The notes beneath the pieces are model-generated. The model saw nothing but the letters and a program-made list of their open reading frames with translations. It was not told the DNA's origin and made no database searches. The translations under genes were made by a program, and so were the position numbers. DNA of 63,510 nt from NCBI GenBank assembly GCA_944325825.1, contig CALVBP010000009.1:1-63510 (forward strand), given 5' to 3'. Source of the stretch: Candidatus Gastranaerophilales bacterium (lineage in GTDB: Bacteria; Cyanobacteriota; Vampirovibrionia; Gastranaerophilales; Gastranaerophilaceae). Shown here in pieces: positions 1 to 63,510 of this stretch (its first letter is position 1; every line of letters begins with the position of its first letter).

Positions 1-26
1 CAGCAGTGCGTTATTTTCTTTCTTTT

Positions 27-70
27 CCATATTTCTTTCTTTTGTATCGCAATAAAAGAAAGAAATATGG
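27..70. repeat. 17-bp inverted repeat with purine/pyrimidine arms
   Basis: Left arm 27-43 and right arm 54-70 are perfect reverse complements; the arm reads CCATATTTCTTTCTTTT and the loop is 10 nt. A related hairpin lies at about 173-200, and others at 23267-23299 and 59514-59556, so this is a dispersed family. The GC-rich stretch after it (81-98, GGGGC/GCCCC arms) looks like part of the same cassette. Bases 1-255 hold no gene, only these repeats. Confidence 0.7.
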
Positions 71-112
71 TGCGGGGTACGGGGCGGCATCAGCCCCGAT
101 ACAAAATTAGCA

Positions 113-143
113 TTGATAGATTCCGGCTCAAAGACCGGAATGA
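113..143 (+). repeat. REP-like palindrome, family A
   Basis: TTGATAG is followed by the hairpin ATTCCGG...CCGGAAT and then GAC. The same unit occurs at 11621, 11779 and 11972, and in reverse orientation at 59391 and 59666. The base next to the loop differs between copies while the pairing arms are kept. Confidence 0.75.
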
Positions 144-255
144 CATTGGGGGCAAATAAAACTTGCTTTTCTCTTTTCATCGTAAAAAAGAGAAAGAAAT
201 ACACAAGACTAAATATATATTAATCCACCATTTTATGTAAAATGGTGGATTAAGT

Positions 256-978
256 TTACTTAATTTTAAATGTTATATTAGCAACAGCTGTTACTTTTTT
301 ATCTATAGTTGTAGCATCATTTATGCCCATATCTGATACATCGTTTGAGTTAACAGGTGTTATCTGGTAAACTCCCATTCTGACAGATTGGATTTTACCA
401 ACACTATTATGGGTGGCTTTTAACATTGAAGAAGCTCTTGCTTTGGCATCTACAGATGCTTTTTCAAGCAACGATACTTTTAAATCCGGCAGTTTGGAAT
501 AGTTATAAGACACGGCAAAAACATTTACATCTACACCCTTATTAATAAGTCCTGTTATGTCATTAGAAATTTCTTTAATAAGTTCAACATTATTTGAACC
601 AATCATAAACGGCTGGGACAAGTTATATGCTTCAGGAATATCAGTATATGCACCATTTTTAGGGTCTCTTTTATAGCTGTAATATCCGTTAATGGTTTTT
701 CTTTCTATATCAGTAATATTTTTATCTTTTAAATATTGCTCAACAATTTTTATCTGGGATTGTAATGCCGTATAAGCTTCCTGCTTCGTTGGTCTTTTTA
801 CTGTGATATTAAAACTTAAAGTTCCTGAGTCGGATTTAACAATTTCGTAAGCAGAACCGGTTACAGAAATAGTGTTGCCGGAAAATGACGTTGACAACAT
901 CTTTACACAAATAAAAACAGTTAATACCGCTAAAATACCGACCGTTAAAACTTGCAATTTTTCAATTCTTTCTAACAT
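256..978 (-). CDS. SIMPL (DUF541) domain protein, membrane anchored
   Basis: The 240-residue product has one N-terminal membrane segment (about residues 10-30) and then a SIMPL/DUF541 domain, recognisable from the start of the mature part (ISVTGSAYEIVKSD) and the late alpha segment with VDAKARASSMLKA. SIMPL proteins are periplasmic or secreted; bacterial members such as BP26/YggE form oligomeric shells of unclear role. A longer reading frame begins at 1023, but I prefer the ATG at 978 because AAAGGAG sits 6 nt upstream of it, while the 1023 start has no clear ribosome-binding site. It is last in a gpsA-PSP1-SIMPL set transcribed together. The function here is unknown. Confidence 0.8.
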   Translation of the reverse strand: MLERIEKLQVLTVGILAVLTVFICVKMLSTSFSGNTISVTGSAYEIVKSDSGTLSFNITVKRPTKQEAYTALQSQIKIVEQYLKDKNITDIERKTINGYYSYKRDPKNGAYTDIPEAYNLSQPFMIGSNNVELIKEISNDITGLINKGVDVNVFAVSYNYSKLPDLKVSLLEKASVDAKARASSMLKATHNSVGKIQSVRMGVYQITPVNSNDVSDMGINDATTIDKKVTAVANITFKIK

Positions 979-1023
979 ATTAAACTCCTTTAGATATTTA
1001 TTAAATATTTTATTATTACCCAT

Positions 1024-1962
1024 TTAAACATTTCCGGTTGAACTATTTCTGTCATCTTCCAGCTGTTTAAGCTGTTTAGCATCGACTTTTTCGTCCGGAG
1101 CGTAGTTTGTAATTCTTGAGATTTCTATATCTACATTTACATCCGCATCAACCATCTCAATCTCTGTTTTGTCAAATTCTTTAATCTTGCCATCTTCAAA
1201 TTTAACAGCGACAGAATTATTCAAAAACTGTATAAAGCAGACTTTACCAAGCCCCGCCGGTGTCATGACTGTGGAACCTACAGGAGGCATACCTTTTGCA
1301 GCTTCTATATAATTTGAATATTCATATGTTAAGCAGCATAAAAGCCTTCCGCAAGTTCCGGAAATCTTTGATGGTGCAATAGGCATACCCTGATCTTTAG
1401 CCAATTTTACATTAATGGATTCAAATTTTCTCAGGTAGGATGAACAGCAGAATGGTTTCCCGCAAATCCCTGTTCCATCCATTATTGACGATTCGTCTCT
1501 TACACCAATATGTCTCAAGTCGATTCTCATTCTTTTAAAAACTTGTGTTAAGTCCTTGAGGAGTTCTCTGAAATCAACTCTTTCCGGGGCTGTATAGTAG
1601 AAAGATATTTTTCTTCTGTCAAAAGTCAGACGGCACTGAACAAGATTCATGTTGAGCTTATGTTTTTGAACCAACTCTTTACATTTAAAGAAAGAGGTTA
1701 CTTCTTCTTTTTTGATTTCATCAAAAATCATCATATCTTCCTGGGTCATAACCCTTATAAACTCAAAAGGTTCAGGTGTTTTTGAAGAGTCTTCAAACCT
1801 TTTTGCAACTTCAGGGTTAACAAGAAAAGCTTTTAAGACTTCTTCTCCTTTTTCTGTACGCACAAGTACAAGTTTACCGTCAAGATTTGGAACGGCCTCT
1901 CCATCAGCACCTTTTAGAGGAACGAAAGTGTTTTTAAGATAATGTACCGCATATTTAATCAT
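1024..1962 (-). CDS. ricT: PSP1 domain protein, RicT/YaaT-like
   Basis: The 312-residue protein carries the PSP1 C-terminal conserved region and two cysteine clusters, CGKPFCC and CGRLLCC, in the middle. In Bacillus subtilis the homologue RicT (YaaT) joins RicA and RicF in an Fe-S-bearing complex that controls RNase Y-dependent mRNA maturation and developmental choices. The clustered cysteines support Fe-S ligation here too. Family identity is clear; partner proteins are not visible in this window. The gene overlaps the end of gpsA by 8 bp, which suggests translational coupling. Homologues in Firmicutes usually sit beside holB, so the gpsA neighbourhood differs. Confidence 0.88.
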   Translation of the reverse strand: MIKYAVHYLKNTFVPLKGADGEAVPNLDGKLVLVRTEKGEEVLKAFLVNPEVAKRFEDSSKTPEPFEFIRVMTQEDMMIFDEIKKEEVTSFFKCKELVQKHKLNMNLVQCRLTFDRRKISFYYTAPERVDFRELLKDLTQVFKRMRIDLRHIGVRDESSIMDGTGICGKPFCCSSYLRKFESINVKLAKDQGMPIAPSKISGTCGRLLCCLTYEYSNYIEAAKGMPPVGSTVMTPAGLGKVCFIQFLNNSVAVKFEDGKIKEFDKTEIEMVDADVNVDIEISRITNYAPDEKVDAKQLKQLEDDRNSSTGNV

Positions 1963-2956
1963 AACTTTCTTCCTTCTTGAGCTTTCTGTTCATAAGTTTT
2001 GATAAGACTTCCTGCGGAGTAATATCAGTGTAGACGGCTTCATAAATTGCATTTGATACAGGAACTTCAACTCCGAGCTTTTGGGCTAAATCACATACTG
2101 CTTTAGATGTTTTTACTCCTTCTGCAACAGAGCCAAGTTCGTTTAAAATATCATCAATTTTTTTCCCTTTGCCCAACATAGAACCGACTGTATAGTTCCT
2201 TGACATAGGACTTGAACATGTTGCAATCAAATCTCCCATACCTGAAAGTCCATATAGTGTTGAAGGATTAGCCCCTAACTTAACCGAAAGTCTTACGATT
2301 TCTGCCATTCCACGTGTCAGGAGGCTTCCCATGCAATTGTCTCCAAGCTCCATGGTATGAGCAAATCCGGAAGCTATAGCTATAACGTTTTTCAGGCTTC
2401 CGCCAAGTTCTACTCCTATTACATCATTGTTAGTATACAATCTGAATCTGTTTGGGACATTACATGCTTTTTGTACAAATTCCGCAGTTTCCATATCCTC
2501 GCAGGCAACGGAAGCCGCAGTTGGTTTTCCTTGAAGGACTTCTTTTGCAAGAGTAGGTCCTGAAAGTATTACAACTTTTTGGTCAGGAAGCACATCCTTT
2601 ATTACCTGAGACATTCTCATTAGAGTATTTAATTCCAAACCTTTAGAAGCATTTACAAGGGGCGTGTCAGGATTAATTCCGGCTGCTTTTAATTGTTCGC
2701 AAACAGGTCTGACTCCTGATGTTGCAACAACTGAAAGTATAATATCTGCACGAGATATGGCTTTTTTTAAGTCGGAAGTTATTTCAACTTTTTTATCAAG
2801 TTGTACTTCCAGAGGTTTTGAACAATGTTTATTAACTATCAAATCTTCATTTAAGTCGGATTCTCTTCCCCAAACTACAATTTCTTCAAAGTTATTATTC
2901 ATAAGCCAGGCAAGTGTTAATCCCCAGCATCCCGGACCAAGTACGGTTAATTTCAT
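1955..2956 (-). CDS. gpsA: Glycerol-3-phosphate dehydrogenase [NAD(P)+]
   Basis: GpsA reduces dihydroxyacetone phosphate to sn-glycerol-3-phosphate, the backbone of phospholipids, in the cytosol. The 333-residue length is normal. The N-terminal dinucleotide fold reads GPGCWGLTLAWL, where most relatives have GxGxWGTALA. The substrate region shows ASKGLE, LSGPTLAKEV and the lysine-containing LGGSLKNVIAIA. The start is supported by AAGGAG about 8 nt upstream and a TATAAT-like box further up. First gene of an apparent three-gene operon with the PSP1 and SIMPL genes. Confidence 0.96.
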   Translation of the reverse strand: MKLTVLGPGCWGLTLAWLMNNNFEEIVVWGRESDLNEDLIVNKHCSKPLEVQLDKKVEITSDLKKAISRADIILSVVATSGVRPVCEQLKAAGINPDTPLVNASKGLELNTLMRMSQVIKDVLPDQKVVILSGPTLAKEVLQGKPTAASVACEDMETAEFVQKACNVPNRFRLYTNNDVIGVELGGSLKNVIAIASGFAHTMELGDNCMGSLLTRGMAEIVRLSVKLGANPSTLYGLSGMGDLIATCSSPMSRNYTVGSMLGKGKKIDDILNELGSVAEGVKTSKAVCDLAQKLGVEVPVSNAIYEAVYTDITPQEVLSKLMNRKLKKEESYD

Positions 2957-3026
2957 AAAATCTACTCCTTCTGCTTTTTTAATTATACTATAATTAAATT
3001 TGCGTTGCTATAAAGTGCGTTTAATG

Positions 3027-3052
3027 TAAATATTTGTTAATTGTGCCGATAA
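3027..3052 (+). promoter_or_regulatory. Candidate sigma-28 (FliA)-type promoter of the lysozyme-like gene
   Basis: TAAA at 3027-3030 and a consensus GCCGATAA at 3045-3052 are separated by 14 nt (consensus 15). The -10 half is perfect; the -35 half beyond TAAA is weak. It lies about 50 nt before the ATG at 3104. Weaker than the three other sigma-28-like sites in this window. Confidence 0.45.
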
Positions 3053-3103
3053 TATTATCAATAATTACTGCTTAAAATCTTTTATAAATATAGAGGATTA
3101 TTA

Positions 3104-4513
3104 ATGGCGTATAATTTTTTTGACATAACATTAAAAACACAAACATCTGTTAATCTTGAAAACTGTACAATTACCGGTAACAGTTCGCAATATGTTGTAA
3201 AAGATGGAGAAATTACAAAATATTCAATAAAGGGCGGAAAAGTTGATAAATCTTCAGCTGAAACTGTATCCAGAATTGAATTGACAAATTACCAGATGTC
3301 ATTTATTAATTTTTTAAGAAAACAAGATGGTGATACAGAAAATTTAAACAGAAAAGATTTAAAGGATTTGTCTCCTAAAATATTAAAAGAGGAGATGAAT
3401 AAATTGTATAAAGAAAAAAATATATATGAAGTAACGGATTCTGAACATTCAAGGCGGGCAGCCGGAATTTCTCTTGAAGATACTGCCGAGAAAGAAAAGA
3501 ATATTTCAATAGAGTTTGAAAAAGAAGATTTCTTAAAACGTCTTGCAAATTTTTTCAAAAAGATTTTTTCTCCCAGAAAAGACAAAGTAAAGAAAGAGGG
3601 GTCTTTGGTACAGGACGGTAATCTGAAAGAAGTATTCTCAAATGACGTTATAATTGAGCCTGAAAAAACATATACCGCTAAAGGCGGTGAAAAGCCCTAT
3701 AGATTAGCAAACGAATTAGGAGTTTCTTTTTATAGATTGAAAGAAACTAATCCTGATGTAAATCTCGATTGGGTGCAGGAAAAAGGGCAAACATTTGTGA
3801 TTCCTCAAAAAGTAACTGTAAAAGAGGGTTCTGTAAAAAATTTAGAAGATATAGCCAGAGTAACAGGCGTAAGTGAAACATACATCAAAGATATTTTATT
3901 TGGGATTGAAGGACGTAATTTTGAACCCGATTTAAAAGCATACTATGACGGATACCCGACTGATATCAGTCCGAAAGGGACTCTGACAATAGGTTTTGGA
4001 CATACCGGAAGAGTAAGAGGGGAAATAATAACCCCGGGTACAAGAATTACCGAAGAAGAAGCTTATGAACTACTTGCTCAAGATATAATTAATGCCAAGC
4101 TTGATGCCATAGCATATTTTGGAGAGGATTTTATTGAAGCCCCTGAATCTATTCAAAATGCGATTATTGATATCATTTTTAACAAAGGTATTACAGGTTT
4201 TGAAAAAGAAGGCTCTCTGACAAATAATCTTAAGCAAAATTTGGCAGATAAAGATTATGCAGAAGCTGCTGTTAATACATGCTACTTAACTGCCAGTAAG
4301 GGCCTTATGAAAAGAAATGTATACAGATTCATTTCTTCGCTGCAAGATTTAACTAAGCGAGACAGAACCCAAGCCTTGTCTCAATATGAACCATACTATA
4401 AGGATGTGCTTGCCCTGTTTACCGGTAACAAAAGCGAGTACGATTTGTTAGAACAGGCATGGCAGAATGCTTATGACGGTACTTGCCATGGCTTTTTCAG
4501 GCATTTATCCTAG
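3104..4513 (+). CDS. LysM plus GH24 lysozyme-like protein
   Basis: The 469-residue protein has no evident signal peptide. Residues about 185-235 resemble a LysM fold (ANELGVSFYRLKETNPD...FVIPQ). From about 262 to 415 it matches T4-type (GH24) muramidase: the catalytic glutamate is probably E269 in GIEGRNF, followed by YYDG and the TIGFGHTG motif. GH24 enzymes cleave the MurNAc-GlcNAc bond of peptidoglycan. The first 160 residues are charged and unassigned. AGAGGA 6 nt before the ATG supports the start. A sigma-28-like -10 box upstream would fit a role in opening the wall for flagellum or export assembly; that is inference. Converges with murQ, overlapping by 17 bp. Confidence 0.75.
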   Translation: MAYNFFDITLKTQTSVNLENCTITGNSSQYVVKDGEITKYSIKGGKVDKSSAETVSRIELTNYQMSFINFLRKQDGDTENLNRKDLKDLSPKILKEEMNKLYKEKNIYEVTDSEHSRRAAGISLEDTAEKEKNISIEFEKEDFLKRLANFFKKIFSPRKDKVKKEGSLVQDGNLKEVFSNDVIIEPEKTYTAKGGEKPYRLANELGVSFYRLKETNPDVNLDWVQEKGQTFVIPQKVTVKEGSVKNLEDIARVTGVSETYIKDILFGIEGRNFEPDLKAYYDGYPTDISPKGTLTIGFGHTGRVRGEIITPGTRITEEEAYELLAQDIINAKLDAIAYFGEDFIEAPESIQNAIIDIIFNKGITGFEKEGSLTNNLKQNLADKDYAEAAVNTCYLTASKGLMKRNVYRFISSLQDLTKRDRTQALSQYEPYYKDVLALFTGNKSEYDLLEQAWQNAYDGTCHGFFRHLS

Positions 4514-5387
4514 CAAGTGCTCTTCTTAAAACACCGCAATTTTTTCTTAAGAGTTCTTTAGCATCGTCTTTTGATAATTTGCATTGAATCATAAGAATGG
4601 CTATTTTAACTGACCAATCACATTCAAGAAGTGTTTTCAAAGCATCTGTGTGACTTACATTTGCAATTTCAGATACAATTCTGATTGCTCTGTCTTTAAG
4701 TTTTTCATTGGTCGGCAATAAATCTATCATAAAGTTTTCATAAGTTTTGCCGATTTTTATCATTGCCCCTGTCGTCAGCATATTCAGAACCATTTTTTGT
4801 GCTGTTCCGGCTTTCATTCTGCTTGAACCTGCGATGACTTCAGGTCCTACTTCGACACAAATTCCAAGACCGACTTCTTCCAGAATAGCAGCTTTGTGGT
4901 TGCAGGTAAGTGCAATGGTTTTACATCCGATTTTTTCTGCCTCAGAAAGGACTCCCAACAGGTATTTAGGGTTTCCGCTTGCAGAAATTGCAACACAAAC
5001 ATCATCTTTTGTAAGTACTTTTGCATCCTCAACCCCGAGGTCAAAATTATCTTCAGCACCTTCTATTGAGTGTCTTAATGCTGCATCGCCGCCCGATATA
5101 ATTCCGACCACCATATCCGGTTCAACCCCAAATGTCGGCGGGCATTCTGAAGCATCAAGAACTCCTAATCTGCCTGAAGTACCGGCTCCGAAGTAGTACA
5201 GCCTTCCTCCAACCAAAAACTGTTTTGCAATAATATCTATAGCACGTGCTATATTTGCACTTTCATCTTCTACCGCACGGGCTACAATTTGGTCTTCTTC
5301 ATTGATTTTCCTTACAATATCAATTGTGGACAGTAAATCAATGTTTTTTGTGTTTTCGTTTCTGTACTCTGTTATAATGTCACTCAT
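4497..5387 (-). CDS. murQ: N-acetylmuramic acid 6-phosphate etherase
   Basis: MurQ splits the lactyl ether of MurNAc-6-phosphate to give GlcNAc-6-phosphate and D-lactate during cell-wall recycling. The 296-residue protein has the SIS sugar-phosphate fold: GAGTSGRLG at about 67-75, then DASECPPTFG with the catalytic glutamate at about 81, and SASGNPKYLLG. A start 7 codons upstream is possible, but AAGGAG lies 7 nt before the ATG at 5387, so I use that. No MurP-type PTS or AnmK gene is seen nearby. Convergent with the lysozyme-like gene, whose product would generate MurNAc-containing fragments. Confidence 0.95.
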   Translation of the reverse strand: MSDIITEYRNENTKNIDLLSTIDIVRKINEEDQIVARAVEDESANIARAIDIIAKQFLVGGRLYYFGAGTSGRLGVLDASECPPTFGVEPDMVVGIISGGDAALRHSIEGAEDNFDLGVEDAKVLTKDDVCVAISASGNPKYLLGVLSEAEKIGCKTIALTCNHKAAILEEVGLGICVEVGPEVIAGSSRMKAGTAQKMVLNMLTTGAMIKIGKTYENFMIDLLPTNEKLKDRAIRIVSEIANVSHTDALKTLLECDWSVKIAILMIQCKLSKDDAKELLRKNCGVLRRALARINA

Positions 5388-5442
5388 GCACACACTCCTT
5401 CTGACCAATATTTAGCCGTTACCTAGATAATAAACAATTATT

Positions 5443-5904
5443 TTATATTTTGCTGACTAAACTAGCCATTTCAATAGCTGATTTAGCTGCATCAGAACCT
5501 TTGTTACCGGATTTTGTTCCTGCCCTTTCGATTGCCTGTTCAATGTTATCGGTAGTTAAAACTCCAAATATCACAGGGACTCCAGTTTCCAGAGCAACAG
5601 AGGCAACTCCTTTTGAAACTTCTGCACATACATAATCATAATGTGAAGTTGACCCTTTAATTACTGCACCAAGAGTAATAACGGCGTTATATTTGCCTGA
5701 TTTTGCACATTTTTTTGATATCAGAGGTATCTCAAATGCACCGGGACACCATACTACATCAATGTTTTCATCTGCTACCCCGTGTCTTTTTAGCTCGTCG
5801 ATAGCTCCTGACAAAAGTTTTGCTGATATAAATTCATTAAATCTTGAAACAACTATACAGAATTTCTCATTTGTAACGGTTAATAAACCTTCTATTATTC
5901 TCAT
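5443..5904 (-). CDS. ribH: 6,7-dimethyl-8-ribityllumazine synthase
   Basis: RibH condenses 5-amino-6-ribitylaminouracil with dihydroxybutanone phosphate in the penultimate step of riboflavin synthesis. The 153 residues are typical. Motifs: [34 protein letters not shown] with the catalytic histidine, and [11 protein letters not shown]. It stands alone, without ribD, ribE or ribBA beside it. It is divergent from rsgA; the 122-bp gap holds both promoters. Confidence 0.95.
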
Positions 5905-6026
5905 TATTACCCCTTTGTCTAAGTGTGTGTGTAACTATTATACACTATTTTTTTAATTTCGTATATAAGATTAAGTGATATTTATAAACTTGTAACAAAA
6001 ATTTTATACATGATAGAATAAGACCT

Positions 6027-7028
6027 ATGCAGAAAGGTCAAATTTTTAAAATACATTCTGATTTTTATTATGTCCATTCAGGAGAAAAATCCTACGAATG
6101 CAAACTTCGTGAAGTATTAAAAAAGCAAAAACAGAAAGTTTATGTAGGAGATTTTGTAGAGTTTGGAGGCGGTGCAATAGAAAAAATTCTGCCTCGTTAT
6201 AACTATATACCACGACCTTCCGTTGCAAATATTGACAGGGTGATAATTATATCTGCTGTAAAAGAGCCGGAATTAAGTTTTTCTCAGCTTAACAGGTATA
6301 TTGCTTTTGCGAAATATCACGGGATAGAAACGGTTTTATGTTTTAATAAAAATGATTTATCAAATGACGATTCAACAATAGAAAAAGTGTTTTCTATCTA
6401 TGAACCGCTGGGGTTTGATATATTGTTTACTTCTGCACTGGAGGGTGACGGGGTTGAAGATTTTAAAGAAATCCTACAGGGAAAAACATCGGTGTTATGC
6501 GGTTCTTCCGGAGTAGGAAAGTCGAGTCTTATTAATGCAATTTGCCCGGGTATAAATATAAAAACCAAAGAAGTAAGTGAGAAAACCCTGAGAGGAACTC
6601 ATACAACCCGTCATTGCGAAATTATTAACATTGATGAAGATACCAGAATTGTTGATACCCCCGGGTTTAGCAACTTGAAATTCGACTTTTTGCTGCCTAA
6701 TGAAGTTGATTCTTTATTTGATGAAATATATAAATATAAAGGTCTGTGCAAATTTCCTGACTGCTTGCACCTGTCAGAGACAGGATGTGCAATAAAAGCT
6801 CATTTAGACAGTATTGATGAAACAAGGTATGCGAGCTATAGAGAATTTGTTGAGGAAGCACGTGAATATAAGGAAAAAGTCAAATACCAGGGGATTAAAA
6901 CTGAGACTTCGCATAAGAAAATTAATGAAAGAACGGCCGCTAAAATAAGTTCCAGGAAACGACAGAGTTCAAGAAATACGATAAAACAAAATGTATATAA
7001 GGATATAGAAAATGAAAGACTTGATTAA
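6027..7028 (+). CDS. rsgA: Small ribosomal subunit biogenesis GTPase RsgA
   Basis: RsgA is a circularly permuted GTPase that checks late 30S subunit maturation. In 333 residues it shows an OB-like N-terminus, the G4 motif NKND near residue 110, then G1 GSSGVGKSSLIN at about 159, G3 DTPGF, and a C-terminal zinc cluster (CKFPDCLHLSETGC). No ribosome-binding site precedes the ATG. Instead TAGAAT ends 7 nt before it (6014-6019), with TTGTAA upstream, so the mRNA is probably leaderless or nearly so. Its end overlaps ispA by 17 bp. Confidence 0.95.
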   Translation: MQKGQIFKIHSDFYYVHSGEKSYECKLREVLKKQKQKVYVGDFVEFGGGAIEKILPRYNYIPRPSVANIDRVIIISAVKEPELSFSQLNRYIAFAKYHGIETVLCFNKNDLSNDDSTIEKVFSIYEPLGFDILFTSALEGDGVEDFKEILQGKTSVLCGSSGVGKSSLINAICPGINIKTKEVSEKTLRGTHTTRHCEIINIDEDTRIVDTPGFSNLKFDFLLPNEVDSLFDEIYKYKGLCKFPDCLHLSETGCAIKAHLDSIDETRYASYREFVEEAREYKEKVKYQGIKTETSHKKINERTAAKISSRKRQSSRNTIKQNVYKDIENERLD

Positions 7029-7881
7029 ACTCGTAGATGAACATTTAGATAAATATTTACCTGTAATTTATCCTGAAGATATATTCAAGGCTATGAAATA
7101 TACCCTCTCTCTTCCCGGGAAGAGGCTTCGCCCGATTTTTTGTTTGGAAACAACAAGGATGCTGGGCGGGGATATGATGAAGGCTATGCCGACAGCTTGC
7201 GCAATTGAAATGCTCCATGTACAGAGTTTAATCCATGATGATTTGCCCTGTATGGATAATGATGATTTTAGACGGGGTAAACCTTCAAATCATAAGGTGT
7301 TTGGTGAAGCTAATGCCGTTTTGGCAGGAGATGCTCTTTTAACTTATGCACCGCAGACAATTATGGAAAAATCGACAGAATTATCCTCTGAGCAGTTGTT
7401 AAAAATAATTTATGAGTATACAAAATTCGCAGGGGCCTACGGTTTGATTGCGGGACAGGTTGTTGATATAGAGTCTGAAGGAGGAAAATATGTTAAGTCT
7501 CCGGAAGAAACTCTGGATTTTATTCATCTGAATAAAACCGCAGTCCTTTTCAGGCTTGCTGTAAGATGCGGTGCTATAATTGCGAATGCTCCCGATGATG
7601 TTATTAATGAGGTGGATAATTTTGCAAAAAAATTCGGTCTTGTTTTTCAGATTTACGACGATATTATGGATGAAATTTCTACCTTTGAAGAGATGGGCAA
7701 AACTATAGGAAAAGATAAAAACAGCGGAAAGCTTACCTACGTTTCATTATATGGATTAGAAGAAGCTAAACAAAAGTTTAATTCCATGCTTGAGGATTGT
7801 TATGATATAATTAGCAAGTATGATTCAAGTATAATTAAAGAAATTTTAGAAAGTTTAAAACACAGAATATCAGGAGTTTAA
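7012..7881 (+). CDS. ispA: Polyprenyl (farnesyl/geranylgeranyl) diphosphate synthase
   Basis: The enzyme adds isopentenyl diphosphate to allylic diphosphates, making C15-C20 prenyl chains for undecaprenyl, quinone or other lipids. The 289-residue protein has the first aspartate-rich motif DDLPCMDNDD at about 76-85 and the second DDIMD at about 216, plus GKRLRP and LIHDD context. Chain length cannot be told from sequence alone. It overlaps rsgA and abuts the PAP2 gene with no gap. The pairing of a short-chain prenyl synthase with a divergent PAP2 gene is also common in cyanobacteria. Confidence 0.93.
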   Translation: MKDLIKLVDEHLDKYLPVIYPEDIFKAMKYTLSLPGKRLRPIFCLETTRMLGGDMMKAMPTACAIEMLHVQSLIHDDLPCMDNDDFRRGKPSNHKVFGEANAVLAGDALLTYAPQTIMEKSTELSSEQLLKIIYEYTKFAGAYGLIAGQVVDIESEGGKYVKSPEETLDFIHLNKTAVLFRLAVRCGAIIANAPDDVINEVDNFAKKFGLVFQIYDDIMDEISTFEEMGKTIGKDKNSGKLTYVSLYGLEEAKQKFNSMLEDCYDIISKYDSSIIKEILESLKHRISGV

Positions 7882-8355
7882 ATGGATTTCAGACAATTTT
7901 ATAATACGGGATATGAAGTAATATTTGTGGCTTTTTCAGGGATTGTAGTTGCCCAAATTATCAAGTTTTTCTTTCATTTAATTGTTAAAAGACAGGTGGA
8001 TTTAAGGCTGTTTACAACAACAGGCGGTATGCCGAGTTCACATGCCGCAGGAGTTATGGGACTATCAACAGCAGTAGGATTGATAAAAGGTTTTGATTCA
8101 ATTATTTTTGCGGTGGCTCTGGGCTATGCCTTTATTGTAATGTACGATGCCGCCGGGGTAAGAAGAGCTGCAGGAAAACAAGCGGCCTGCCTCAACAGAA
8201 TAATTATGGATATTTATAAGCAAGATTTGCAGGAAGCCGGCGGAAAGTTAAAAGAACTTTTGGGACATACTCCTTTACAGGTGTTTGTTGGTGCATTGTT
8301 TGGTATTCTTTACGCCTTTTACATTCACATTTGTCTTGCTTCAATGTCAGCTTAA
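7882..8355 (+). CDS. Divergent PAP2 (DUF212) family membrane protein
   Basis: The 157-residue integral membrane protein belongs to the divergent PAP2 family (acid phosphatase/haloperoxidase-related). It shows the signature GGMPSSHAAGVMGL near residue 50 and DAAGVRRAAGKQA near 92. The family is thought to act on lipid or prenyl phosphates, but activity is not established. Its ATG directly follows the ispA stop, implying coupled translation. A role on prenyl diphosphates made by IspA is reasonable inference. Confidence 0.9.
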   Translation: MDFRQFYNTGYEVIFVAFSGIVVAQIIKFFFHLIVKRQVDLRLFTTTGGMPSSHAAGVMGLSTAVGLIKGFDSIIFAVALGYAFIVMYDAAGVRRAAGKQAACLNRIIMDIYKQDLQEAGGKLKELLGHTPLQVFVGALFGILYAFYIHICLASMSA

Positions 8356-8378
8356 CTTAAGGAATCTTTACAAAACGC

Positions 8379-8407
8379 TTGCATTTCCGGCATGTTTAGT
8401 TTATGAT
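8379..8407 (+). promoter_or_regulatory. Sigma-70 promoter for the rpsE-secY operon
   Basis: TTGCAT at 8379-8384 and TATGAT at 8402-8407 are separated by exactly 17 nt. The predicted start near 8414 gives a leader of about 127 nt before rpsE. A small hairpin in the leader (CCGA/TCGG around 8450-8465, followed by TGTTTTGT) could be a regulatory element. Confidence 0.6.
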
Positions 8408-8540
8408 TTTCTCTGTCAGAAAAGTAACCCACAATTAAATATTCTGTAAACACCGATTTTCGGCTGTTTTGTATGTTTAGATATTTGATTGTTTTATTTA
8501 AATAGAAGTACTCAATGTTAGAAAACAGGAAAGGTATAAC

Positions 8541-9197
8541 ATGTCAGAAGAAAAATTAGAGACACAAGTCGAAGAAACTGTTGAAACTGCTGCAGAAGAA
8601 ATTGTTGAAGCAGCGGTTGAAGAAACAACAGAAGCAGCAGAAGAAGTTGTAACAGAACTTCCTGCAAAAAAACAACGTTCAAGAAAGAAAAAAGTAGAAA
8701 CTCAGGAAGTAAAACCTGAATCAGAATGGAAAGAACAGGTTGTTCAAATCCGTCGTGTAACAAAAGTTGTTAAAGGTGGTAAAAAACTAAGCTTTAGAGC
8801 TATTGTTATCGTTGGTAATCAGAAAGGTCAGGTCGGTGTAGGCTGTGCTAAAGCTTCAGAAGTTATTATTGCTATTCAAAAAGCAATTGCAGACGGAAGA
8901 AAGAACTTAATAACAGTGCCTATTTTCAAGACAACTATCCCGCATCCTATAACAGGCCGTTCAGGTGCAGGTGCAGTTATGTTAAGACCGGCTTCTCAAG
9001 GTACTGGTATTATTGCCGGCGGCGCAGTTCGTTCAGTGCTTGAACTTGCTGGTATTGAAAATATTCTTTCAAAATCTTTAGGTTCAAAATCTCCGCTCAA
9101 TGCTGCTAATGCTACTTTGGAAGCTCTTAAATCTTTGAGACCGTTCCATGAAGTTGCTAAAAAACGTGGTTTGACAATGGCTGAATTATTAAACTAA
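8541..9197 (+). CDS. rpsE: 30S ribosomal protein uS5 with acidic N-terminal extension
   Basis: uS5 sits at the mRNA entry and decoding region of the 30S subunit. The conserved protein starts at about residue 62 ([16 protein letters not shown]) and includes the S5 domain [17 protein letters not shown] and the C-terminal [18 protein letters not shown]. Total length is 218 residues against roughly 165 for typical bacterial S5. The extra N-terminal 50-60 residues are an Ala/Glu-rich acidic stretch ending in a basic patch (KKQRSRKKK). AGGAAAGG lies 6 nt before the ATG, so the extension is translated. First gene of a four-gene operon. Confidence 0.96.
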
Positions 9198-9246
9198 TAG
9201 GCTATTCAAGTTATAGTTTAAAAATGAAATAATAAGGATAATAAAA

Positions 9247-9435
9247 ATGGCTAATAAGACAAAACAAATTAAAATAAAACTTGTAAGAAGTTTAATCGGA
9301 TGTTCTGAATCACAACGTAAAGTTGCTCAGTCTTTAGGATTAAAAAAGCTTAATCAAGTTGTTGAACACTATGAAACCCCTACAATTATGGGTATGGCTA
9401 GAAAAATCTCTCATTTAGTAGAGGTTAGTGAGTAG
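9247..9435 (+). CDS. rpmD: 50S ribosomal protein uL30
   Basis: This 62-residue ribosomal protein has the usual uL30 layout: IKIKLVRSLIGCSESQRKVAQSLGLKKLNQ, then the MGMARKISHLVEV tail. It lies between rpsE and rplO as in the standard spc operon. AAGGATAATAAA precedes the ATG. The 74-bp gap after it contains heptanucleotide repeats, unusual inside an r-protein operon. Confidence 0.96.
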   Translation: MANKTKQIKIKLVRSLIGCSESQRKVAQSLGLKKLNQVVEHYETPTIMGMARKISHLVEVSE

Positions 9436-9459
9436 TTAGTGTATATGAGCAAAAATCTC

Positions 9460-9490
9460 TATTCACTAATCGCAATTCACTATTCACTAT
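9460..9490. repeat. TATTCAC heptamers inside the r-protein operon
   Basis: The spacer between rpmD and rplO contains ATTCACTAAT, AATTCAC and two adjacent TATTCAC units, the reverse complement of the GTGAATA heptamer that forms the tandem array at 11855-11903. The strings GTGAGTAG and TTAGTG just upstream (9428-9440) look like degenerate members. Confidence 0.6.
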
Positions 9491-9509
9491 ATTAGAAAGG
9501 AAAATAAAA

Positions 9510-9962
9510 ATGGCAGATAGAATAACATTAGAAGATTTGAGACCTGCAGAAGGCTCAACTAAAAAAACAGTAAGAGTCGGCCGTGGACGTTCTTCAGGAT
9601 GCGGTAAAACATCAAGCAGAGGTCATAACGGTGAAGGTCAACGTTCAGGAAGAGCTTCAAAAAGAGGCTTTGAAGGCGGTCAAATGCCGGCATACAGAAG
9701 GTTGCCTAAATTAAAAGGTTTCCAGATAATTAATTCCAGAAATTATGCTGAAATCAACGTAGGCAGACTTGAAGCATTAGGACTTAAAGAAGTATCATTA
9801 GAAGCTTTGAAAGAAATAAGAAAAGCTCATCCATCATGTGACGGCTTAAGAATCCTTGGCAATGGTGAAATTAAAAAAGCAATTAGTGTTAAAGCTAGTT
9901 ATGTAACACCATCAGCAAAAGAGAAGATTGAAGCAGCAGGCGGAAAGGTTGAATTAGTATAA
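9510..9962 (+). CDS. rplO: 50S ribosomal protein uL15
   Basis: uL15 is a late-assembly 50S protein. The 150-residue product has the Gly/Arg-rich N-terminus with GRGRSSGCGKTSSRGHNG and GFEGGQMPAYRRLPKLKGF, then the globular C-terminal part ending in AAGGKVELV. AGAAAGGAAAATAAAA precedes the ATG. The stop codon overlaps the secY start (TAATG), so the two genes are translationally coupled. Confidence 0.97.
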   Translation: MADRITLEDLRPAEGSTKKTVRVGRGRSSGCGKTSSRGHNGEGQRSGRASKRGFEGGQMPAYRRLPKLKGFQIINSRNYAEINVGRLEALGLKEVSLEALKEIRKAHPSCDGLRILGNGEIKKAISVKASYVTPSAKEKIEAAGGKVELV

Positions 9963-11311
9963 TGACAGGCGGAATGAACTCCGGCAAAATGAGAATGCCG
10001 ACAACAGCAGATTTGATGTCTATGTGGAATGCATCAGGCTTGAAGGAAAAATTGATTTTCACTTTCTTTATGCTTTTGCTTTTCAGATTAGGTATCCATT
10101 TGCCGTTATTTGGTGTTAATAATGAATATTTTTCTAATCTTGCAAGCCAAAATAATATCTTGGGTTTCCTTGATTTATTTGCAGGTGGAGCGCTTAGAAA
10201 AGTTTCAATTTTTGCCTTAGGTATTGGGCCATATATTACATCATCAATCATTATGCAATTGATGGCTGTAATCATACCGGCTCTTGAAAAATTACAAAAA
10301 GAAGACGGCGAAGCCGGCAGAAGAAAGTTATCGCAGTACACAAGGGTATTTACTGTTGTGCTTGCTGCATTTCAGGCAATGATTTTCATGGCATTTATGG
10401 CACACACTAATGCTATAACGGCCGGAGTAAATCATACAATGTTCTATATCTCTTCTGTACTGACTCTTACAGCAGGCTCTGTCCTTGTTATGTGGATGTC
10501 AGAACTGATAACAGAAAAAGGTATCGGAAATGGCGGCTCATTAATAATCTTTGTCGGTATTTTATCCGGTATTCCGCTATATTCATCAAGAACAGCACAG
10601 ATGATTGCCGGAACTCCGTCTTTAGGTTGGAATCTTTCTTTATTGCTTGCTATTTTCTTTGTAACGATGATTTTCATTGTTATAATGCAGGAAGCTATAA
10701 GAAAGGTTATTATTGTTAATCCGAAAAGACAAGTAGGTAATAAGGTCTATGGCGGTGTAAATACGTTTATTCCGTTTAAGCTTAACCCTGGCGGTGTAAT
10801 GCCTATTATCTTTGCGGTTGCAATTCTTTTATTCCCGTCTACAATATTGAGTCTTGTCGGGCAGGCTAATCTTCCTGAAGGGTGGATTTTGAATACGGTA
10901 ACGGCTTTGACAAAATTCTTTAATCCGAGCGGGTTGACCTATTACGCTATATATTTTGTAATGATTGTTGCGCTGACATTTTTCTACGCATCAATTATGC
11001 CGAATATGCAGCCTAAGGAAATTGCAGATAACCTTAAGAAATACGGTTCATCCATTCCGGGTATCAAGCCGGGCAGACCAACTGCCGATGCATTGGATAA
11101 AATTCTTACCAAAACAACCTTTATAGGTGCTATGGGATTAGGTGTAATCGCTCTTGTTCCTGCTTTTGCAAGTTATATCACAGGTATAACAACCTTGCAG
11201 GGTATCGGAGCTACGTCATTAATCATCATGGTCGGTGTTGCACTTGATTTTATCAATCAGGTCAGAACTCACCTGCTGGCAAGAAATTACGAAACATTCT
11301 TAAAAGAATAA
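9962..11311 (+). CDS. secY: Protein translocase subunit SecY
   Basis: SecY is the channel subunit of the Sec translocon in the cytoplasmic membrane. The 449 residues and ten membrane segments are normal. Landmarks: RLGIHLPLFGV at the first segment, the plug and GIGPYITSSIIMQL, ITEKGIGNGGSLIIFVGI, and the C-terminal loop with MQPKEIADNLKKYG and IPGIKPGRPTADALDKI. The ATG overlaps the rplO stop; an alternative ATG four codons later has a closer AGGCGGA. The adk, map, infA, rpsM, rpsK, rpoA and rplQ genes that usually follow are absent; a strong terminator ends the operon instead. Confidence 0.97.
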   Translation: MTGGMNSGKMRMPTTADLMSMWNASGLKEKLIFTFFMLLLFRLGIHLPLFGVNNEYFSNLASQNNILGFLDLFAGGALRKVSIFALGIGPYITSSIIMQLMAVIIPALEKLQKEDGEAGRRKLSQYTRVFTVVLAAFQAMIFMAFMAHTNAITAGVNHTMFYISSVLTLTAGSVLVMWMSELITEKGIGNGGSLIIFVGILSGIPLYSSRTAQMIAGTPSLGWNLSLLLAIFFVTMIFIVIMQEAIRKVIIVNPKRQVGNKVYGGVNTFIPFKLNPGGVMPIIFAVAILLFPSTILSLVGQANLPEGWILNTVTALTKFFNPSGLTYYAIYFVMIVALTFFYASIMPNMQPKEIADNLKKYGSSIPGIKPGRPTADALDKILTKTTFIGAMGLGVIALVPAFASYITGITTLQGIGATSLIIMVGVALDFINQVRTHLLARNYETFLKE

Positions 11312-11313
11312 TA

Positions 11314-11345
11314 AAAAGGAGGTTTTTAAAACCTCCTTTTTATTA
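11314..11345 (+). terminator. Rho-independent terminator of rpsE-secY operon
   Basis: AAAAAGGAGG and CCTCCTTTTT form a stem around a short TTTTAAAA loop immediately after the secY stop, followed by TATT. Position and structure fit an intrinsic terminator. Confidence 0.85.
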
Positions 11346-11417
11346 AGAGTTGTAACAATAAAAATATGCTTTGAAATCTGCTTTTGAAAATAAACTTTAT
11401 TAATATATAAGACATTA

Positions 11418-11475
11418 ATAAACGTTAGAGAGAGCAGAGAGAATTTAAAAAAGTCCCGGAAACGGGATTTTTTTA
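11418..11475 (+). ncRNA. Candidate small RNA between two terminators
   Basis: TTGAAA (11384-11389) and TATAAG (11406-11411) with a 16-nt spacer could start a transcript near 11418. It would end at a hairpin (TCCCG-GAAA-CGGGA, 11447-11475) with a T7 run. The short interval of about 55 nt has no ORF. Purely sequence-based and weak; the hairpin might instead be a second terminator for secY. Confidence 0.25.
11447..11475 (+). terminator. Second hairpin terminator downstream of secY
   Basis: AAAAAAGTCCCG, GAAA tetraloop, CGGGATTTTTTT: a GC core flanked by A/T arms with a U-tract on the plus strand. It lies about 105 nt after the first secY terminator. Confidence 0.7.
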
Positions 11476-11499
11476 TTGGAAGCTGGAGACTGGTGAGCA

Positions 11500-12050
11500 G
11501 GGGGTAAGCTAGTGAATAGTGACTGGTGAGTAGTAAATAAGTAAATAAGTAAATAAGGTGTTTGTATTACTTGTCATGCTGAACTCAATTCAGCATCTAT
11601 CCATTCAATAAAAACCAACATTGATAGATTCCGGGTCAAAGCCCGGAATGACGGGGAACTCCCTCCCCTGATTGGGGAGGGCAGGGGTGGGGGCTGGTGA
11701 ATAGTGAATAGAAGAGTACTATTTGCTATGTCACCCTGAACTTGATTCAGGGTCTATCACTTTTGTTAAAAACCAACATTGATAGATTCCGGCTCGGCGG
11801 CCGGAATGACGGGGAACTCCCTCCCCTGATTGGGGAGGACAGGGGTGGGGGCTGGTGAATAGTGAATAGTGAATAGTGAATAGTGAATAGTGAATAGTGA
11901 ATAGAAGAGTACTATTTGCTATGTCACCCTGAACTTGATTCAGGGTCTATCATTTTTGTTAAAAACCAACATTAATAGATTCCGGGTCAAAGCCCGGAAT
12001 GACGGGGAACTCCCTCCCCTGATTGGGGAGGACAGGGGTGGGACAGTATG
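11500..12050. repeat. Repeat island: three tandem copies of a composite hairpin unit plus GTGAATA heptamers
   Basis: A composite unit recurs with starts near 11621, 11779 and 11972. Each holds family A (ATTCCGGG/CCCGGAAT), family C (CCTCCCC/GGGGAGG), a GTGAATA run, then family B (CCCTGAA/TTCAGGG). The spacings are 158 and 193 bp. The 35-bp difference equals five heptamers: copy one has two GTGAATA units (11697-11710) and copy two has seven (11855-11903). A variant B hairpin (TGCTGAA/TTCAGCA) lies at about 11574-11595, and AAATAAGT units at 11535-11556. No ORF or RNA gene is seen between 11476 and 12081. Confidence 0.85.
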
Positions 12051-12081
12051 AAGCAAGTTCCAACGGTAGAATCATATAAAT

Positions 12082-12115
12082 AAAGGAACTCTCTTTTTTT
12101 AAAGAGAGTTCCTTT
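12082..12115 (-). terminator. Hairpin terminator of the EF-hand gene
   Basis: AAAGGAACTCTCTTT (12082-12096) and its exact reverse complement (12101-12115) form a 15-bp stem with a 4-nt loop just beyond the stop at 12134. The downstream tract on the minus strand is AT-rich but not a pure U-run. Confidence 0.65.
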
Positions 12116-12133
12116 AAATTCTCTAACTATAAA

Positions 12134-14152
12134 TTAGAATATTCGCTTAAATCCAGTAATTTGCGCACTTGTAGATATATTTGGATGAGGTTTTGCTACC
12201 AGTATATCTCCTGCATAGGTTCCTGTAGTTGTTAATATTTTATCTTCAGAATTAACCCAATCTGTATAAGCGTTTTCAAATGTTGTTAAGAACGTGTTTA
12301 TACAGCCTTGCGGGTCAAATACTATTCTCTTTCGACTAAATATATTATCTCTTTTTTCTGTTATTGAAGATAGAACGGCTTGTTCTTTTGCGTTTTCAAA
12401 AATATTTTGGAATACTTCACTGTCGAATTTGACACCATTAGCTCGACACATAGCCTTTGCTTTAGATAACATTTCAGATTGTAATCGTTCAATCATATCA
12501 TTTGCAAGTGATTCCATAGCTCCTTTTGTTTTTGACGCACTGGAGAATAATCCAACTTTTTTGTCAATGGTAGTACCATTTTCCAATGCCTCTTGCAATT
12601 CTTCATTGACTGTACCATTCTTATTAGTATAACAAGAACTCAAATCTATAGTATTTATATCCAAATCTTTCTCGGATGTATTCATGTCTTTCATTTCAGC
12701 AGAGAATATTTCGTTAAATTTAGCAATGAATGTATCAACTAATTCTTTTACGTTAAAACTTGCTTGGAAACCTATGTTCCACCATTTTTTGCACTCAACA
12801 CATGTTTCTAAAGTCTCTGTCAAAGCTTTATTGAATGAATTTTCAAAAAGTCCTTCCATTTCTTTAAAAGAAATACCCAGGGCATTTAATTGTTCTGTAA
12901 CTTGCTGCTTAAATTCTTCGTATAAAGAATTTTTAAGTAAATCGGCTGCTTGATTTTTTACATGGTTAAATACCGTGGATGAAGTTGAGGGTCTTGTAAT
13001 AGTTGTATCATCATAATATCCAGGGATTTCACTATAGTTTATTTCAGCAGATGATGAATCAATTTTGATATTACTTAACTTTTCTTTGAATGCTTTCTCT
13101 TTGGCTTCAGCCTCTTTTTCAGCTTGAAGTTCTTTTTCTCTTGCTTCAGCTTCTTTTTCAGCTTCAATTTCGTCCAATTTTCCGTTTACGATATCATCTT
13201 TCATTGTGCTTTTATCATTTTTAATTTGTTCAAGCAAATCTATCATCATATTATTTAAGCTTAATCCATCGGAGTATTTAGCTAATAGAGAATTTATTGC
13301 GGATTCGCTGGCAATATTTGAGCCGTCTATATTTAGAATAATACCGTTAGCTATAGCTGCCATTAATAGTTCTTTTATTTCTGACTTATAAGTAGCTAGT
13401 TCGCTCGGGTCAATTACATCTTCACCGTGTTCACCATTTTCAAATTTATTAATTGCATCAGCTAAAATTTCTGCTTTTGTTCCGTTCAATGCCAATTCTA
13501 AATAAGCTTTTAAGTCAGCCTCTAAATTATCTCCTGTATAAGATTCTACAAATTTAGAACCCATTTCATAAAGTTTATCAGTTAATTTGTATCGGATTTC
13601 TTTTATTGCATCTTCGGTTAAATCAGGATATTGTGCAGAAAGTTCTTCAATAAGAACCCTATTCATATCATCAAGAACTCTTGATTGAACTTGATCTGGA
13701 GTATTGGCTAATACTTCAGCTTTAATTTGATTGAATTTACCTGGCAGCTGGGCTTTTAAATCGGCTATCATTTGTTCACTGTCACCTGTATATTGTGCCT
13801 TAAACTCATCTACCCAGGCTTTAAGTTCAGAGGTTACCTGTTGCCCGTATTTTAAATTTGAACCGATTAAATCTGTATCGCTGGAAACAGTTGTATTTAT
13901 GAAATCATTCAAAACTTGATTAATTTCTGCTTCCAGTTCAAAATTAGCAAATTCTTCTTCCGTAATAATGTTGTCTTTGTTTTGATCAATTGAAGATAAT
14001 TCTAAAGAATCTAATCCCCAATTCGATAGTGCACGGTTAAATTCAGCATCTGTAATTTTACCGTCTTTGTTTAAATCAAAATCTTCAAAAGTAAGTCTTT
14101 TGCCGCTTTGCGTAGTTAAGCTGCCAAATTGGTTGAGTCCTGATAAATCCAT
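12134..14152 (-). CDS. EF-hand protein of unknown function, sigma-28-type promoter
   Basis: I do not recognise a family for this 672-residue protein. Two EF-hand loops lie at the N-terminus: DLNKDGKITDAE (26-37) and DQNKDNIITEEE (56-67). The second lacks the usual glycine at loop position 6, where N61 follows D60. A charged coiled-coil segment with EAEKEAEAREKE lies at about 330-365. There is no signal peptide or membrane segment, and the rest looks helical. AAGGAG precedes the ATG, and a near-perfect FliA-type promoter (14206-14232) lies just upstream. It is followed by a 15-bp hairpin and preceded by flagellin on the same strand. Flagellum-linked expression suggests a secreted or motility-associated Ca-binding protein; this is inference. 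Confidence 0.8.
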   Translation of the reverse strand: MDLSGLNQFGSLTTQSGKRLTFEDFDLNKDGKITDAEFNRALSNWGLDSLELSSIDQNKDNIITEEEFANFELEAEINQVLNDFINTTVSSDTDLIGSNLKYGQQVTSELKAWVDEFKAQYTGDSEQMIADLKAQLPGKFNQIKAEVLANTPDQVQSRVLDDMNRVLIEELSAQYPDLTEDAIKEIRYKLTDKLYEMGSKFVESYTGDNLEADLKAYLELALNGTKAEILADAINKFENGEHGEDVIDPSELATYKSEIKELLMAAIANGIILNIDGSNIASESAINSLLAKYSDGLSLNNMMIDLLEQIKNDKSTMKDDIVNGKLDEIEAEKEAEAREKELQAEKEAEAKEKAFKEKLSNIKIDSSSAEINYSEIPGYYDDTTITRPSTSSTVFNHVKNQAADLLKNSLYEEFKQQVTEQLNALGISFKEMEGLFENSFNKALTETLETCVECKKWWNIGFQASFNVKELVDTFIAKFNEIFSAEMKDMNTSEKDLDINTIDLSSCYTNKNGTVNEELQEALENGTTIDKKVGLFSSASKTKGAMESLANDMIERLQSEMLSKAKAMCRANGVKFDSEVFQNIFENAKEQAVLSSITEKRDNIFSRKRIVFDPQGCINTFLTTFENAYTDWVNSEDKILTTTGTYAGDILVAKPHPNISTSAQITGFKRIF

Positions 14153-14205
14153 AGATCCTTTTCTCCTTATATATTAGTATCCCTTAATTTTTTTGAACAA
14201 TATAT

Positions 14206-14232
14206 ATATCGGCATTTTTATGAAAAACTTTA
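14206..14232 (-). promoter_or_regulatory. Sigma-28 (FliA)-type promoter
   Basis: On the minus strand the sequence is TAAAGTTT-N11-GCCGATAT, matching the enterobacterial FliA consensus (TAAAGTTT-N11-GCCGATAA) at 15 of 16 defined positions. It lies 54-80 nt before the ATG at 14152. Confidence 0.85.
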
Positions 14233-14337
14233 GAATTTTTTAATATATTGTTACAAAAGTTTACATGACGAGTTTTTTGAAATATTTTAATTTTTCGTTA
14301 AACTCTAAGGTAATTGATGAATTTGTTCTAAGATAAA

Positions 14338-14368
14338 ACAAAAAAAAGCAAGGATGGAAATCCTTGCC
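14338..14368 (-). terminator. Rho-independent terminator of flagellin
   Basis: GCAAGGAT, a 4-nt loop and ATCCTTGC form a perfect 8-bp stem. Read on the minus strand it is followed by seven T residues. It lies 34 nt beyond the flagellin stop. Confidence 0.85.
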
Positions 14369-14401
14369 CTCTTTTAGAGTAAATATATATAGTGTTACTT
14401 A

Positions 14402-15274
14402 TTATAGTAAGTTTAAAGCAATGCTTGGTGTTTGGTTTGCGGTTGCCAATAATGTTGCTGCAGCTTGTTGCAGAATCTGTGATTGAATGTAGTTTGAAGA
14501 TTCTTCTGCAATATCTGCATCTCTCAGAGTTGATAATGAAGAAGTAATATTTTCAGATTGTACACCGATTGATTCAATAGCTGATTCAATTCTGTTTTGT
14601 GCAGCACCTAATGTAGTTACACGTCCTGAAATTTCATTAATTACTTCATCTATTTTAGTAAGCATATCGCTCGGTTTATCTGTAGTACTTATATGACCTG
14701 TATCATCAATACCTGAACATTTTTGAGCTACAGTTTCAATGTCTTCCCCAAACAAGGTAGCTACACTGGCTTCGTTAAATAATTCTTCTTTAAGAACAAT
14801 TTGGCTGTCACCTGTGCTGTACAAACCTACTTGAAGAGATATTTCTCCCATTGAACCATCCATCATTTTCAAACCGTTAAATTCACAGTTAGCTGCGATA
14901 CGGTCAATTTCTTCCAATCTTGCTGTAATTTCTGACTGGATAGCTTTTAATGATTGTGAACCGTAAGTTCCGTTTCCTGCTTGCTCTGTCAGGTCTCTTA
15001 CACGTTGTAAGTGAGATGTTAACAATGAATAAGTGTCTTCCAATGTTGTTAACATGTCAGCGCCTGTTGCTGCGTTGTCTGCTGCTACGTCTAATGATCC
15101 CAATTGAGTTTCCCAGTTTGTAGCAATTGAATAACCTGCTGCGTTGTCTGCTGCGTGGTTAATCTTGAAACCGGTCGTCATTCTTTCGATAGCTTGATTC
15201 AAAGACGATGTCGCTTTGCTCAAATTGTTTTGCGCTACCAGTGACGAAATGTTTGTGTTAATTGTAAGTGCCAT
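14402..15274 (-). CDS. fliC: Flagellin
   Basis: The 290-residue protein is the filament subunit. The N-terminal D0/D1 region has MALTINTNISSLVAQNNL, SLNQAIERMTTGFKIN and the DNAAGYSIA motif; the C-terminal D1/D0 region has AAQNRIESAIES, LRDADIAEESSNY and ends IALNLL. The variable centre is short (about residues 140-200). An ATG two codons upstream (15280) is only 1 nt from AGGAG, whereas the ATG at 15274 is 7 nt from it. Upstream is not a FliA consensus but a 54-bp block (15332-15385) nearly identical to one at 41498-41551. A strong terminator follows. It is one flagellin among possibly several in the genome. Confidence 0.97.
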   Translation of the reverse strand: MALTINTNISSLVAQNNLSKATSSLNQAIERMTTGFKINHAADNAAGYSIATNWETQLGSLDVAADNAATGADMLTTLEDTYSLLTSHLQRVRDLTEQAGNGTYGSQSLKAIQSEITARLEEIDRIAANCEFNGLKMMDGSMGEISLQVGLYSTGDSQIVLKEELFNEASVATLFGEDIETVAQKCSGIDDTGHISTTDKPSDMLTKIDEVINEISGRVTTLGAAQNRIESAIESIGVQSENITSSLSTLRDADIAEESSNYIQSQILQQAAATLLATANQTPSIALNLL

Positions 15275-15331
15275 TTTCATACTCCTTTCTGGCCTTGCAT
15301 CCTTCAGATGCTTCCTTGCATCATTTATATT

Positions 15332-15385
15332 TTCTTAATTCCACATTTTTCGATTTTGATAACACTTTTTTGAAAAATTTTTACA
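15332..15385 (-). promoter_or_regulatory. Flagellin upstream element shared with 41.5 kb
   Basis: 54 bp upstream of flagellin match 41498-41551 with only four differences. On the minus strand the conserved blocks are TTTTTTCAAAAAAGTGTTAT and AAAAATGTGGAATTAAG. Neither a FliA, sigma-54 nor clear sigma-70 consensus is evident, so the element type is unknown. Confidence 0.55.
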
Positions 15386-15452
15386 ATTTGTTACATTAAG
15401 GGCCTGAAAAGCTTGTTAGTGCTATAATATTTATTCGGAAGTAGGAGTAGAT

Positions 15453-15662
15453 ATGGGAAAGATTATAATTGACACTAACCGCTGTAAGTCTTGCTACCTT
15501 TGCGTATCAACCTGCCCTAAAGGGTTGATAAAAAAGAGTGATAAGACTAACAGGCTGGGAGATTATCTTGTAGAGTTTGATGATAAGAATAATGAATGTA
15601 TCGGCTGTGCTATGTGTGCCAAAAGGTGCCCGGACATGGCAATCACGGAAGTCTACAGATAA
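15453..15662 (+). CDS. korD: 2-oxoacid:ferredoxin oxidoreductase delta (ferredoxin) subunit
   Basis: The 69-residue protein carries two 4Fe-4S motifs, CKSCYLCVSTCP and CIGCAMCAKRCP, typical of the delta subunit that relays electrons from the TPP site to ferredoxin. AGTAGGAG precedes the ATG, and an extended -10 box (TGCTATAAT) lies just upstream, so this is the first gene of korDABC. It is divergent from flagellin. Confidence 0.93.
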   Translation: MGKIIIDTNRCKSCYLCVSTCPKGLIKKSDKTNRLGDYLVEFDDKNNECIGCAMCAKRCPDMAITEVYR

Positions 15663-15679
15663 GTCAGGCTGGAGGTTTA

Positions 15680-16771
15680 ATGACTGATAATAATGAAAAA
15701 GTTTTAATTAAAGGAAATTATGCTATAGCTCAAGCTGCAATAAATGCAGGTTGTCAGTGCTATTTCGGGTATCCTATCACCCCGCAGACTGAAATTGGTG
15801 AATATTTATCTGCTGAAATGCCAAAATTAGGCAGAGGTTATGTTTGCGCTGAGAGCGAGATTGCAGCTATCAATATGGTGGTCGGAGCTGTATCAACCGG
15901 AGTAAGGGCAATGACCACATCTTCATCTCTGGCTGTAGCATTAATGCAAGAGGCTCTTTCCTATGCCGCATCAGATGAATTGCCGGTAGTTTTAGTTAAC
16001 GTAATGAGGGCCGGTCCTGGGCTAGGTTATATTTACCCGGCACAGGGGGATTACAATCAATCAGTATATGGCGGCGGAAATGGGGATTATAAAATCATTG
16101 TGCTCGCCCCATCAACAGTTCAGGAATGTATAGATTTAACATACAGAGCGTTTTATCTGGCTCAAAAATATAGAAATCCTGTTATATTACTCGCTGACGG
16201 GCTTTTAGGACAAATGATGGAGCCGGCATGCTTCGGTGAGAATCCTTATCCGGAAGTTGATGTTTCTTCATGGGCATTAACAGGTGCAAAAGGAAGAGAA
16301 TCAAGAGCTATTTATTCTCTCGGACCAAATGAAAAGAAACAAATTCAGCATGTCTATAATCTCTTTAAGAAATTTGAAGTTATTGCAGAAAAAGAAACTA
16401 CTTATGAAGAATTTCAAACAGAAGATGCGGAAATTGTCTTAACGGCATTTGGTTCAATGACCCGTAATATTAAAGCCGCAATGAAGGTTTTAAGAGATAA
16501 AGGTATAAAAGCAGGATGCTTCAGACCAATTACGCTTTCACCATTCCCGCACAAGAGAATTTTAGAGCTTGCTACTGAAGGCAAGAATTTTGTTGTCGTA
16601 GAAATGAATATGGGGCAGATGTATAAGGATGTAAAATATTCAGTTGAAGGCCGCTCAGAAGTCGGACTTATAAACAGGCCTGTCGGTGAATGGCTAAGTG
16701 TAGAAGAAATAGTTGAAGCAGTTGAAAAGCTTATGGAGAAAAATTATGCAGCAAGTATTCAGTATTCCTAA
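15680..16771 (+). CDS. korA: 2-oxoacid:ferredoxin oxidoreductase alpha subunit
   Basis: The 363-residue alpha subunit (pyrimidine-binding and transketolase-C-like domains) begins GNYAIAQAAINAGCQCYFGYPITPQTEI and includes TSSSLAVALMQEALSYAASDELPVVLVNV. The enzyme interconverts a 2-oxoacid and its acyl-CoA with reduced ferredoxin. GGAGG lies 4 nt before the ATG at 15680; a longer frame from 15596 would overlap korD and has no such signal. The D-A-B-C order fits 2-oxoglutarate (Kor) or 2-oxoisovalerate (Vor) enzymes. I favour Kor because icd lies 5 kb away, but the substrate is not proven. Confidence 0.9.
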   Translation: MTDNNEKVLIKGNYAIAQAAINAGCQCYFGYPITPQTEIGEYLSAEMPKLGRGYVCAESEIAAINMVVGAVSTGVRAMTTSSSLAVALMQEALSYAASDELPVVLVNVMRAGPGLGYIYPAQGDYNQSVYGGGNGDYKIIVLAPSTVQECIDLTYRAFYLAQKYRNPVILLADGLLGQMMEPACFGENPYPEVDVSSWALTGAKGRESRAIYSLGPNEKKQIQHVYNLFKKFEVIAEKETTYEEFQTEDAEIVLTAFGSMTRNIKAAMKVLRDKGIKAGCFRPITLSPFPHKRILELATEGKNFVVVEMNMGQMYKDVKYSVEGRSEVGLINRPVGEWLSVEEIVEAVEKLMEKNYAASIQYS

Positions 16772-17501
16772 ATCCATGAAAAAAGATTTCAGATATACAT
16801 TTTGTCCGGGGTGTGACCACGGTGTTGCTATACGGCTTGTTGCAGAATTGTTGGACGAAATGAATTTGAGAGAAAAGGCTATTTGTTCAACCTCAATAGG
16901 TTGTTCGGTATTTTTATATGATTTTCTTGATGTAGATTGCGTAGAAGCTCCGCATGGCAGAGCATGTGCTTCGGCTACCGGTGTAAAAAGAGCAAGACCG
17001 GATAAGTTTGCATTTACTTATCAAGGTGACGGAGATTTTGCATCAATTGGTTTAGCTGAATCTATGCATACAGCTCTCAGAGGAGAGTGTGTTTCCGCAA
17101 TTTGTATTAATAATACCACTTACGGAATGACAGGCGGACAGCTTGGCCCGACAACTATTATGGGACAGATTACAACGACTTCTCCTTACGGCAGGAACAG
17201 GGAGTACTACGGATACCCGATAAGAATAGCCGAACAAATTGCTTTGTGCGACGGTACTGCATATTCAGCAAGGGTTGCTTTAGATACAGTACCTCATATT
17301 AATCAGGCAAAGCAGGCTCTAAAAAAAGCTTTTGAAGTTCAAGTTCAAGGACTTGGATTCGGATTTGTTGAAATACTTTCTTCTTGCCCGACAAATTGGC
17401 ACATGACTCCGCAGGAGGCTCATGAAAGGGTTAGAAATGAAATGGTTCCGGTATTCCCGCTCGGGGTTTATAAAGATGTAACAACAGAAAAAGGTGTATA
17501 A
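16746..17501 (+). CDS. korB: 2-oxoacid:ferredoxin oxidoreductase beta (TPP) subunit
   Basis: The 251-residue beta subunit binds thiamine diphosphate. It shows the FCPGCDHG motif near residue 20 and the TPP motif GDGDFASIG at about 94, continuing to NNTTYGMTGGQ. GGAG lies 7 nt before the ATG at 16746, so the gene overlaps korA by 26 bp. The stop overlaps the korC ATG (TAATG). Confidence 0.94.
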   Translation: MQQVFSIPKSMKKDFRYTFCPGCDHGVAIRLVAELLDEMNLREKAICSTSIGCSVFLYDFLDVDCVEAPHGRACASATGVKRARPDKFAFTYQGDGDFASIGLAESMHTALRGECVSAICINNTTYGMTGGQLGPTTIMGQITTTSPYGRNREYYGYPIRIAEQIALCDGTAYSARVALDTVPHINQAKQALKKAFEVQVQGLGFGFVEILSSCPTNWHMTPQEAHERVRNEMVPVFPLGVYKDVTTEKGV

Positions 17502-18046
17502 TGGAAACGAATTTTATATTAGCAGGTTTTGGTGGTCAGGGTATACTTTTGGCGGGTACAATTCTCGCTAATTCCTTTATGCTTGAAGGAAAAAATGTTA
17601 CCTGGTACCCTTGTTACGGAGCAGAAATGAGAGGTGGAACCGTAAATTGCGAGATTGTTGTTTCGGATTCCGAGGTAAGTTCTGTTCATAAGCAGGATAC
17701 AGACTATGCACTGGTTTTGAACCAACAGTCTTTTGATAAATTTGTACACAGGGTAAAACCGGGCGGAACTATAGTTTCTAATTCAACGCTGGTTGCAGAA
17801 GCTCGCCCAAGAACTGATATAAAGTATGTTTTTGCTCCGATGACGCAAATTGCGAATGAGCTGGGAAATAGCAAAGTCGCAAACATGGCAGCACTTGGGG
17901 TATTGGCATCTGTTTGCAGCGTCGTTTCAAAAGAATATCTTGCTAAAGGCTTTGAAAAAGTTATGTCAGGTAAGAAAAAAGAACTTCTTCCGCTTAACAT
18001 TAAAGCGCTTGAATCAGGTTATAATATTTTGGCTCAGGCTAAATAA
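17501..18046 (+). CDS. korC: 2-oxoacid:ferredoxin oxidoreductase gamma subunit
   Basis: The 181-residue gamma subunit has the typical start ILAGFGGQGILLAGTILA and the motif YGAEMRGGTVNCEIVVSD. It completes the four-subunit enzyme with korD, korA and korB. The start is fused to the korB stop. Its last 13 bp overlap the convergent gene at 18034. Confidence 0.95.
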   Translation: METNFILAGFGGQGILLAGTILANSFMLEGKNVTWYPCYGAEMRGGTVNCEIVVSDSEVSSVHKQDTDYALVLNQQSFDKFVHRVKPGGTIVSNSTLVAEARPRTDIKYVFAPMTQIANELGNSKVANMAALGVLASVCSVVSKEYLAKGFEKVMSGKKKELLPLNIKALESGYNILAQAK

Positions 18047-18444
18047 TCAAGTATTGCCCCTCCGATTTCTTCATTTGGGTCAAAATGACAGTCTTTAGGC
18101 GGATTTATGGAATTTTGAATAAGCATTGACCAGAGTGGACCGAAAGCATCCGGAATTTTTGTCTTGCGGTATATTCCGGCAAGAAAAGTCTGGATGTTTG
18201 GAGATTTTGTATTGTTATATTTTGATAAGGAAGGATATAATTTATCAATTCCATTTACTCCTTCATCAAGCATTCTGTTTAAAATGTATAAGTCTTCAAT
18301 GACCTCAGTTTCATCTTTCGGGTTTTCCAACGAGTTCTTGATATCCTCAAGTCCTTCTTCCCGCTTGTTTACAACTGACAAAACTTTCTGTTCATCAAAA
18401 ATACAATAATTTCTATACTGATTTGGATAAGTTATATTATTCAT
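18034..18444 (-). CDS. Hypothetical protein, helical
   Basis: The 136-residue acidic, mostly helical protein shows no motif I recognise. It has three cysteines or fewer and no signal peptide or membrane segment. It is the last gene of a minus-strand run after pilD, 35 bp from it. No ribosome-binding site is evident before the ATG. It overlaps korC tail to tail by 13 bp. Confidence 0.6.
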   Translation of the reverse strand: MNNITYPNQYRNYCIFDEQKVLSVVNKREEGLEDIKNSLENPKDETEVIEDLYILNRMLDEGVNGIDKLYPSLSKYNNTKSPNIQTFLAGIYRKTKIPDAFGPLWSMLIQNSINPPKDCHFDPNEEIGGAILDYLA

Positions 18445-18479
18445 AATTTTTTAAAACCCGTAAAATTAAATTTTTCTGT

Positions 18480-19367
18480 TTAGAAAAACATAAAATAAAT
18501 GGTTCCCGCAGCCAGAGCCGGTACAAAAGGAAGATAAGTTCTGCCGCCTTCATTTTTAATGTTTTTCATAATGGATATTGAAAGCAGGACTCCGATAATT
18601 CCTACGATTCCGACAGTAATCCAATTCTGAAAGGCTGCTTTGTATACAACAATTGCCAACGCAAAGAGAACAAAGAGAATACAGGTTAATTTATCGTTAT
18701 TTTTATACCTGTCATATAAATAAACCGGAAGAGCCAGAACCATAGAAGCCATAACTGAATAAATAAACACAATACAGATTCCCTTAAGCCCGAAATATGC
18801 GCCCAGAGCCCCAGTAACGTAGGTGTCAGCTTCCCCCATTATTCTTGTTTTTGGCGGGAATAATAAGCCCAGATGAGCAAGAGTTTCTATTATTAAACCT
18901 CCCGCAAGAATCCCCAGAAGAGAGTCTGTTACGTTGCCTACACGCAAGTAGCTGAAAATAACTCCCAAAGCTGCTAATGCTATTGCTATATTACAATCAA
19001 CCAGTTTTTCTTTTATATCTGTTCCGGTCATAATAATAAGTCCGGATAACAAAATAATTGCAAAAATAGTATCAATACTTAGCCCGAATTTTAAATATGC
19101 AGCACCGAAGAGAATCATTGTTACTAATTCTATTACCGGATATTGAATGCTAATCTTTTCTTTACAGAAGTGACATTTTCCCCTTAAAAAAATATATGAA
19201 ATAACAGGAATATTATGCCAGGGATAAAGCTTGTGTCCGCATTTTGGACATTTGGAAGCCGGAAATACGATACTTTCTCCGCTTAAAGAACGTAAAATAA
19301 CCACGTTAAAAAAACTTCCAAAACAAAGACCTATAATACAGACTAAAATAAGGATATAATTATCCAT
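18480..19367 (-). CDS. pilD: Prepilin peptidase / N-methyltransferase (A24)
   Basis: PilD cleaves and N-methylates type IV prepilin-like proteins at the inner membrane. The 295-residue protein has the zinc-type CPKC (40-43) and CHFC (65-68) pairs, then catalytic aspartates in TGTDIKEKLVD (D117) and GEADTYVTG (about 175), with multiple membrane segments. It overlaps the sigma factor gene by 8 bp. No pilin or secretion ATPase is in this window. Confidence 0.93.
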   Translation of the reverse strand: MDNYILILVCIIGLCFGSFFNVVILRSLSGESIVFPASKCPKCGHKLYPWHNIPVISYIFLRGKCHFCKEKISIQYPVIELVTMILFGAAYLKFGLSIDTIFAIILLSGLIIMTGTDIKEKLVDCNIAIALAALGVIFSYLRVGNVTDSLLGILAGGLIIETLAHLGLLFPPKTRIMGEADTYVTGALGAYFGLKGICIVFIYSVMASMVLALPVYLYDRYKNNDKLTCILFVLFALAIVVYKAAFQNWITVGIVGIIGVLLSISIMKNIKNEGGRTYLPFVPALAAGTIYFMFF

Positions 19368-20166
19368 TAGTTATCTCCTGTCTGGAGTCTTCAAGCTCGG
19401 CAATCATTTTATAAATACGGGTAAAAGCACGTTTCATTCTTCTGGATACTTGCATTTGAGTGAGGTTGAGTTCTTTTGCTATTTCCTTTTGATTCATATC
19501 TTTATAGTAATATAAACTTACAAGTTTTTTCTGATCTTCCGGCAATTTATTAATAACTTCATTGAGCAGAATTTTGGAATCTGTTATATCAGAGATTTCC
19601 TGATAATTTTCGCACGGAAGCAACTCTTCATAACCCAAACTATCCTTATCGGCTCGGTAAACATCTTCAAGAGAAATTGTATCTTTCCTTCTGTCCATTT
19701 GGAGGGCAAAATCTACATCTTTGGGTGAAATTTGAAGAGCAGATGCGACCTCTTCGTTTGTAAGGTCGTTTAATTCTTCAACTGTAAGGTCCTTTGTGAA
19801 GTTACTTATACGATAAGACAATTCCTGAATATGTCGTGGAACACGGATTGCATTCAATCTGTCTCTTAAATAGTGCTTCATTTCTCCGATTATCAAATAT
19901 CCGGCATAAATTTTAAAATTATCATTTTTATCTTTTGAATAGCTGTCAATAGCTTTTAACAGCCCAATAGAACCTGCTTGAATCATATCTTCTATAGGGT
20001 CATTTGCACGTCTTGCAATTGTTCTTGCAATATGCTTAACAATAGGTATCATTTTGGTGACAATATGTGTCTTTGCTTTAGCCCGTTCCAGTTTATTTCC
20101 GGAGGTATGGTATATTTCAAGCCACTCTCCGATTAAATTATAAATTGTATCATCTTTATCGGTCAA
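19360..20166 (-). CDS. SigF/SigB-type alternative sigma factor
   Basis: The 268-residue group 3 sigma-70 family protein has region 2 (EDMIQAGSIGLLKAIDSY), region 3 and region 4 with the helix-turn-helix MNQKEIAKELNLTQMQVSRRMKRA. Cyanobacterial SigF controls motility and pilus genes, and the overlap with pilD fits that. The start is probably TTG at 20166: GGAG lies 7 nt before it, and a consensus promoter (20195-20223) lies just upstream of that. The longer ORF from 20262 would place the promoter inside the coding region. No anti-sigma factor is adjacent. Confidence 0.85.
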   Translation of the reverse strand: MTDKDDTIYNLIGEWLEIYHTSGNKLERAKAKTHIVTKMIPIVKHIARTIARRANDPIEDMIQAGSIGLLKAIDSYSKDKNDNFKIYAGYLIIGEMKHYLRDRLNAIRVPRHIQELSYRISNFTKDLTVEELNDLTNEEVASALQISPKDVDFALQMDRRKDTISLEDVYRADKDSLGYEELLPCENYQEISDITDSKILLNEVINKLPEDQKKLVSLYYYKDMNQKEIAKELNLTQMQVSRRMKRAFTRIYKMIAELEDSRQEITNG

Positions 20167-20194
20167 AACACTGCTCCAATTCTGATATATAAGT

Positions 20195-20223
20195 ATAATA
20201 CCATACTGAAAAGGCTTTTTCAA
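20195..20223 (-). promoter_or_regulatory. Sigma-70 promoter of the SigF-like gene
   Basis: On the minus strand, TTGAAA-17-TATTAT: -35 at 20218-20223, -10 at 20195-20200. The -35 ends one base before the mlaE stop codon begins at 20225. This supports the TTG start at 20166. Confidence 0.75.
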
Positions 20224-20224
20224 A

Positions 20225-20956
20225 CTAAAGATAGAATATAAGATTAATAAAGAAGTCCGCAAACAGCATATACACCGTAGATAAAACAGCCGCTCTGGTC
20301 GTGGATATACCTACATCTTTTGCCCCGCCTCTTGTTTCATACCCCTGGGTTGCACAAACAAGCGCTATTAAAATTCCGAATATAAATGCTTTTAATAAGC
20401 TTATATAAATATCTTTTGTACTAAGCCAGAGCCAAACAGAGGTTATGTATCTTGCAGGATGGAGTCCGATTGTAAAGTATGAGACAATTAATCCTCCGAT
20501 TATACCAACAACTTCTGCAATTAAAACTACCATGGGCACAGTAACCGCAGCTGCCATTATCCTCGGCGAGAAGAAATAGCCTACAGGGTCAACTTTAAGT
20601 GTTTTTATTGCATCAACCTGTGATGTAACCTGCATATTAGCAATTTCTGCAGAAATTGCCGTTCCGGCTCTGGCGCCGATTGCAAGTGCAACAAAACCAG
20701 GCGCAATTTCTCTTATCATAACTATTGCAATAGAACCTCCGACATAGGCTTCAGCTCCGGTCATTAGAAATTGCTTGGAAACTTGTATAGCAATGACGGC
20801 TGCGGATACAAAAACAATTACCAGTGAAATTATTAATGAATCATAGCTTATTGCAGCAGCCTGTGAAATAACTGAAATGAATCTAGAGCGCCCTGTTAAC
20901 GTGTATTTGACGCTTAAGTATAAATTCATAATGCATTTTCCCAGAAAATTAATCAT
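20225..20956 (-). CDS. mlaE: MlaE-type ABC transporter permease
   Basis: The 243-residue permease of the MlaE/YrbE/TGD1 family moves phospholipids between membranes with MlaF and MlaD. It has about five membrane segments and the family features GGSIAIVMIREIAPGFVALAIGARAG and EIANMQVTSQVDAIKTL. It stands alone: no mlaF or mlaD is beside it. Solo mlaE genes are also found in cyanobacteria and chloroplast-related lineages. The start is not supported by a strong ribosome-binding site; an alternative ATG lies nine codons in. Confidence 0.9.
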   Translation of the reverse strand: MINFLGKCIMNLYLSVKYTLTGRSRFISVISQAAAISYDSLIISLVIVFVSAAVIAIQVSKQFLMTGAEAYVGGSIAIVMIREIAPGFVALAIGARAGTAISAEIANMQVTSQVDAIKTLKVDPVGYFFSPRIMAAAVTVPMVVLIAEVVGIIGGLIVSYFTIGLHPARYITSVWLWLSTKDIYISLLKAFIFGILIALVCATQGYETRGGAKDVGISTTRAAVLSTVYMLFADFFINLIFYL

Positions 20957-21102
20957 TTATATTCCCGTTTAAGCTCTAAATCCTTAAATTAATTATAATA
21001 CAAGTTTGGTTTTAAAAGCATTAATTTTTGTAAAGCCTTTAAAATAAATTAGCAATAATTTCTTGTTTAAGGTTTTAATATAGTTAGTGTGGAGGTTTAA
21101 GC

Positions 21103-21774
21103 ATGTCAGTAACAAACATTAACGGTAATAACGGTAAATATGATAACATTGCGGCTGATTCATCCGTAAAATACGGGAGAAACTCTGTTGATAATTATAT
21201 AAACTATTTGGAAAAACCGCTTGTAAATGATATATATAATCCAGCTCCAATTCTTGAATTGGGAGCAGACCAAACTTCCCAACAAAGAAATATTGATAAA
21301 TTAGATGATTTTGTTTACAAAAATGATGCTTACTTGAATTCACTCCCTCCTATAGAATTTGAATACAGATATATGCCGGATAACGGTGTGGGAAGGGTTG
21401 ATAAAAAAGCTCTTCTGGGTGCTGCATATGAAGAGCTTGGCGCTCTTGAATACACAATAAAAGATTTTAACAGTAGATTTTTAATAGATGATACGTTTAC
21501 ATCTGAGCCTCTTGATATAAATAAAGACGGCAAAATTGATGTTTCAGAATACAGTACAAATATTCTGGCTGCAGATATGATGAGCAAACCTTCTCCGGAT
21601 ATTACAAGAGTTGACGGCACGATTAATTCTAAAGGGTTTAATGCTGCAATTGAATATACTAAAAAGGCTAATGCTGCAGAAGCTGCTAAACTCTATGGTG
21701 AACTTTATAGAACATATGACTTATCCTCTGCATATAATTCTTTTAAAGAGAATGCAAATAATACAATTAAGTAG
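21103..21774 (+). CDS. Hypothetical protein with one EF-hand
   Basis: The 223-residue protein has no recognised fold except a canonical EF-hand loop, DINKDGKIDVSE, at about 138-149. It has no signal peptide. The N-terminal 60 residues are Asn/Tyr/Asp-rich. GGAGG lies 7 nt before the ATG. It resembles in style the EF-hand protein at 12.1 kb, and both may be Ca-binding structural or secreted proteins. Followed by the TSCPD gene after 72 bp with its own -10-like box (TATAAT near 21810). Confidence 0.7.
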   Translation: MSVTNINGNNGKYDNIAADSSVKYGRNSVDNYINYLEKPLVNDIYNPAPILELGADQTSQQRNIDKLDDFVYKNDAYLNSLPPIEFEYRYMPDNGVGRVDKKALLGAAYEELGALEYTIKDFNSRFLIDDTFTSEPLDINKDGKIDVSEYSTNILAADMMSKPSPDITRVDGTINSKGFNAAIEYTKKANAAEAAKLYGELYRTYDLSSAYNSFKENANNTIK

Positions 21775-21846
21775 CCGGTATTGAATTTGAAATAAAATTT
21801 CTTCATATGATATAATTATTTTAAAGAAATATGAGGAGTAATTGAG

Positions 21847-22149
21847 ATGAGTGAAATTAATATAAAAGAAGTCAATGGCGTAGATATTGTTCAATACCAG
21901 CCTAAAGGTGTTTGCAGTAAACTGATGCAGATTCGCATAAAAGATAATATTATACAAGATTTTGAATTTATGGGCGGGTGTAATGGCAACCTCAGCGGAA
22001 TCGGCATGCTAATCAGGGGAATGAATATTAATGAAGTTATATCAAGACTTCAAGGTTTACCTTGCGGAAGCCGTCCGACAAGCTGCCCGGACCAGTTGAC
22101 TAAAGCACTTGCCGCATATATTGAGGCAAAACAGACAGTAAATGCATAA
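21847..22149 (+). CDS. TSCPD domain protein (TIGR03905 family)
   Basis: The 100-residue protein has the YQPKGVCSKLMQI start and GGCNGNLSGI, and ends with the diagnostic TSCPDQLTKAL motif. This domain also forms the C-terminal part of some B12-dependent ribonucleotide reductases; stand-alone members are of unknown function. The conserved cysteines suggest metal or zinc binding. ATGAGGAG precedes the ATG. It is 14 bp from icd and probably cotranscribed. Confidence 0.9.
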   Translation: MSEINIKEVNGVDIVQYQPKGVCSKLMQIRIKDNIIQDFEFMGGCNGNLSGIGMLIRGMNINEVISRLQGLPCGSRPTSCPDQLTKALAAYIEAKQTVNA

Positions 22150-22163
22150 TTTAAGTAGGCTGT

Positions 22164-23168
22164 ATGAAAAAAGTTACATTAATAAAAGGGGACGGTATAG
22201 GGCCTGAAATTTCAGAAGCTGTTGTAAAAATCATAGACGCTTCCGGTATTTCAATAGATTGGGATATTCAGACAGCAGGCGCTGATGTAATAGCTGAAGA
22301 ACAAACACCACTCCCTGACAGGGTTATAAAATCTGTAATGAAAAACGGTGTTGCATTAAAATCTCCCGTTACAACTCCTATTGGGAAAGGTTTTCGCTCT
22401 GTAAATGTGCAGCTTAGAAAAGAATTGGATTTGTACGCTAATTTACGCCCTTGCTATAATCTTCCCGGGATAAAAACACGTTACGATAATGTTGATATTA
22501 TTGTTGTTAGAGAGAATACGGAAGATTTATATGCTGGTATTGAACATCAGATTGATGAAGATACTGCTGAAAGTATTAAAAGGATTACAAGATTTGCATC
22601 TTCAAGAATCGCTGAGTTTGCATTTAATTATGCTGTTAAAAACAGTAGAAAAGAAGTCTGTGTTGTTACAAAAGCAAATATATGTAAGCTTTCTGACGGC
22701 TTGTTTTTAAGTTGTGCACGGGAAATTGCCGGGAGGTTCCCGCAAATAAAATTTAGAGAGATTCTTGTAGATAACTGTTGCATGCAGCTTGTTCAGAATC
22801 CGAATCAGTTTGATGTACTTTTATTACCGAATTTATACGGAGATATAGTGTCTGATCTATGTGCCGGACTAATCGGCGGCTTAGGGGTAGCTCAGGGGGC
22901 AAATATTGGTGAAGATTACGCAGTATTTGAGCCGGTGCATGGTTCGGCACCGGATATTGCAGGACAGAATAAAGCAAATCCGACGGCCATGTTAATGTCT
23001 GCTATAGAAATGCTGAACTATATAGGAGAAACTGATGCAGGGTTTAAGATAAAAACGGCATTATTTGAAACCCTGAGAGCAGGAATGACAACGCCTGATT
23101 TAGGAGGTGCATGCTCCTGCTCGGGTTTTACGGATGAGATTATTAAAAGATTACGTTGTATAATATAA
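22164..23168 (+). CDS. icd: Isocitrate dehydrogenase, NAD-type family
   Basis: The 334-residue protein belongs to the isocitrate/isopropylmalate dehydrogenase family. It begins KVTLIKGDGIGPEI; the motif ENTEDLYAGIEH is typical of isocitrate rather than isopropylmalate enzymes; the metal site is in PNLYGDIVSDLCAGLIGGLG and the cofactor site in EPVHGSAPDIAGQNKANP. It would make 2-oxoglutarate, which the KorDABC enzyme at 15.4 kb could decarboxylate, or consume it in the reductive direction. Homoisocitrate or tartrate dehydrogenase remain possible. Confidence 0.88.
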   Translation: MKKVTLIKGDGIGPEISEAVVKIIDASGISIDWDIQTAGADVIAEEQTPLPDRVIKSVMKNGVALKSPVTTPIGKGFRSVNVQLRKELDLYANLRPCYNLPGIKTRYDNVDIIVVRENTEDLYAGIEHQIDEDTAESIKRITRFASSRIAEFAFNYAVKNSRKEVCVVTKANICKLSDGLFLSCAREIAGRFPQIKFREILVDNCCMQLVQNPNQFDVLLLPNLYGDIVSDLCAGLIGGLGVAQGANIGEDYAVFEPVHGSAPDIAGQNKANPTAMLMSAIEMLNYIGETDAGFKIKTALFETLRAGMTTPDLGGACSCSGFTDEIIKRLRCII

Positions 23169-23193
23169 ATAGTAATATAAATTAATATAACAT

Positions 23194-23266
<73 letters not shown>

Positions 23267-23299
23267 GTTACTTTTTCTTTTTAGTAAAGAAAAAGTAAC
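23267..23299. repeat. 14-bp inverted repeat abutting the tRNA
   Basis: GTTACTTTTTCTTT (23267-23280) and its exact complement (23286-23299) flank a 5-nt loop, starting at the base after the tRNA discriminator. It could act as tRNA terminator but belongs to the dispersed hairpin family also at 27-70 and 59514-59556. The next 190 bp (to 23488) hold no convincing gene, only a second inverted pair (GCATTTAAA...TTTAAATGC, about 23427-23468). Confidence 0.7.
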
Positions 23300-23488
23300 C
23301 AAAAAAGAAAAAACTTCAAGTTGGCAGACAGTATTTCCTTCCCAAGTACATCTAGAATTATCAAGTCTGCTTCTGGAATACTACCGGAGTTTTTGAATGA
23401 AGGAGAGGAGAACTCCCAATGCGAAGCATTTAAAGGAAGTGTACCTCCTTCGGACTGCTTTAAATGCAATTTTTCAAGAGACAAAACG

Positions 23489-24178
23489 CTATTTGTCAAT
23501 TAAAAAGTCTCTTTGCAGAATATTGTTTACCCTCTTAGTAGCTTTATCAACGTCTCCGGTTTTATAATAAAGTCGTGCGAGTAACAATTCTCTGTTTGTT
23601 GAGGGTGAAAGGTTATATGCTTTTTGCGCATAAGACATTGCAGAACCATATTTTTTTACTGTTGCATATACCATAGCGGTGTTTTCATAACACATTGCTT
23701 TAACTTCTGTATCTTCTGCTTTTTCTGCGGCGGCTTTATATGCCGATATAGCATTAGCATAATCTTTGTCGTTTCGATACTGTTCAGCATTTAATATTAA
23801 ATCTTCTGCGGATTTTTGATTTTCAACACTGTCATTATTAGCTTCTGCGGCTTCCTCCGGAATGTTTTCCAATGGTTCAAGAGGTTTAATTGTATCCCTG
23901 TCGGCATTTTCTTTTTCCACGGATGGTTGTTCTTCTGTATTTTCCTCTTCCATTTCAGAATTTACGTCACCCTCTTCAATCATCTCTTCTTCCGGCATAG
24001 CTTCTTCCTCCTCAATAGAGGATTCTTCTCTTACCCTATCAAGTGTCGGCTGAGAGTTAATCATCCTTGCAGTGTTGTTCTTGCTTGACAGAACGGCAAA
24101 TGGTATAGAAAAAAGTATTACAACAAAGAGTAATACAAGAATAAATTTAATAGTTTTTTCATCAATATTTCCAAACAT
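23489..24178 (-). CDS. Membrane-anchored TPR protein
   Basis: The 229-residue protein has one N-terminal membrane segment (about 11-31), a long acidic Glu-rich linker (50-120), and two to three TPR units near the C-terminus (AEQYRNDKDYANAISAYKAA, CYENTAMVYATVKKYGSAMS). Such proteins are usually assembly scaffolds; no specific role can be assigned. TAGGAG lies 8 nt before the ATG. Last in the obgE-tadA-TIGR02757-TPR operon. Confidence 0.75.
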   Translation of the reverse strand: MFGNIDEKTIKFILVLLFVVILFSIPFAVLSSKNNTARMINSQPTLDRVREESSIEEEEAMPEEEMIEEGDVNSEMEEENTEEQPSVEKENADRDTIKPLEPLENIPEEAAEANNDSVENQKSAEDLILNAEQYRNDKDYANAISAYKAAAEKAEDTEVKAMCYENTAMVYATVKKYGSAMSYAQKAYNLSPSTNRELLLARLYYKTGDVDKATKRVNNILQRDFLIDK

Positions 24179-24189
24179 AACTCAATCTC

Positions 24190-24936
24190 CTAGTTTTTAT
24201 TATTTAATTCTACACCAAAAGCAAACATTGCAAAATCATATTTTACAGGATCTTCCGGACAGAATTCTTTTAACTTGTTTGTCAATTCTATAACAGCTTT
24301 AAAATCATTGCTTTTACGGCTTAACAGTCCCATTTTTCTTGAAACTCTTCCAACATGTACATCCAGCGGGATTAGTAAATCTTTTGGCTTCATAAATTCC
24401 CAAATGCCTAAGTCAACAGGCGGCTTTCTAACCATCCATCTTAAGAACATGTTTATTCTTTTCATAGCTCCGCCATTTGCCGGATTAGGTATCATATGGT
24501 AAAATCCCTGACCTGCGGTTTTGGGTGCACGGGCATAAAAATAATCAACAACTGTTTGTAAAAAATTATCCGAAAAAAATCCGTAATTAAATAGCTCTTC
24601 AAGCCCTTTTGATTCTGCGTAAAGATTGTGTAAAATTTCAAAAATCGGAATAATATCATAATCTTTTGAAAAGCGGTATTCCAGCCCCTTTAGGTTAGAG
24701 AAATCTCCGTTTTTAATATAGTTTACAATATCATTATCAGCCCTTTTAAATATATCTTCCAGCTTTTTAATGAATAGTTTTCTGTTACCATAGGCAAAAA
24801 GAGAAGAGATGAATCCGTAGAGTTCACTTTCTTCTTTTGTTCTGCCGCAATGTATAAACTGTATCGGATCATCTTTAATGAACTCGGGAGTTTCATATTT
24901 TTCTACTAATTTATCAAGCTCTGTTTTTGTAATCAT
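24190..24936 (-). CDS. TIGR02757 (DUF2400) family protein
   Basis: The 248-residue protein matches the TIGR02757 family, widespread in Bacteroidetes and other gut bacteria, of unknown function. Recognisable stretches are SSLFAYGNRKLFIKKL, RFSKDYDIIPIF, FLRWMVRKPPVDLGIW and PLDVHVGRVSRKMGL, the last resembling helix-hairpin-helix glycosylase proteins. It overlaps tadA by 4 bp (ATGA), so translation is coupled. A role in nucleic acid repair or modification beside tadA is only inference. Confidence 0.9.
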   Translation of the reverse strand: MITKTELDKLVEKYETPEFIKDDPIQFIHCGRTKEESELYGFISSLFAYGNRKLFIKKLEDIFKRADNDIVNYIKNGDFSNLKGLEYRFSKDYDIIPIFEILHNLYAESKGLEELFNYGFFSDNFLQTVVDYFYARAPKTAGQGFYHMIPNPANGGAMKRINMFLRWMVRKPPVDLGIWEFMKPKDLLIPLDVHVGRVSRKMGLLSRKSNDFKAVIELTNKLKEFCPEDPVKYDFAMFAFGVELNNKN

Positions 24937-25391
24937 CTTATCTTTTTAAAAAAATCTTCCAGAATTTTATTACAAGTTTCTTCTTCTATACCACCATACA
25001 CTTTTATTTTAGATTTTGCAAGCCGGGGTAAATTCAGTACTGATTCTATTGCTCCGTACTGTGTATTATAAGAACCGAAGTAAAGAGTTTTTATTCCGCT
25101 CTGAATAATTGCCCAGCTGCACATAGGGCAGGGTTCCAGTGTTACATACATTTCGCAATTATTTAAGCGGGAAGTTTTTAAAACTTTTTGGGCTTCTTTT
25201 ATTGCAAGAATCTCTGCATGAGCTGTTATATCATTATCAAGTTCCCGCCTGTTATGAGCTGAGGCAATAATTTTCCCGTCTTTTTTTATTACACAGCCAA
25301 TCGGCACATCTTTTTCACACTTTTTAGCTTCTTCAATAGCTGTATTCACTCTGTTAGACCTTGCTTCCTTCACCCCAGATTTCATCATCAT
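24933..25391 (-). CDS. tadA: tRNA adenosine(34) deaminase
   Basis: TadA converts adenosine 34 to inosine in the tRNA-Arg(ACG) anticodon. The 152-residue protein has the zinc deaminase motifs HAEILA (H58, E60) and PCPMC (C88, C91). The N-terminus overlaps obgE by 38 bp; three consecutive ATG codons lie at the start and there is no strong ribosome-binding site, so the exact start is uncertain. A guanine/cytosine deaminase is the alternative, but the overall layout favours TadA. Confidence 0.9.
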   Translation of the reverse strand: MMMKSGVKEARSNRVNTAIEEAKKCEKDVPIGCVIKKDGKIIASAHNRRELDNDITAHAEILAIKEAQKVLKTSRLNNCEMYVTLEPCPMCSWAIIQSGIKTLYFGSYNTQYGAIESVLNLPRLAKSKIKVYGGIEEETCNKILEDFFKKIR

Positions 25392-26652
25392 AATATCCGA
25401 GTTCCAAATGCCCTAAGATTACAGTATCTCCGTTTTTTAACCCATAATCGTGTAATACTTCGAAGACCCCCATACTTTTCATAATATTTTGAAGTCTTAT
25501 AACCTGTTCTGTATTCCTTGCATCAGTAACTTTGGCAAGACGGTTGATTTTTCCCCCTGAAATCAGGTAGGTATTTTTATCAAGCTTTGTAACTTCAAAA
25601 GCGCTGTCATCATTGTCATAAGCATCCAAATCTTCTTCAATTTCAATTTCCGTTTCCGGTTTTGGTATTTCGTCTACTTTTTCTGAAATGAAGTAAAGAA
25701 GGGGTTCAATATTTTCCCTGGTTACGGCGGATATTGCAAAAACAGTGTCTGAATATTTTTGGAATTCCTGAACGTATTTTTCTTTCTCCTCGCTGCTTAC
25801 AGCATCAATTTTATTCAGAACCAGTATTTGATATAAGTTGGCAAGCTTTTCCGAGTGTTTTTTTAGTTCATTATTAATAGTTATATAATTTTTTATAGGA
25901 TTTTCGGATGTTAAATCAACGATATGTATAAGGAAACGGCATCTTTCAACATGGCGCAAGAATTCATGTCCCAGCCCAACTCCCTCCGATGCGCCTTCAA
26001 TCAGTCCCGGAATATCAGCAATAACGTATGAGCCTTCATCCGGTTTTTTTACAACCCCAAGGTGAGGAACGAGGGTTGTAAACGGATAGTCAGCAATCTT
26101 AGGGCGTGCAGAACTTACGGCACTTATAAAAGTTGATTTACCTGCGTTCGGCATTCCCAGTAGTCCGACATCTGCTATAAGTTTGAGTTCCAGTTCAAGA
26201 ACCCGTTCGATTCCGGGTTCTCCGGGTTCGCAAAATTGAGGTGCACGTTTTTGAGCGGTTGCAAAGCGGGCATTTCCTCTGCCTCCTCTTCCTCCTTTAG
26301 CGATTAAAACTTTTTGTTCAGATTCTGTAATATCGGCTATAATTTTACCGGTTTTTGTGTCTCGAACCATGGTGCCGAGCGGTACTCTTATAAATAAATC
26401 TTTCGCACATGCCCCATGCATGCCCTTTATTCCGCCATTTTCACCGGATTGGGCCTTGTAAACGGATTTGATTTTGAAATCCAGAAGGGTAGACATATTT
26501 TCATCTCCGATAAAATATATATCTCCGCCCCTTCCGCCGTCACCGCCGGCAGGTCCGCCTTTATCTACATATTTTTCACGTCTCCAGGCAACCATACCGT
26601 TCCCGCCATGTCCTGATACGACTCTGATTTTTGCTTTATCTAAGAATTTCAT
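25354..26652 (-). CDS. obgE: GTPase Obg/CgtA
   Basis: Obg is an essential GTPase in 50S subunit maturation and stress control. The 432-residue protein has the glycine-rich Obg fold (GGPAGGDGGRGGDIYF), the G domain with GMPNAGKS at about 165, DIPGLIEGA and NKID, and a C-terminal OCT domain. Divergent from tsaD; the 77-bp gap carries both promoters. Lead gene of a four-gene operon. Confidence 0.97.
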   Translation of the reverse strand: MKFLDKAKIRVVSGHGGNGMVAWRREKYVDKGGPAGGDGGRGGDIYFIGDENMSTLLDFKIKSVYKAQSGENGGIKGMHGACAKDLFIRVPLGTMVRDTKTGKIIADITESEQKVLIAKGGRGGRGNARFATAQKRAPQFCEPGEPGIERVLELELKLIADVGLLGMPNAGKSTFISAVSSARPKIADYPFTTLVPHLGVVKKPDEGSYVIADIPGLIEGASEGVGLGHEFLRHVERCRFLIHIVDLTSENPIKNYITINNELKKHSEKLANLYQILVLNKIDAVSSEEKEKYVQEFQKYSDTVFAISAVTRENIEPLLYFISEKVDEIPKPETEIEIEEDLDAYDNDDSAFEVTKLDKNTYLISGGKINRLAKVTDARNTEQVIRLQNIMKSMGVFEVLHDYGLKNGDTVILGHLELGYYDDEIWGEGSKV

Positions 26653-26729
26653 ATTGTTTTACGTTTAACCTCTGCGGAGAAAATATTCGAGCTATTTTAA
26701 ATATTTACCCCTTGTATTATAATGCTACT

Positions 26730-27764
26730 ATGAAAAAGGTAAAAAATACATTATTCAGTAACAAACCCGTTACAATTGATGAAAATTCTTTAATAATGGC
26801 GCTGGAATCCAGCTGTGATGAGACAGCCTGTGCAATAGTAAAAGGTGGGAGAGAGGTTCTTGCTAATGTCGTTGCCTCTCAAATAAAAACCCACGAAAAA
26901 TACGGAGGTGTAATACCGGAAATTGCAGCCAGGGAGCATCTTGAAGCTGTCAATGTAGTTGTAGATGAGGCTTTCAAACAAGCAAATGTAAAACCGCAAG
27001 AGATAGCGGCTTTCGCCGGTACGGCAGGCCCCGGACTGGTCGGATGCCTTCTTGTAGGTTTAAACGCAACCAAAGCACTGGCATTAGCTTATGACAAACC
27101 ATTTATAGGTATAAATCATCTAAACGCTCATATTTGTGCTAATTTTATTGATACGACACTTGTACCGCCTTTCATCGCTCTTCTTGTAAGCGGAGGTCAT
27201 ACACAGATTATTGACGTTAAATCATATTCTGAGCTTGAAATAATTGGTGAAACTATTGATGATGCGGTTGGAGAAGCTTATGATAAAGTCGCACGTCTTA
27301 TAGGACTCCCGTATCCTGGCGGACCGAAACTCGATAAAATGGCACAGGAAGGGAACCCGCACGCATTTAAACTTCCTGAGGCAAAAGTTGGAGGATATGA
27401 TTTCAGCTTCTCCGGACTGAAAACAGCCGTTTTAAGACTTGTAAAAAGCTTTGGCGGACAGGAACTTCCTGTAAAAGATATATGTGCAAGTTTTCAGGAA
27501 TGTGTTTCGGGGACTCTTTATAAAAAGGTTAAAAAAGCAGCAGAAGAACGAGGATATAAGCAAGTTGTACTCGCAGGAGGTGTTGCTGCAAACTCTGAAA
27601 TTAGAAGAAAAGTGTTCAGTCTGAAAGATTTAGGATATGATGTTTATGCACCTCAGATGAAATATTGTACCGATAATGCCGCAATGGTCGCAAGTTGCGC
27701 ATTTTTCTTTGATAAAAGTTTTGATAATGCAGATACTGAAGTTTTCTCTAGGGTGGGAAAATAA
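26730..27764 (+). CDS. tsaD: tRNA N6-threonylcarbamoyladenosine transferase
   Basis: TsaD transfers threonylcarbamoyl to A37 of ANN-decoding tRNAs. The 344-residue ASKHA-fold protein shows MALESSCDETACAIV, the metal-binding INHLNAHI, and LLVSGGHTQII, plus CTDNAAMVA near the end. The relatives usually read INHLEGH, so the residue pair NA is unusual. The ORF extends upstream to 26631, but a TATAAT box (26718-26723) ends 6 nt before the ATG at 26730 and no ribosome-binding site is present, suggesting a leaderless mRNA. Confidence 0.94.
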   Translation: MKKVKNTLFSNKPVTIDENSLIMALESSCDETACAIVKGGREVLANVVASQIKTHEKYGGVIPEIAAREHLEAVNVVVDEAFKQANVKPQEIAAFAGTAGPGLVGCLLVGLNATKALALAYDKPFIGINHLNAHICANFIDTTLVPPFIALLVSGGHTQIIDVKSYSELEIIGETIDDAVGEAYDKVARLIGLPYPGGPKLDKMAQEGNPHAFKLPEAKVGGYDFSFSGLKTAVLRLVKSFGGQELPVKDICASFQECVSGTLYKKVKKAAEERGYKQVVLAGGVAANSEIRRKVFSLKDLGYDVYAPQMKYCTDNAAMVASCAFFFDKSFDNADTEVFSRVGK

Positions 27765-27787
27765 AAAAAGTAATGGGGTGAACTAAA

Positions 27788-28570
27788 TTATATTAAATTT
27801 ACTTCCTCATTTATGCTGTAAAATATTTTTGCGTGGGCTTTAAAAGCTTCAGGATTAGCACTTACATAAAATTTTTCTTTTCCGGCAGAAGAAGAGGAAT
27901 TCAAAAGATTATTTTTCTCTAAATCTGATTTTATATATTCTGCAAAGATATCGGCAGGATTTATAAAAAGGTTATGCGGAGCATATTTTGTTAAAGTAGA
28001 AATCAAAAAAGGATAGTGTGTACAGCCAAGAATGATTTTATCAGGATTAAATTCCAGCATTTCATCAAGCTTTAATTTAATGTCCGATTCTGAATCAAGA
28101 CCGGGTTCCAGATTTTCAACTATTTTTACCCAATTTGGGCAGGCAATTTCTTTGACCTTTATTGTGGAGTTATTTTTTGTAAGCTCTCTGGTATAAGCTT
28201 CGGATTTTACGGTTCCTTCGGTTGCAAAAACTCCCACCTTTTGAATAGGTAAAGAAGATACAACTCCGGCACAAGTCTGAAGGACGGGGTACAGTTTAAA
28301 TCTGTAATGGTCTCTTACACTCTCATATGCTAATGCTGAGGAGGTATTACAAGCAATAACCACAGCTTTAACATTCTGTTTTTCAAAAAAATCAAGTATT
28401 TTTTTAGAAAAACCGATAATTTGGGCTTGTGATTTATTTCCGTATGGCAAATTTTTTAAATCTCCATAGTAGATAATATTTTCATTGGGCAGAAGTTCTC
28501 TAAACTTTGAAAGTACGGACAAACCGCCTACTCCTGAATCAAAAAAACCTATTGGAGAATTATTAATCAT
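27788..28570 (-). CDS. murI: Glutamate racemase
   Basis: MurI makes D-glutamate for peptidoglycan. The 260-residue protein has the two catalytic cysteines in ACNTSSAL and LGCTHYPFL, the N-terminal IGFFDSGVGGLSVL with its aspartate, and GDLKNLPYGNKS. It lies 65 bp downstream of the amidase gene on the same strand; both are cell-wall genes. The spacer contains a degenerate hairpin-repeat fragment. Confidence 0.96.
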   Translation of the reverse strand: MINNSPIGFFDSGVGGLSVLSKFRELLPNENIIYYGDLKNLPYGNKSQAQIIGFSKKILDFFEKQNVKAVVIACNTSSALAYESVRDHYRFKLYPVLQTCAGVVSSLPIQKVGVFATEGTVKSEAYTRELTKNNSTIKVKEIACPNWVKIVENLEPGLDSESDIKLKLDEMLEFNPDKIILGCTHYPFLISTLTKYAPHNLFINPADIFAEYIKSDLEKNNLLNSSSSAGKEKFYVSANPEAFKAHAKIFYSINEEVNLI

Positions 28571-28635
28571 TATTTACTGTTTACCTCTTTCGTAATTTTC
28601 AACTCCCCTGGACTTTTCTCAAGGAGAGGGTGTGA

Positions 28636-30540
28636 TTATTTATCTTTAAGATACTCAATAATACCTTCTGCTATAGCTTTTGCTGTTGCTTTCTTTCTTT
28701 TTTCAGACACAAGCTCATTGCGTTCTTTGTCATTTGAAATAAATCCTATTTCGCAAAGAATTGCAGGTACTGTTGTATGATTTATAACATAAAACTTAGA
28801 TTTAACAAGACCTCTGTCATTTGTATCTACTTCTTTCATAAGGTGTTTGTGGACAACTTTAGCCAAATCTTTACTGTAATCGTGATAGTAATGAGTTTCT
28901 ATTCCGCTTGGCGATTCTGATACTGCAGAATTTACGTGTATGCTTACAAAAATTTCCGGTGTTTCTTCTTCCGAGAAAGTAACCCTGTCTTCTAATGAAA
29001 CGTAGGTATCTTTCTTTCTGGTAAGTGCGGTTTTATATCCTTTAGAACGAAGAATAGATTCAACTCTCTGGGTTATATCAAGAGTAATGTCTTTTTCATT
29101 TATTCCCTCTCTTATAGCACCGTAGTCAGAACCTCCGTGACCGGCATCAAGAACCACTTTGTCCTTAATAGCACCTTTTTTCAAAACTTTTTCTGTTTTA
29201 GTTTGCTGCTGGGTTCGGATAATTGTTATTTTAAGGGCTTTTGAGTCTAAGCTCTGTTCAACTTTTACGATATCATCTTTATTAATAGGCATAGCAGCCC
29301 GAACTCCGATTTTAGGCAAAAGAGATAGCGTAAATTGCTTGTAATAGCTGTTACCTAGCGTTTTTATTATATCCATTTCATTATAACTTTTTACATTAAA
29401 CAGGAAAAAGTTAAGAGAATTGTCCGTTCTTAAAATTGAATGCACAACTGGGGAGGAAAAAGATAGGATTAGTTCGTTTGTTCTGGAATCAATTTTGCGG
29501 ACAAAAACTTTATTTATATTTGAAATATTATTTGCAAGCTGTGTATGGTCAAGCTTATCTGAATCTATAACAAACAAAGATTGTCCGTCCTGAGAGTATA
29601 TCGGCATATATTTATCAGGTTTGTCGGATGTTATAACTATACGTGCCTTGTTATATTCAAATTGTCCGATTTTAGCTGTATCTTTGCAGCTTCCATCCGG
29701 ACAGAGGTTAATTTCTTTATTTCTGATATCTTTCTCAAGATAAGCGTTAGGCAGGTCTATAACTGTACGATTAGGCTCTTTGAGATAAAACATTTTTGCT
29801 GTTGTAATCTGCCCAAGTCCGCTAACCAGCAGTCCTCCGTCTTTTGGAAGGTACTGATCTATAAAATATTTTGTTCTTAATTTAAGCTTTGATGATATAT
29901 CCACCGATACGGTTGAATCATAGGTTTTCCCGTCTGTATTGGGAAGCGTTGAGTTTTCAAAAGCTCTTTGAATATCATCCATTACGCTTGCCGGAATCTT
30001 AACCTGAGAAGAAGCCGGAATGGTAACTTTTTGTATAAATTGAGAATTTGCAACGATATTGGAGTATATGGGGTTTACCGTATTTTCATCATAAATTGTA
30101 TTAAAATAATCGTTTCCTATTTGAGGTTTTGAGATTTGAACAATAATATTTCCGTCAATTGAGAATAATTTAATCTTTGAGGTGTCAAAATCTTCTTCAA
30201 ACGTTATAACGACTCTGACAATGTCAGGATTCGTTTCAAATTGCGCAAGCCTGATTTCTTTAACATTACTTTTTTCAAAAATAAGCTGCTTCTTTTCTCC
30301 AATCAGAACGGCATTTTCAATATCAAAATAAATTCTGTTCGGGTTTGATAATTTTACTATTTTAATATCCGAGAGAGCTTTAGGGTCAGACGGAGGCTCT
30401 TTTGAGGTGAGGTATACAATTGAAGAAGAATCGTCATAATGCAACGACATAATTTTCAGAGGTTCACCCTCTGCAAAAACCGGTAAAAATGTTTGAATAA
30501 AAATTATAAATAAAGTTATTAGAAAAAATATTCTCTTCAT
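28636..30540 (-). CDS. N-acetylmuramoyl-L-alanine amidase with AMIN domains
   Basis: The 634-residue secreted enzyme cleaves the MurNAc-L-alanine bond in septal or growing peptidoglycan. A signal peptide (about 1-24) precedes two or three AMIN-like beta domains (about 28-130, 210-315, 330-430) that direct such proteins to the wall or secretin sites. The Amidase_3 domain (about 455-634) shows DAGHGG, an REGINEKD glutamate, SIHVN and CEIGFIS. No ribosome-binding site is seen; TATTAC lies 9 nt upstream, suggesting a leaderless start. The cyanobacterial AmiC family has the same architecture. Confidence 0.93.
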   Translation of the reverse strand: MKRIFFLITLFIIFIQTFLPVFAEGEPLKIMSLHYDDSSSIVYLTSKEPPSDPKALSDIKIVKLSNPNRIYFDIENAVLIGEKKQLIFEKSNVKEIRLAQFETNPDIVRVVITFEEDFDTSKIKLFSIDGNIIVQISKPQIGNDYFNTIYDENTVNPIYSNIVANSQFIQKVTIPASSQVKIPASVMDDIQRAFENSTLPNTDGKTYDSTVSVDISSKLKLRTKYFIDQYLPKDGGLLVSGLGQITTAKMFYLKEPNRTVIDLPNAYLEKDIRNKEINLCPDGSCKDTAKIGQFEYNKARIVITSDKPDKYMPIYSQDGQSLFVIDSDKLDHTQLANNISNINKVFVRKIDSRTNELILSFSSPVVHSILRTDNSLNFFLFNVKSYNEMDIIKTLGNSYYKQFTLSLLPKIGVRAAMPINKDDIVKVEQSLDSKALKITIIRTQQQTKTEKVLKKGAIKDKVVLDAGHGGSDYGAIREGINEKDITLDITQRVESILRSKGYKTALTRKKDTYVSLEDRVTFSEEETPEIFVSIHVNSAVSESPSGIETHYYHDYSKDLAKVVHKHLMKEVDTNDRGLVKSKFYVINHTTVPAILCEIGFISNDKERNELVSEKRKKATAKAIAEGIIEYLKDK

Positions 30541-30611
30541 GATTTAACTGTAATACTTTCGGTGAAAATATTACACCCCAATATCTCTTTCCCTATTTTA
30601 TCAAAAAATAA

Positions 30612-30643
30612 TTGAAAAAAAAAGCACTTCACTGAAGTGCTTT
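30612..30643 (-). terminator. Rho-independent terminator of the 42-residue gene
   Basis: AAAGCACTTC and GAAGTGCTTT form a 10-bp stem with a 3-nt loop; on the minus strand it is followed by a T-run. It lies about 28 nt beyond the stop of the small gene. Confidence 0.85.
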
Positions 30644-30670
30644 AGTACGTATTTCGAGAGTTAAACTTTT

Positions 30671-30799
30671 TTATGTGTGCAATTTACTGTCAATTTCGTA
30701 AATTTTTAACACAATAGAATTTGCCCAATCCTTAATCAACAGCATAAATAGCTTCAATTCGTCTCTGAAACTGTAACATCCGGGCCACATTGAATACAT
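30671..30799 (-). CDS. Small protein, 42 residues, sigma-28-type promoter
   Basis: This short gene has a full set of signals. A consensus FliA-type promoter (30833-30859) and AAAGGAG 7 nt before the ATG precede it, and a strong terminator follows. The product starts MYSMWPGCYSFRDELKLF and ends YEIDSKLHT. It is amphipathic with one cysteine and no clear membrane span or signal peptide. No family recognised. Possible roles are a flagellar chaperone-like or anti-sigma peptide; FlgM itself is longer and I see no FlgM motif. Confidence 0.75.
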   Translation of the reverse strand: MYSMWPGCYSFRDELKLFMLLIKDWANSIVLKIYEIDSKLHT

Positions 30800-30832
30800 A
30801 TTTATACTCCTTTCAATTACCTTACAAAATTG

Positions 30833-30859
30833 TTAACGGCAATTTTTCGAAAAACTTTA
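30833..30859 (-). promoter_or_regulatory. Sigma-28 (FliA)-type promoter
   Basis: On the minus strand, TAAAGTTT-N11-GCCGTTAA: the full -35, exact spacing and a -10 with one mismatch. It lies 34-60 nt before the ATG at 30799. The 11-nt spacer TTCGAAAAATT is similar in composition to the spacers at 14.2 and 47.9 kb. Confidence 0.8.
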
Positions 30860-30946
30860 ACAATTTAAACAAAATTTTAACAAAAATTTACAATAAAATG
30901 TAAACTTTTGTAAATATATTTAGACGGGCTGAAATCAAGACACTTA

Positions 30947-30964
30947 TATATACTTTATATATAT
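30947..30964 (+). promoter_or_regulatory. 18-bp motif shared with 34.43 kb
   Basis: TATATACTTTATATATAT lies directly upstream of the ribosome-binding site of the gene at 30975. The identical 18-mer is at 34434-34451 before the gene at 34475. TATACT could be a -10 box. Confidence 0.5.
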
Positions 30965-30974
30965 GAGGTATATT

Positions 30975-32870
30975 ATGGCAGTAGATGTAAATGTACAAAG
31001 TTTATATGGACAACAAACCGGCAGCATACAAGCTGCGGGTTCTTCTGCTGTTGATAGTACCTCTGCACCTATTGAACTGGTTGATAAAAAAGTAGTAGAA
31101 GGCGAAGGCAACATTGATGTTGCTCAAACAAACAATACCTCAAATATTCAAACAACACAAAGCCGTACTGTAGATGAGCTTTATAACTCAATTGCAGCTC
31201 TTTGCACACAGTATGGTATCAGTCTTAGCGAAGCTAAAAAGATAGGGCTTATGGAAAAAATTGCAGGCGTTCCGCAGGAAGAACTCCTTAATATGCCGAA
31301 CAGCGAAATACAAAAGCATATTGAATGTTTAAAGGCAGCTCTTAAAAAACTTTCAGCTTATGGCAAAATTGATCTTGAAGAGCTTGCTACTCTTGCTAAT
31401 AACTACAATGTAGCAATTCATACCGGATGGTCTATAGAAGGTTTTGAAGAAGCGCAATCTAAAAATAGTGAATCTATAGCAGAACGTTTTGAACGATTCT
31501 TTGGTGTTAAAGATTTGTACTCTTGTTCTGAAGAAAAGATTAAAGAGTATTTAAAAAGATATTTTGACAACTTCTTCAAGGAAAAGATTGAAAAAGGTAT
31601 GTCAAGAGAAGAAGCCGTAAAACTTCAATTACAAGATTTTGCCAAGTTATTGATTAATACACCTGAAGATAAACGTCAAATCTTTATTGATGCGGCTAAA
31701 TCATTACTTTCTGAAAACAGACCGGAAGGTTTTGAATCTTTATTCAGAAGCTATACAGATGATGCTAAGAGAACAGAAACGGCTGACAGTGTTACTGTTG
31801 AAGATATTGAAGAATTAACAACAGTTAAGGATATTGAAGGTAATGCTCCGGATATGGATGGGGCAGCCCGTTTATCAGCAGCTCCTGCAAAATATAGAAG
31901 CGAAGATGGCTCTAAAGAATATCACGAACAGTTTAATGAAAGTGCTAAAAACTTCTTTGAAAAAAATAAAGAAGCTTTGGCAATTATTGATGAAAAATTA
32001 CTTAAAGGTGAAGAATTAACAGAACAGGAACAAGAACTTCTTCTAAAAAGAAATAACCTTTATGTTGCCGGTGCTGCCGGTGAAATGGCGGGTACTGCAA
32101 ATAACGTCGGTATTTCTGATGAGTTCAAAAATCAGATATTAAAGATAATGAACTCTGATGCATATGAACTTCCAATCTACAGAGAAGTTATGGAGCAGGT
32201 TGTTTCTTTTATTGAAAATCATCCTGAAACAATGACAATGCCTGTTGAAGAATTTGTCAAATTAATGGACGAGGTTACTAACGGTAACTACTCTACAGTT
32301 GTTAACGATATCGAAAAAGGTACAACAACACCGTTAAATGAGCCTGCGGACATAGATGATTTATCAACAGAACCCGCTGCTGATTATCCTGAATCTTCTG
32401 CCGGTAATACTTACGGAGTAGGTTTCAGTAATACTGATTCTATTGATACATCAAAACCGGAAACTCATAAAATTCAACTATATGATGAATCAAATGAAAC
32501 ACCTGGAACAGCGGCATCAGAAACAACAATAAAAACTGATAATATAGTCGAAGCGGCAAAATCCGGTGTCGATGGATTGAAATTATTCGTTAAAGACAAT
32601 GGTTCTAAAATAGCTGTTGTTGAAGTATTTAAAAATTTGAAATATTTAAGTCAGTGTGTCGTAAATGTTGCAATTAGAATGTACGAAACTTTTGCCGAAA
32701 GTATTCAGGCCGATACATTAAAAAAAGTTACGAACGAAGGATTTAATATTCTTTTAGCTCATACTCCAGATAAAACTTTATTAAGCCTTAAAGGTGAAAC
32801 ATTCTCTAACTTCTATGCGACACAGCAGTTGGATGATGCAGTAGAAAAAGTTGAAGAAAAAAGAGCTTAA
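30975..32870 (+). CDS. Hypothetical helical protein, 631 residues
   Basis: I do not recognise a family. The protein has a Ser/Thr/Asn-rich N-terminus (about 1-65), a long helical, acidic body, a low-complexity Pro/Asp/Thr linker (about 470-530) and a more hydrophobic helical C-terminal 100 residues. No signal peptide. GAGG lies 6 nt before the ATG at 30975, so this start is preferred to 30963. It shares an 18-bp upstream motif with the gene at 34475. The shape resembles extracellular or export-machinery substrates, but that is only impression. Confidence 0.75.
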   Translation: MAVDVNVQSLYGQQTGSIQAAGSSAVDSTSAPIELVDKKVVEGEGNIDVAQTNNTSNIQTTQSRTVDELYNSIAALCTQYGISLSEAKKIGLMEKIAGVPQEELLNMPNSEIQKHIECLKAALKKLSAYGKIDLEELATLANNYNVAIHTGWSIEGFEEAQSKNSESIAERFERFFGVKDLYSCSEEKIKEYLKRYFDNFFKEKIEKGMSREEAVKLQLQDFAKLLINTPEDKRQIFIDAAKSLLSENRPEGFESLFRSYTDDAKRTETADSVTVEDIEELTTVKDIEGNAPDMDGAARLSAAPAKYRSEDGSKEYHEQFNESAKNFFEKNKEALAIIDEKLLKGEELTEQEQELLLKRNNLYVAGAAGEMAGTANNVGISDEFKNQILKIMNSDAYELPIYREVMEQVVSFIENHPETMTMPVEEFVKLMDEVTNGNYSTVVNDIEKGTTTPLNEPADIDDLSTEPAADYPESSAGNTYGVGFSNTDSIDTSKPETHKIQLYDESNETPGTAASETTIKTDNIVEAAKSGVDGLKLFVKDNGSKIAVVEVFKNLKYLSQCVVNVAIRMYETFAESIQADTLKKVTNEGFNILLAHTPDKTLLSLKGETFSNFYATQQLDDAVEKVEEKRA

Positions 32871-32909
32871 TCTATTGTTTGATTAGAAATTTAATGTCAT
32901 AATTAGATT

Positions 32910-33599
32910 ATGAATTTATTCAAAAATCTGATTTATTTTATACTGTCCGTTCAGGAGAAAATTCTAACCAGAAGTCTTTCAAAGACCATCGGTGTTAAAA
33001 ATACTTCTAAAAGAAAAAGAGTGTATTCTAACGGCTGTTTGTTGAGTCTGGATACAGTTGCTCAAGGGGAAAAAGAAAGGATGGAAGAAGAACTCCTCTT
33101 GATTCTTAAAAGCGCAAATTATAATCCTGTCGAGATTCTTGAATATATAAAGAAACACGGAACGAAGGTGTATTATATAGAAAAAACTTCTTATCTTAAT
33201 TCAGCAGGTGAGAATGAAGGATTTATTTACCCCCAAAGAGGGATAAAAGCCTTATATTTGTCTCTTTTAACTCAAGGTAAGTTCAAATTTAAAACAGACG
33301 AAATGTTTGTATTGACTAAAGGTGAAATAAACAAGTATTTCTTTATTTACTATTTTTACAACTGGTATGCATTTAAACACAATATTGCAGGTTTGGATAC
33401 AGAATCTCAGGAGCTTTTGAAAAAGTACCTGTATTCTGATGAAGGATTGAATAATCTCCAGTTATCCGAGATTTATAAACTTAAAGATGCGATAAAACAA
33501 GATAAAGCATCAATTGAATTTGTTATAAAATTATGTAGAAATTATGACGGCGCAAAGCAAGCTCTTGAAAAACTTAAGGATTCCGGAGCCAGCCTTTAA
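32910..33599 (+). CDS. Hypothetical protein
   Basis: The 229-residue basic, helical protein shows a hydrophobic N-terminal stretch (about 3-14) but no certain signal peptide. No motif recognised. The region FKTDEMFVLTKGEINKYFFI in the middle is aromatic-rich. No ribosome-binding site: CATAAT at 32898-32903 ends 6 nt before the ATG with TTGTTT 17 nt further up, so probably a leaderless message. It overlaps the convergent hydrolase tail by 4 bp. Confidence 0.65.
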   Translation: MNLFKNLIYFILSVQEKILTRSLSKTIGVKNTSKRKRVYSNGCLLSLDTVAQGEKERMEEELLLILKSANYNPVEILEYIKKHGTKVYYIEKTSYLNSAGENEGFIYPQRGIKALYLSLLTQGKFKFKTDEMFVLTKGEINKYFFIYYFYNWYAFKHNIAGLDTESQELLKKYLYSDEGLNNLQLSEIYKLKDAIKQDKASIEFVIKLCRNYDGAKQALEKLKDSGASL

Positions 33600-34363
33600 T
33601 TAAAGTATCCGGAAATCCATTCGGTTATGACTCTGGAAAGACTCTCGTCATTTTTTAGCATTAACATTCCGGAGGTCTTTGAATCGGAAGTATACTCGAC
33701 AAAATGTGCCTGTGCAAATTTACTTAAGTAATCGGAAGCTTCCTTTGCGATAATATCGTCAGTTCCGGAGATAGCCAAAATGTCCACGTTATCAAGGTGC
33801 GCAATGCTAACCGGAATGTAAAGACCTTTTGTTTCGGTTACAGGGGATAATATTACAATTGTTTTCGGGCGGATTTTAGATTTATCAGATGCCAGAATGC
33901 CGGTACTACCACCTATATCAGAGCCTACGATTGCCCAATTATTAAAGAAAATTCTTTTGCTGTTCTCTTCTTTAACTTTATTCATAACAATCAAAACATC
34001 TTCCGGATACTTGGCATAACCGGAATTTTTTAAACTTTTCCATGAAACTCTTTCTAACGTAGAATCATATACGCTTTTCCCATGACCTCTCAGGTCAATT
34101 GTTAATACTGCAAAGTTTTTGTCGAGCAACAGCTGAGGTAAATTTCCCCACCACTGGGAGTTATATCCCAGAGAGTGTAAAAGAACAACAGTTTTAAATT
34201 CCTTTTGTGTTTTTATTTTTGGGTAAGTAAGTGTGGCATTAATATTAAACCCGTCAGATGAAACAGCTTTAATAGTTTTTTTTGTGTATTTTTGCGCAGC
34301 ATCCGCCGATATATTTATAAAAAGCAAAAATAATGTTAAAATAATTAGAGCTACTCTTTTCAT
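33596..34363 (-). CDS. Secreted alpha/beta hydrolase fold protein
   Basis: The 255-residue protein has a signal peptide (about 1-22, ending ADAAQ) and an alpha/beta hydrolase core: VVLLHSLGYNSQWW (oxyanion region) and IDLRGHGKSVYD. At the nucleophile elbow the sequence is VGSDIGG, giving G-x-Asp-x-G where esterases have Ser. An Asp nucleophile occurs in epoxide hydrolases and haloalkane dehalogenases, so activity is open. The start is the ATG at 34363: TATAAT (34373-34378) lies 9 nt upstream and no ribosome-binding site exists. Confidence 0.8.
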   Translation of the reverse strand: MKRVALIILTLFLLFINISADAAQKYTKKTIKAVSSDGFNINATLTYPKIKTQKEFKTVVLLHSLGYNSQWWGNLPQLLLDKNFAVLTIDLRGHGKSVYDSTLERVSWKSLKNSGYAKYPEDVLIVMNKVKEENSKRIFFNNWAIVGSDIGGSTGILASDKSKIRPKTIVILSPVTETKGLYIPVSIAHLDNVDILAISGTDDIIAKEASDYLSKFAQAHFVEYTSDSKTSGMLMLKNDESLSRVITEWISGYFN

Positions 34364-34433
34364 AACAGTAAAATTATACCACAATAAAATTCAATGTTAC
34401 AAATCTTAATGAAAAAGGCAATTATTTGTAATT

Positions 34434-34451
34434 TATATACTTTATATATAT
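34434..34451 (+). promoter_or_regulatory. 18-bp motif shared with 30.95 kb
   Basis: TATATACTTTATATATAT, identical to 30947-30964, lies 23 nt before the ATG at 34475. Candidate promoter core for a common sigma factor or regulator. Confidence 0.5.
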
Positions 34452-34474
34452 AAGAAATAATTTAAGGAGAGACT

Positions 34475-35383
34475 ATGTCAATCGTAATAGATGCAAATAT
34501 GAAATTGTTTGCGGAGAGGATGAATATAACCTCTTCAAGAATGATTCGTGAATACGGTCTTAGCACGGTTGACGAGATTATTGAAGCGGAAGCCGAGAGA
34601 GGAAATACTCAAGCTGTAAAATATGCAAGAGAAATTTATCATTCTCCTGAAAAGCTTATAAAAATATTTAAGTTAACAGATATAGAAAATAAGTTTGTGC
34701 TTTTGCATAATATGGATTCAAAAACAAGAGAAAAGATTCTTCCTATGCTTAACCGTGAAGAGCTCGTTATGGGATTGTATTTCTTTACTCAGGAAAAACT
34801 GCTTGCAATGCTGGCGAAAGTTGATATTGAAGAACTTGTTAATGTTGTAAAAGAAGCATTTCCGCTAGAACAAATAATTATGATGTTTACAGAAGATGAT
34901 CTTGCTAATTTCTTCATGCATGAAGAACTGGATAGAAATGATGTTATAGAACAAATTAAAGCGCTTCCTCCTGAGGTAATGATCAAATTTGTTGAAGGTG
35001 TTACGGGAAAAGCTTCAGAAGAAACAAATCACAAGGATTTTATTAAAAGTATTGAAAATATGCCTCTTGATGATTACAGAAAGTTTATGGCATCAATTGA
35101 CCCTGATGTTCAAAGGCAGCTTGTATTTCAGTTAACTAAAACAAAGCCTGAATATTTAGAATTATTTAATCCGATAACATATTTAAATATGCTCAATACT
35201 CTGATGAAACCGGATATGGTAAAACCAATGATTGCTTTAAATAAAGATTCACTGGTAAATATGATATCTCAGCTACCCGCAGACTTAATGTCAATAGTTG
35301 GCGCACAGGTTGATACAAAAGATTTAGCGCAGTATCTTCTCGACGGAAATATGGATATATTAGGCGAAGCTATGATGATTTAG
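34475..35383 (+). CDS. Helical-repeat protein, MgtE_N/FliG-like
   Basis: The 302-residue soluble protein consists of repeated short helices (EELVMGLYFFTQEKLLAML, DVIEQIKALPPEVMIKFVEG, DDYRKFMASIDPDVQRQLV). These resemble the superhelical repeats of MgtE N-domains and FliG middle domains. It lacks the CBS domains and transmembrane part of MgtE and the C-terminal torque helix of FliG. AAGGAG lies 6 nt before the ATG. It could be a flagellar-switch-like adaptor or an unrelated scaffold. Confidence 0.7.
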   Translation: MSIVIDANMKLFAERMNITSSRMIREYGLSTVDEIIEAEAERGNTQAVKYAREIYHSPEKLIKIFKLTDIENKFVLLHNMDSKTREKILPMLNREELVMGLYFFTQEKLLAMLAKVDIEELVNVVKEAFPLEQIIMMFTEDDLANFFMHEELDRNDVIEQIKALPPEVMIKFVEGVTGKASEETNHKDFIKSIENMPLDDYRKFMASIDPDVQRQLVFQLTKTKPEYLELFNPITYLNMLNTLMKPDMVKPMIALNKDSLVNMISQLPADLMSIVGAQVDTKDLAQYLLDGNMDILGEAMMI

Positions 35384-36098
35384 AATTTTGTTGAAAAACC
35401 TCTCTTACGTAATAATTATCGTCTCTCAAGAGTTTGTCTTTGAGAGGCGAAAATTTTATATCATCAAGCTTAATAAGTATTTTAGCTGTTTTTTCTCTTA
35501 TGGTGTATTCTTTAATTTCGCAAGCTTTTGAAAGTATTTCAAAAAGTTGTTCCATGTCAATAATATCCACAAAAAGTTTTAAGTCTTCCAAACACCAGTA
35601 TAGTTTGAAAAGCTGCTTGTTAATCATGTATTTTTTATCTTTATATATAAATTTGTCTAATTCTTCAAATGCACTATTTATAAAATGAAGTATTCTATCT
35701 ATATATTTGCAGCTAAAACCTGAATCTTGTTTTAATATAGAGACACATTCAGTTATCAGCCTGCATATATTTCCGTTAATATCAATTGATGCATCTGCAA
35801 ATATTTCGGGGTGAATTTTGAAATAGTTTATCGTTTCGGGACTTTCATTTAAAATTTGAGATATTCTTAAAGCTGCTGCTTCTCTTATTTTTCCGTCACA
35901 ACCTGTCAGGTTGCAGACGAGAGCTTCTGCATCTTCCCTGCTGTAAACTCCGTCTAATTCCAGAGCGGCAAGCTGCTTTTGCGGAATGTTCCCAGTTTTA
36001 AGCAGGTTTATAAGCTCATCATGTGAAAATTTTTTTTCTATCATTTCACAAGCTTGTTCAAAATTTGTATCTAAATCCTTATAAAAACCTGTATTCAA
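35370..36098 (-). CDS. HEAT-like repeat protein
   Basis: The 242-residue helical protein has features like LAALELDGVYSREDAEALVCN and IREAAALRISQIL, suggestive of HEAT-type repeats. The start is probably TTG at 36098 with AGAGGG 6 nt upstream. It overlaps the preceding convergent gene by 14 bp. No specific function; scaffolding is the usual role of such folds. Confidence 0.65.
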   Translation of the reverse strand: MNTGFYKDLDTNFEQACEMIEKKFSHDELINLLKTGNIPQKQLAALELDGVYSREDAEALVCNLTGCDGKIREAAALRISQILNESPETINYFKIHPEIFADASIDINGNICRLITECVSILKQDSGFSCKYIDRILHFINSAFEELDKFIYKDKKYMINKQLFKLYWCLEDLKLFVDIIDMEQLFEILSKACEIKEYTIREKTAKILIKLDDIKFSPLKDKLLRDDNYYVREVFQQNSKSS

Positions 36099-36223
36099 AT
36101 ATTTCCCTCTGTTATCTTATAGACCCATTGTAGCACAAGAGATAATGTTTTTAGAGGGGAAAATAGTTTTAATAGTATGAAAGAACAGAATTTTGTTGTA
36201 TAATAAATGACAAGGAGAATAAA

Positions 36224-36388
36224 ATGAATTTTATTTTAAATCTCATACAAAAGTGTTTTATCTTTGAAAAAGAGCCTCAAAGAATTGGTCTTACGCAATT
36301 TAAAGAGCCTATCAAAATCAAAAAAGAAGAACCTTCTATTAAAAGTAAGGATATCAAACTCTCGGATTTAATGCGCAGAGCCGGATAA
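36224..36388 (+). CDS. Small basic protein, 54 residues
   Basis: The short gene has AAGGAG 6 nt before the ATG and a TATAAT box 20 nt upstream of that. The product starts MNFILNLIQKCF (amphipathic or membrane-associating) and continues as a Lys/Glu-rich chain ending LSDLMRRAG. It is convergent with the ZorB-like gene and 10 bp from it. No family recognised. Confidence 0.6.
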   Translation: MNFILNLIQKCFIFEKEPQRIGLTQFKEPIKIKKEEPSIKSKDIKLSDLMRRAG

Positions 36389-36398
36389 TACAAGGTCT

Positions 36399-37064
36399 CT
36401 ATTTTTGAGTTTCTGTTCCTTTCATAACAAGTTTTAATTCAACTCTTCTGCTTTTATCGTAGTCTTCTTTTCCGTTAACCAGAACGGGTTCGGAGAAGCT
36501 GGCCCCTTCTACTATTATCATTTTTCTCAATTTATTACCGTTCTTTTTATTATAAGGGGTGTTGGTCATATAATTTGCCACCTCAAAAGCACGGTTGAGC
36601 GACAATTCCATATTTTTCATATATTGTTCATCTTCGGAATAGGTGCCTTTAAAGGTTTGTGAGTCGGTGTGTCCCTGAATAATAATTTTTGCAACATGAT
36701 TTTTAAGGTAATCATCAGAAAATATGGAATTCAGATAGACAGGAGCAAACTTGTCAAGATAAGTTTTTCCTTTATCTGAAAGTTTGTAACTGTTAATCTC
36801 AAAAAGTTCCAAATCAGAAATCTTTACTACTCCTGAAGAAGGATCAATACTGGCATCAATATTTTGTTCTTTTAATGTTTCTTGCAGACTTTTTGCTGCA
36901 GTTTCTTTGGCAATTTCCTGCCGGAACCTGTCATAGTGGCTGGTCATATAGGTATAAAAGAAAAGTACAATAAATACCAGAACAAGACCGGTCATCAAGT
37001 CTGTCATCGTGACCCAAAATATATTATTATCAGAGTTATCTTCTGCTTTCGGACGTATTCTCAT
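36399..37064 (-). CDS. MotB/ZorB-like OmpA-domain protein
   Basis: The 221-residue protein has one membrane segment (about 21-41) beginning with the conserved aspartate in TDLMTGLVLVFIVLFF (D22), the proton-path residue in MotB and ZorB. A periplasmic OmpA/MotB peptidoglycan-binding domain follows with IIIQGHTDSQ and DKSRRVELKLV. DLMTGL next to the aspartate is more like ZorB and other non-flagellar MotB relatives than flagellar MotB. It is 10 bp downstream of its likely partner, the MotA/ZorA-like gene. The pair would form a proton- or sodium-driven channel anchored to the wall. Confidence 0.85.
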   Translation of the reverse strand: MRIRPKAEDNSDNNIFWVTMTDLMTGLVLVFIVLFFYTYMTSHYDRFRQEIAKETAAKSLQETLKEQNIDASIDPSSGVVKISDLELFEINSYKLSDKGKTYLDKFAPVYLNSIFSDDYLKNHVAKIIIQGHTDSQTFKGTYSEDEQYMKNMELSLNRAFEVANYMTNTPYNKKNGNKLRKMIIVEGASFSEPVLVNGKEDYDKSRRVELKLVMKGTETQK

Positions 37065-37074
37065 TTGTTTTATC

Positions 37075-37953
37075 CTAAAAGAGCTTATCTACCACATCTT
37101 CGCCGGAACCTTTATCCATGGATTCATTAAGTTTATTTAAACTGTAAAGAATGTTTTCAAGGTATGGTGTTGTAATTTCACTTATAGATTTTGAAATAGC
37201 CTTAGCAAAATCTTCCGGTAAAGATTTAAGAATCTTTTCATTACTTATGTTTTGAACTTTTGATTCTTTAACCAAATCAAGTAAAAACTGTTCACTGGTG
37301 CATACATCAAATAATCTTATAAATTCTTTTTGAATTAAAAGATAATATTTTTTACATTTTCTGTTATAAAGTATTTTTTCAAAAAATATAAATAATAAAG
37401 AGTATCCGACAGCAAATACGGAACATAAAGCTGCGATTTGAATATTTGCCATAAGCCCTGTTAGAGACTGCTCTGTATTATTTGCAGTAAAATCCAAGCC
37501 TGTAAATGCTATAGCCATTTTTAAAAATGTAAAGAAAGGTCCTAAGCCGGTTAAAAGTGTCGGCATAACCTGAATAAATTTGTGATTTATACTCGAATTA
37601 ATAAGTGTTTCTTCATTGAAAAAGTATGAAGCATCTATCGTAAGATAAATTTCAGGAGAATAATTCCCGGAAGAGTTTGTCTTTTGTGCTACAAAAAGTT
37701 TTTCCGGAAAGACAAGAGCTTTTTTAAAGTCTTCCCAGCTTGTGGTTGTATAGCTATTGTTTGTCATAAATTCATCCAGCTGCGGGAAACGATATGAAAT
37801 CTCCTTCTTGTTTAGAGATTTTAAAAACTCATATACGGATTTTAAATTCTTCTCTATTCTTGTATAATTTCTTAAAACTGTCATAACAAAAAACAGAAAA
37901 AACACTGTTATGATAAGTATTGCCGGCTCTGTGAGTATCCCTAATATAGTCAT
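37075..37953 (-). CDS. MotA/ZorA-like membrane protein
   Basis: The 292-residue protein has an N-terminal membrane segment (about 10-30), a soluble region, then two membrane segments: PTLLTGLGPFFTFLKMAIAF (about 160-185) and a second at about 205-230. The first is the MotA/ExbB/ZorA signature LLTGLGxxxTF. A helical tail of about 70 residues ends the protein, much shorter than the long tail of typical ZorA. The start at 37953 has CGGAG 9 nt upstream and TATAAT (37985-37990) above. It forms an operon with the ZorB-like gene. Flagellar MotA has four segments, so this is not a standard stator. Confidence 0.8.
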   Translation of the reverse strand: MTILGILTEPAILIITVFFLFFVMTVLRNYTRIEKNLKSVYEFLKSLNKKEISYRFPQLDEFMTNNSYTTTSWEDFKKALVFPEKLFVAQKTNSSGNYSPEIYLTIDASYFFNEETLINSSINHKFIQVMPTLLTGLGPFFTFLKMAIAFTGLDFTANNTEQSLTGLMANIQIAALCSVFAVGYSLLFIFFEKILYNRKCKKYYLLIQKEFIRLFDVCTSEQFLLDLVKESKVQNISNEKILKSLPEDFAKAISKSISEITTPYLENILYSLNKLNESMDKGSGEDVVDKLF

Positions 37954-38072
37954 GATTAAAAACTCCGTAAATCTCTTCAAAAAAATTATATCATAAACCG
38001 TTTAGATTATTTAACTATTAAGATTTTTGAACTATAATAATATAAGTTTACGAGGAAGATAAGAAACAGAGT

Positions 38073-41000
38073 ATGGAATGTCCTAAATGCCACGCAAAGC
38101 TTGATGATAATCAAACAGTATGTCCTAAGTGTCATAAAGTTCTGTATCTTGAATGCCCGAACTGCCACAGCTTGAGTGAAACACCTGTATGTGAAAAATG
38201 CGGGTATACAATTCTGGTAAAATGCTCAAAATGCGGCAAAATAAATCCTGTTAAAAAGGAATTCTGCTCAAAATGTAAATTCCCGGTTAAGACCAGTCTT
38301 GCATATCAGGAGTGTGAAACTGATGACTATGCCTCTATAATAATCCGCTTCGCATCTTTGAAGAATATAAGACGCCTTCTTAAATCACAGGAGTTATATT
38401 CAAAATTTTACTATAAGCTGAAAAATCTTCTTTATGCCCAGTTAAAAGGTGTAGATTGTAAATTTATCACTTATGGCGATACCTTTGTTATAAATATGTG
38501 CAAAGAGCTCTCTTTTGCAACATCTGCTAATAAAGCTGCCAGGCTTGCGGTCAAAATTATTAATGCTTTTTCAGAGTTGAATAATAACGTGATAGAACAA
38601 CTTAGCTGTCCGCTTAATTTGACTCTTACAATTATAAAGAAGTCTTCCGAAAATCTACAGGATTTGACGGTGTATGAAAATAATGTAAAACTCTTGAATA
38701 TTAAGAAAAATAGTAAGCAATACCTAAAAGGACTGCAGATAATTCTTGATCAGGATGTCTGTGATAATATTGGCAAAGATTACAAAACGGATTCATTGTA
38801 TTCACTGGAAGAAGACGGTAAAAGTATTATGTTTTACGAAATAGTTTTGGAAAGCTATGTTCTTCCGCCTTCATCCGTTGACGAAACAGTTGCAGCTCCT
38901 GCTGTTGAACGTCTGATAAAAAAAGAAACAAAGAGTATTGACGATAAGGATTTATATTCATTTAAAGTATTTGATATAAATGCTAAGTGTACGTTTGACA
39001 GAATTCATTCAAATTCTTTGTTTGAAAGAATTTCCGGCATGGATTTTGACAAAAAAGATAAAATTCTTGCCATCAGAGGTTCTGAAGCTTTGAAGCCTGA
39101 CACGGCGGCACTTGTTCACTTTTTTGAAAAGCAAGATATCAAGGTGCTTACCGTAACATGTAATGAAAAAATGAGCTACAAACCATGGGGATTTTTTGAA
39201 GCTATAGCCAGAGATTATTTTAATTTGTCTTTTCACAACAGGCTTAATTCCGGCAAAAATATAGAAGTTCATAAAGAACTCTATGATTTGATAATGAATA
39301 AAGCCGTAAAAACAATGTCTCCCGAGGATGCAAGGTTTGCTTATATGGAGTATATAGGCAATTTCTTAGCTTCTCTTAAAAAGACTGTTATTATTGTTGA
39401 CGGGTTTGAATATCTTGATGATACTTCAATCCAGACACTGGAACTTTATTTTGATAAATTTAAGAATATAAGAACAAATTTCGTTTTTCTGACTTCAGAC
39501 AATTGCTCGGTTCATTCTAAAATAAAAGGGCTTTTAAGAACGCCCCTTTATACGGAAATTACCTTAAAAGCTTCCCCGCTGGACTCATTACTTTCTAATT
39601 TGAAATCAGATGCTGCAGACTTTATTCAATCATTTTACTTTGAAAAATTAAAAGAAAATTTTGAGGGCTCGCCTCTTTATTTTGATAATGCTATTAAATA
39701 TTTGCAAGAAACAGGGGTGTTGATTGATTTTGAAAATAAATTAATTTTAAAAGGGAAAAAATCCGTTATTCTTCCTGCAGGAATTGAGTCTCTATATAAA
39801 GCAAGAATTAAGCATTTAAGTCGAAATATGGATTTGTCGCTCATTCTGGCATATTCGGCGCTTCTGGGCGCAAGGCTTGACATGGCTCTATTAGCTGCTC
39901 TGGGTGTAAAAGATGTTGAGAAAAATTCTTCTCTTCTTGAGCAGTCCGGACTTGCAAGGATTAAGGAAAATATTATTTATATAAACAATTATAATTTAGT
40001 TTCAGAAATTATTCTTGCTTCTCTTAAGAAGGATGTTTTGGAGTTTTTATGTAAAAATATTCTGGCAAAAGTAGGAAAGGGTTTGGATGATACAACAGCA
40101 GCCCTTATAATGGGCAAACTAGCTTGTTTTAAAGAAGAGTATTTGCTGCTCTGGCGGAATTCTCAATTTGCGATGAAAACAGGAGATTACGATTCATATC
40201 TGAAGAATTGCCTGGGATTTTTATCACTGGTTGAACATATCGGCGGAAATATAAATTCCGAAGAAATTGAGAATAATAAAAAAGAGGTTTATGAAAATAT
40301 TTTAATGTGCCTTTACAGTTATTCTCCCGCAAAAATATATTATATAGAAAATTTACTCCTTACAGATGCAATAAATGACGGAGACGATGAAAGAATTGTT
40401 AAGCTTTCAAATTTAATGCTGCAAGGGGCATTAATTTCTTCAAACTATACTGATGCATTGGCTCTTTTGCACAATATCCTTTCCCGTATGGAAAATCCTG
40501 TTATGCTTGTAGACGGCGCCGTAAATACAAAATTTCTCCTGCTGTCACTGGTTCATATAGAAATTCTTTATAATATCGGAGATTTTAGGCAATGTGCAGA
40601 TATTGCGGCAGAGATTCTTGAAGTACTCAAACCGGAAATTTTGGATAAGGTTAAACCTGCAAGTTTTTCGGCTAATCTTTTTGTTTCACATATTCTTGAA
40701 ACCTTCAGACTTGCCGGATTTGCCAAGCTCTACCTTATGGATAATGATATAGAAGAGTTCTTTGAAAAAATAAGGTTGTCATTAGATGCAGAACTGCCCG
40801 AAAAAGATTGTATATTGGCTGTAAAGGATTACCTTGCCGGTAAAAACTATGCACCGTCTAATATTGAAGAGGCATCACCGTTTTCTAAAGTTATTTTTCT
40901 TATCCTTCAGGAATTTTCTTTTCTTAAAGATGATTATAAACGCTTTGCGCAGAATATTTATCAGTCAAAACTTCTTGCATGTGATTTGCATCAGTACGAA

Positions 41001-41381
41001 ATTGAACTTTTCTGTGATTTATTAATTGCATATTCATATTCAAAAATAGGAATACAGCAAAAAGCAATTTCTATATATAATGATGTTCTCAAAACTGCGG
41101 AAAAATCTGCAATGTTCAATGTACTTGCTCTTGCAAGATATTTTATTTCAATTCTTAAAATTTCATCAGGCAATACAGAAGAGGCTCTTATTTTGATAAA
41201 TGACACATTAGCGCTTATTCAAAAGTACAATAACCAGTCTAAAATTATTTATGCACTCTTTGAAAAGCTCTATATTCAAACTGTGAAGGATTCAAATCTT
41301 ACAGCAGTAGATATAGAGTCAGAAGAACAGAAACTTCTCTCTATAAATATTGATGATTCTCTCGTGCGTATTCTAAATTAG
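38073..41381 (+). CDS. Zinc-ribbon, cyclase-like and degenerate ATPase/TPR protein (1102 residues)
   Basis: Residues 1-70 hold twelve cysteines as six CxxC pairs (C3/6, 17/20, 28/31, 40/43, 51/54, 65/68), making three zinc ribbons. Residues about 80-260 resemble a degenerate class III nucleotide cyclase (YASIIIRFASLKNI, TYGDTFVI). From about 320 to 640 it looks like an AAA/STAND ATPase: the P-loop position reads AIRGSEALKPDTAAL without GKT, while a Walker-B-like VIIVDGFEYLDD is kept at about 438-449. The remainder is helical and probably TPR. The order cyclase-ATPase-TPR is known from large signalling proteins; both catalytic sites seem decayed. A TATAAT box at about 38034 lies before it; it is divergent from the ZorAB-like pair. 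Confidence 0.75.
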   Translation: MECPKCHAKLDDNQTVCPKCHKVLYLECPNCHSLSETPVCEKCGYTILVKCSKCGKINPVKKEFCSKCKFPVKTSLAYQECETDDYASIIIRFASLKNIRRLLKSQELYSKFYYKLKNLLYAQLKGVDCKFITYGDTFVINMCKELSFATSANKAARLAVKIINAFSELNNNVIEQLSCPLNLTLTIIKKSSENLQDLTVYENNVKLLNIKKNSKQYLKGLQIILDQDVCDNIGKDYKTDSLYSLEEDGKSIMFYEIVLESYVLPPSSVDETVAAPAVERLIKKETKSIDDKDLYSFKVFDINAKCTFDRIHSNSLFERISGMDFDKKDKILAIRGSEALKPDTAALVHFFEKQDIKVLTVTCNEKMSYKPWGFFEAIARDYFNLSFHNRLNSGKNIEVHKELYDLIMNKAVKTMSPEDARFAYMEYIGNFLASLKKTVIIVDGFEYLDDTSIQTLELYFDKFKNIRTNFVFLTSDNCSVHSKIKGLLRTPLYTEITLKASPLDSLLSNLKSDAADFIQSFYFEKLKENFEGSPLYFDNAIKYLQETGVLIDFENKLILKGKKSVILPAGIESLYKARIKHLSRNMDLSLILAYSALLGARLDMALLAALGVKDVEKNSSLLEQSGLARIKENIIYINNYNLVSEIILASLKKDVLEFLCKNILAKVGKGLDDTTAALIMGKLACFKEEYLLLWRNSQFAMKTGDYDSYLKNCLGFLSLVEHIGGNINSEEIENNKKEVYENILMCLYSYSPAKIYYIENLLLTDAINDGDDERIVKLSNLMLQGALISSNYTDALALLHNILSRMENPVMLVDGAVNTKFLLLSLVHIEILYNIGDFRQCADIAAEILEVLKPEILDKVKPASFSANLFVSHILETFRLAGFAKLYLMDNDIEEFFEKIRLSLDAELPEKDCILAVKDYLAGKNYAPSNIEEASPFSKVIFLILQEFSFLKDDYKRFAQNIYQSKLLACDLHQYEIELFCDLLIAYSYSKIGIQQKAISIYNDVLKTAEKSAMFNVLALARYFISILKISSGNTEEALILINDTLALIQKYNNQSKIIYALFEKLYIQTVKDSNLTAVDIESEEQKLLSINIDDSLVRILN

Positions 41382-41464
41382 CGTTTCTTTTCGCAAAGGC
41401 TTGGAATACCTATAAATGCTAAGTAAAAAACACAACCCAGTAACACTACATTCACAATTTCCAT
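41378..41464 (-). CDS. Small membrane peptide, 28 residues
   Basis: The ATG at 41464 has AAAGGAG 6 nt upstream. The product starts MEIVNVVLLGCVFYLAF and ends CEKKR: one membrane-spanning helix with a basic tail. The 54 bp at 41498-41551 upstream are almost identical to the flagellin upstream region. The stop overlaps the tail of the large plus-strand gene. It is not a KdpF match I recognise. Short genes of this kind are routinely missed. Confidence 0.6.
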   Translation of the reverse strand: MEIVNVVLLGCVFYLAFIGIPSLCEKKR

Positions 41465-41497
41465 TTTTGACTCCTTTCCTAAAAAAATGTCTCTAAT

Positions 41498-41551
41498 TTC
41501 TTAATTCCACATTTTTGAATTTTAATAACACTTTTTTGAAAAATTGTTACA
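41498..41551 (-). promoter_or_regulatory. Flagellin-like upstream element
   Basis: 54 bp identical to 15332-15385 except at four positions. It precedes the 28-residue peptide as the other copy precedes flagellin, at a similar distance from the ATG. Confidence 0.6.
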
Positions 41552-41618
41552 AATCTTTACAATTTGTGGTTTACATAAATTCTTCTTTGAGTGTACAATC
41601 ATGTCAGGAGGCTTTATC

Positions 41619-42263
41619 TTGTCTAAAGGCTACGAAAGTTTTAATAATTCCGAAACATCATTCAGAAAATCCACACTAATCCAGGAAAGAATAGGGCTTG
41701 TCTCTTCACATATGTACAAGCAGTTTTTGGATTATCAACATGCAACTTTGAATACAACGGAGATTTTTGCAGAAATGATTGATGATTTAAAAGCTATTGC
41801 TGACTCTTTAAAACAATCATTTTCTTCAAGAGGGATAACTACCGAGAATATATATGTAGAACATGATAAAGAAAAAAGTGTAGTAATTATAAATATTCTC
41901 TGGCATACAATCAGTCTTACAACAAGGTGCAATTATGAGCCTCAAGCATTATTCAGAGAGAATAATCCTCCGATGTTTTCAGGCCGTATAATGGCTATAA
42001 ACGGTGATTATAATGAGCTTATGGAAGGGATAACCTCCCGCAAAGATATGATGGAGAGGCTTTTGGATAAAGAAGTTGCGTCCTTATTTGTACCTGCTGA
42101 TAAAACACAAAACTCAATTTTTAAAATCCGACATCTTTCAAATAGAGAATTTTTCCTGAATTCATCTGATGCCTCGAGAGAATTTGTTTTGAAAGTGGTT
42201 GAAACAATTTGCGGCGGCGGGTTGTATCACGAAGAAGGTACGAGAAAAAGCTTTAATATTTAG
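41619..42263 (+). CDS. Hypothetical protein
   Basis: The 214-residue protein has no recognised family. It is mixed alpha/beta with a helical N-terminal half (about 15-80) and an IRHLSNREFFLNSSDASREF segment near the end. I prefer TTG at 41619 because CAGGAGG lies 7 nt before it and a promoter TTACAT-17-TACAAT (-10 at 41594-41599) would start the mRNA near 41606, downstream of the ATG at 41601. It is followed by thiS after 44 bp, which does not by itself imply a link to sulfur transfer. Confidence 0.6.
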   Translation: MSKGYESFNNSETSFRKSTLIQERIGLVSSHMYKQFLDYQHATLNTTEIFAEMIDDLKAIADSLKQSFSSRGITTENIYVEHDKEKSVVIINILWHTISLTTRCNYEPQALFRENNPPMFSGRIMAINGDYNELMEGITSRKDMMERLLDKEVASLFVPADKTQNSIFKIRHLSNREFFLNSSDASREFVLKVVETICGGGLYHEEGTRKSFNI

Positions 42264-42307
42264 ACTAATGAGGGTTTAAACTGAAGTCTTAATTTGTTGG
42301 GGGGCAA

Positions 42308-42508
42308 ATGCGTATAATGGTTAATGGAAAAACTGTTGAGCTTGAAGAAGGGGAAATATCGCTGAGCGAGTTTGTGGAAAAGCGGGCACTAAAAGGTCTG
42401 TTCGCAATTGAAAAGAACTTTAAAATTATTAATAAAGAGGATTACTCAACAGAAATGCTTCATGAAGGGGATTCTTTAGAGATTGTCGGTTTTGTTGGCG
42501 GGGGGTAA
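42308..42508 (+). CDS. thiS: Sulfur carrier protein ThiS
   Basis: The 66-residue ubiquitin-like protein begins RIMVNGKTVEL and ends with the GG needed for adenylation and thiocarboxylate formation (FVGGG). In thiamine synthesis ThiS delivers sulfur to the thiazole; related carriers serve cysteine or other pathways. GGGGGG precedes the ATG. It is adjacent to a ThiF/MoeB-type activating enzyme; thiG and thiH are absent here. Confidence 0.88.
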   Translation: MRIMVNGKTVELEEGEISLSEFVEKRALKGLFAIEKNFKIINKEDYSTEMLHEGDSLEIVGFVGGG

Positions 42509-42525
42509 ATGGTTCACAAGGACAA

Positions 42526-43218
42526 ATGGTTCACAATATGAACAGATATACAAAAAACAATCTATCTAAAGAAGTTCAGGCGAAGCTTCTGACCTCCAAG
42601 GTTCTTGTCTGTGGCTGCGGAGGTCTTGGTTCCGGTGTGATTGTGAACCTTGCGGGTCTCGGAGTAGGTACGCTGGGTTTATGTGATTTTGATAGGGTTG
42701 AGATAACAAATCTTAATCGTCAGTTTATCCATACGAATGCAAATATCGGTAAATACAAATCAGAGTCAGCAAAAGAATGGATAAATTCTTATAATCCGGA
42801 AATTGAAGTTATAACTTATATAGAACCGGTTTCGGAAAAAATGTTAGAAGGTTTTGATATCGTTGTGGATTGTACAGATAATTTTAAAACAAAATTTCAA
42901 TTGAATGATTTTGCTCTTAAGATGTCTACTCCACTTGTGCATGCAGGTGTAAGCCGGAACAGAGGGCAGGTAATGTCTATAATCCCCCACCAAACAGCCT
43001 GCCTCAGGTGTATACTTGATGAAAATGAGCAAGAGGAGTCGAATTCCGGAGTTATTTCACCAACTGTTAATTTAATCTCCTCAATTGAAAGTCTGGAAGT
43101 CTTCAAACTTATTACTAATCCTGAGAACGCTCTGCTTAATAAAGTCCTTTTTGTTGATATTAAAGAATATTCTTTTAAGACGATTAGTTTTTCAAAAAAT
43201 CCGCACTGTATTTGTTAA
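42526..43218 (+). CDS. thiF: ThiF/MoeB/HesA-type adenylyltransferase
   Basis: The 230-residue E1-like enzyme adenylates the C-terminal glycine of ThiS. It shows VCGCGGLGSGVIVNLAGLGVG, DFDRVEITNLNRQF, and DCTDNFKTKFQLN. One zinc pair CLRC is present; the second CxxC is reduced to a terminal HCIC, which is odd. The start region contains a direct repeat of AAATGGTTCACAA, giving two nearly identical starts (42508 and 42526); the first leads to a 10-codon dead end. An ATG four codons later (42538) is also possible. Confidence 0.88.
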   Translation: MVHNMNRYTKNNLSKEVQAKLLTSKVLVCGCGGLGSGVIVNLAGLGVGTLGLCDFDRVEITNLNRQFIHTNANIGKYKSESAKEWINSYNPEIEVITYIEPVSEKMLEGFDIVVDCTDNFKTKFQLNDFALKMSTPLVHAGVSRNRGQVMSIIPHQTACLRCILDENEQEESNSGVISPTVNLISSIESLEVFKLITNPENALLNKVLFVDIKEYSFKTISFSKNPHCIC

Positions 43219-43269
43219 ATACTTTGTTACAAACCTATTGATTATGATTCTTTTTTGTGGTTATTTATT

Positions 43270-43331
43270 ATCAGGCAGATTATATCCTCTTGAGTCTGCC
43301 TGATATAAGGATTAAGCGGCTAAATCCTTAT
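43270..43331 (+). promoter_or_regulatory. Two hairpins in the rpsP leader
   Basis: ATCAGGCAGA/TCTGCCTGAT (43270-43279 and 43295-43304) is a perfect 10-bp stem. ATAAGGATT/AATCCTTAT (43305-43313 and 43323-43331) is a second 9-bp stem right after it. They lie 32 nt before rpsP. They may be an r-protein leader element or, for the first, the end of the thiF transcript; no U-tract follows. Confidence 0.5.
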
Positions 43332-43362
43332 GAAGGATAATTTATAAAGAAGGAAACTAAAA

Positions 43363-43782
43363 ATGTTAAAAATCAGATTAAAAAGATTAGGTGCAAAAAA
43401 AGCTCCTACATACAGAGTTATAGTTATTAACTCAACCACCAAAAGAGAAGGAAAACCTGTTGAAGAATTAGGTTACTATAATCCTAAAACTAAAGAGATG
43501 AAGTTGAACAAAGAACACGCTCTTGAATGGATTAAGAAAGGCGCGCAACCGACTGATACAGTTAAATATCTTATTGCAAACTGTAACGATGACGGGTCTT
43601 TGAACTACAAAAAATCTGAAAAAGTTAAATTATCTAAAAAAGCTCTAGCTAAAAAAGCTGAAGCTGAGGCTAAGGCTGCAGAAGAAGCAAAAGCAGCAGA
43701 AGAGGCTGCAAAGGCTGCAGCGGAAGCTGAAGCTGCTCCGGCAGAAGAAACTCCGGTTGAAGAAGCTGCTCCTGAAGCTTAG
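43363..43782 (+). CDS. rpsP: 30S ribosomal protein bS16 with Ala/Glu-rich C-terminal tail
   Basis: bS16 is a 30S assembly protein. The conserved core (about 1-85) begins [21 protein letters not shown] and includes [13 protein letters not shown]. It is followed by about 50 residues of Lys/Ala/Glu-rich low complexity ending EEAAPEA. Total 139 residues against about 80-90 in the family. AGAAGGAAAC precedes the ATG. rimM, trmD and rplS, usual neighbours, are absent and a terminator follows directly, so it is a single-gene unit. Confidence 0.95.
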
Positions 43783-43802
43783 TTTGGATTTTCCAAGATA
43801 CA

Positions 43803-43850
43803 AAAAATCCTCCGTAAGATTAATGTTCTTTTACGGAGGATTTTTATTTT
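43803..43850 (+). terminator. Rho-independent terminator of rpsP
   Basis: AAAAATCCTCCGTAA (43803-43817) and its exact complement (43831-43845) make a 15-bp stem, followed by ATTTT. It may also serve the convergent operon ending at 43861. Confidence 0.85.
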
Positions 43851-43860
43851 AGAATATTTA

Positions 43861-44355
43861 CTAACGGATAAGTTTTTGGAGAATATTTTCTGCCCAGCTA
43901 ATCATTTCAGGATAACGTTCTTGTCTATGCCCGTGCATAAGCCATTCAACTTCATTTTGGCGAATATCTCCTATTTTATTTACTCCTTTGTATATAAAAG
44001 AGTACATTCCGGTTCTGTCTGCTCCGGCTTTGCAATGCAGATGAGCTTTCCCTTGATTATTTTTTATGCTTTGGATAAGTTCAAGAAATGCAAAAATCTT
44101 ATTTTCTTCCGGAGCAGCGCTTGTCGTCGGAATGTTATGATATTTCATTCCCAGACTTTCTACGACGGTTTTTTCATCAAAATCAAGCTTGGGATTGTGC
44201 ATTGTTCTAAAATTGATAATGTCTGTAACACCTCTGTTTTTAAGCCAGATAAAATCATCTCGCATTGGCTGAGCCGAGCGGGAGAGGTAATAATCAATTT
44301 TTGCATAATTCTCAGGTTTACCTTTGAAAATCAAGTTGGTTGGTTGGATTTTCAT
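43861..44355 (-). CDS. Protein tyrosine phosphatase (CX5R family)
   Basis: The 164-residue protein carries the P-loop HCKAGADRTG (C108, R114) typical of dual-specificity/tyrosine phosphatases, with LSRSAQP and NRGVTDIINFR upstream as in fungal/bacterial DSP-like phosphatases. Substrate unknown. I use the ATG at 44355 with AAAAAAGG 8 nt upstream rather than a GTG three codons earlier. Last gene of the MATE-rsmE-cca-phosphatase operon. Confidence 0.88.
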   Translation of the reverse strand: MKIQPTNLIFKGKPENYAKIDYYLSRSAQPMRDDFIWLKNRGVTDIINFRTMHNPKLDFDEKTVVESLGMKYHNIPTTSAAPEENKIFAFLELIQSIKNNQGKAHLHCKAGADRTGMYSFIYKGVNKIGDIRQNEVEWLMHGHRQERYPEMISWAENILQKLIR

Positions 44356-44382
44356 AATACACACCTTTTTTATTAGATTATA

Positions 44383-45801
44383 TCACAAAGAAAAATTTTT
44401 TATAAAGAGTTCAGCTTCTTCTTTTGTTGTAATGTCTCCATTCATTTGAGCTTCTTTGAGCTTGGTTATTATTTCTCCGAGTTTTGGGGACTGAGAAATT
44501 CCTAGAATTTTCATAATTTCATTACCATCAAGAAGCTTGGGAAGCGGTTTTAGAGTATCTTTTCTTTCAAGGTAAAAGTTCAAAAGTTTATCAAGTCCGT
44601 TAAGATTATTCTCTACCATTTCTTCCGTAATTTCCGGACCTCTGGCTGAGAGCCGGTCTGCTTTTGCAAGAATAATGTTATCAATAACACAGTTTTCCAT
44701 TTTTCTTAAGTACCGCATCATAACTTTTTCATTCAAATCAGGTGCACTCAGAACTCCGGATGGGTAAATATGGTATTTTATCATTTGTGAAATATACTCA
44801 ATTTGTTTTTTAGAGAATTTTAAATCTTTAAGAAGTTGAACACACATTTTAGAGCCGACTTCATCATGTTTGATAAACCGATGACGGGCATTACAATTTG
44901 CACACTCGGGTTTGTTGTATAAACATTCAAACTTATCGCATTTTCCGTTTTCAATTGTCCATACAGAATATTTTCCTATATCATGGAGAAATCCTGCAAG
45001 TTTGAGGTGATTAATCCTTGGAAATCCGCCAAAATCTATAGAATCCATATGAGATTTTGCTTCCCGCGGTAATTCTTCATACAGGATTTCAATATTTCTA
45101 ACCGTTTCAATAACGTGATGAAATAAATCCAAATGATGATGAGAATTAGGTGTAACCAGTTTTAGTTCTTTAACACAGGGAAATATTTTTTCTAACAACT
45201 TAAAATTATCCATTAATAAAAGTGTTTCGGAAGCGTACTTTCCTCCGAAAAGTTTCATTAATTCATAATGGATTCTCTCTTTAGCAGGATTAAGAGCAAG
45301 AGGTAAATATTTGGAAATACTCTCCTTTAGTTCCTGTGTCATTTCAAACCCTGTTGTAGACAGGAATCGAAACCCCCTTAAAATTCTTAAAGAATCATCT
45401 TTGAAATTTTGTTCTCTTACAGGACGGAGCTTTTTATTTTTTAAATCCTCCATCCCTCCTGTAATATCTATAAATTTATCGTTTTCTAAATCATAAGCAA
45501 TTGCATTGATTGTAAAATCTCTTCTTAACAAGTCTTCTTCAATGTTGTTGCCTTCTATTTCAGAAATATCAAGGTAATTAATTTTATCCTGTAAAACGAC
45601 TCTGTATATTTTATTTACACTATCAAGTATAATGAAAGTCCCTTCAAATTGTTCGGCAATATTTTTTGCATAAGCTTCTGCATTTTTTATTGCAATATCA
45701 CGGTCAGTAGAGAATTTCCCGGTCAAAAAATCACGGACGGCTCCGCCAACAAGGTATCCTTTATGAAGTTTTGAAATAATAAAATCATCCCTTATATTCA
45801 T
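44383..45801 (-). CDS. cca: tRNA nucleotidyltransferase (CCA-adding family) with HD domain
   Basis: The 472-residue class II nucleotidyltransferase has GGAVRDFLTG and DRDI (D33, D35), the RRDFTINAIAYD motif and RILRGFRF, then an HD domain (LHDIGK). It repairs or adds the 3' CCA of tRNAs. tRNA-Thr in this window lacks encoded CCA, so the activity is needed. An insert in the HD domain contains several cysteines (CDKFEC...CANC), a likely zinc site. Some bacteria split CC- and A-adding activities; I cannot tell which this is. Overlaps rsmE by 17 bp. Confidence 0.92.
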   Translation of the reverse strand: MNIRDDFIISKLHKGYLVGGAVRDFLTGKFSTDRDIAIKNAEAYAKNIAEQFEGTFIILDSVNKIYRVVLQDKINYLDISEIEGNNIEEDLLRRDFTINAIAYDLENDKFIDITGGMEDLKNKKLRPVREQNFKDDSLRILRGFRFLSTTGFEMTQELKESISKYLPLALNPAKERIHYELMKLFGGKYASETLLLMDNFKLLEKIFPCVKELKLVTPNSHHHLDLFHHVIETVRNIEILYEELPREAKSHMDSIDFGGFPRINHLKLAGFLHDIGKYSVWTIENGKCDKFECLYNKPECANCNARHRFIKHDEVGSKMCVQLLKDLKFSKKQIEYISQMIKYHIYPSGVLSAPDLNEKVMMRYLRKMENCVIDNIILAKADRLSARGPEITEEMVENNLNGLDKLLNFYLERKDTLKPLPKLLDGNEIMKILGISQSPKLGEIITKLKEAQMNGDITTKEEAELFIKNFSL

Positions 45802-46516
45802 AAATAATGTTTCCTAACCCGACAATTACAGCGGTTTCAGCCTTTAAAATCAAGTCCCCGAGAGATAAAAGCGGAAGATTTTTTCCCCTGAATAAGTCAA
45901 ATTCTTTCTGAGAAAAACCTCCTTCCGGCCCTATAATGACCAGAATTTTTTCACTTTTTTTTATTTTATTTTTTGTCAAATACTGTTTTAAGGATTCATC
46001 AGCAGAGCGCTCTGCCAAAACAATTATTTTATCAAATTTGTTATCAAATACATTCTCAAAGGTTGTAATATCATAGCAAGTTGGAATTTTGGCTCTTTCA
46101 CACTGTTTTGATGCTTCATACATTACTTTTTGCCACTTTTCCTGCTTTTTCGAAAGTACGGTCTTATTAAGTGCGCAATTATCAGTAATAACGGGATAAA
46201 CCCCTCTTATACCGAGCTCAGTTGCTTTTTCCATTATTGTAAGCTGTGCATCACTTCGCAGCGGTGATTGAGCCAGGTATAAATCAAAATCCAAATCTCT
46301 TTTTGAGGGGTAAGCCTTTTCAATTTCGCAAATAATTTTTGAAGAATCAATATCTTTTACTACGGTTTCATATTGAATCTGATTTTCATCTATCAAAAAC
46401 AGTTTTTCCCCCCGTTTTATTCTTAAAGCTTTTGCAAGATGACGGTAGTTTTCACTGTCTGATATTATTATTTGATTATCTTTTTTATCTTCCGTTTTAA
46501 TAAAAAAATGCGGCAT
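45785..46516 (-). CDS. rsmE: 16S rRNA m3U1498 methyltransferase
   Basis: The 243-residue SPOUT-family protein has the PUA-like N-terminus (HLAKALRIKRGE) and the C-terminal knot IIGPEGGFSQKEFDL, ending LSLGDLILKAETAVIVGL. RsmE methylates U1498 in 16S rRNA. It starts 1 bp after the MATE gene and overlaps the CCA enzyme gene. Confidence 0.95.
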   Translation of the reverse strand: MPHFFIKTEDKKDNQIIISDSENYRHLAKALRIKRGEKLFLIDENQIQYETVVKDIDSSKIICEIEKAYPSKRDLDFDLYLAQSPLRSDAQLTIMEKATELGIRGVYPVITDNCALNKTVLSKKQEKWQKVMYEASKQCERAKIPTCYDITTFENVFDNKFDKIIVLAERSADESLKQYLTKNKIKKSEKILVIIGPEGGFSQKEFDLFRGKNLPLLSLGDLILKAETAVIVGLGNIIYEYKG

Positions 46517-46517
46517 C

Positions 46518-47840
46518 TTAATACCCTTTTTGAAGTTGTCTGAGTGTTTTAAATTTAAACATAAGATTCGTGAACATTATTGTACATAAAATTATAGCCG
46601 AAACAATTAATCCGTACCAGAAACCTACAAGATTGAGTTTATAATTTAGAGCAAGTACGCATCCTAACGGGATAGAGACAAGCCAGTAGGCAATAAAGTT
46701 TGCAATCATTACTATTCCTGTTTGTTTCAGCCCTCTAAAGACTCCTGCAAGTGTAACCTGTAACCCGTCAAACACCTGGAAGAAACATAAAATATACATA
46801 ACCGGAATGCCGACCTCTATTAGGTGTAAATCTTTTGTAAAAAGACTTATTAATAAATCAGGAAATATTGCTATAATAATTGCGCTAAAGGTCATAAAAG
46901 CAACGGACATTCCCATCCCTACATAAGAATATCTTCTGAGAGAAAAGAAGTCTTTTGCACCGTTTGCGAATCCGACTTTTACGGCGCTGGCATTTGCTAT
47001 AGCGAGCGGGACCATAAAAGAGACCGTTGTAATCGTGCAGACTACGTTCTGGGCTGCAGCGTAAACTCCGTCAACTCTGCCCATAATTACTGTAATACTG
47101 TTAAACGCAACAAATTCTATTAATATTGCAAGCGAGGACGGAATTCCTACTCTTAGCAAATCAATATAATAATTTTTATCTTTATGGTGCTTTATATTAA
47201 CCTTCATATAACAATATATAAAAAGTACAATTCCCATAAGATATCTTGTGATTAATGTAGCAACGGCTAATCCAATGGCTCCCAGCTCCGGTATTAAACC
47301 AAAACCAAAAACAAATGCAATATTTAAAAATAAATTAACAAATATGCAAATAACCGTAAGTATATTGGGGAAAACTACGATTTCAAACGCTTGCAGGAAT
47401 TCTTTCGACATCGTATGCAAATATGCTCCGAAGGTAGAAAAAGCCGTTACAAAAAAATATTCTTTAATAATAGGATTTAATTCCTCTGCAAACCCGAGCC
47501 TGTCAATAAACGGAATTGCTGCCAGAATACATATTGAGGCAAGCAAAGATAAAATTGCAGTGAATTTCAGAGAAGGATAGAAATATTTTTCAGGTTCTTT
47601 GTTTCCACCTCTGTAGTTTGAAAGAATCGGTGAGATACTTGTTAAAACCCCGATACCAAAAGTCATAATACAGTTAATGATAGCTGTTGCAATACTTATT
47701 GCGGCAAGGGTGTTTGTAGAATGTCTGCCGGCTACTATAACATCTCCCACTCCAATTAGTATAAATCCCAGGTTTCCCAGTATTACAGGGCAGGCTAAGC
47801 GCAGTATATCCTTAATATAAAACCAATTTTTCTTAAACAT
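46518..47840 (-). CDS. MATE family efflux transporter
   Basis: The 440-residue protein has twelve membrane segments and MATE/NorM features such as LACPVILGNLGFILIGVGD and FLQAFEIVVFP. Such carriers export cationic drugs or metabolites by Na+ or H+ antiport. A longer frame begins at 47888, but the ATG at 47840 is favoured: TACAAT (47850-47855) lies 9 nt upstream and no ribosome-binding site is present. First gene of its operon, divergent from the sigma-28-controlled gene. Confidence 0.92.
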   Translation of the reverse strand: MFKKNWFYIKDILRLACPVILGNLGFILIGVGDVIVAGRHSTNTLAAISIATAIINCIMTFGIGVLTSISPILSNYRGGNKEPEKYFYPSLKFTAILSLLASICILAAIPFIDRLGFAEELNPIIKEYFFVTAFSTFGAYLHTMSKEFLQAFEIVVFPNILTVICIFVNLFLNIAFVFGFGLIPELGAIGLAVATLITRYLMGIVLFIYCYMKVNIKHHKDKNYYIDLLRVGIPSSLAILIEFVAFNSITVIMGRVDGVYAAAQNVVCTITTVSFMVPLAIANASAVKVGFANGAKDFFSLRRYSYVGMGMSVAFMTFSAIIIAIFPDLLISLFTKDLHLIEVGIPVMYILCFFQVFDGLQVTLAGVFRGLKQTGIVMIANFIAYWLVSIPLGCVLALNYKLNLVGFWYGLIVSAIILCTIMFTNLMFKFKTLRQLQKGY

Positions 47841-47918
47841 AATATCTTTATTGTAACTTAAATAAAAGCCCCTTTTGTAACAAAACATAAAGTTATGTAA
47901 ATAATTGTAACAAAATCC

Positions 47919-47945
47919 TAAAGTTTTTAGAAAAAATGCCGTAAT
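47919..47945 (+). promoter_or_regulatory. Sigma-28 (FliA)-type promoter
   Basis: TAAAGTTT-N11-GCCGTAAT on the plus strand: exact -35 and spacing, -10 with a few mismatches after GCCG. It lies 43-69 nt before the ATG at 47988. Confidence 0.8.
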
Positions 47946-47987
47946 ACACAGTATAGAACCAAGAAAAAGGAAAAGGAGACTTAAATT

Positions 47988-49493
47988 ATGGGTATGTCAG
48001 CATCACAAGCAAGGTATTTAGGATTAATTGCAAGACAATCTAACCTTGAATATCAAGGTCAGCAAATTAACCAGGAAAGAACAATTCTTTCACAACAGTG
48101 CACGGCACTATATAACAGCTTATTGGCAATGGAAGTTCCAACGCCGCCTTCAACAAGTGACTTTACATCTATACAATATTCAGGACAGAACGGCGCAACT
48201 ACCTATACATTTGATGCCAGCGCTGTGAAACCGGGTTCTGATGGCGGATATCGTATTACCCTTGGTACAACCGAGTATGGTCAATCATTGAGTAAAAATA
48301 CAGGTTATGTAACAACAAGTGCTGGTGCAGAAACCGTATATGGTAAGTTTGTTACACTTCAAACTTACGGTGAATTTGGTGAAAGTACTATCCAGCATGT
48401 GGGGTATGAGTTAGGAACTCAAGAACCAACAGGTAATGAAAAATTTATGAAAATGGTTCCCGGCAGCAGCCTTAATGTCGGTGATATGGTATATGTGCTT
48501 CAGGATGGGCAATTTCTTGCAACTGAAATGACAGAAGAAATGAAAAACGGCGATGTATATGTCCTTTCAAATGAAGGAGATGTATACAATGCTGAACTCG
48601 GTGATAAACCAATCGGTGCAGAAATTACCAAGGAAATTCCGGGAGAATTCGAGCCGAAAAATATATCTAAAGATGCAATATCTAATTTCTTTGTATATGA
48701 AAACGGTGAAATTAGAGTTGCTACCGAAAATGATTTTGAGGCTGTTACTGGCAGCGGTACATCAATTGAATATAGACTTAAAGACGGTGTTACATATTTA
48801 TGGGAAAATGGTACAACAGAAGACAGTGCTTCATTTAGCAATGATACCGACAAATTGCTTATCGCAGGAAAAACACCTTATACATTACAAGAAGCTTTAA
48901 ATAAAGGTATCATAAATCAAACAGATTATGACGGTTATGTTAATGCAATAAATAACGCCGGAATCAGCTATGGCAGCGGTGTATATGGTCCGGATGATTT
49001 CTATCTCTATGTTGATGATAATAATAGAATCCACTTCGCACTTATTTCAGACGTAAATGATAATAGCGGCGCTGCAGTAACATATGATTATATTGCTAAC
49101 GGAGCTTATACTAAAAATACAGAATACGATTACACTCAATTGGAATTTGATGTTTCAACAGGTAGAATTACTTCTATAACAATTCCTACAACTTACGATG
49201 CCGAAGGCAAACCTTTAACATATACAACAATTGATGTTAGCGCAGAAACTGTAACAGATGAAGCAGCATACCAAGATGCTTATGCGCAGTATGAATATGA
49301 ACAGTATTTATATGATAAAAAACAACAAGAAATCAATGCTAAGACTGAAATTATCCAACAGGAAGACAGAAACCTTGAATTGAAACTGCAGAGACTGGAT
49401 AATGAAAGAACCCAGATTACAACAGAAATTGAAGCAGTAGAAAAAGTAATCAATGATAACATTGAATCTTCATACAAAACATTCTCCGGCTAG
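47988..49493 (+). CDS. Flagellum-associated-like secreted protein, 501 residues
   Basis: The N-terminus MGMSASQARYLGLIARQSN and the following QINQERTILSQQ coiled coil, together with a C-terminal coiled coil (LKLQRLDNERTQITTEIEAVEK), resemble hook-associated or flagellin-like exported proteins with helical ends and a variable beta-rich middle (about 60-410, rich in Thr/Gly/Tyr). There is no Sec signal peptide. AAGGAG lies about 8 nt before the ATG and a sigma-28 promoter lies upstream. I infer export through the flagellar machinery or a related system; the exact identity is unknown. Confidence 0.7.
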   Translation: MGMSASQARYLGLIARQSNLEYQGQQINQERTILSQQCTALYNSLLAMEVPTPPSTSDFTSIQYSGQNGATTYTFDASAVKPGSDGGYRITLGTTEYGQSLSKNTGYVTTSAGAETVYGKFVTLQTYGEFGESTIQHVGYELGTQEPTGNEKFMKMVPGSSLNVGDMVYVLQDGQFLATEMTEEMKNGDVYVLSNEGDVYNAELGDKPIGAEITKEIPGEFEPKNISKDAISNFFVYENGEIRVATENDFEAVTGSGTSIEYRLKDGVTYLWENGTTEDSASFSNDTDKLLIAGKTPYTLQEALNKGIINQTDYDGYVNAINNAGISYGSGVYGPDDFYLYVDDNNRIHFALISDVNDNSGAAVTYDYIANGAYTKNTEYDYTQLEFDVSTGRITSITIPTTYDAEGKPLTYTTIDVSAETVTDEAAYQDAYAQYEYEQYLYDKKQQEINAKTEIIQQEDRNLELKLQRLDNERTQITTEIEAVEKVINDNIESSYKTFSG

Positions 49494-49844
49494 TGCTACG
49501 CACGTAGACTAACAGTCGGCAGACAAAGATAAAACTACAAGAAAGGAAACAAAAAAGAAGTCTGCCTCAATGGTGAATCTACAAACCGGAAAACAAATAA
49601 AGGCTACGCACGTAGACTAACAGTCGGCAGACAAAGATAAAACAACAGAAAGGAAACAAAAGAGCAAAAAAGACATCCCACATCAAGAATCCCCTGTTAA
49701 GGGACACATATAGTCGAAAATGATCGAGAGCCCCGAAGAGGGGCTCTCGATTTTGTAGAGATGACAAAGAGGCGGGCGAAAGAGTTAAGAGAGGAATATG
49801 GAGGAGATTCAATGCCCGCCGACTGGAGTTTACGTGCGTAGCAC
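49493..49844. mobile_element. MITE-like element with 27-28 bp terminal inverted repeats
   Basis: 49493-49520 starts GTGCTACGCACGTA and ends CAGTCGGC; 49818-49844 is its reverse complement with about 25 of 28 positions matching. The left end is repeated at about 49602-49629 in direct orientation and the right end at 49932-49958. No transposase is inside. The left end begins on the last base of the upstream gene's stop codon. Confidence 0.5.
49724..49754 (+). terminator. Terminator-like hairpin in the repeat region
   Basis: TCGAGAGCCCC and GGGGCTCTCGA form an 11-bp GC-rich stem followed by TTTTG. It can stop transcription from the gene ending at 49493, but part of the hairpin (from 49731) is within the 114-bp repeat unit. 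Confidence 0.55.
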
Positions 49845-50013
49845 CCCCGAAGAGGGGCTCTCGATTTTGTAGAGATGACAAAGAGGCGGGCGAAAGAGTT
49901 AAGAGAGGAATATGGAAGAGATTTAATGCCCGCCGACTGGAGTTTACGTGCGTAGCACCCCCGAAGAGGGGCTCTCGATTTTGTAGAGATGGCAAAGAGG
50001 CGGGCGAAAGAGT
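49731..50013. repeat. 114-bp tandem repeat, about 2.5 copies
   Basis: Units start at 49731, 49845 and 49959 with exact 114-bp spacing and few substitutions (for example GGAGGAGATTC versus GGAAGAGATTT). 114 is 38 codons, so a spurious minus-strand reading frame runs through, but it has no start signal or family. The last unit breaks off near 50013. Confidence 0.9.
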
Positions 50014-50025
50014 ATTTATATTTGC

Positions 50026-50089
50026 GCCCTCCCCTGCTCGGGGAGGGCTAGGGTGGGGACAAATAGTGAATAGTGAATAGTGAATTTCC
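50026..50089. repeat. Family C hairpin and GTGAATA heptamers
   Basis: CCCTCCCC/GGGGAGGG with a TGCTC loop is followed by three GTGAATA-type units (about 50066-50086). Same families as the island at 11.5-12.05 kb, with a different loop. 50090-50158 holds the promoter of the next gene. Confidence 0.75.
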
Positions 50090-50170
50090 TCTATTACCCT
50101 TGTTTTGATTCCGTCCGGCATGATAAAATGGAGCGGATGACTTTTGTATAAAAACCTGTATAATAAAATT

Positions 50171-50665
50171 ATGAAAAAGTTTTTATTTGTTATATTTTCT
50201 TTGATAATCCTCCCGGTTTCAGCGCAAGAAATGGTGCTCAAAGCCGGAGTTTCCGTGGATGATGTGCCAAAAGCTCTGTACGGAAGCTGGCGGGTAAACG
50301 CAAAACTGGACGATACTAACAGCAGAACAACTTTTAAACCGCAGAGTATTGATTTTTGGAATCTATCGAGGATAGGTAATAAAATTACTCTTGATAACCC
50401 TTTTAGCGGAGCTAATGCAGAGATATCAGTAAGTACGGTTGAGGGTAATCTGGTGGTATTTTCTAAAAAATTACCATATGACAATAATAAGGTATTGACG
50501 GACACAGTGACCATACGGCTTAATGATAACACTTTTAGCGGTATAAACAGTCTGACTCTTGAATCTTATTCGTTGATAGACAATCATTTGATGAAGACAG
50601 AGTATGCGAGATATTTAATTGAGGGAGAAAAGATTTCCGGCGATAGCGTGATTAAAGGAAATTAG
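50171..50665 (+). CDS. Secreted protein of unknown function
   Basis: The 164-residue protein has a clear signal peptide (MKKFLFVIFSLIILPVSAQ), predicted cleavage after SAQ. The mature part is beta-rich (GSWRVNAKLDDT, GNKITLDNPFSG) and may be a small barrel or lipocalin-like fold; no family recognised. The start at 50171 is 6 nt after TATAAT (50159-50164) with no ribosome-binding site, so a leaderless mRNA is likely. It is followed by a cobalamin riboswitch that belongs to the next operon. Confidence 0.75.
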   Translation: MKKFLFVIFSLIILPVSAQEMVLKAGVSVDDVPKALYGSWRVNAKLDDTNSRTTFKPQSIDFWNLSRIGNKITLDNPFSGANAEISVSTVEGNLVVFSKKLPYDNNKVLTDTVTIRLNDNTFSGINSLTLESYSLIDNHLMKTEYARYLIEGEKISGDSVIKGN

Positions 50666-50754
50666 TAATTAATATTTGTATAAAAACTGTGGTTTTATTT
50701 TATTTTTTGAAAGAGATTTTAATATCTAAGCGGTCTGTTAAAAGTAAAAATTTA

Positions 50755-50783
50755 TTGACTATTTATTCCTGTTATTTTACGAT
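50755..50783 (+). promoter_or_regulatory. Candidate promoter of the cobalamin-riboswitch operon
   Basis: TTGACT (50755-50760) and TACGAT (50778-50783) with a 17-nt spacer. A start about 6 nt downstream would trim the first bases of the riboswitch P1 strand, so a slightly different -10 is also possible. Confidence 0.45.
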
Positions 50784-50864
50784 AAGGTAAACTTTATATA
50801 GGGAAACAACGGTGGAAATCCGTGACTGTGCCGCAGCCGTTATAGCCGGAATACCTTCATCATA
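50784..50864 (+). promoter_or_regulatory. Cobalamin riboswitch
   Basis: The sequence shows the conserved core of the cobalamin aptamer: GGGAA, then CGGTGGAAATCCG, ACTGTGCCGCAGCCG and the B12-box-like AGCCGGAATACCTTCATC. AAGGTA at the start pairs with TACCTT. It lies 83 nt or more before the first possible start codon, and a terminator-like hairpin follows. Such switches turn off B12 uptake, synthesis or B12-alternative genes when cobalamin is plentiful. Confidence 0.85.
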
Positions 50865-50866
50865 GT

Positions 50867-50905
50867 ACAATACTTCGGGCTAAAGTATTGTTAAATTTTT
50901 ATTTT
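50867..50905 (+). terminator. Expression-platform hairpin of the riboswitch
   Basis: ACAATACTT and AAGTATTGT form a 9-bp stem with the 7-nt loop CGGGCTA, followed by a T-rich tract (TAAATTTTTATTTT). It could be the terminator of the switch. GGCTA in the loop is complementary to TAGCC at about 50843-50847, so a loop-loop contact is also conceivable. Confidence 0.6.
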
Positions 50906-50946
50906 GTGGGTAAAAATTTCAAAAATATGATTTAAGGAGTAAGCAG

Positions 50947-51003
50947 ATGGGGCGGCAGACAAAGAAGGACTTAAGAATTGCCGCATTCTGTTCAAAATGT
51001 TAA
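50947..51003 (+). CDS. Possible 18-codon leader ORF
   Basis: AAGGAG lies 7 nt before an ATG opening 18 codons (starting MGRQTKKDL). It overlaps the next gene by 26 bp in another frame. It may couple translation to that gene. Part of it (CGGCAGACAAAGA) is identical to the repeat at 49516-49528, so it could also be a repeat remnant. Confidence 0.35.
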   Translation: MGRQTKKDLRIAAFCSKC

Positions 51004-51664
51004 TAAGGTAAACTCCGGAACCTGTCCGCACGGGCTGGCACCCGGGGCTTGTCCTGTCTGCTCAAAAATGGGCGGCGGAGGGGGCAGAGTCGGTGAACGA
51101 CCGCAAAAGCCAGGCGAGATGAGTTATCACCAGTGTGCAATGATTGGCGCTATGATGCGGGCACGTGAACATAGAATAGAAGCCCATGAACAAAACCTTC
51201 AAAAGCATCTGGAAGTGCTCAAGAATTTTGAAAACACAATGGCAAAACTTGCGGCTAGTATGCAGGAATTTGTTCAGAGTATTTCTAATAATATTCTTTT
51301 AAAACCGGCTGCATTTGTGATAAAAAATATTGCTTTGCCGGTTGTTAATTTTATTAGAAACCTTCCTCTTGCTCTTGTAAACTTTGTTGAAAGAATTGCA
51401 GCTTTAAAGGAAAAACTTGTCGATATTACCGATAAACTTAATGCAATTTTTGGCGAGGCGAAGGCTTTTGTTGAAAAGAAAATCACAGAACTTGTAAGCG
51501 TTTTAAAATCTAAATTTGAAGGCTTATTTAAAGTCTTTAAACGTAATAATACAGATGATGAAGATACAAAAATTGACGATGATAAAAAAATTTTTAATTT
51601 AAAAACTATATTACACAAATTAAGACGGAAGAAAAAAGATGAACGTAGTACCGAAGATAAATAA
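50978..51664 (+). CDS. Cys-motif helical protein under B12 riboswitch
   Basis: The 228-residue protein most likely starts at TTG 50978 (AAGGA 8 nt upstream). The N-terminus holds a three-cysteine motif, CPHGLAPGACPVC (C16, C25, C28), then a Gly-rich run and a conserved-looking SYHQCAMIGAMMRAREHR. The remainder is coiled-coil or amphipathic helix (about 70-190) with a basic/acidic tail. No family recognised. The cysteines and histidines could bind metal, haem or a corrinoid. It overlaps the next gene by 26 bp, and both are downstream of a cobalamin riboswitch. Confidence 0.7.
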   Translation: MPHSVQNVNKVNSGTCPHGLAPGACPVCSKMGGGGGRVGERPQKPGEMSYHQCAMIGAMMRAREHRIEAHEQNLQKHLEVLKNFENTMAKLAASMQEFVQSISNNILLKPAAFVIKNIALPVVNFIRNLPLALVNFVERIAALKEKLVDITDKLNAIFGEAKAFVEKKITELVSVLKSKFEGLFKVFKRNNTDDEDTKIDDDKKIFNLKTILHKLRRKKKDERSTEDK

Positions 51665-53141
51665 TGACCCAGAGTCTCAAAGACTTCAGCGGAATATGAC
51701 AGATACTCAAAAGAAAAATTCTAACAGCATGAAGGAAGGTAAAATTGTCAATGCTTTCGTTAAAGATCCGCTGCTTTCATTAGATGAAACAATAGATACT
51801 CTTGTAATTTCCGAAACCAGTATTGATTTACCGCAAAAGGTTTTTGAAAAGGAGGACAAAAAGAACACTGCATTGCTGCCAATTTGTGCTGCTACGACAG
51901 GTGTTATGGCTCTTCTGGGCGGATTTACCTATATGATTAAAAGTTTTTCAAAAAATAGGCTTGAGTCGACAAAAGAGTATTTACTTCCGGGGATAACGAG
52001 GAATCACTGTATAAATGATGAGATACACCAGAGTATTTTTAGTATGATTCAGTCTCCGAACAGAAAAACAATTCTTGCTTCTCTGGGGGTTATTACTCTT
52101 GGGGCAATGGCATTTATGGGGAAAGTGTTTATTGACGGATTTAAAGAGGTTTGGGTTCGCAGACAAGAGGCAAATATTCAAAAAAATCTTCAGGAAAATC
52201 TTATTGCTGTAGAGACACAATCTTTCTCCGGCAAAAACCAGATAATAAGAAGTATGCTTTCTTCCAAGGCTAAGATATTTTCTTCCGAACTCAAAGAGAT
52301 GGCATTTAAAGGTGAAGGAACTAATGATAAAGAATCTAAAAAAACAGGTTCACTAATGCTGCCTCTTATTGGAATCGGAGTGCTTACTCTGGGCGGGATT
52401 CTCGCTCTGGGATACTTTTCAATGAGAAATATCAGAAAGAGTGATGAGTTTATTAAAAAAGGTATTGAAAATACAAAAACAGGATTAGAGAATTTAATAA
52501 AAGCTTTTAATGAAGGAAAAGAAATAAATTCTGTTCAAAATCACGAGGGGCAAGTATTAACAGGCAATGATGCTTATAAACATGTTATGGAAAATATGCT
52601 TGAGTCGATTTATGCAAAGCCTGTGGAGATTGAAGGGTATGTAAATAAAATGAATTTGTCCCCGCAGGAGAAGGAAGAGTTTATCAAATATCTGAAATCG
52701 AGTATGAATCAAGCCACAGAGAAAGTAAACAGTGCTATAGGCGGCTCAGGCAGAAACAAAATTACATATTTTTCTCATGTTAATGACTATCTTTCTTTTT
52801 TCTATGACTGGTTGATGAATCCAAAGAACCCGCAGTTTAAAAATTTGTTTTTCGGTATTGCCGGAGTTTCAGCTCTTGCCTATGGAGGTAAGGCGCTGGC
52901 AGAAGCTGTTAAAGAGGTTCAGGTAAAAAAATACTCGGCGGATATTGAACTTAATCTTCAAAGAAGGCTCGTATCGACAGAACTTAGAAATTTTAAAGCT
53001 AAAAAAGAATCTTTAATAGAGCCTTTGTGTGATGAGTTTATGAAACAAAAAGAGAATGGTAAATCACCGGAAGAATTAAAAATTATAGCGGATAATATTC
53101 TGTTTGAGATTAAAAACGGCCCGCCGTTTGTTTATTCGTAA
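51639..53141 (+). CDS. Multi-pass membrane protein of unknown function
   Basis: The 500-residue protein has about four predicted membrane segments (about 84-104, 146-165, 246-266 and 398-418) separated by long charged helical regions. Two internal parts look alike: each has a membrane segment followed by a basic helix ending in a sequence like VRRQEANIQKNLQENL or VKKYSADIELNLQRRL, so the protein may be an internal duplication. No transport or enzyme motif recognised. It overlaps the Cys-motif gene and is the second gene of the B12-riboswitch operon. A membrane complex with its neighbour is plausible inference. Confidence 0.7.
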   Translation: MNVVPKINNDPESQRLQRNMTDTQKKNSNSMKEGKIVNAFVKDPLLSLDETIDTLVISETSIDLPQKVFEKEDKKNTALLPICAATTGVMALLGGFTYMIKSFSKNRLESTKEYLLPGITRNHCINDEIHQSIFSMIQSPNRKTILASLGVITLGAMAFMGKVFIDGFKEVWVRRQEANIQKNLQENLIAVETQSFSGKNQIIRSMLSSKAKIFSSELKEMAFKGEGTNDKESKKTGSLMLPLIGIGVLTLGGILALGYFSMRNIRKSDEFIKKGIENTKTGLENLIKAFNEGKEINSVQNHEGQVLTGNDAYKHVMENMLESIYAKPVEIEGYVNKMNLSPQEKEEFIKYLKSSMNQATEKVNSAIGGSGRNKITYFSHVNDYLSFFYDWLMNPKNPQFKNLFFGIAGVSALAYGGKALAEAVKEVQVKKYSADIELNLQRRLVSTELRNFKAKKESLIEPLCDEFMKQKENGKSPEELKIIADNILFEIKNGPPFVYS

Positions 53142-53142
53142 T

Positions 53143-54576
53143 TTATACGAGAACTTCTTTTTCGTTTTTGTATGTCACATACCCTAAAGGTGCGGCAGGC
53201 GGTTTGCGCAAGAATTTAGCTTTTGTGTAAATCACGCCGACTTTTGATGGCTGGGAAGCAGAAGAGTATTCCCGTGCAAGCTTACAGCATTCAAACAAGA
53301 TTTTTTCATCAGGTTCTTTATCTTTAACCTTCAATAAGACATGCGAACCGGCGCAAAGTCTTGTATGGAACCAGTAGTCATTATCTTTTGCAAGCTTTGA
53401 TACTATGTAGTCATTTTGCTTATTATTTTTGCCGATATAAACCTCAAAACCTTCAATATCAATTTTAGAGACAATCGGAGGAAGGGTCTTTTTGTTTTTT
53501 TGGGGTTCATCAACCCTCAGTTCTGACTTTATTTCCTCAAGCTCTTTTGCGCCGGAGGCAGTATTAATACTGTAAATCAGATTTTCCAGATATTCCCTTT
53601 CAATATTTAAACCCTCAAGAATCTGAGCAGATTTCTCTTTGGTAGTTTTGGATTTATTGTATAGTTTATAATACCTCTGGGCATTTTCATTCATTGTTTT
53701 GGTTGAATCAAGTTCAATTTCTATATTTTCACCTGTTGTATAGTCTAAAACTTGAACAGAAGACTTAAAATCAGCTTTCAGATAGAGATTTGCAGTTAAT
53801 AAATCAGCTAAGTGTTTATACTTTTCGGTATTATCCCGTTTTTTTAATAAGCTTTTTATTTTAGAGGAAGAATTTTTAACCTTTTTTAGCTTACTTTCAG
53901 CAATATTAAGGAGTTTAGATTTCTCGCTTTTTACATTTACCCCTTCTTGAATCTTAGAATAATAGGTATCAAGAGCATCGCTTAAAGAAATATTTGGATA
54001 TTCATTTCCTAAAACCTGAAACAGGGGTGTTTCAATATTAGACCTCTCATTTACTCCCGGGGGGTAAATGTATTTTAAACCGCCTTGTAGCTCTCTGTAT
54101 TTACTTTTTTCTGAACCGATATTATGTGCACATCCTATAATTATAGAGGTTTTTCTATCATAGAGTATAATATTTGAATGTTTTCCCATAAGCTCGACAG
54201 CAAGGCAAAGAGAACGCATTTGAGATAACTCATCATAGGTTTCAAAATGGAGTTCAAAAATTCGCTCATTTTCAACCGTTAGAGCATCAGAAACTTTTGC
54301 CCCTTCAAGATATTTCCTTAAAAGCATACAAAACATGGGGGGATGCTGCGGAATCTGAATATTTCGTCTTTCTTCGCCCTCTTTTGTCATAAAACAGATG
54401 TGATAAGTCTGAGGGTTAATATTGACGTACAATTTTCTGCTCTCGCCGTTATTGCGTAAAGAGAGGGCAAAATCCCTTCTGGTCGGCTGCTGAATCTTTT
54501 GAAGTCTTGCTCCGATAAAGAAGTCTATATTTTCTTCAAAGAATTTGTTAAGAGTTATGTAGTCCAGATTAATCAA
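53143..54576 (-). CDS. rqcH: NFACT protein, Rqc2 homologue RqcH
   Basis: RqcH binds stalled 50S-nascent chain complexes and adds C-terminal alanine tails for degradation. The 477-residue protein has the NFACT-N region (GARLQKIQQPTRRDFALSLR), central coiled coils (about 200-350) and the C-terminal NFACT-R domain (DYWFHTRLCAGSHVLLKV). It is shorter than the usual 560-580 residues, mainly in the middle. It overlaps the small secreted protein gene by 4 bp (ATGA). Confidence 0.9.
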   Translation of the reverse strand: MINLDYITLNKFFEENIDFFIGARLQKIQQPTRRDFALSLRNNGESRKLYVNINPQTYHICFMTKEGEERRNIQIPQHPPMFCMLLRKYLEGAKVSDALTVENERIFELHFETYDELSQMRSLCLAVELMGKHSNIILYDRKTSIIIGCAHNIGSEKSKYRELQGGLKYIYPPGVNERSNIETPLFQVLGNEYPNISLSDALDTYYSKIQEGVNVKSEKSKLLNIAESKLKKVKNSSSKIKSLLKKRDNTEKYKHLADLLTANLYLKADFKSSVQVLDYTTGENIEIELDSTKTMNENAQRYYKLYNKSKTTKEKSAQILEGLNIEREYLENLIYSINTASGAKELEEIKSELRVDEPQKNKKTLPPIVSKIDIEGFEVYIGKNNKQNDYIVSKLAKDNDYWFHTRLCAGSHVLLKVKDKEPDEKILFECCKLAREYSSASQPSKVGVIYTKAKFLRKPPAAPLGYVTYKNEKEVLV

Positions 54577-54836
54577 TACCTTCCGCCTCTATAATATCTT
54601 TGAGAATGATAGTTATTAAAATTATTATAACCTGAATATTCTGTATACCCCCGGCTTCTTGTCGCAAAGTTGGATTGCCTCTGCCAGTACGGCATCGTTT
54701 TATTATTAACCTGCCGGTTATAATTATTCCTGTATGACTGATTAGTCATGGTTTTATAGACATAAGGGTTAATACTGTCCGCAAAAACCGGAGAACAAAT
54801 TAAAAATAGAAAAATTAATAAAAGAAACTTTTTCAT
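54573..54836 (-). CDS. Small secreted Tyr/Asn/Arg-rich protein
   Basis: The 87-residue protein has a signal peptide (MKKFLLLIFLFLICSPVFA) followed by a low-complexity mature part rich in Y, N, R, Q and G. No family. The ATG at 54836 is 6 nt after TATAAT (54843-54848) with no ribosome-binding site, so the mRNA is probably leaderless. Overlaps rqcH by 4 bp. Confidence 0.75.
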   Translation of the reverse strand: MKKFLLLIFLFLICSPVFADSINPYVYKTMTNQSYRNNYNRQVNNKTMPYWQRQSNFATRSRGYTEYSGYNNFNNYHSQRYYRGGRY

Positions 54837-54875
54837 AAGAATATTATACACTATTCTTTAGATATTTGTATAATA

Positions 54876-54910
54876 TGAGGGCGGGCAGTGCTTTGCACTG
54901 CCCGCCCTCA
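54876..54910. repeat. 16-bp perfect GC-rich hairpin
   Basis: TGAGGGCGGGCAGTGC (54876-54891), a TTT loop and the exact complement (54895-54910). It is far more GC-rich than its surroundings, has no U-tract on the minus strand and lies between two minus-strand genes. Confidence 0.8.
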
Positions 54911-54922
54911 TACAGAATAACT

Positions 54923-55648
54923 TTAATCAATAGCTTTTGCTGTAATAAAAGCATTAATAAATGCTACATAAGAAGCTATTATTGAAGAAATTATTGTTAC
55001 AATAATAAGCCCTTCTATTGTTCTGCCCCAGATGGCAAAGAGTATTCCGCTAATAATTCCGCATAAAACATTTATCAGAATAAAGAGCAGAAAAGCTTTG
55101 TTATATTGAGCGGATTTTTTAATCAATTCTGTTGCGTGTTTAAATTTAATAAAAGATAACCAACTGTCTGTATCAGCAAAAATCCTGTTAAGAGCAACAG
55201 TATAGAAAGCTACAATCAGAAGAGATAGAACCATTATGAAAGTGATTCCGATTAAAGCAACGACTCTGGCTTTTAATAATCCTGCTATAACGGCGATAAT
55301 TCCGGATGCAACCGCACAACCGACACCGAATATCAAACTCAGGATTAATACTGCAATCCAGAACTTAAAGCCGGTAAGTAAGTTGTTTTTAAAATTAAAT
55401 AACGGAAGTACATAATTTTCCTTTTGTTCAACCAGAGCTCTAATACAAGCGACAATATATCCTGATGGAATAAACATTATGATGATTCCGATAAGCAGAA
55501 ATAACGGCGCAAAAGCTTTAAATGAACCTAGAGCAGGGGAATTTCCGAGATTTGTAAATAAACCTCCGAAAAAGGCAAAACAAAAGTATGCAGCCCATTT
55601 TTGCTTGAATAAGTTGTCTTTGAACATGTAATTAAAAGCTTCTCTCAT
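54923..55648 (-). CDS. Multi-pass membrane protein, DUF4013-like
   Basis: The 241-residue protein has about six membrane segments. The arrangement GYIVACIRALVEQKENYVLPLF followed by FKNNLLTGFKFWIAVLIL resembles the DUF4013 family. No function known. AAGGAG precedes the ATG. It lies downstream of the valS terminator and is probably its own unit. Confidence 0.75.
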   Translation of the reverse strand: MREAFNYMFKDNLFKQKWAAYFCFAFFGGLFTNLGNSPALGSFKAFAPLFLLIGIIIMFIPSGYIVACIRALVEQKENYVLPLFNFKNNLLTGFKFWIAVLILSLIFGVGCAVASGIIAVIAGLLKARVVALIGITFIMVLSLLIVAFYTVALNRIFADTDSWLSFIKFKHATELIKKSAQYNKAFLLFILINVLCGIISGILFAIWGRTIEGLIIVTIISSIIASYVAFINAFITAKAID

Positions 55649-55664
55649 CTAACTCTCCTTATTT

Positions 55665-55709
55665 TTAAAAATATAAAACGGGCAAGATTAAATATGAAAA
55701 TCTTGCCCC
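55665..55709 (-). terminator. Rho-independent terminator of valS
   Basis: On the minus strand GGGCAAGATT and AATCTTGCCC form a 10-bp stem, followed by GTTTTATATTTTT. It lies about 17 nt beyond the valS stop. Confidence 0.85.
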
Positions 55710-55724
55710 TAAATAATAACAAAA

Positions 55725-58394
55725 TTATTTCAAAGAATCAATCAATTCCTTAATAGCAGCTTCCTGAACGGAAATCTCTTCTATTCTGGCATTGGTTTGT
55801 TCAACGAGTTCTTTTGGCGCATTAGCGACAAATTTTTCATTTTTCATTCTGCCCAGAAGAGAATTCTTTTCATTAAGAAGTTTTTCAAGTTTCTTTTCCT
55901 GGCGCTTGATTTCTGAATCCAAATCAATTAAATCCGCAAGCGGAACAATTAGTTTAGAAGCAGAAACAACGGCAGTTGCAGATTTTGGAGGAATTGGAGC
56001 ATTCATATCCGCATAAGAGATTTTATTAACTCTTGCCAGCCTGCGAATATAGGCTTCTATTTCACCAAAAATATCTTTTTCTTTGCCTTCTGCTCTGATT
56101 TCAACATCAACCGTGGCGGAAGCCGGTATATTAAAGCTTTGTCTAACATTTCTTAAAGAAGATATCGTTTCAAACACGAGCTTCATTTCCTCAGCTTCTT
56201 TAGGGTAGTTTAAGTCATCGCTATGTGTTGGATATTTAGCTATAACAAGCGCACTTGGAGTATCAATATCACTGCCTAAACCGTAAGTGCCGACCAGACC
56301 CTGCCAAACCTGTTCTGTTATATGCGGCATAATCGGGTGAAGGAGTCTTAAAGACATGTCAAGAACATGTCTCAAAACTCTTTGGGTATTGAGTTTCAAA
56401 TCTTCATCCGCAAGCTGAATTTTTGCAATTTCAACATACCAGTCGCAGTATTCGCTTCTGAAGAAATCATACAGAGTATGCGCAATCTCACCGATTCTAT
56501 ATTCTTTCATATACTTGTTAACAGTTTTAGCTGTTTCATTGAGCTGGTTAAGAATCCATTTATCTACAAGAGTGAGTTTATCTTTATCAATCGGTTTGTT
56601 GTCAACGCCTTCAAGGTTCATCAAAACGAAGCGGGAAGCATTCCAGAGCTTGTTAGCGAAGTTCCTTCCGTATTCAAATCTCTCGTCAGAAACCTTGATA
56701 TCCTGACCGCCGTATGTGCAGAGCGAAGTCATAGTAAACCTTAATGCATCACAACCGTATTTATCAATAATTTTAACCGGATCTATTGTGTTGCCTTTTG
56801 ATTTAGACATCTTTTGCCCTTTTTCATCACGGATTAAACCGTGAATATAAACAGTTGAGAAAGGCGCTTTTCCAGTAAATTCAAGTCCCATAGTAATCAT
56901 TCTTGCAACCCAGAAGAAGATAATATCAAACCCTGTTACAAGAACCGAAGTCGGGTAGAATTTTTTGAAATCATCTGTTTCTGAGTTCGGGAACCCCATT
57001 GTTGAGAACGGCCATAAGCCTGATGAGAACCAGGTATCAAGACAGTCAGAGTCTTGTACATAGTTTTCAGGGTCCGGATTTTCCTTTGCTACAACCATTT
57101 CTCCTGTTTTTTTATGATAATAAGCAGGAATTTGATGTCCCCACCATAATTGACGGGAAATACACCAGTCACGGATATTTTCCATCCAGCCAAGATAGTT
57201 CTTTTCCCAACGTTCAGGAATGAATTTAATTCTTCCGTCTTTAACTGCAGCAATTGCTTCTTTAGCAAGAGGACCCATTTTTACAAACCACTGTTCAGAA
57301 AGAAGAGGTTCAATGGTTGTGTTGCATCTCTGGCATTTTCCGACATTGTGTTCGTGGTCTTTTATTCTTAATAAGAAGTTGTTGTAGCTTAGCATATCAA
57401 CAATTTTCTTACGAGCTTCATAACGGTCTAACCCTTGATAATCAGGCGGAACTTCCGCACAGGATTTCATTTTTCCTTCTTCGTCAATAACCCATATCGG
57501 CTGGAAGTTGTGGCGCTTGCCTACTTCGTAATCGTTTGGATCGTGTGCCGGAGTGATTTTAACCGCACCTGTTCCGAAGGTTTTATCGACGTATTCATCC
57601 GCAATAATCGGTATTTGTCTTCCTGAAAGCGGAATCATAACCGTTTTTCCGATAAGTTCGGAGTATTTTTTATCGGAAGGGTGAACGGCAATAGCAACAT
57701 CGCCGAACATAGTTTCCGGTCTGGTTGTTGCAACAATAATTGCGCCCGGTTCACCTACCAGAGGATAAGATATTTCCCACAAATGTCCCTGCTCGGTTTC
57801 GTATTCGGTTTCGATATCAGAGATAGCGCTCTGACAGCGGGGGCACCAGTTTACTATATAAGCGCCTTTGTAGATTAAACCTTTATTATAAAGAGTAACA
57901 AATACTTCTTTAACAGCATCGGAGCAGCCTTCATCAAAAGTAAATCTTTCTCTTGAGAGGTCAAAAGATGCTCCCAGTCTTTTGAACTGGTTCAAGATAG
58001 CTGATTTATGTTCGTTTGCCCATTTCCATGTGCGTTTTAAGAATTCTTCTCTCCCGACATCATGGCGGCTAAGTCCTTCTTTTCTAAGTTCTTTTTCAAC
58101 AACTGCTTGAGTTGCAATCCCTGCGTGGTCTGTACCCGGAATCCAGAGCGCTTCATAACCGCTCATTCTGTGATAACGGGTAAGAATATCCTGCAAAGTT
58201 CCGTCAAGAGCGTGTCCCATATGAAGGACACCGGTAACATTCGGCGGCGGGATAACGATTGTAAACGGAGGTTTGTTAGAGTGTGCATCCGCCTTAAAAT
58301 ATCCGCCGTCTTCCCAGAACTTATACATTTTATCTTCTGTCGAAGCAGGGTCATAAACCGTAGGTAAATCATCTGTTTTTATCTTAGTTTCCAT
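55725..58394 (-). CDS. valS: Valyl-tRNA synthetase
   Basis: ValS charges tRNA-Val and edits threonine errors. The 889-residue protein shows the HIGH-type motif PPPNVTGVLHMGHALDG (about 49-65), KMSKSKGN at about 526, the CP1 editing domain with TTRPETMFGD, zinc-like CPRC and CQRC pairs, and a C-terminal coiled coil. AGAGGA precedes the ATG. It is 30 bp downstream of the glycosyltransferase gene and ends with a strong terminator. Confidence 0.98.
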   Translation of the reverse strand: METKIKTDDLPTVYDPASTEDKMYKFWEDGGYFKADAHSNKPPFTIVIPPPNVTGVLHMGHALDGTLQDILTRYHRMSGYEALWIPGTDHAGIATQAVVEKELRKEGLSRHDVGREEFLKRTWKWANEHKSAILNQFKRLGASFDLSRERFTFDEGCSDAVKEVFVTLYNKGLIYKGAYIVNWCPRCQSAISDIETEYETEQGHLWEISYPLVGEPGAIIVATTRPETMFGDVAIAVHPSDKKYSELIGKTVMIPLSGRQIPIIADEYVDKTFGTGAVKITPAHDPNDYEVGKRHNFQPIWVIDEEGKMKSCAEVPPDYQGLDRYEARKKIVDMLSYNNFLLRIKDHEHNVGKCQRCNTTIEPLLSEQWFVKMGPLAKEAIAAVKDGRIKFIPERWEKNYLGWMENIRDWCISRQLWWGHQIPAYYHKKTGEMVVAKENPDPENYVQDSDCLDTWFSSGLWPFSTMGFPNSETDDFKKFYPTSVLVTGFDIIFFWVARMITMGLEFTGKAPFSTVYIHGLIRDEKGQKMSKSKGNTIDPVKIIDKYGCDALRFTMTSLCTYGGQDIKVSDERFEYGRNFANKLWNASRFVLMNLEGVDNKPIDKDKLTLVDKWILNQLNETAKTVNKYMKEYRIGEIAHTLYDFFRSEYCDWYVEIAKIQLADEDLKLNTQRVLRHVLDMSLRLLHPIMPHITEQVWQGLVGTYGLGSDIDTPSALVIAKYPTHSDDLNYPKEAEEMKLVFETISSLRNVRQSFNIPASATVDVEIRAEGKEKDIFGEIEAYIRRLARVNKISYADMNAPIPPKSATAVVSASKLIVPLADLIDLDSEIKRQEKKLEKLLNEKNSLLGRMKNEKFVANAPKELVEQTNARIEEISVQEAAIKELIDSLK

Positions 58395-58424
58395 AAATTA
58401 TCCTCTCTTAGTAATTAAATTTTA

Positions 58425-59258
58425 CTACAAACAAAGTCTGCGGAATAATTTAAGGGAAAATTTTTCTTTGAGTTTTACATTCGGAAACATTTTTGCGGCT
58501 TCTGCTTTAAATTCAGGTCTTAGATTTTCATCCAGCCTTTTATAAAAGCTGTTGAGTTCTTGATTAATTTTAGAATCCAGAATTTCCAAATCCGGATTAA
58601 AATTTTTAATTTCTTTCATAATATTCAGAATTTCAAACCCGTCACGAGAGAAGGTTTTGTGGATTGTTGAGCCTTCCACAACCCTGTAAAAATAAGTGCC
58701 GCCGTTAGTGATTTTAATTGATTCGGCTTTGAGTATTGCTTTTACGGAAAAATAATTATCTTCGGCGGGATTAGTTTTTCCGTAAAACTTTATATTATTA
58801 TTTAGCAAAAACTCTTTGCTGTAGATTTTGTTATAGATATTACAGTTTTTCATAATCAAACTGTTTTTGTCTTTTGCTTTAAAATCTTTGGTTTTTAACT
58901 TTCCGTCAATAAGATATTTTCTTTTTGTTGAAAGAACAATATCGTCTTTGTATTTGTAGAGCTTTTCATAAAAATCGGGGCTTATATAATCATCGGAATC
59001 AATAAAACCTACATAATCTCCGGCAGCTGCTTCCAGTCCGGCATTTCTTGCATAACCCTGACCCTGATTTTGTTGGTTTATTATTCTAATACGAGAATCT
59101 TGCGCTCCAAATTTTTCCAGGATTTTAAGGGAATTATCCATCGAGCCGTCGTTAACACAGATTATCTCGAAATCTTTGAGGGACTGATTAACGATACTGA
59201 TTAAGCATTCTTCCAGATATTTTTCAGAATTGTAGACAGGAATAATTATTGAAAGCAT
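58425..59258 (-). CDS. Family 2 glycosyltransferase
   Basis: The 277-residue GT-A fold enzyme has LSIIIPVYNSEKYLEECL at the start, NDGS (about residue 35), and the metal site DSDD (about 88-91), with the conserved AGNAGLEAA nearby. Acceptor unknown; it may build surface polysaccharide. TAATAT lies 6 nt before the ATG and no ribosome-binding site is seen. It shares the strand with valS. Confidence 0.92.
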   Translation of the reverse strand: MLSIIIPVYNSEKYLEECLISIVNQSLKDFEIICVNDGSMDNSLKILEKFGAQDSRIRIINQQNQGQGYARNAGLEAAAGDYVGFIDSDDYISPDFYEKLYKYKDDIVLSTKRKYLIDGKLKTKDFKAKDKNSLIMKNCNIYNKIYSKEFLLNNNIKFYGKTNPAEDNYFSVKAILKAESIKITNGGTYFYRVVEGSTIHKTFSRDGFEILNIMKEIKNFNPDLEILDSKINQELNSFYKRLDENLRPEFKAEAAKMFPNVKLKEKFSLKLFRRLCL

Positions 59259-59387
59259 AAGTTGATATTAACACAATCGGTATATCGGGTAAAGTGGCGG
59301 CAGGAGAGGGAGAAAGTGCCATTTTTTGATAGGGAAAGTTAGGATGGGTGCTTATTGAGATTTTTGGGTTGAGTAATGTATATATAC

Positions 59388-59815
59388 CCCCGTCATTCCG
59401 GGCTTTGACCCGGAATCTATCAATGTCTGTTTCAACCGAATTGATAGACCCTGAATCAAGTTCAGGGTGACAGGCTATACAAACATCTTATTCCTCAATC
59501 ACTGGTATTTAGAGCATTTCTTTCTTTTTTTTACGATGAAAAAAGAAAGAAACGCTCCCAAAGAAAGAAAAACCCGTGCTGTTGAATTTTTCTGACGAAA
59601 AATCCCTGTGTTTACCCCCCACCCCAGCCCTCCCCAATCAGGGGAGGGAATAAGTTTATTTTCCCCGTCATTCCGGGCTTTGACCCGGAATCTATCAATG
59701 TCTGTTTCAACCGAATTGATAGACTCTGAATCAAGTTCAGGGTGACAGGCTATACAAACACCTTATTCACTTATTTACTTATTAACTACTCACTACTCAC
59801 TATTCACTAGCTCCC
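59388..59815. repeat. Second repeat island: two 105-bp direct copies plus hairpins
   Basis: 59388-59492 and 59663-59768 are near-identical (about 275 bp apart) and carry reversed family A and family B hairpins. Between them lie a purine/pyrimidine hairpin (59514-59556), an ATTTTTC/GAAAAAT hairpin (about 59585-59602) and a reversed family C hairpin (59618-59650). TATTTAC/ATTCACT heptamers end the island (about 59769-59810). No coding region from 59259 to 59907. Confidence 0.85.
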
Positions 59816-59907
59816 CTCCTCTCCAAACAATTTCTTTACAAAAGTTAACAATTTCATACAAACATACGATAACGATTTTTTATAAAAAAGTTAAAATAAA
59901 ATGTGTC

Positions 59908-60750
59908 ATGTTTTGGGACAGTGGGATGGAACACGATTTAGATTTTTCTTCGTACAACAAAATAAAAAGAGCAACTAACGAAGAGTTAGCGGAAATGTGG
60001 TCTCAATATTTTGCTGACAAAAGCAATAAAGCATTGAGAGATGAGTTGATTCTTCAATATATTTATCTTACAAGATATGTTGTAGGAAGAGTTAAAGTTG
60101 CGCTGCCGCCGACTTTTTCATACGAAGATATTTCAAGCTACGGTGTAGAAGGCTTGATTGATGCTGTAGAAAAATATACCCCGAAAATGGGCGCACGTTT
60201 TGAAACGTATGCTCTTGTGAGAATCCGGGGAAATATTATAGATAAAGTTCGGTCTCAGGATTTCCTCCCGAGAAGTGTGAGACGCAAAATACGAGATGTT
60301 AAGCTGGCACAGGAAGAGTTAAAAAAACAATTTGGGCGTGCCGCTACCAATACGGAAATCGCTAACTATCTCGGAGTTGAGAAAGAAAAAGTTGAACAAC
60401 TCCTTGCAGATGATACAAGCATAACATCTCTTTATGATAAGAAAGGCTCTCAAGACGGAGATATAGAAATTATTGATACTATTGAAGATGCCCACACCCT
60501 TGCCCCGCATGAACAGTTAGAAGAAAAGGATGTAAAAAAAGAGTTAGAAATGGCACTAAAAAGACTACCGGAGCGAGAAAGAACCATTATGGTTCTCTAT
60601 TACCATGAAAACATGACGTTAAAAGAAATAGGGGATGCTATTAATATTTCAGAATCACGTGTATCGCAGCTTCATGCGCAGGCTATAATGAAGCTTAAGA
60701 ACCTGCTTAGTGAAAACCGCTCCGAAAGATTAAAAAGAAGTATAGTTTAG
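59908..60750 (+). CDS. fliA: FliA/WhiG-type sigma factor (sigma-28)
   Basis: The 280-residue sigma factor has region 2 (YEDISSYGVEGLIDAVEKY and the RF.TYA.VRIRGNIID motif), region 3 (RSVRRKIRDVKLAQEELKK) and region 4 (MTLKEIGDAINISESRVSQLHAQA), in the FliA/WhiG subgroup that directs flagellar class-3 genes. It is the obvious reader of the TAAAGTTT-N11-GCCG promoters at 14.2, 30.85 and 47.9 kb. An ATG six codons later (59926) is an alternative start; neither has a good ribosome-binding site. No FlgM homologue is adjacent. Confidence 0.93.
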   Translation: MFWDSGMEHDLDFSSYNKIKRATNEELAEMWSQYFADKSNKALRDELILQYIYLTRYVVGRVKVALPPTFSYEDISSYGVEGLIDAVEKYTPKMGARFETYALVRIRGNIIDKVRSQDFLPRSVRRKIRDVKLAQEELKKQFGRAATNTEIANYLGVEKEKVEQLLADDTSITSLYDKKGSQDGDIEIIDTIEDAHTLAPHEQLEEKDVKKELEMALKRLPERERTIMVLYYHENMTLKEIGDAINISESRVSQLHAQAIMKLKNLLSENRSERLKRSIV

Positions 60751-60823
60751 AGAGATGTTTTTTTACCACTGAATTACGTAACATGTTCAGGAATGACGGG
60801 CAAGGGAAATACTCAGTATGATA

Positions 60824-60858
60824 AAAAAAGAACAGCGAGTTCGGCATTCGCCGAACCC
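60824..60858 (-). terminator. Terminator of the LysM gene
   Basis: GTTCGGC (60839-60845), ATTC and GCCGAAC (60850-60856). On the minus strand it is followed within a few nt by TTCTTTTTTTAT. It sits between two convergent genes. Confidence 0.65.
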
Positions 60859-60876
60859 GACACCTAATATAAAACA

Positions 60877-63510
60877 TTATTCTCTTTTAGCTTCAATTTC
60901 TTTGATTAACTCAATCATCAAGTCATCAATCTGTTTTGCCGTTTTATCACCGTAGTCACTCCTGGTATTTGTTTGAGTCTTAATAAGGTCGTTTAATTTT
61001 ATATAAGTCTCGTTTGCCGAGAGGCCCTTCTCTGCTGCAAGAGCAAGGAGTGTGTTCGGGATAACATTCATTTCTGCTTGAGTCGGTCCCCATTCATTAT
61101 CTATGTAGCCGATAATATTTTCGTATTGGGTTATGTTGTTAAATGTGGTAATAATACCTATGATATTATCTTTGGTGAAATAGTTTTCTGTCTTGAGGAT
61201 ATCTCTTATTTCACCCTGACCCAGCCCGTTTACTTGTTGGTATATATCAAGTCCCTTCTGATATCCATCTCGGGATATAGGGTAGAACTTGCTACCGGTT
61301 TCTTTACCATCTACTATTACAGGTTCTCTCCTATAGAGTTGGGTTGAGTTTCCATAGGTTTCATAAATAGAACCTCTAAGGGGTTTTATCCATTTATTCT
61401 GAACAGCATTGTTTAGCATTTCATAAGTGATTGTATCATATGTCATGTAATCATTAAACAACCTGTCTTTCTCTCCATTCGTAAAAATAGAAGCATCAAA
61501 TTTTACCAGAATGTCCAAGGGGTCTGTTACGTGATTCATCAGTTTTTCTAAAAGCTTACTATCATCTTTACCCAAAGATTTCACTATAGTATCCAATACT
61601 TTTCTTGCTTCGCCTTCGTCGCATTTTTCAGGGAGAAGATCTATCAGCGTTTCAACTGTTATACCTTCCGGCAGGTCTGTTTTAGCAAAGCTCAATATTC
61701 CGTCCTCACTGGTGTATATATAGTCTTTAATAAGAGACAGTCTGTTTTTATCGCTTATAATACTATCATATCTGTCACCATCCTGGTCTACATAATTTTT
61801 AACAAGAAGTTCTCTTATTTCCTGATTTTTAGGGAATTTTTCGAGTATTTTGTCGTTAGGGATATTACTATTGTAGGCGACTTTATTTTTAATAAAGTCA
61901 ATAACTTCTTCTTCTTTTGTCATACCATCAACTAATTGTGCATAATGAGCTACTACTACGCTGCTTGCAGTAAATCTTTCAATAGCTGCGGTATATTCTT
62001 TTTCACCCATATCTTCCAGCTTGATTGATTTAACAAGAGCTTCCTGCATTTCTTCTGTAGCATTTTTAGCTAATTCGTTCATCTCTTCATAAGTCGGACG
62101 TCTTGACGGTTCAAAAGCATACGTTTTACTACCGTCTTCTGCTGTTGTAACGGTGAAGAAGGATTCCAGTATTTCTGTTTTAATTTCTTCTTTTTTTGCA
62201 TCTTCTAAGCCTGACTCTTCTATTTTATTAAATATTTCATTCAGATAGGGTGCATTTGCAGGATTTCCTTTATCAGCAAGGAAGAGTTCTTTAGCTTTTT
62301 TTACAGCCTTCTTGTAGAGTTCTTCTTTATAGTCGTCTTTAACCTGAAGTTGACTCAATGTATTAAGGTCAGAATTTGATATAAGAGTTTCTATATCTTC
62401 TTTAGAAGCCTTAAACTTATTTTCGGTATTTGCAGCTAAATTTGCAGCTAAGACTTTATCTGTTGTCGCAGCATATTTTTTAAATAATGCTGCTTTCTTC
62501 TCATCAGTGTCTGCTGCATTGAATTCTGTTACGAATTCGTCCAACAGCCCAGAATCTGCAGCACGCGCTCCTGTCGGTGAATTATATTGAAGGTTGCCGT
62601 CAGAATCCATTGCAAGATATTTTTTAACAACACCTTTTTCCGGGTCTGCTTCGATTTTAAATCCGCCGATTTCTATGCCCTCTTTCAAAGTATCTTTTAG
62701 AGAATGTTCTGGATCAGTGAGTCTTTCGCCTCTGAGTTCTTTATCTCTTATAGTTTTAAACATATTTGCTGCTGTTTCAAAAGAAGTTCTATCTTTTTCA
62801 AAGACATCTTTGTCAAAATCCCCGGATTCATTCAAAATAATAGTCTTTACAACTTCCGGATTCTGAGTTTTCAGCATCTTATTAATAAGGTCTTTGACAT
62901 CGGCAGAATCTCTGTCAACAAGAGTGCCGTTTTTTAGTTGTTTCACAACACTTACCAGAACCTCTTCTGTAGGTTGAAGTCCTATTTGTATTTCTAGTTT
63001 GTCAAAGTTTTCAGCCTTTCTTTTGGCAGCGTCTTCTTCAGTCTCATTTGCAGTCGCCTGGGTAGTCTGGTTATCTTTAAAGGCTTTTTCCTTTTTCTTC
63101 AAGCCGTTAAGTGTTTCTGATGTGAGAGTAATATCGTTATATGAGGTGCTGTACATCTCTTTTGTAACAGCAGATTCGCCTTCGCCTTCGGTTTTTGTGT
63201 ATTTGGTAATATTTTCTTCTCCTTCAACCTCAGAAGATTTCCAGCCTTCCGGATTAAAGTCCGCTTCAAGCTCAATATTGCTGTTAGGGGTATATTCCTT
63301 ACCGTCAACAACGGTACCTCCGCCTTTATTATCGCCATCGGTATTACCGTCAATAACGGTACCCCCGCCTTTATTATCAAATTCGGTATTATCGGTTGGT
63401 TTTGGCAGTTTGATTTTTTGCCCTTCCTGGATGTAGTTAACATCGTTTATATCATTTGCAACTTTAATTTGTGCAATAAGTTCGTTTATTGCTTTCCAGC
63501 CGGGAGTTTC
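60877..63510 (-). CDS. Large LysM protein, 5' end beyond the window
   Basis: The frame is open to the last base of the window, so the 877 visible residues are a C-terminal part; the Met at 63156 is internal. Near the visible start is LysM-like sequence (ANDINDVNYIQEGQKIKLP), then an imperfect repeat (DNKGGGTVIDG and DNKGGGTVVDG) and an acidic linker. The rest is long, helical and charged with no motif I recognise. LysM binds peptidoglycan, so the protein probably faces or attaches to the wall. No signal peptide can be judged because the N-terminus is missing. Confidence 0.75.
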   Translation of the reverse strand, partial: ETPGWKAINELIAQIKVANDINDVNYIQEGQKIKLPKPTDNTEFDNKGGGTVIDGNTDGDNKGGGTVVDGKEYTPNSNIELEADFNPEGWKSSEVEGEENITKYTKTEGEGESAVTKEMYSTSYNDITLTSETLNGLKKKEKAFKDNQTTQATANETEEDAAKRKAENFDKLEIQIGLQPTEEVLVSVVKQLKNGTLVDRDSADVKDLINKMLKTQNPEVVKTIILNESGDFDKDVFEKDRTSFETAANMFKTIRDKELRGERLTDPEHSLKDTLKEGIEIGGFKIEADPEKGVVKKYLAMDSDGNLQYNSPTGARAADSGLLDEFVTEFNAADTDEKKAALFKKYAATTDKVLAANLAANTENKFKASKEDIETLISNSDLNTLSQLQVKDDYKEELYKKAVKKAKELFLADKGNPANAPYLNEIFNKIEESGLEDAKKEEIKTEILESFFTVTTAEDGSKTYAFEPSRRPTYEEMNELAKNATEEMQEALVKSIKLEDMGEKEYTAAIERFTASSVVVAHYAQLVDGMTKEEEVIDFIKNKVAYNSNIPNDKILEKFPKNQEIRELLVKNYVDQDGDRYDSIISDKNRLSLIKDYIYTSEDGILSFAKTDLPEGITVETLIDLLPEKCDEGEARKVLDTIVKSLGKDDSKLLEKLMNHVTDPLDILVKFDASIFTNGEKDRLFNDYMTYDTITYEMLNNAVQNKWIKPLRGSIYETYGNSTQLYRREPVIVDGKETGSKFYPISRDGYQKGLDIYQQVNGLGQGEIRDILKTENYFTKDNIIGIITTFNNITQYENIIGYIDNEWGPTQAEMNVIPNTLLALAAEKGLSANETYIKLNDLIKTQTNTRSDYGDKTAKQIDDLMIELIKEIEAKRE

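Follow-up and report, generated by a model that had tools for sequence, protein, structure and literature searches.

A predicted AdoCbl-II riboswitch precedes an undescribed two-gene operon with a possible role in corrinoid handling in Gastranaerophilales

What does a cobalamin riboswitch control when neither of the genes behind it is a recognised B12 gene? B12 is a nutrient traded within gut communities, and the Gastranaerophilales (class Melainabacteria/Vampirovibrionia) are little-known gut bacteria. In most genomes of this order the standard B12 permease is absent, yet a B12-dependent ribonucleotide reductase is present in most genera outside that of the bacterium studied here. The locus in question lies in a 63,510-nt stretch of DNA from a Gastranaerophilales bacterium, called the window below. 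A first-pass annotation had described a cobalamin riboswitch followed by two genes, and proposed an undescribed system for the acquisition or handling of corrinoids (or cobalt or haem). We compared the locus with 144 related genomes, part of which are incomplete MAGs. Our literature search found no paper joining Gastranaerophilales with a riboswitch, and a paper dealing with Melainabacteria and cobalamin contained nothing that bears on the locus.

The riboswitch and its leader

The window presents a single match to RF01689 (AdoCbl-II), on the + strand at 50783-50864. It covers model positions 1-81 and scores 43.9 bits, where the gathering score is 36.5 (E 2.9e-7 in a search of the whole window). 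The cobalamin riboswitch of the first-pass annotation was thereby confirmed; that annotation had expected RF00174, and AdoCbl-II of the same clan fits better. On the strength of this score we consider the element to be a cobalamin riboswitch, for which cobalamin binding and a change in expression are predicted. No other RF01689 site was detected in the genome (1.85 Mb, 57 contigs). The leader contains the following features:

50755-50783, + strand: sigma-70-like promoter (TTGACT-17-TACGAT), adjoining the 5' side of the aptamer, 9/12 consensus positions
50783-50864, + strand: cobalamin riboswitch aptamer (AdoCbl-II, RF01689)
50867-50891, + strand: hairpin ACAATACTT-loop(CGGGCTA)-AAGTATTGT with a T-rich stretch behind it, 9 pairs, -7.0 kcal/mol
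50952-50957, + strand: GCGGCA, candidate switching element that by complementarity could pair with UGCCGC in the aptamer (50829-50834) or with UUGCCGC in the start-codon region (50978-50984)
50962-50969, + strand: probable ribosome-binding site AAGAAGGA, preceding the TTG start of the first gene

The promoter search around the aptamer returned 3 sites against 1.8 expected in shuffles, and L154 and L155, two close relatives, have a stretch similar to the site at 50755-50783 ahead of their aptamers. No promoter-like site was found on the + strand between the switch and the first gene, which answers the earlier concern that an independent promoter might drive the pair. The hairpin at 50867-50891 had been described as terminator-like. 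The hairpin itself is present, but it has just two G-C pairs and does not qualify as a terminator. It is probably the P13/L13 element of the riboswitch, and a loop motif similar to its own recurs in the leaders of relatives.

The leaders of relatives are informative about the likely direction of the switch. Among 80 distinct leaders, which are related by descent so that the counts are not independent, a terminator-like hairpin was found in 53 (against 5.3 in shuffles) and GCGGCA before the coding region in 26 (against 0.5 expected from a mononucleotide shuffle). These terminator-like hairpins are clearer than the window's hairpin at 50867-50891 and lie farther downstream, mostly ending shortly before the coding region, and 45 of the relatives' leaders carry an SD-like sequence in the 3' arm. 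In the window, folding predicted both the pairing of GCGGCA with the aptamer and its pairing with the start region. Without ligand, GCGGCA would pair with UGCCGC of the aptamer and the genes would be read; with ligand, GCGGCA would be freed and a terminator or ribosome-binding hairpin would close. The terminator and SD hairpins of relatives are what suggests this OFF direction. No strong terminator hairpin was found in the window's own leader, but the P13-like hairpin and GCGGCA are there; for this genome the mechanism is thus an inference.

Several other sequences were observed around the leader. A short ORF, MGRQTKKDLRIAAFCSKC, lies at 50948-51004 with a good SD (AAGGAG) and overlaps the start of the first gene in a different frame; it was not seen in the leaders of L154 and L155. 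Two repeat families together span 49495-50013 of the window, upstream of the operon: 55-nt units, of which three copies (98-100% identical) stand at intervals of 114 nt within 49731-50013, and a 59-nt repeat that occurs at 49495 and again at 49603, whose motif CGGCAGACAAAGA recurs in the leader near 50953. Before the switch lies a small ORF for which no family match was obtained, and the gene after the pair lies on the opposite strand.

Two proteins without recognised families

The two genes behind the switch, P1 and P2, present the following features:

50978-51664, + strand: P1, 228 aa, TTG start; a Cys/His knuckle and a glycine run, then amphipathic helices; no family match
51023-51061, + strand: codons of C16-x-H18-x6-C25-x2-C28 of P1, putative metal site, invariant in the alignment
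51639-53141, + strand: P2, 500 aa, long helices, four predicted membrane helices (residues 82-100, 145-163, 240-258 and 403-421)
52014-52265, + strand: P2 internal repeat copy 1 by hhalign, residues ~126-209
52779-53036, + strand: P2 internal repeat copy 2 by hhalign, residues ~381-466

The reported overlap of the genes is real and amounts to 26 nt. The CPHGxxxGxCPxC motif noted in P1 also proved to be conserved, C16, H18, C25 and C28 being identical in 46/46 aligned sequences. Beyond its glycine run, P1 is amphipathic and helical, and no convincing membrane helix was predicted there. The suspected internal duplication of P2 is real: the two copies match profile against profile with an hhalign probability of 98.2% (P 4e-14), whereas a control segment reached 9.9%. 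The AlphaFold model of P2 is helical with low overall confidence (pLDDT 66.5, pTM 0.44). With this weak model there was no Foldseek match at E<=0.001, and the best VIA Z, 7.8 on helical bundles, is in the range given by unrelated helical proteins.

As the earlier reading had it, no known B12 gene was detected behind the switch. Neither protein has a convincing match in Pfam or NCBIfam, and about 50 relatives of each yielded only scattered weak matches when compared with Pfam. FecCD permease, ABC ATPase and periplasmic binding domains are absent from P1, P2 and the families listed for these relatives, and the family scans recognised neither a transporter nor a corrinoid-binding domain in P1, P2 or relatives. 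PDB sequence profiles gave helical look-alikes only. Judging from these searches, P1 and P2 are members of undescribed protein families. The weak coiled-coil or amphipathic matches of both proteins and their relatives (apolipoprotein, EssA) were judged to be due to chance. For P2 as the type VII secretion protein EssA, the scores were 20.7 bits against a cut-off of 32.45 (TIGR03927) and 14.6 against 24.1 (PF10661), and a weak match was obtained in just 4 of 50 relatives.

Distribution of the pair, the switch and the standard permease

Of the 144 relatives, 94 were found to carry P1 and 97 to carry P2. An RF01689 match lies within 600 nt upstream and on the same strand in 89 of the 93 P1 loci, with a median gap of 124 nt. 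Of the remaining four, the G093 pair stands behind a canonical RF00174 rather than RF01689 (L130:5108-5279, - strand; 51.6 bits, above the gathering score), the G090 pair (L150) behind a weak RF01689 match of 20.9 bits, and no cobalamin riboswitch was found before the P1 locus of G103 (L129); the follow-up scan covered these three loci, and the fourth is that of G087. The cases of G093 and G090 show that the link to cobalamin is kept even where the class of RNA differs. Homologous pairs therefore consistently follow cobalamin riboswitches in other genomes, which the first-pass annotation had named as a point to check. In G093 the riboswitch class appears to have been exchanged before the same genes. 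In the window's genus, 62 of 62 RF01689 matches precede the P1-P2 pair, which is the sole detected RF01689 target in the whole genus.

Relatives of P2 extend beyond the order. They were found in f9, a family outside it, with a profile-profile probability of 90% over 60 columns, and stand directly behind cobalamin-riboswitch matches in four of four genomes (23.9-28.2 bits, below gathering scores). No cobalamin riboswitch was seen in family f14. Among the best 80 of 391 stretches matching P2, the closest named records belong to MAGs of Candidatus Gastranaerophilales, many of them recovered from gut or rumen samples; these 80 include records titled Gastranaerophilales, Melainabacteria and cyanobacterium, and two loci in MAGs labelled Acinetobacter, which we take to be mislabelled.

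The BtuC-type permease, FecCD, was detected in only 16 of the 144 genomes, in none of the window's genus and not in the window's own genome. P2 and the FecCD/BtuC permease largely exclude each other across genera: 2 genera have both, 33 P2 only, 11 FecCD only and 19 neither (Fisher P 0.004, a test that ignores phylogeny, draws on incomplete MAGs and covers FecCD as the sole importer type). The same pattern holds in f9, with P2 in all four FecCD-negative genomes and in neither of the two FecCD-positive ones. P2 and FecCD occur together in three genomes. Nine genomes possess NrdJ or MetH without P2, FecCD or a second, f12-type family, and in two of these nine the switch stands before CobT or CbiM.

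This second family was found in all seven genomes of f12 and two of the eight of f10, all without FecCD, where an unrelated large protein stands behind the switch. The protein (L072:711-2453; orthologues in L073, L074 and L076-L081) has about 570 aa and about seven repeats and directly follows RF01689. It is a predicted membrane protein and has no Pfam match. Its AlphaFold model (pLDDT 80.9, pTM 0.82) gave no significant Foldseek match and a VIA Z of at most 4.4, and profile comparison revealed no relation to P2. In f12 it is followed by a glycine-run protein of about 230 aa (L072:2463-3140 and orthologues), whose C-terminal part weakly resembles P1: hhalign gave 93% across 38 columns, while controls stayed below 1%.

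Elsewhere among the relatives, RF01689 sites without the pair were found before operons of a TonB receptor (BtuB), FecCD, an ABC protein and BtuF, and before NrdD/NrdG (class III ribonucleotide reductase), MetE, NrdAB, CobT and a CbiM/N-like locus; the importer, the class III reductase, MetE and CobT are targets within the order itself. Pfam confirmed a TonB receptor, NrdD, MetE, NrdA and CobT behind such sites; the CbiM/N-like cobalt transporter, in G100, was recognised by inspection of the sequence. Cobalamin riboswitches control biosynthesis, the transport of B12 and cobalt, and isozymes of B12-dependent enzymes (PMC3766115), and the RF01689 targets in this order match those classes, which makes them normal targets of such a switch.

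Candidate functions and comparison with known systems

Since the arrangement of switch and pair is kept across an order that mostly has no standard importer, an undescribed route for obtaining or handling B12 is suggested. We propose that P1 and P2 form a B12-repressed system of corrinoid acquisition or handling that is not homologous to BtuFCD. The two-gene operon would be repressed by cobalamin and expressed under cobalamin shortage. P2 would be an inner-membrane protein with a duplicated module of membrane helix plus long helix; P1 would be its partner, whose C-H-C-C knuckle may bind a metal and whose amphipathic helices may hold it on the membrane. Together they would serve in uptake, capture or retention of corrinoids, replacing the job of BtuFCD in related genomes. 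The riboswitch, the conserved linkage and the complementarity with FecCD all support this proposal, and the last favours its corrinoid branch in particular. Further support comes from the switches before the P2 relatives of f9, the normal targets of RF01689 in the order and the terminator-like hairpins of relatives' leaders. Against the proposal weigh the lack of a recognised transporter, ATPase or corrinoid-binding domain, the weak model of P2, the tested B12 enzymes missing from the window's genus, the genomes with a PF02310 match and not the pair, the three genomes with both P2 and FecCD, the nine with NrdJ or MetH and none of the candidate importers, and a window leader in which no terminator hairpin was found. 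It is the best of several explanations, and we give it an even chance of being correct. A bolder version is possible but rather less probable: P1-P2 would be the first of a new kind of corrinoid importer or scavenging machine that does without an ABC-type permease, with the P2 core in several families and the unrelated seven-repeat and glycine-run pair of f12 in the same role.

The B12-dependent enzymes of these genomes bear on what the pair might do otherwise. No NrdJ match was found in the window's genus (G001-G064), although most other genera of the order (G065-G107) gave one. The window's genus seems to have lost its B12-dependent ribonucleotide reductase while keeping the switch and the pair. 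MetH and QueG were not found in this genus either, and a PduO-type adenosyltransferase was found in none of the relatives. The single PF02310 protein of the window's genome is a radical-SAM enzyme. Six genomes of the genus (G005, G018, G020, G024, G056 and G058) have a PF02310 match in a frame of ~650-900 aa, which may represent a methionine-synthase-like protein lacking the activation domain. PF02310 matches were also obtained in G080 and G025, neither of which has the pair; in G080, NrdJ, the switch and the pair are all missing together, as the acquisition idea predicts.

Because the main B12 enzymes NrdJ, MetH and QueG were not found in the window's genus, B12 could be a mere signal there. 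Alternatively, then, the pair might be an apparatus of the cell surface or lifestyle (cell contact, envelope structure) for which B12 is an environmental cue only, and a helical membrane architecture without a known transporter fold would suit such a role. This leaves unexplained, however, both the exclusion of FecCD and the tie to cobalamin riboswitches, which involves two Rfam classes and two families; we consider it unlikely. As a B12-independent substitute, the pair would be produced in the absence of B12 so that the process of a B12 enzyme continues; this is less likely again. NrdD and MetE do stand under RF01689 in sister genomes, and the window's genus keeps the pair despite having no NrdJ match. 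However, P1, P2 and their relatives have none of the catalytic domains of MetE, NrdD or NrdAB, which were detected elsewhere as positive controls; membrane helices are present, the pair coexists with NrdJ in most other genera of the order, and its complementary distribution is with an importer. Least probable is the handling of cobalt or another metal, with the P1 knuckle binding cobalt or zinc and P2 moving or storing it: the invariant residues and the cobalt transporter under the switch in G100 agree with this, but cobalt import is the expected companion of B12 synthesis, and the P2 relatives of f9 have no P1-like neighbour, which places the metal motif outside the conserved core.

Like the BtuB-BtuFCD operon of this order, the pair stands under a cobalamin riboswitch of the RF01689 family and includes a membrane component, and the largely complementary phylogenetic distribution of the two suggests the same role. 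In contrast, the TonB receptor, FecCD permease, ABC ATPase and binding protein are all missing from the pair, and no sequence relation was detected. B12 uptake without a BtuC-type permease does exist in the small ECF-type and BtuM-type transporters; P2 differs from these in its 500 aa with long helices, its partner P1 and the lack of a convincing Pfam or NCBIfam match. The isozymes MetE, NrdD and NrdAB stand under the same switch in related genomes, whereas the pair has membrane helices and no catalytic domain. The aptamer itself exceeds the gathering score and is unremarkable as a member of RF01689; the novelty is confined to the genes that it controls. The pair offers a specific candidate, open to experimental test, for the missing B12 route of these bacteria, and if the acquisition reading is true, new protein families would join the cobalamin regulon.
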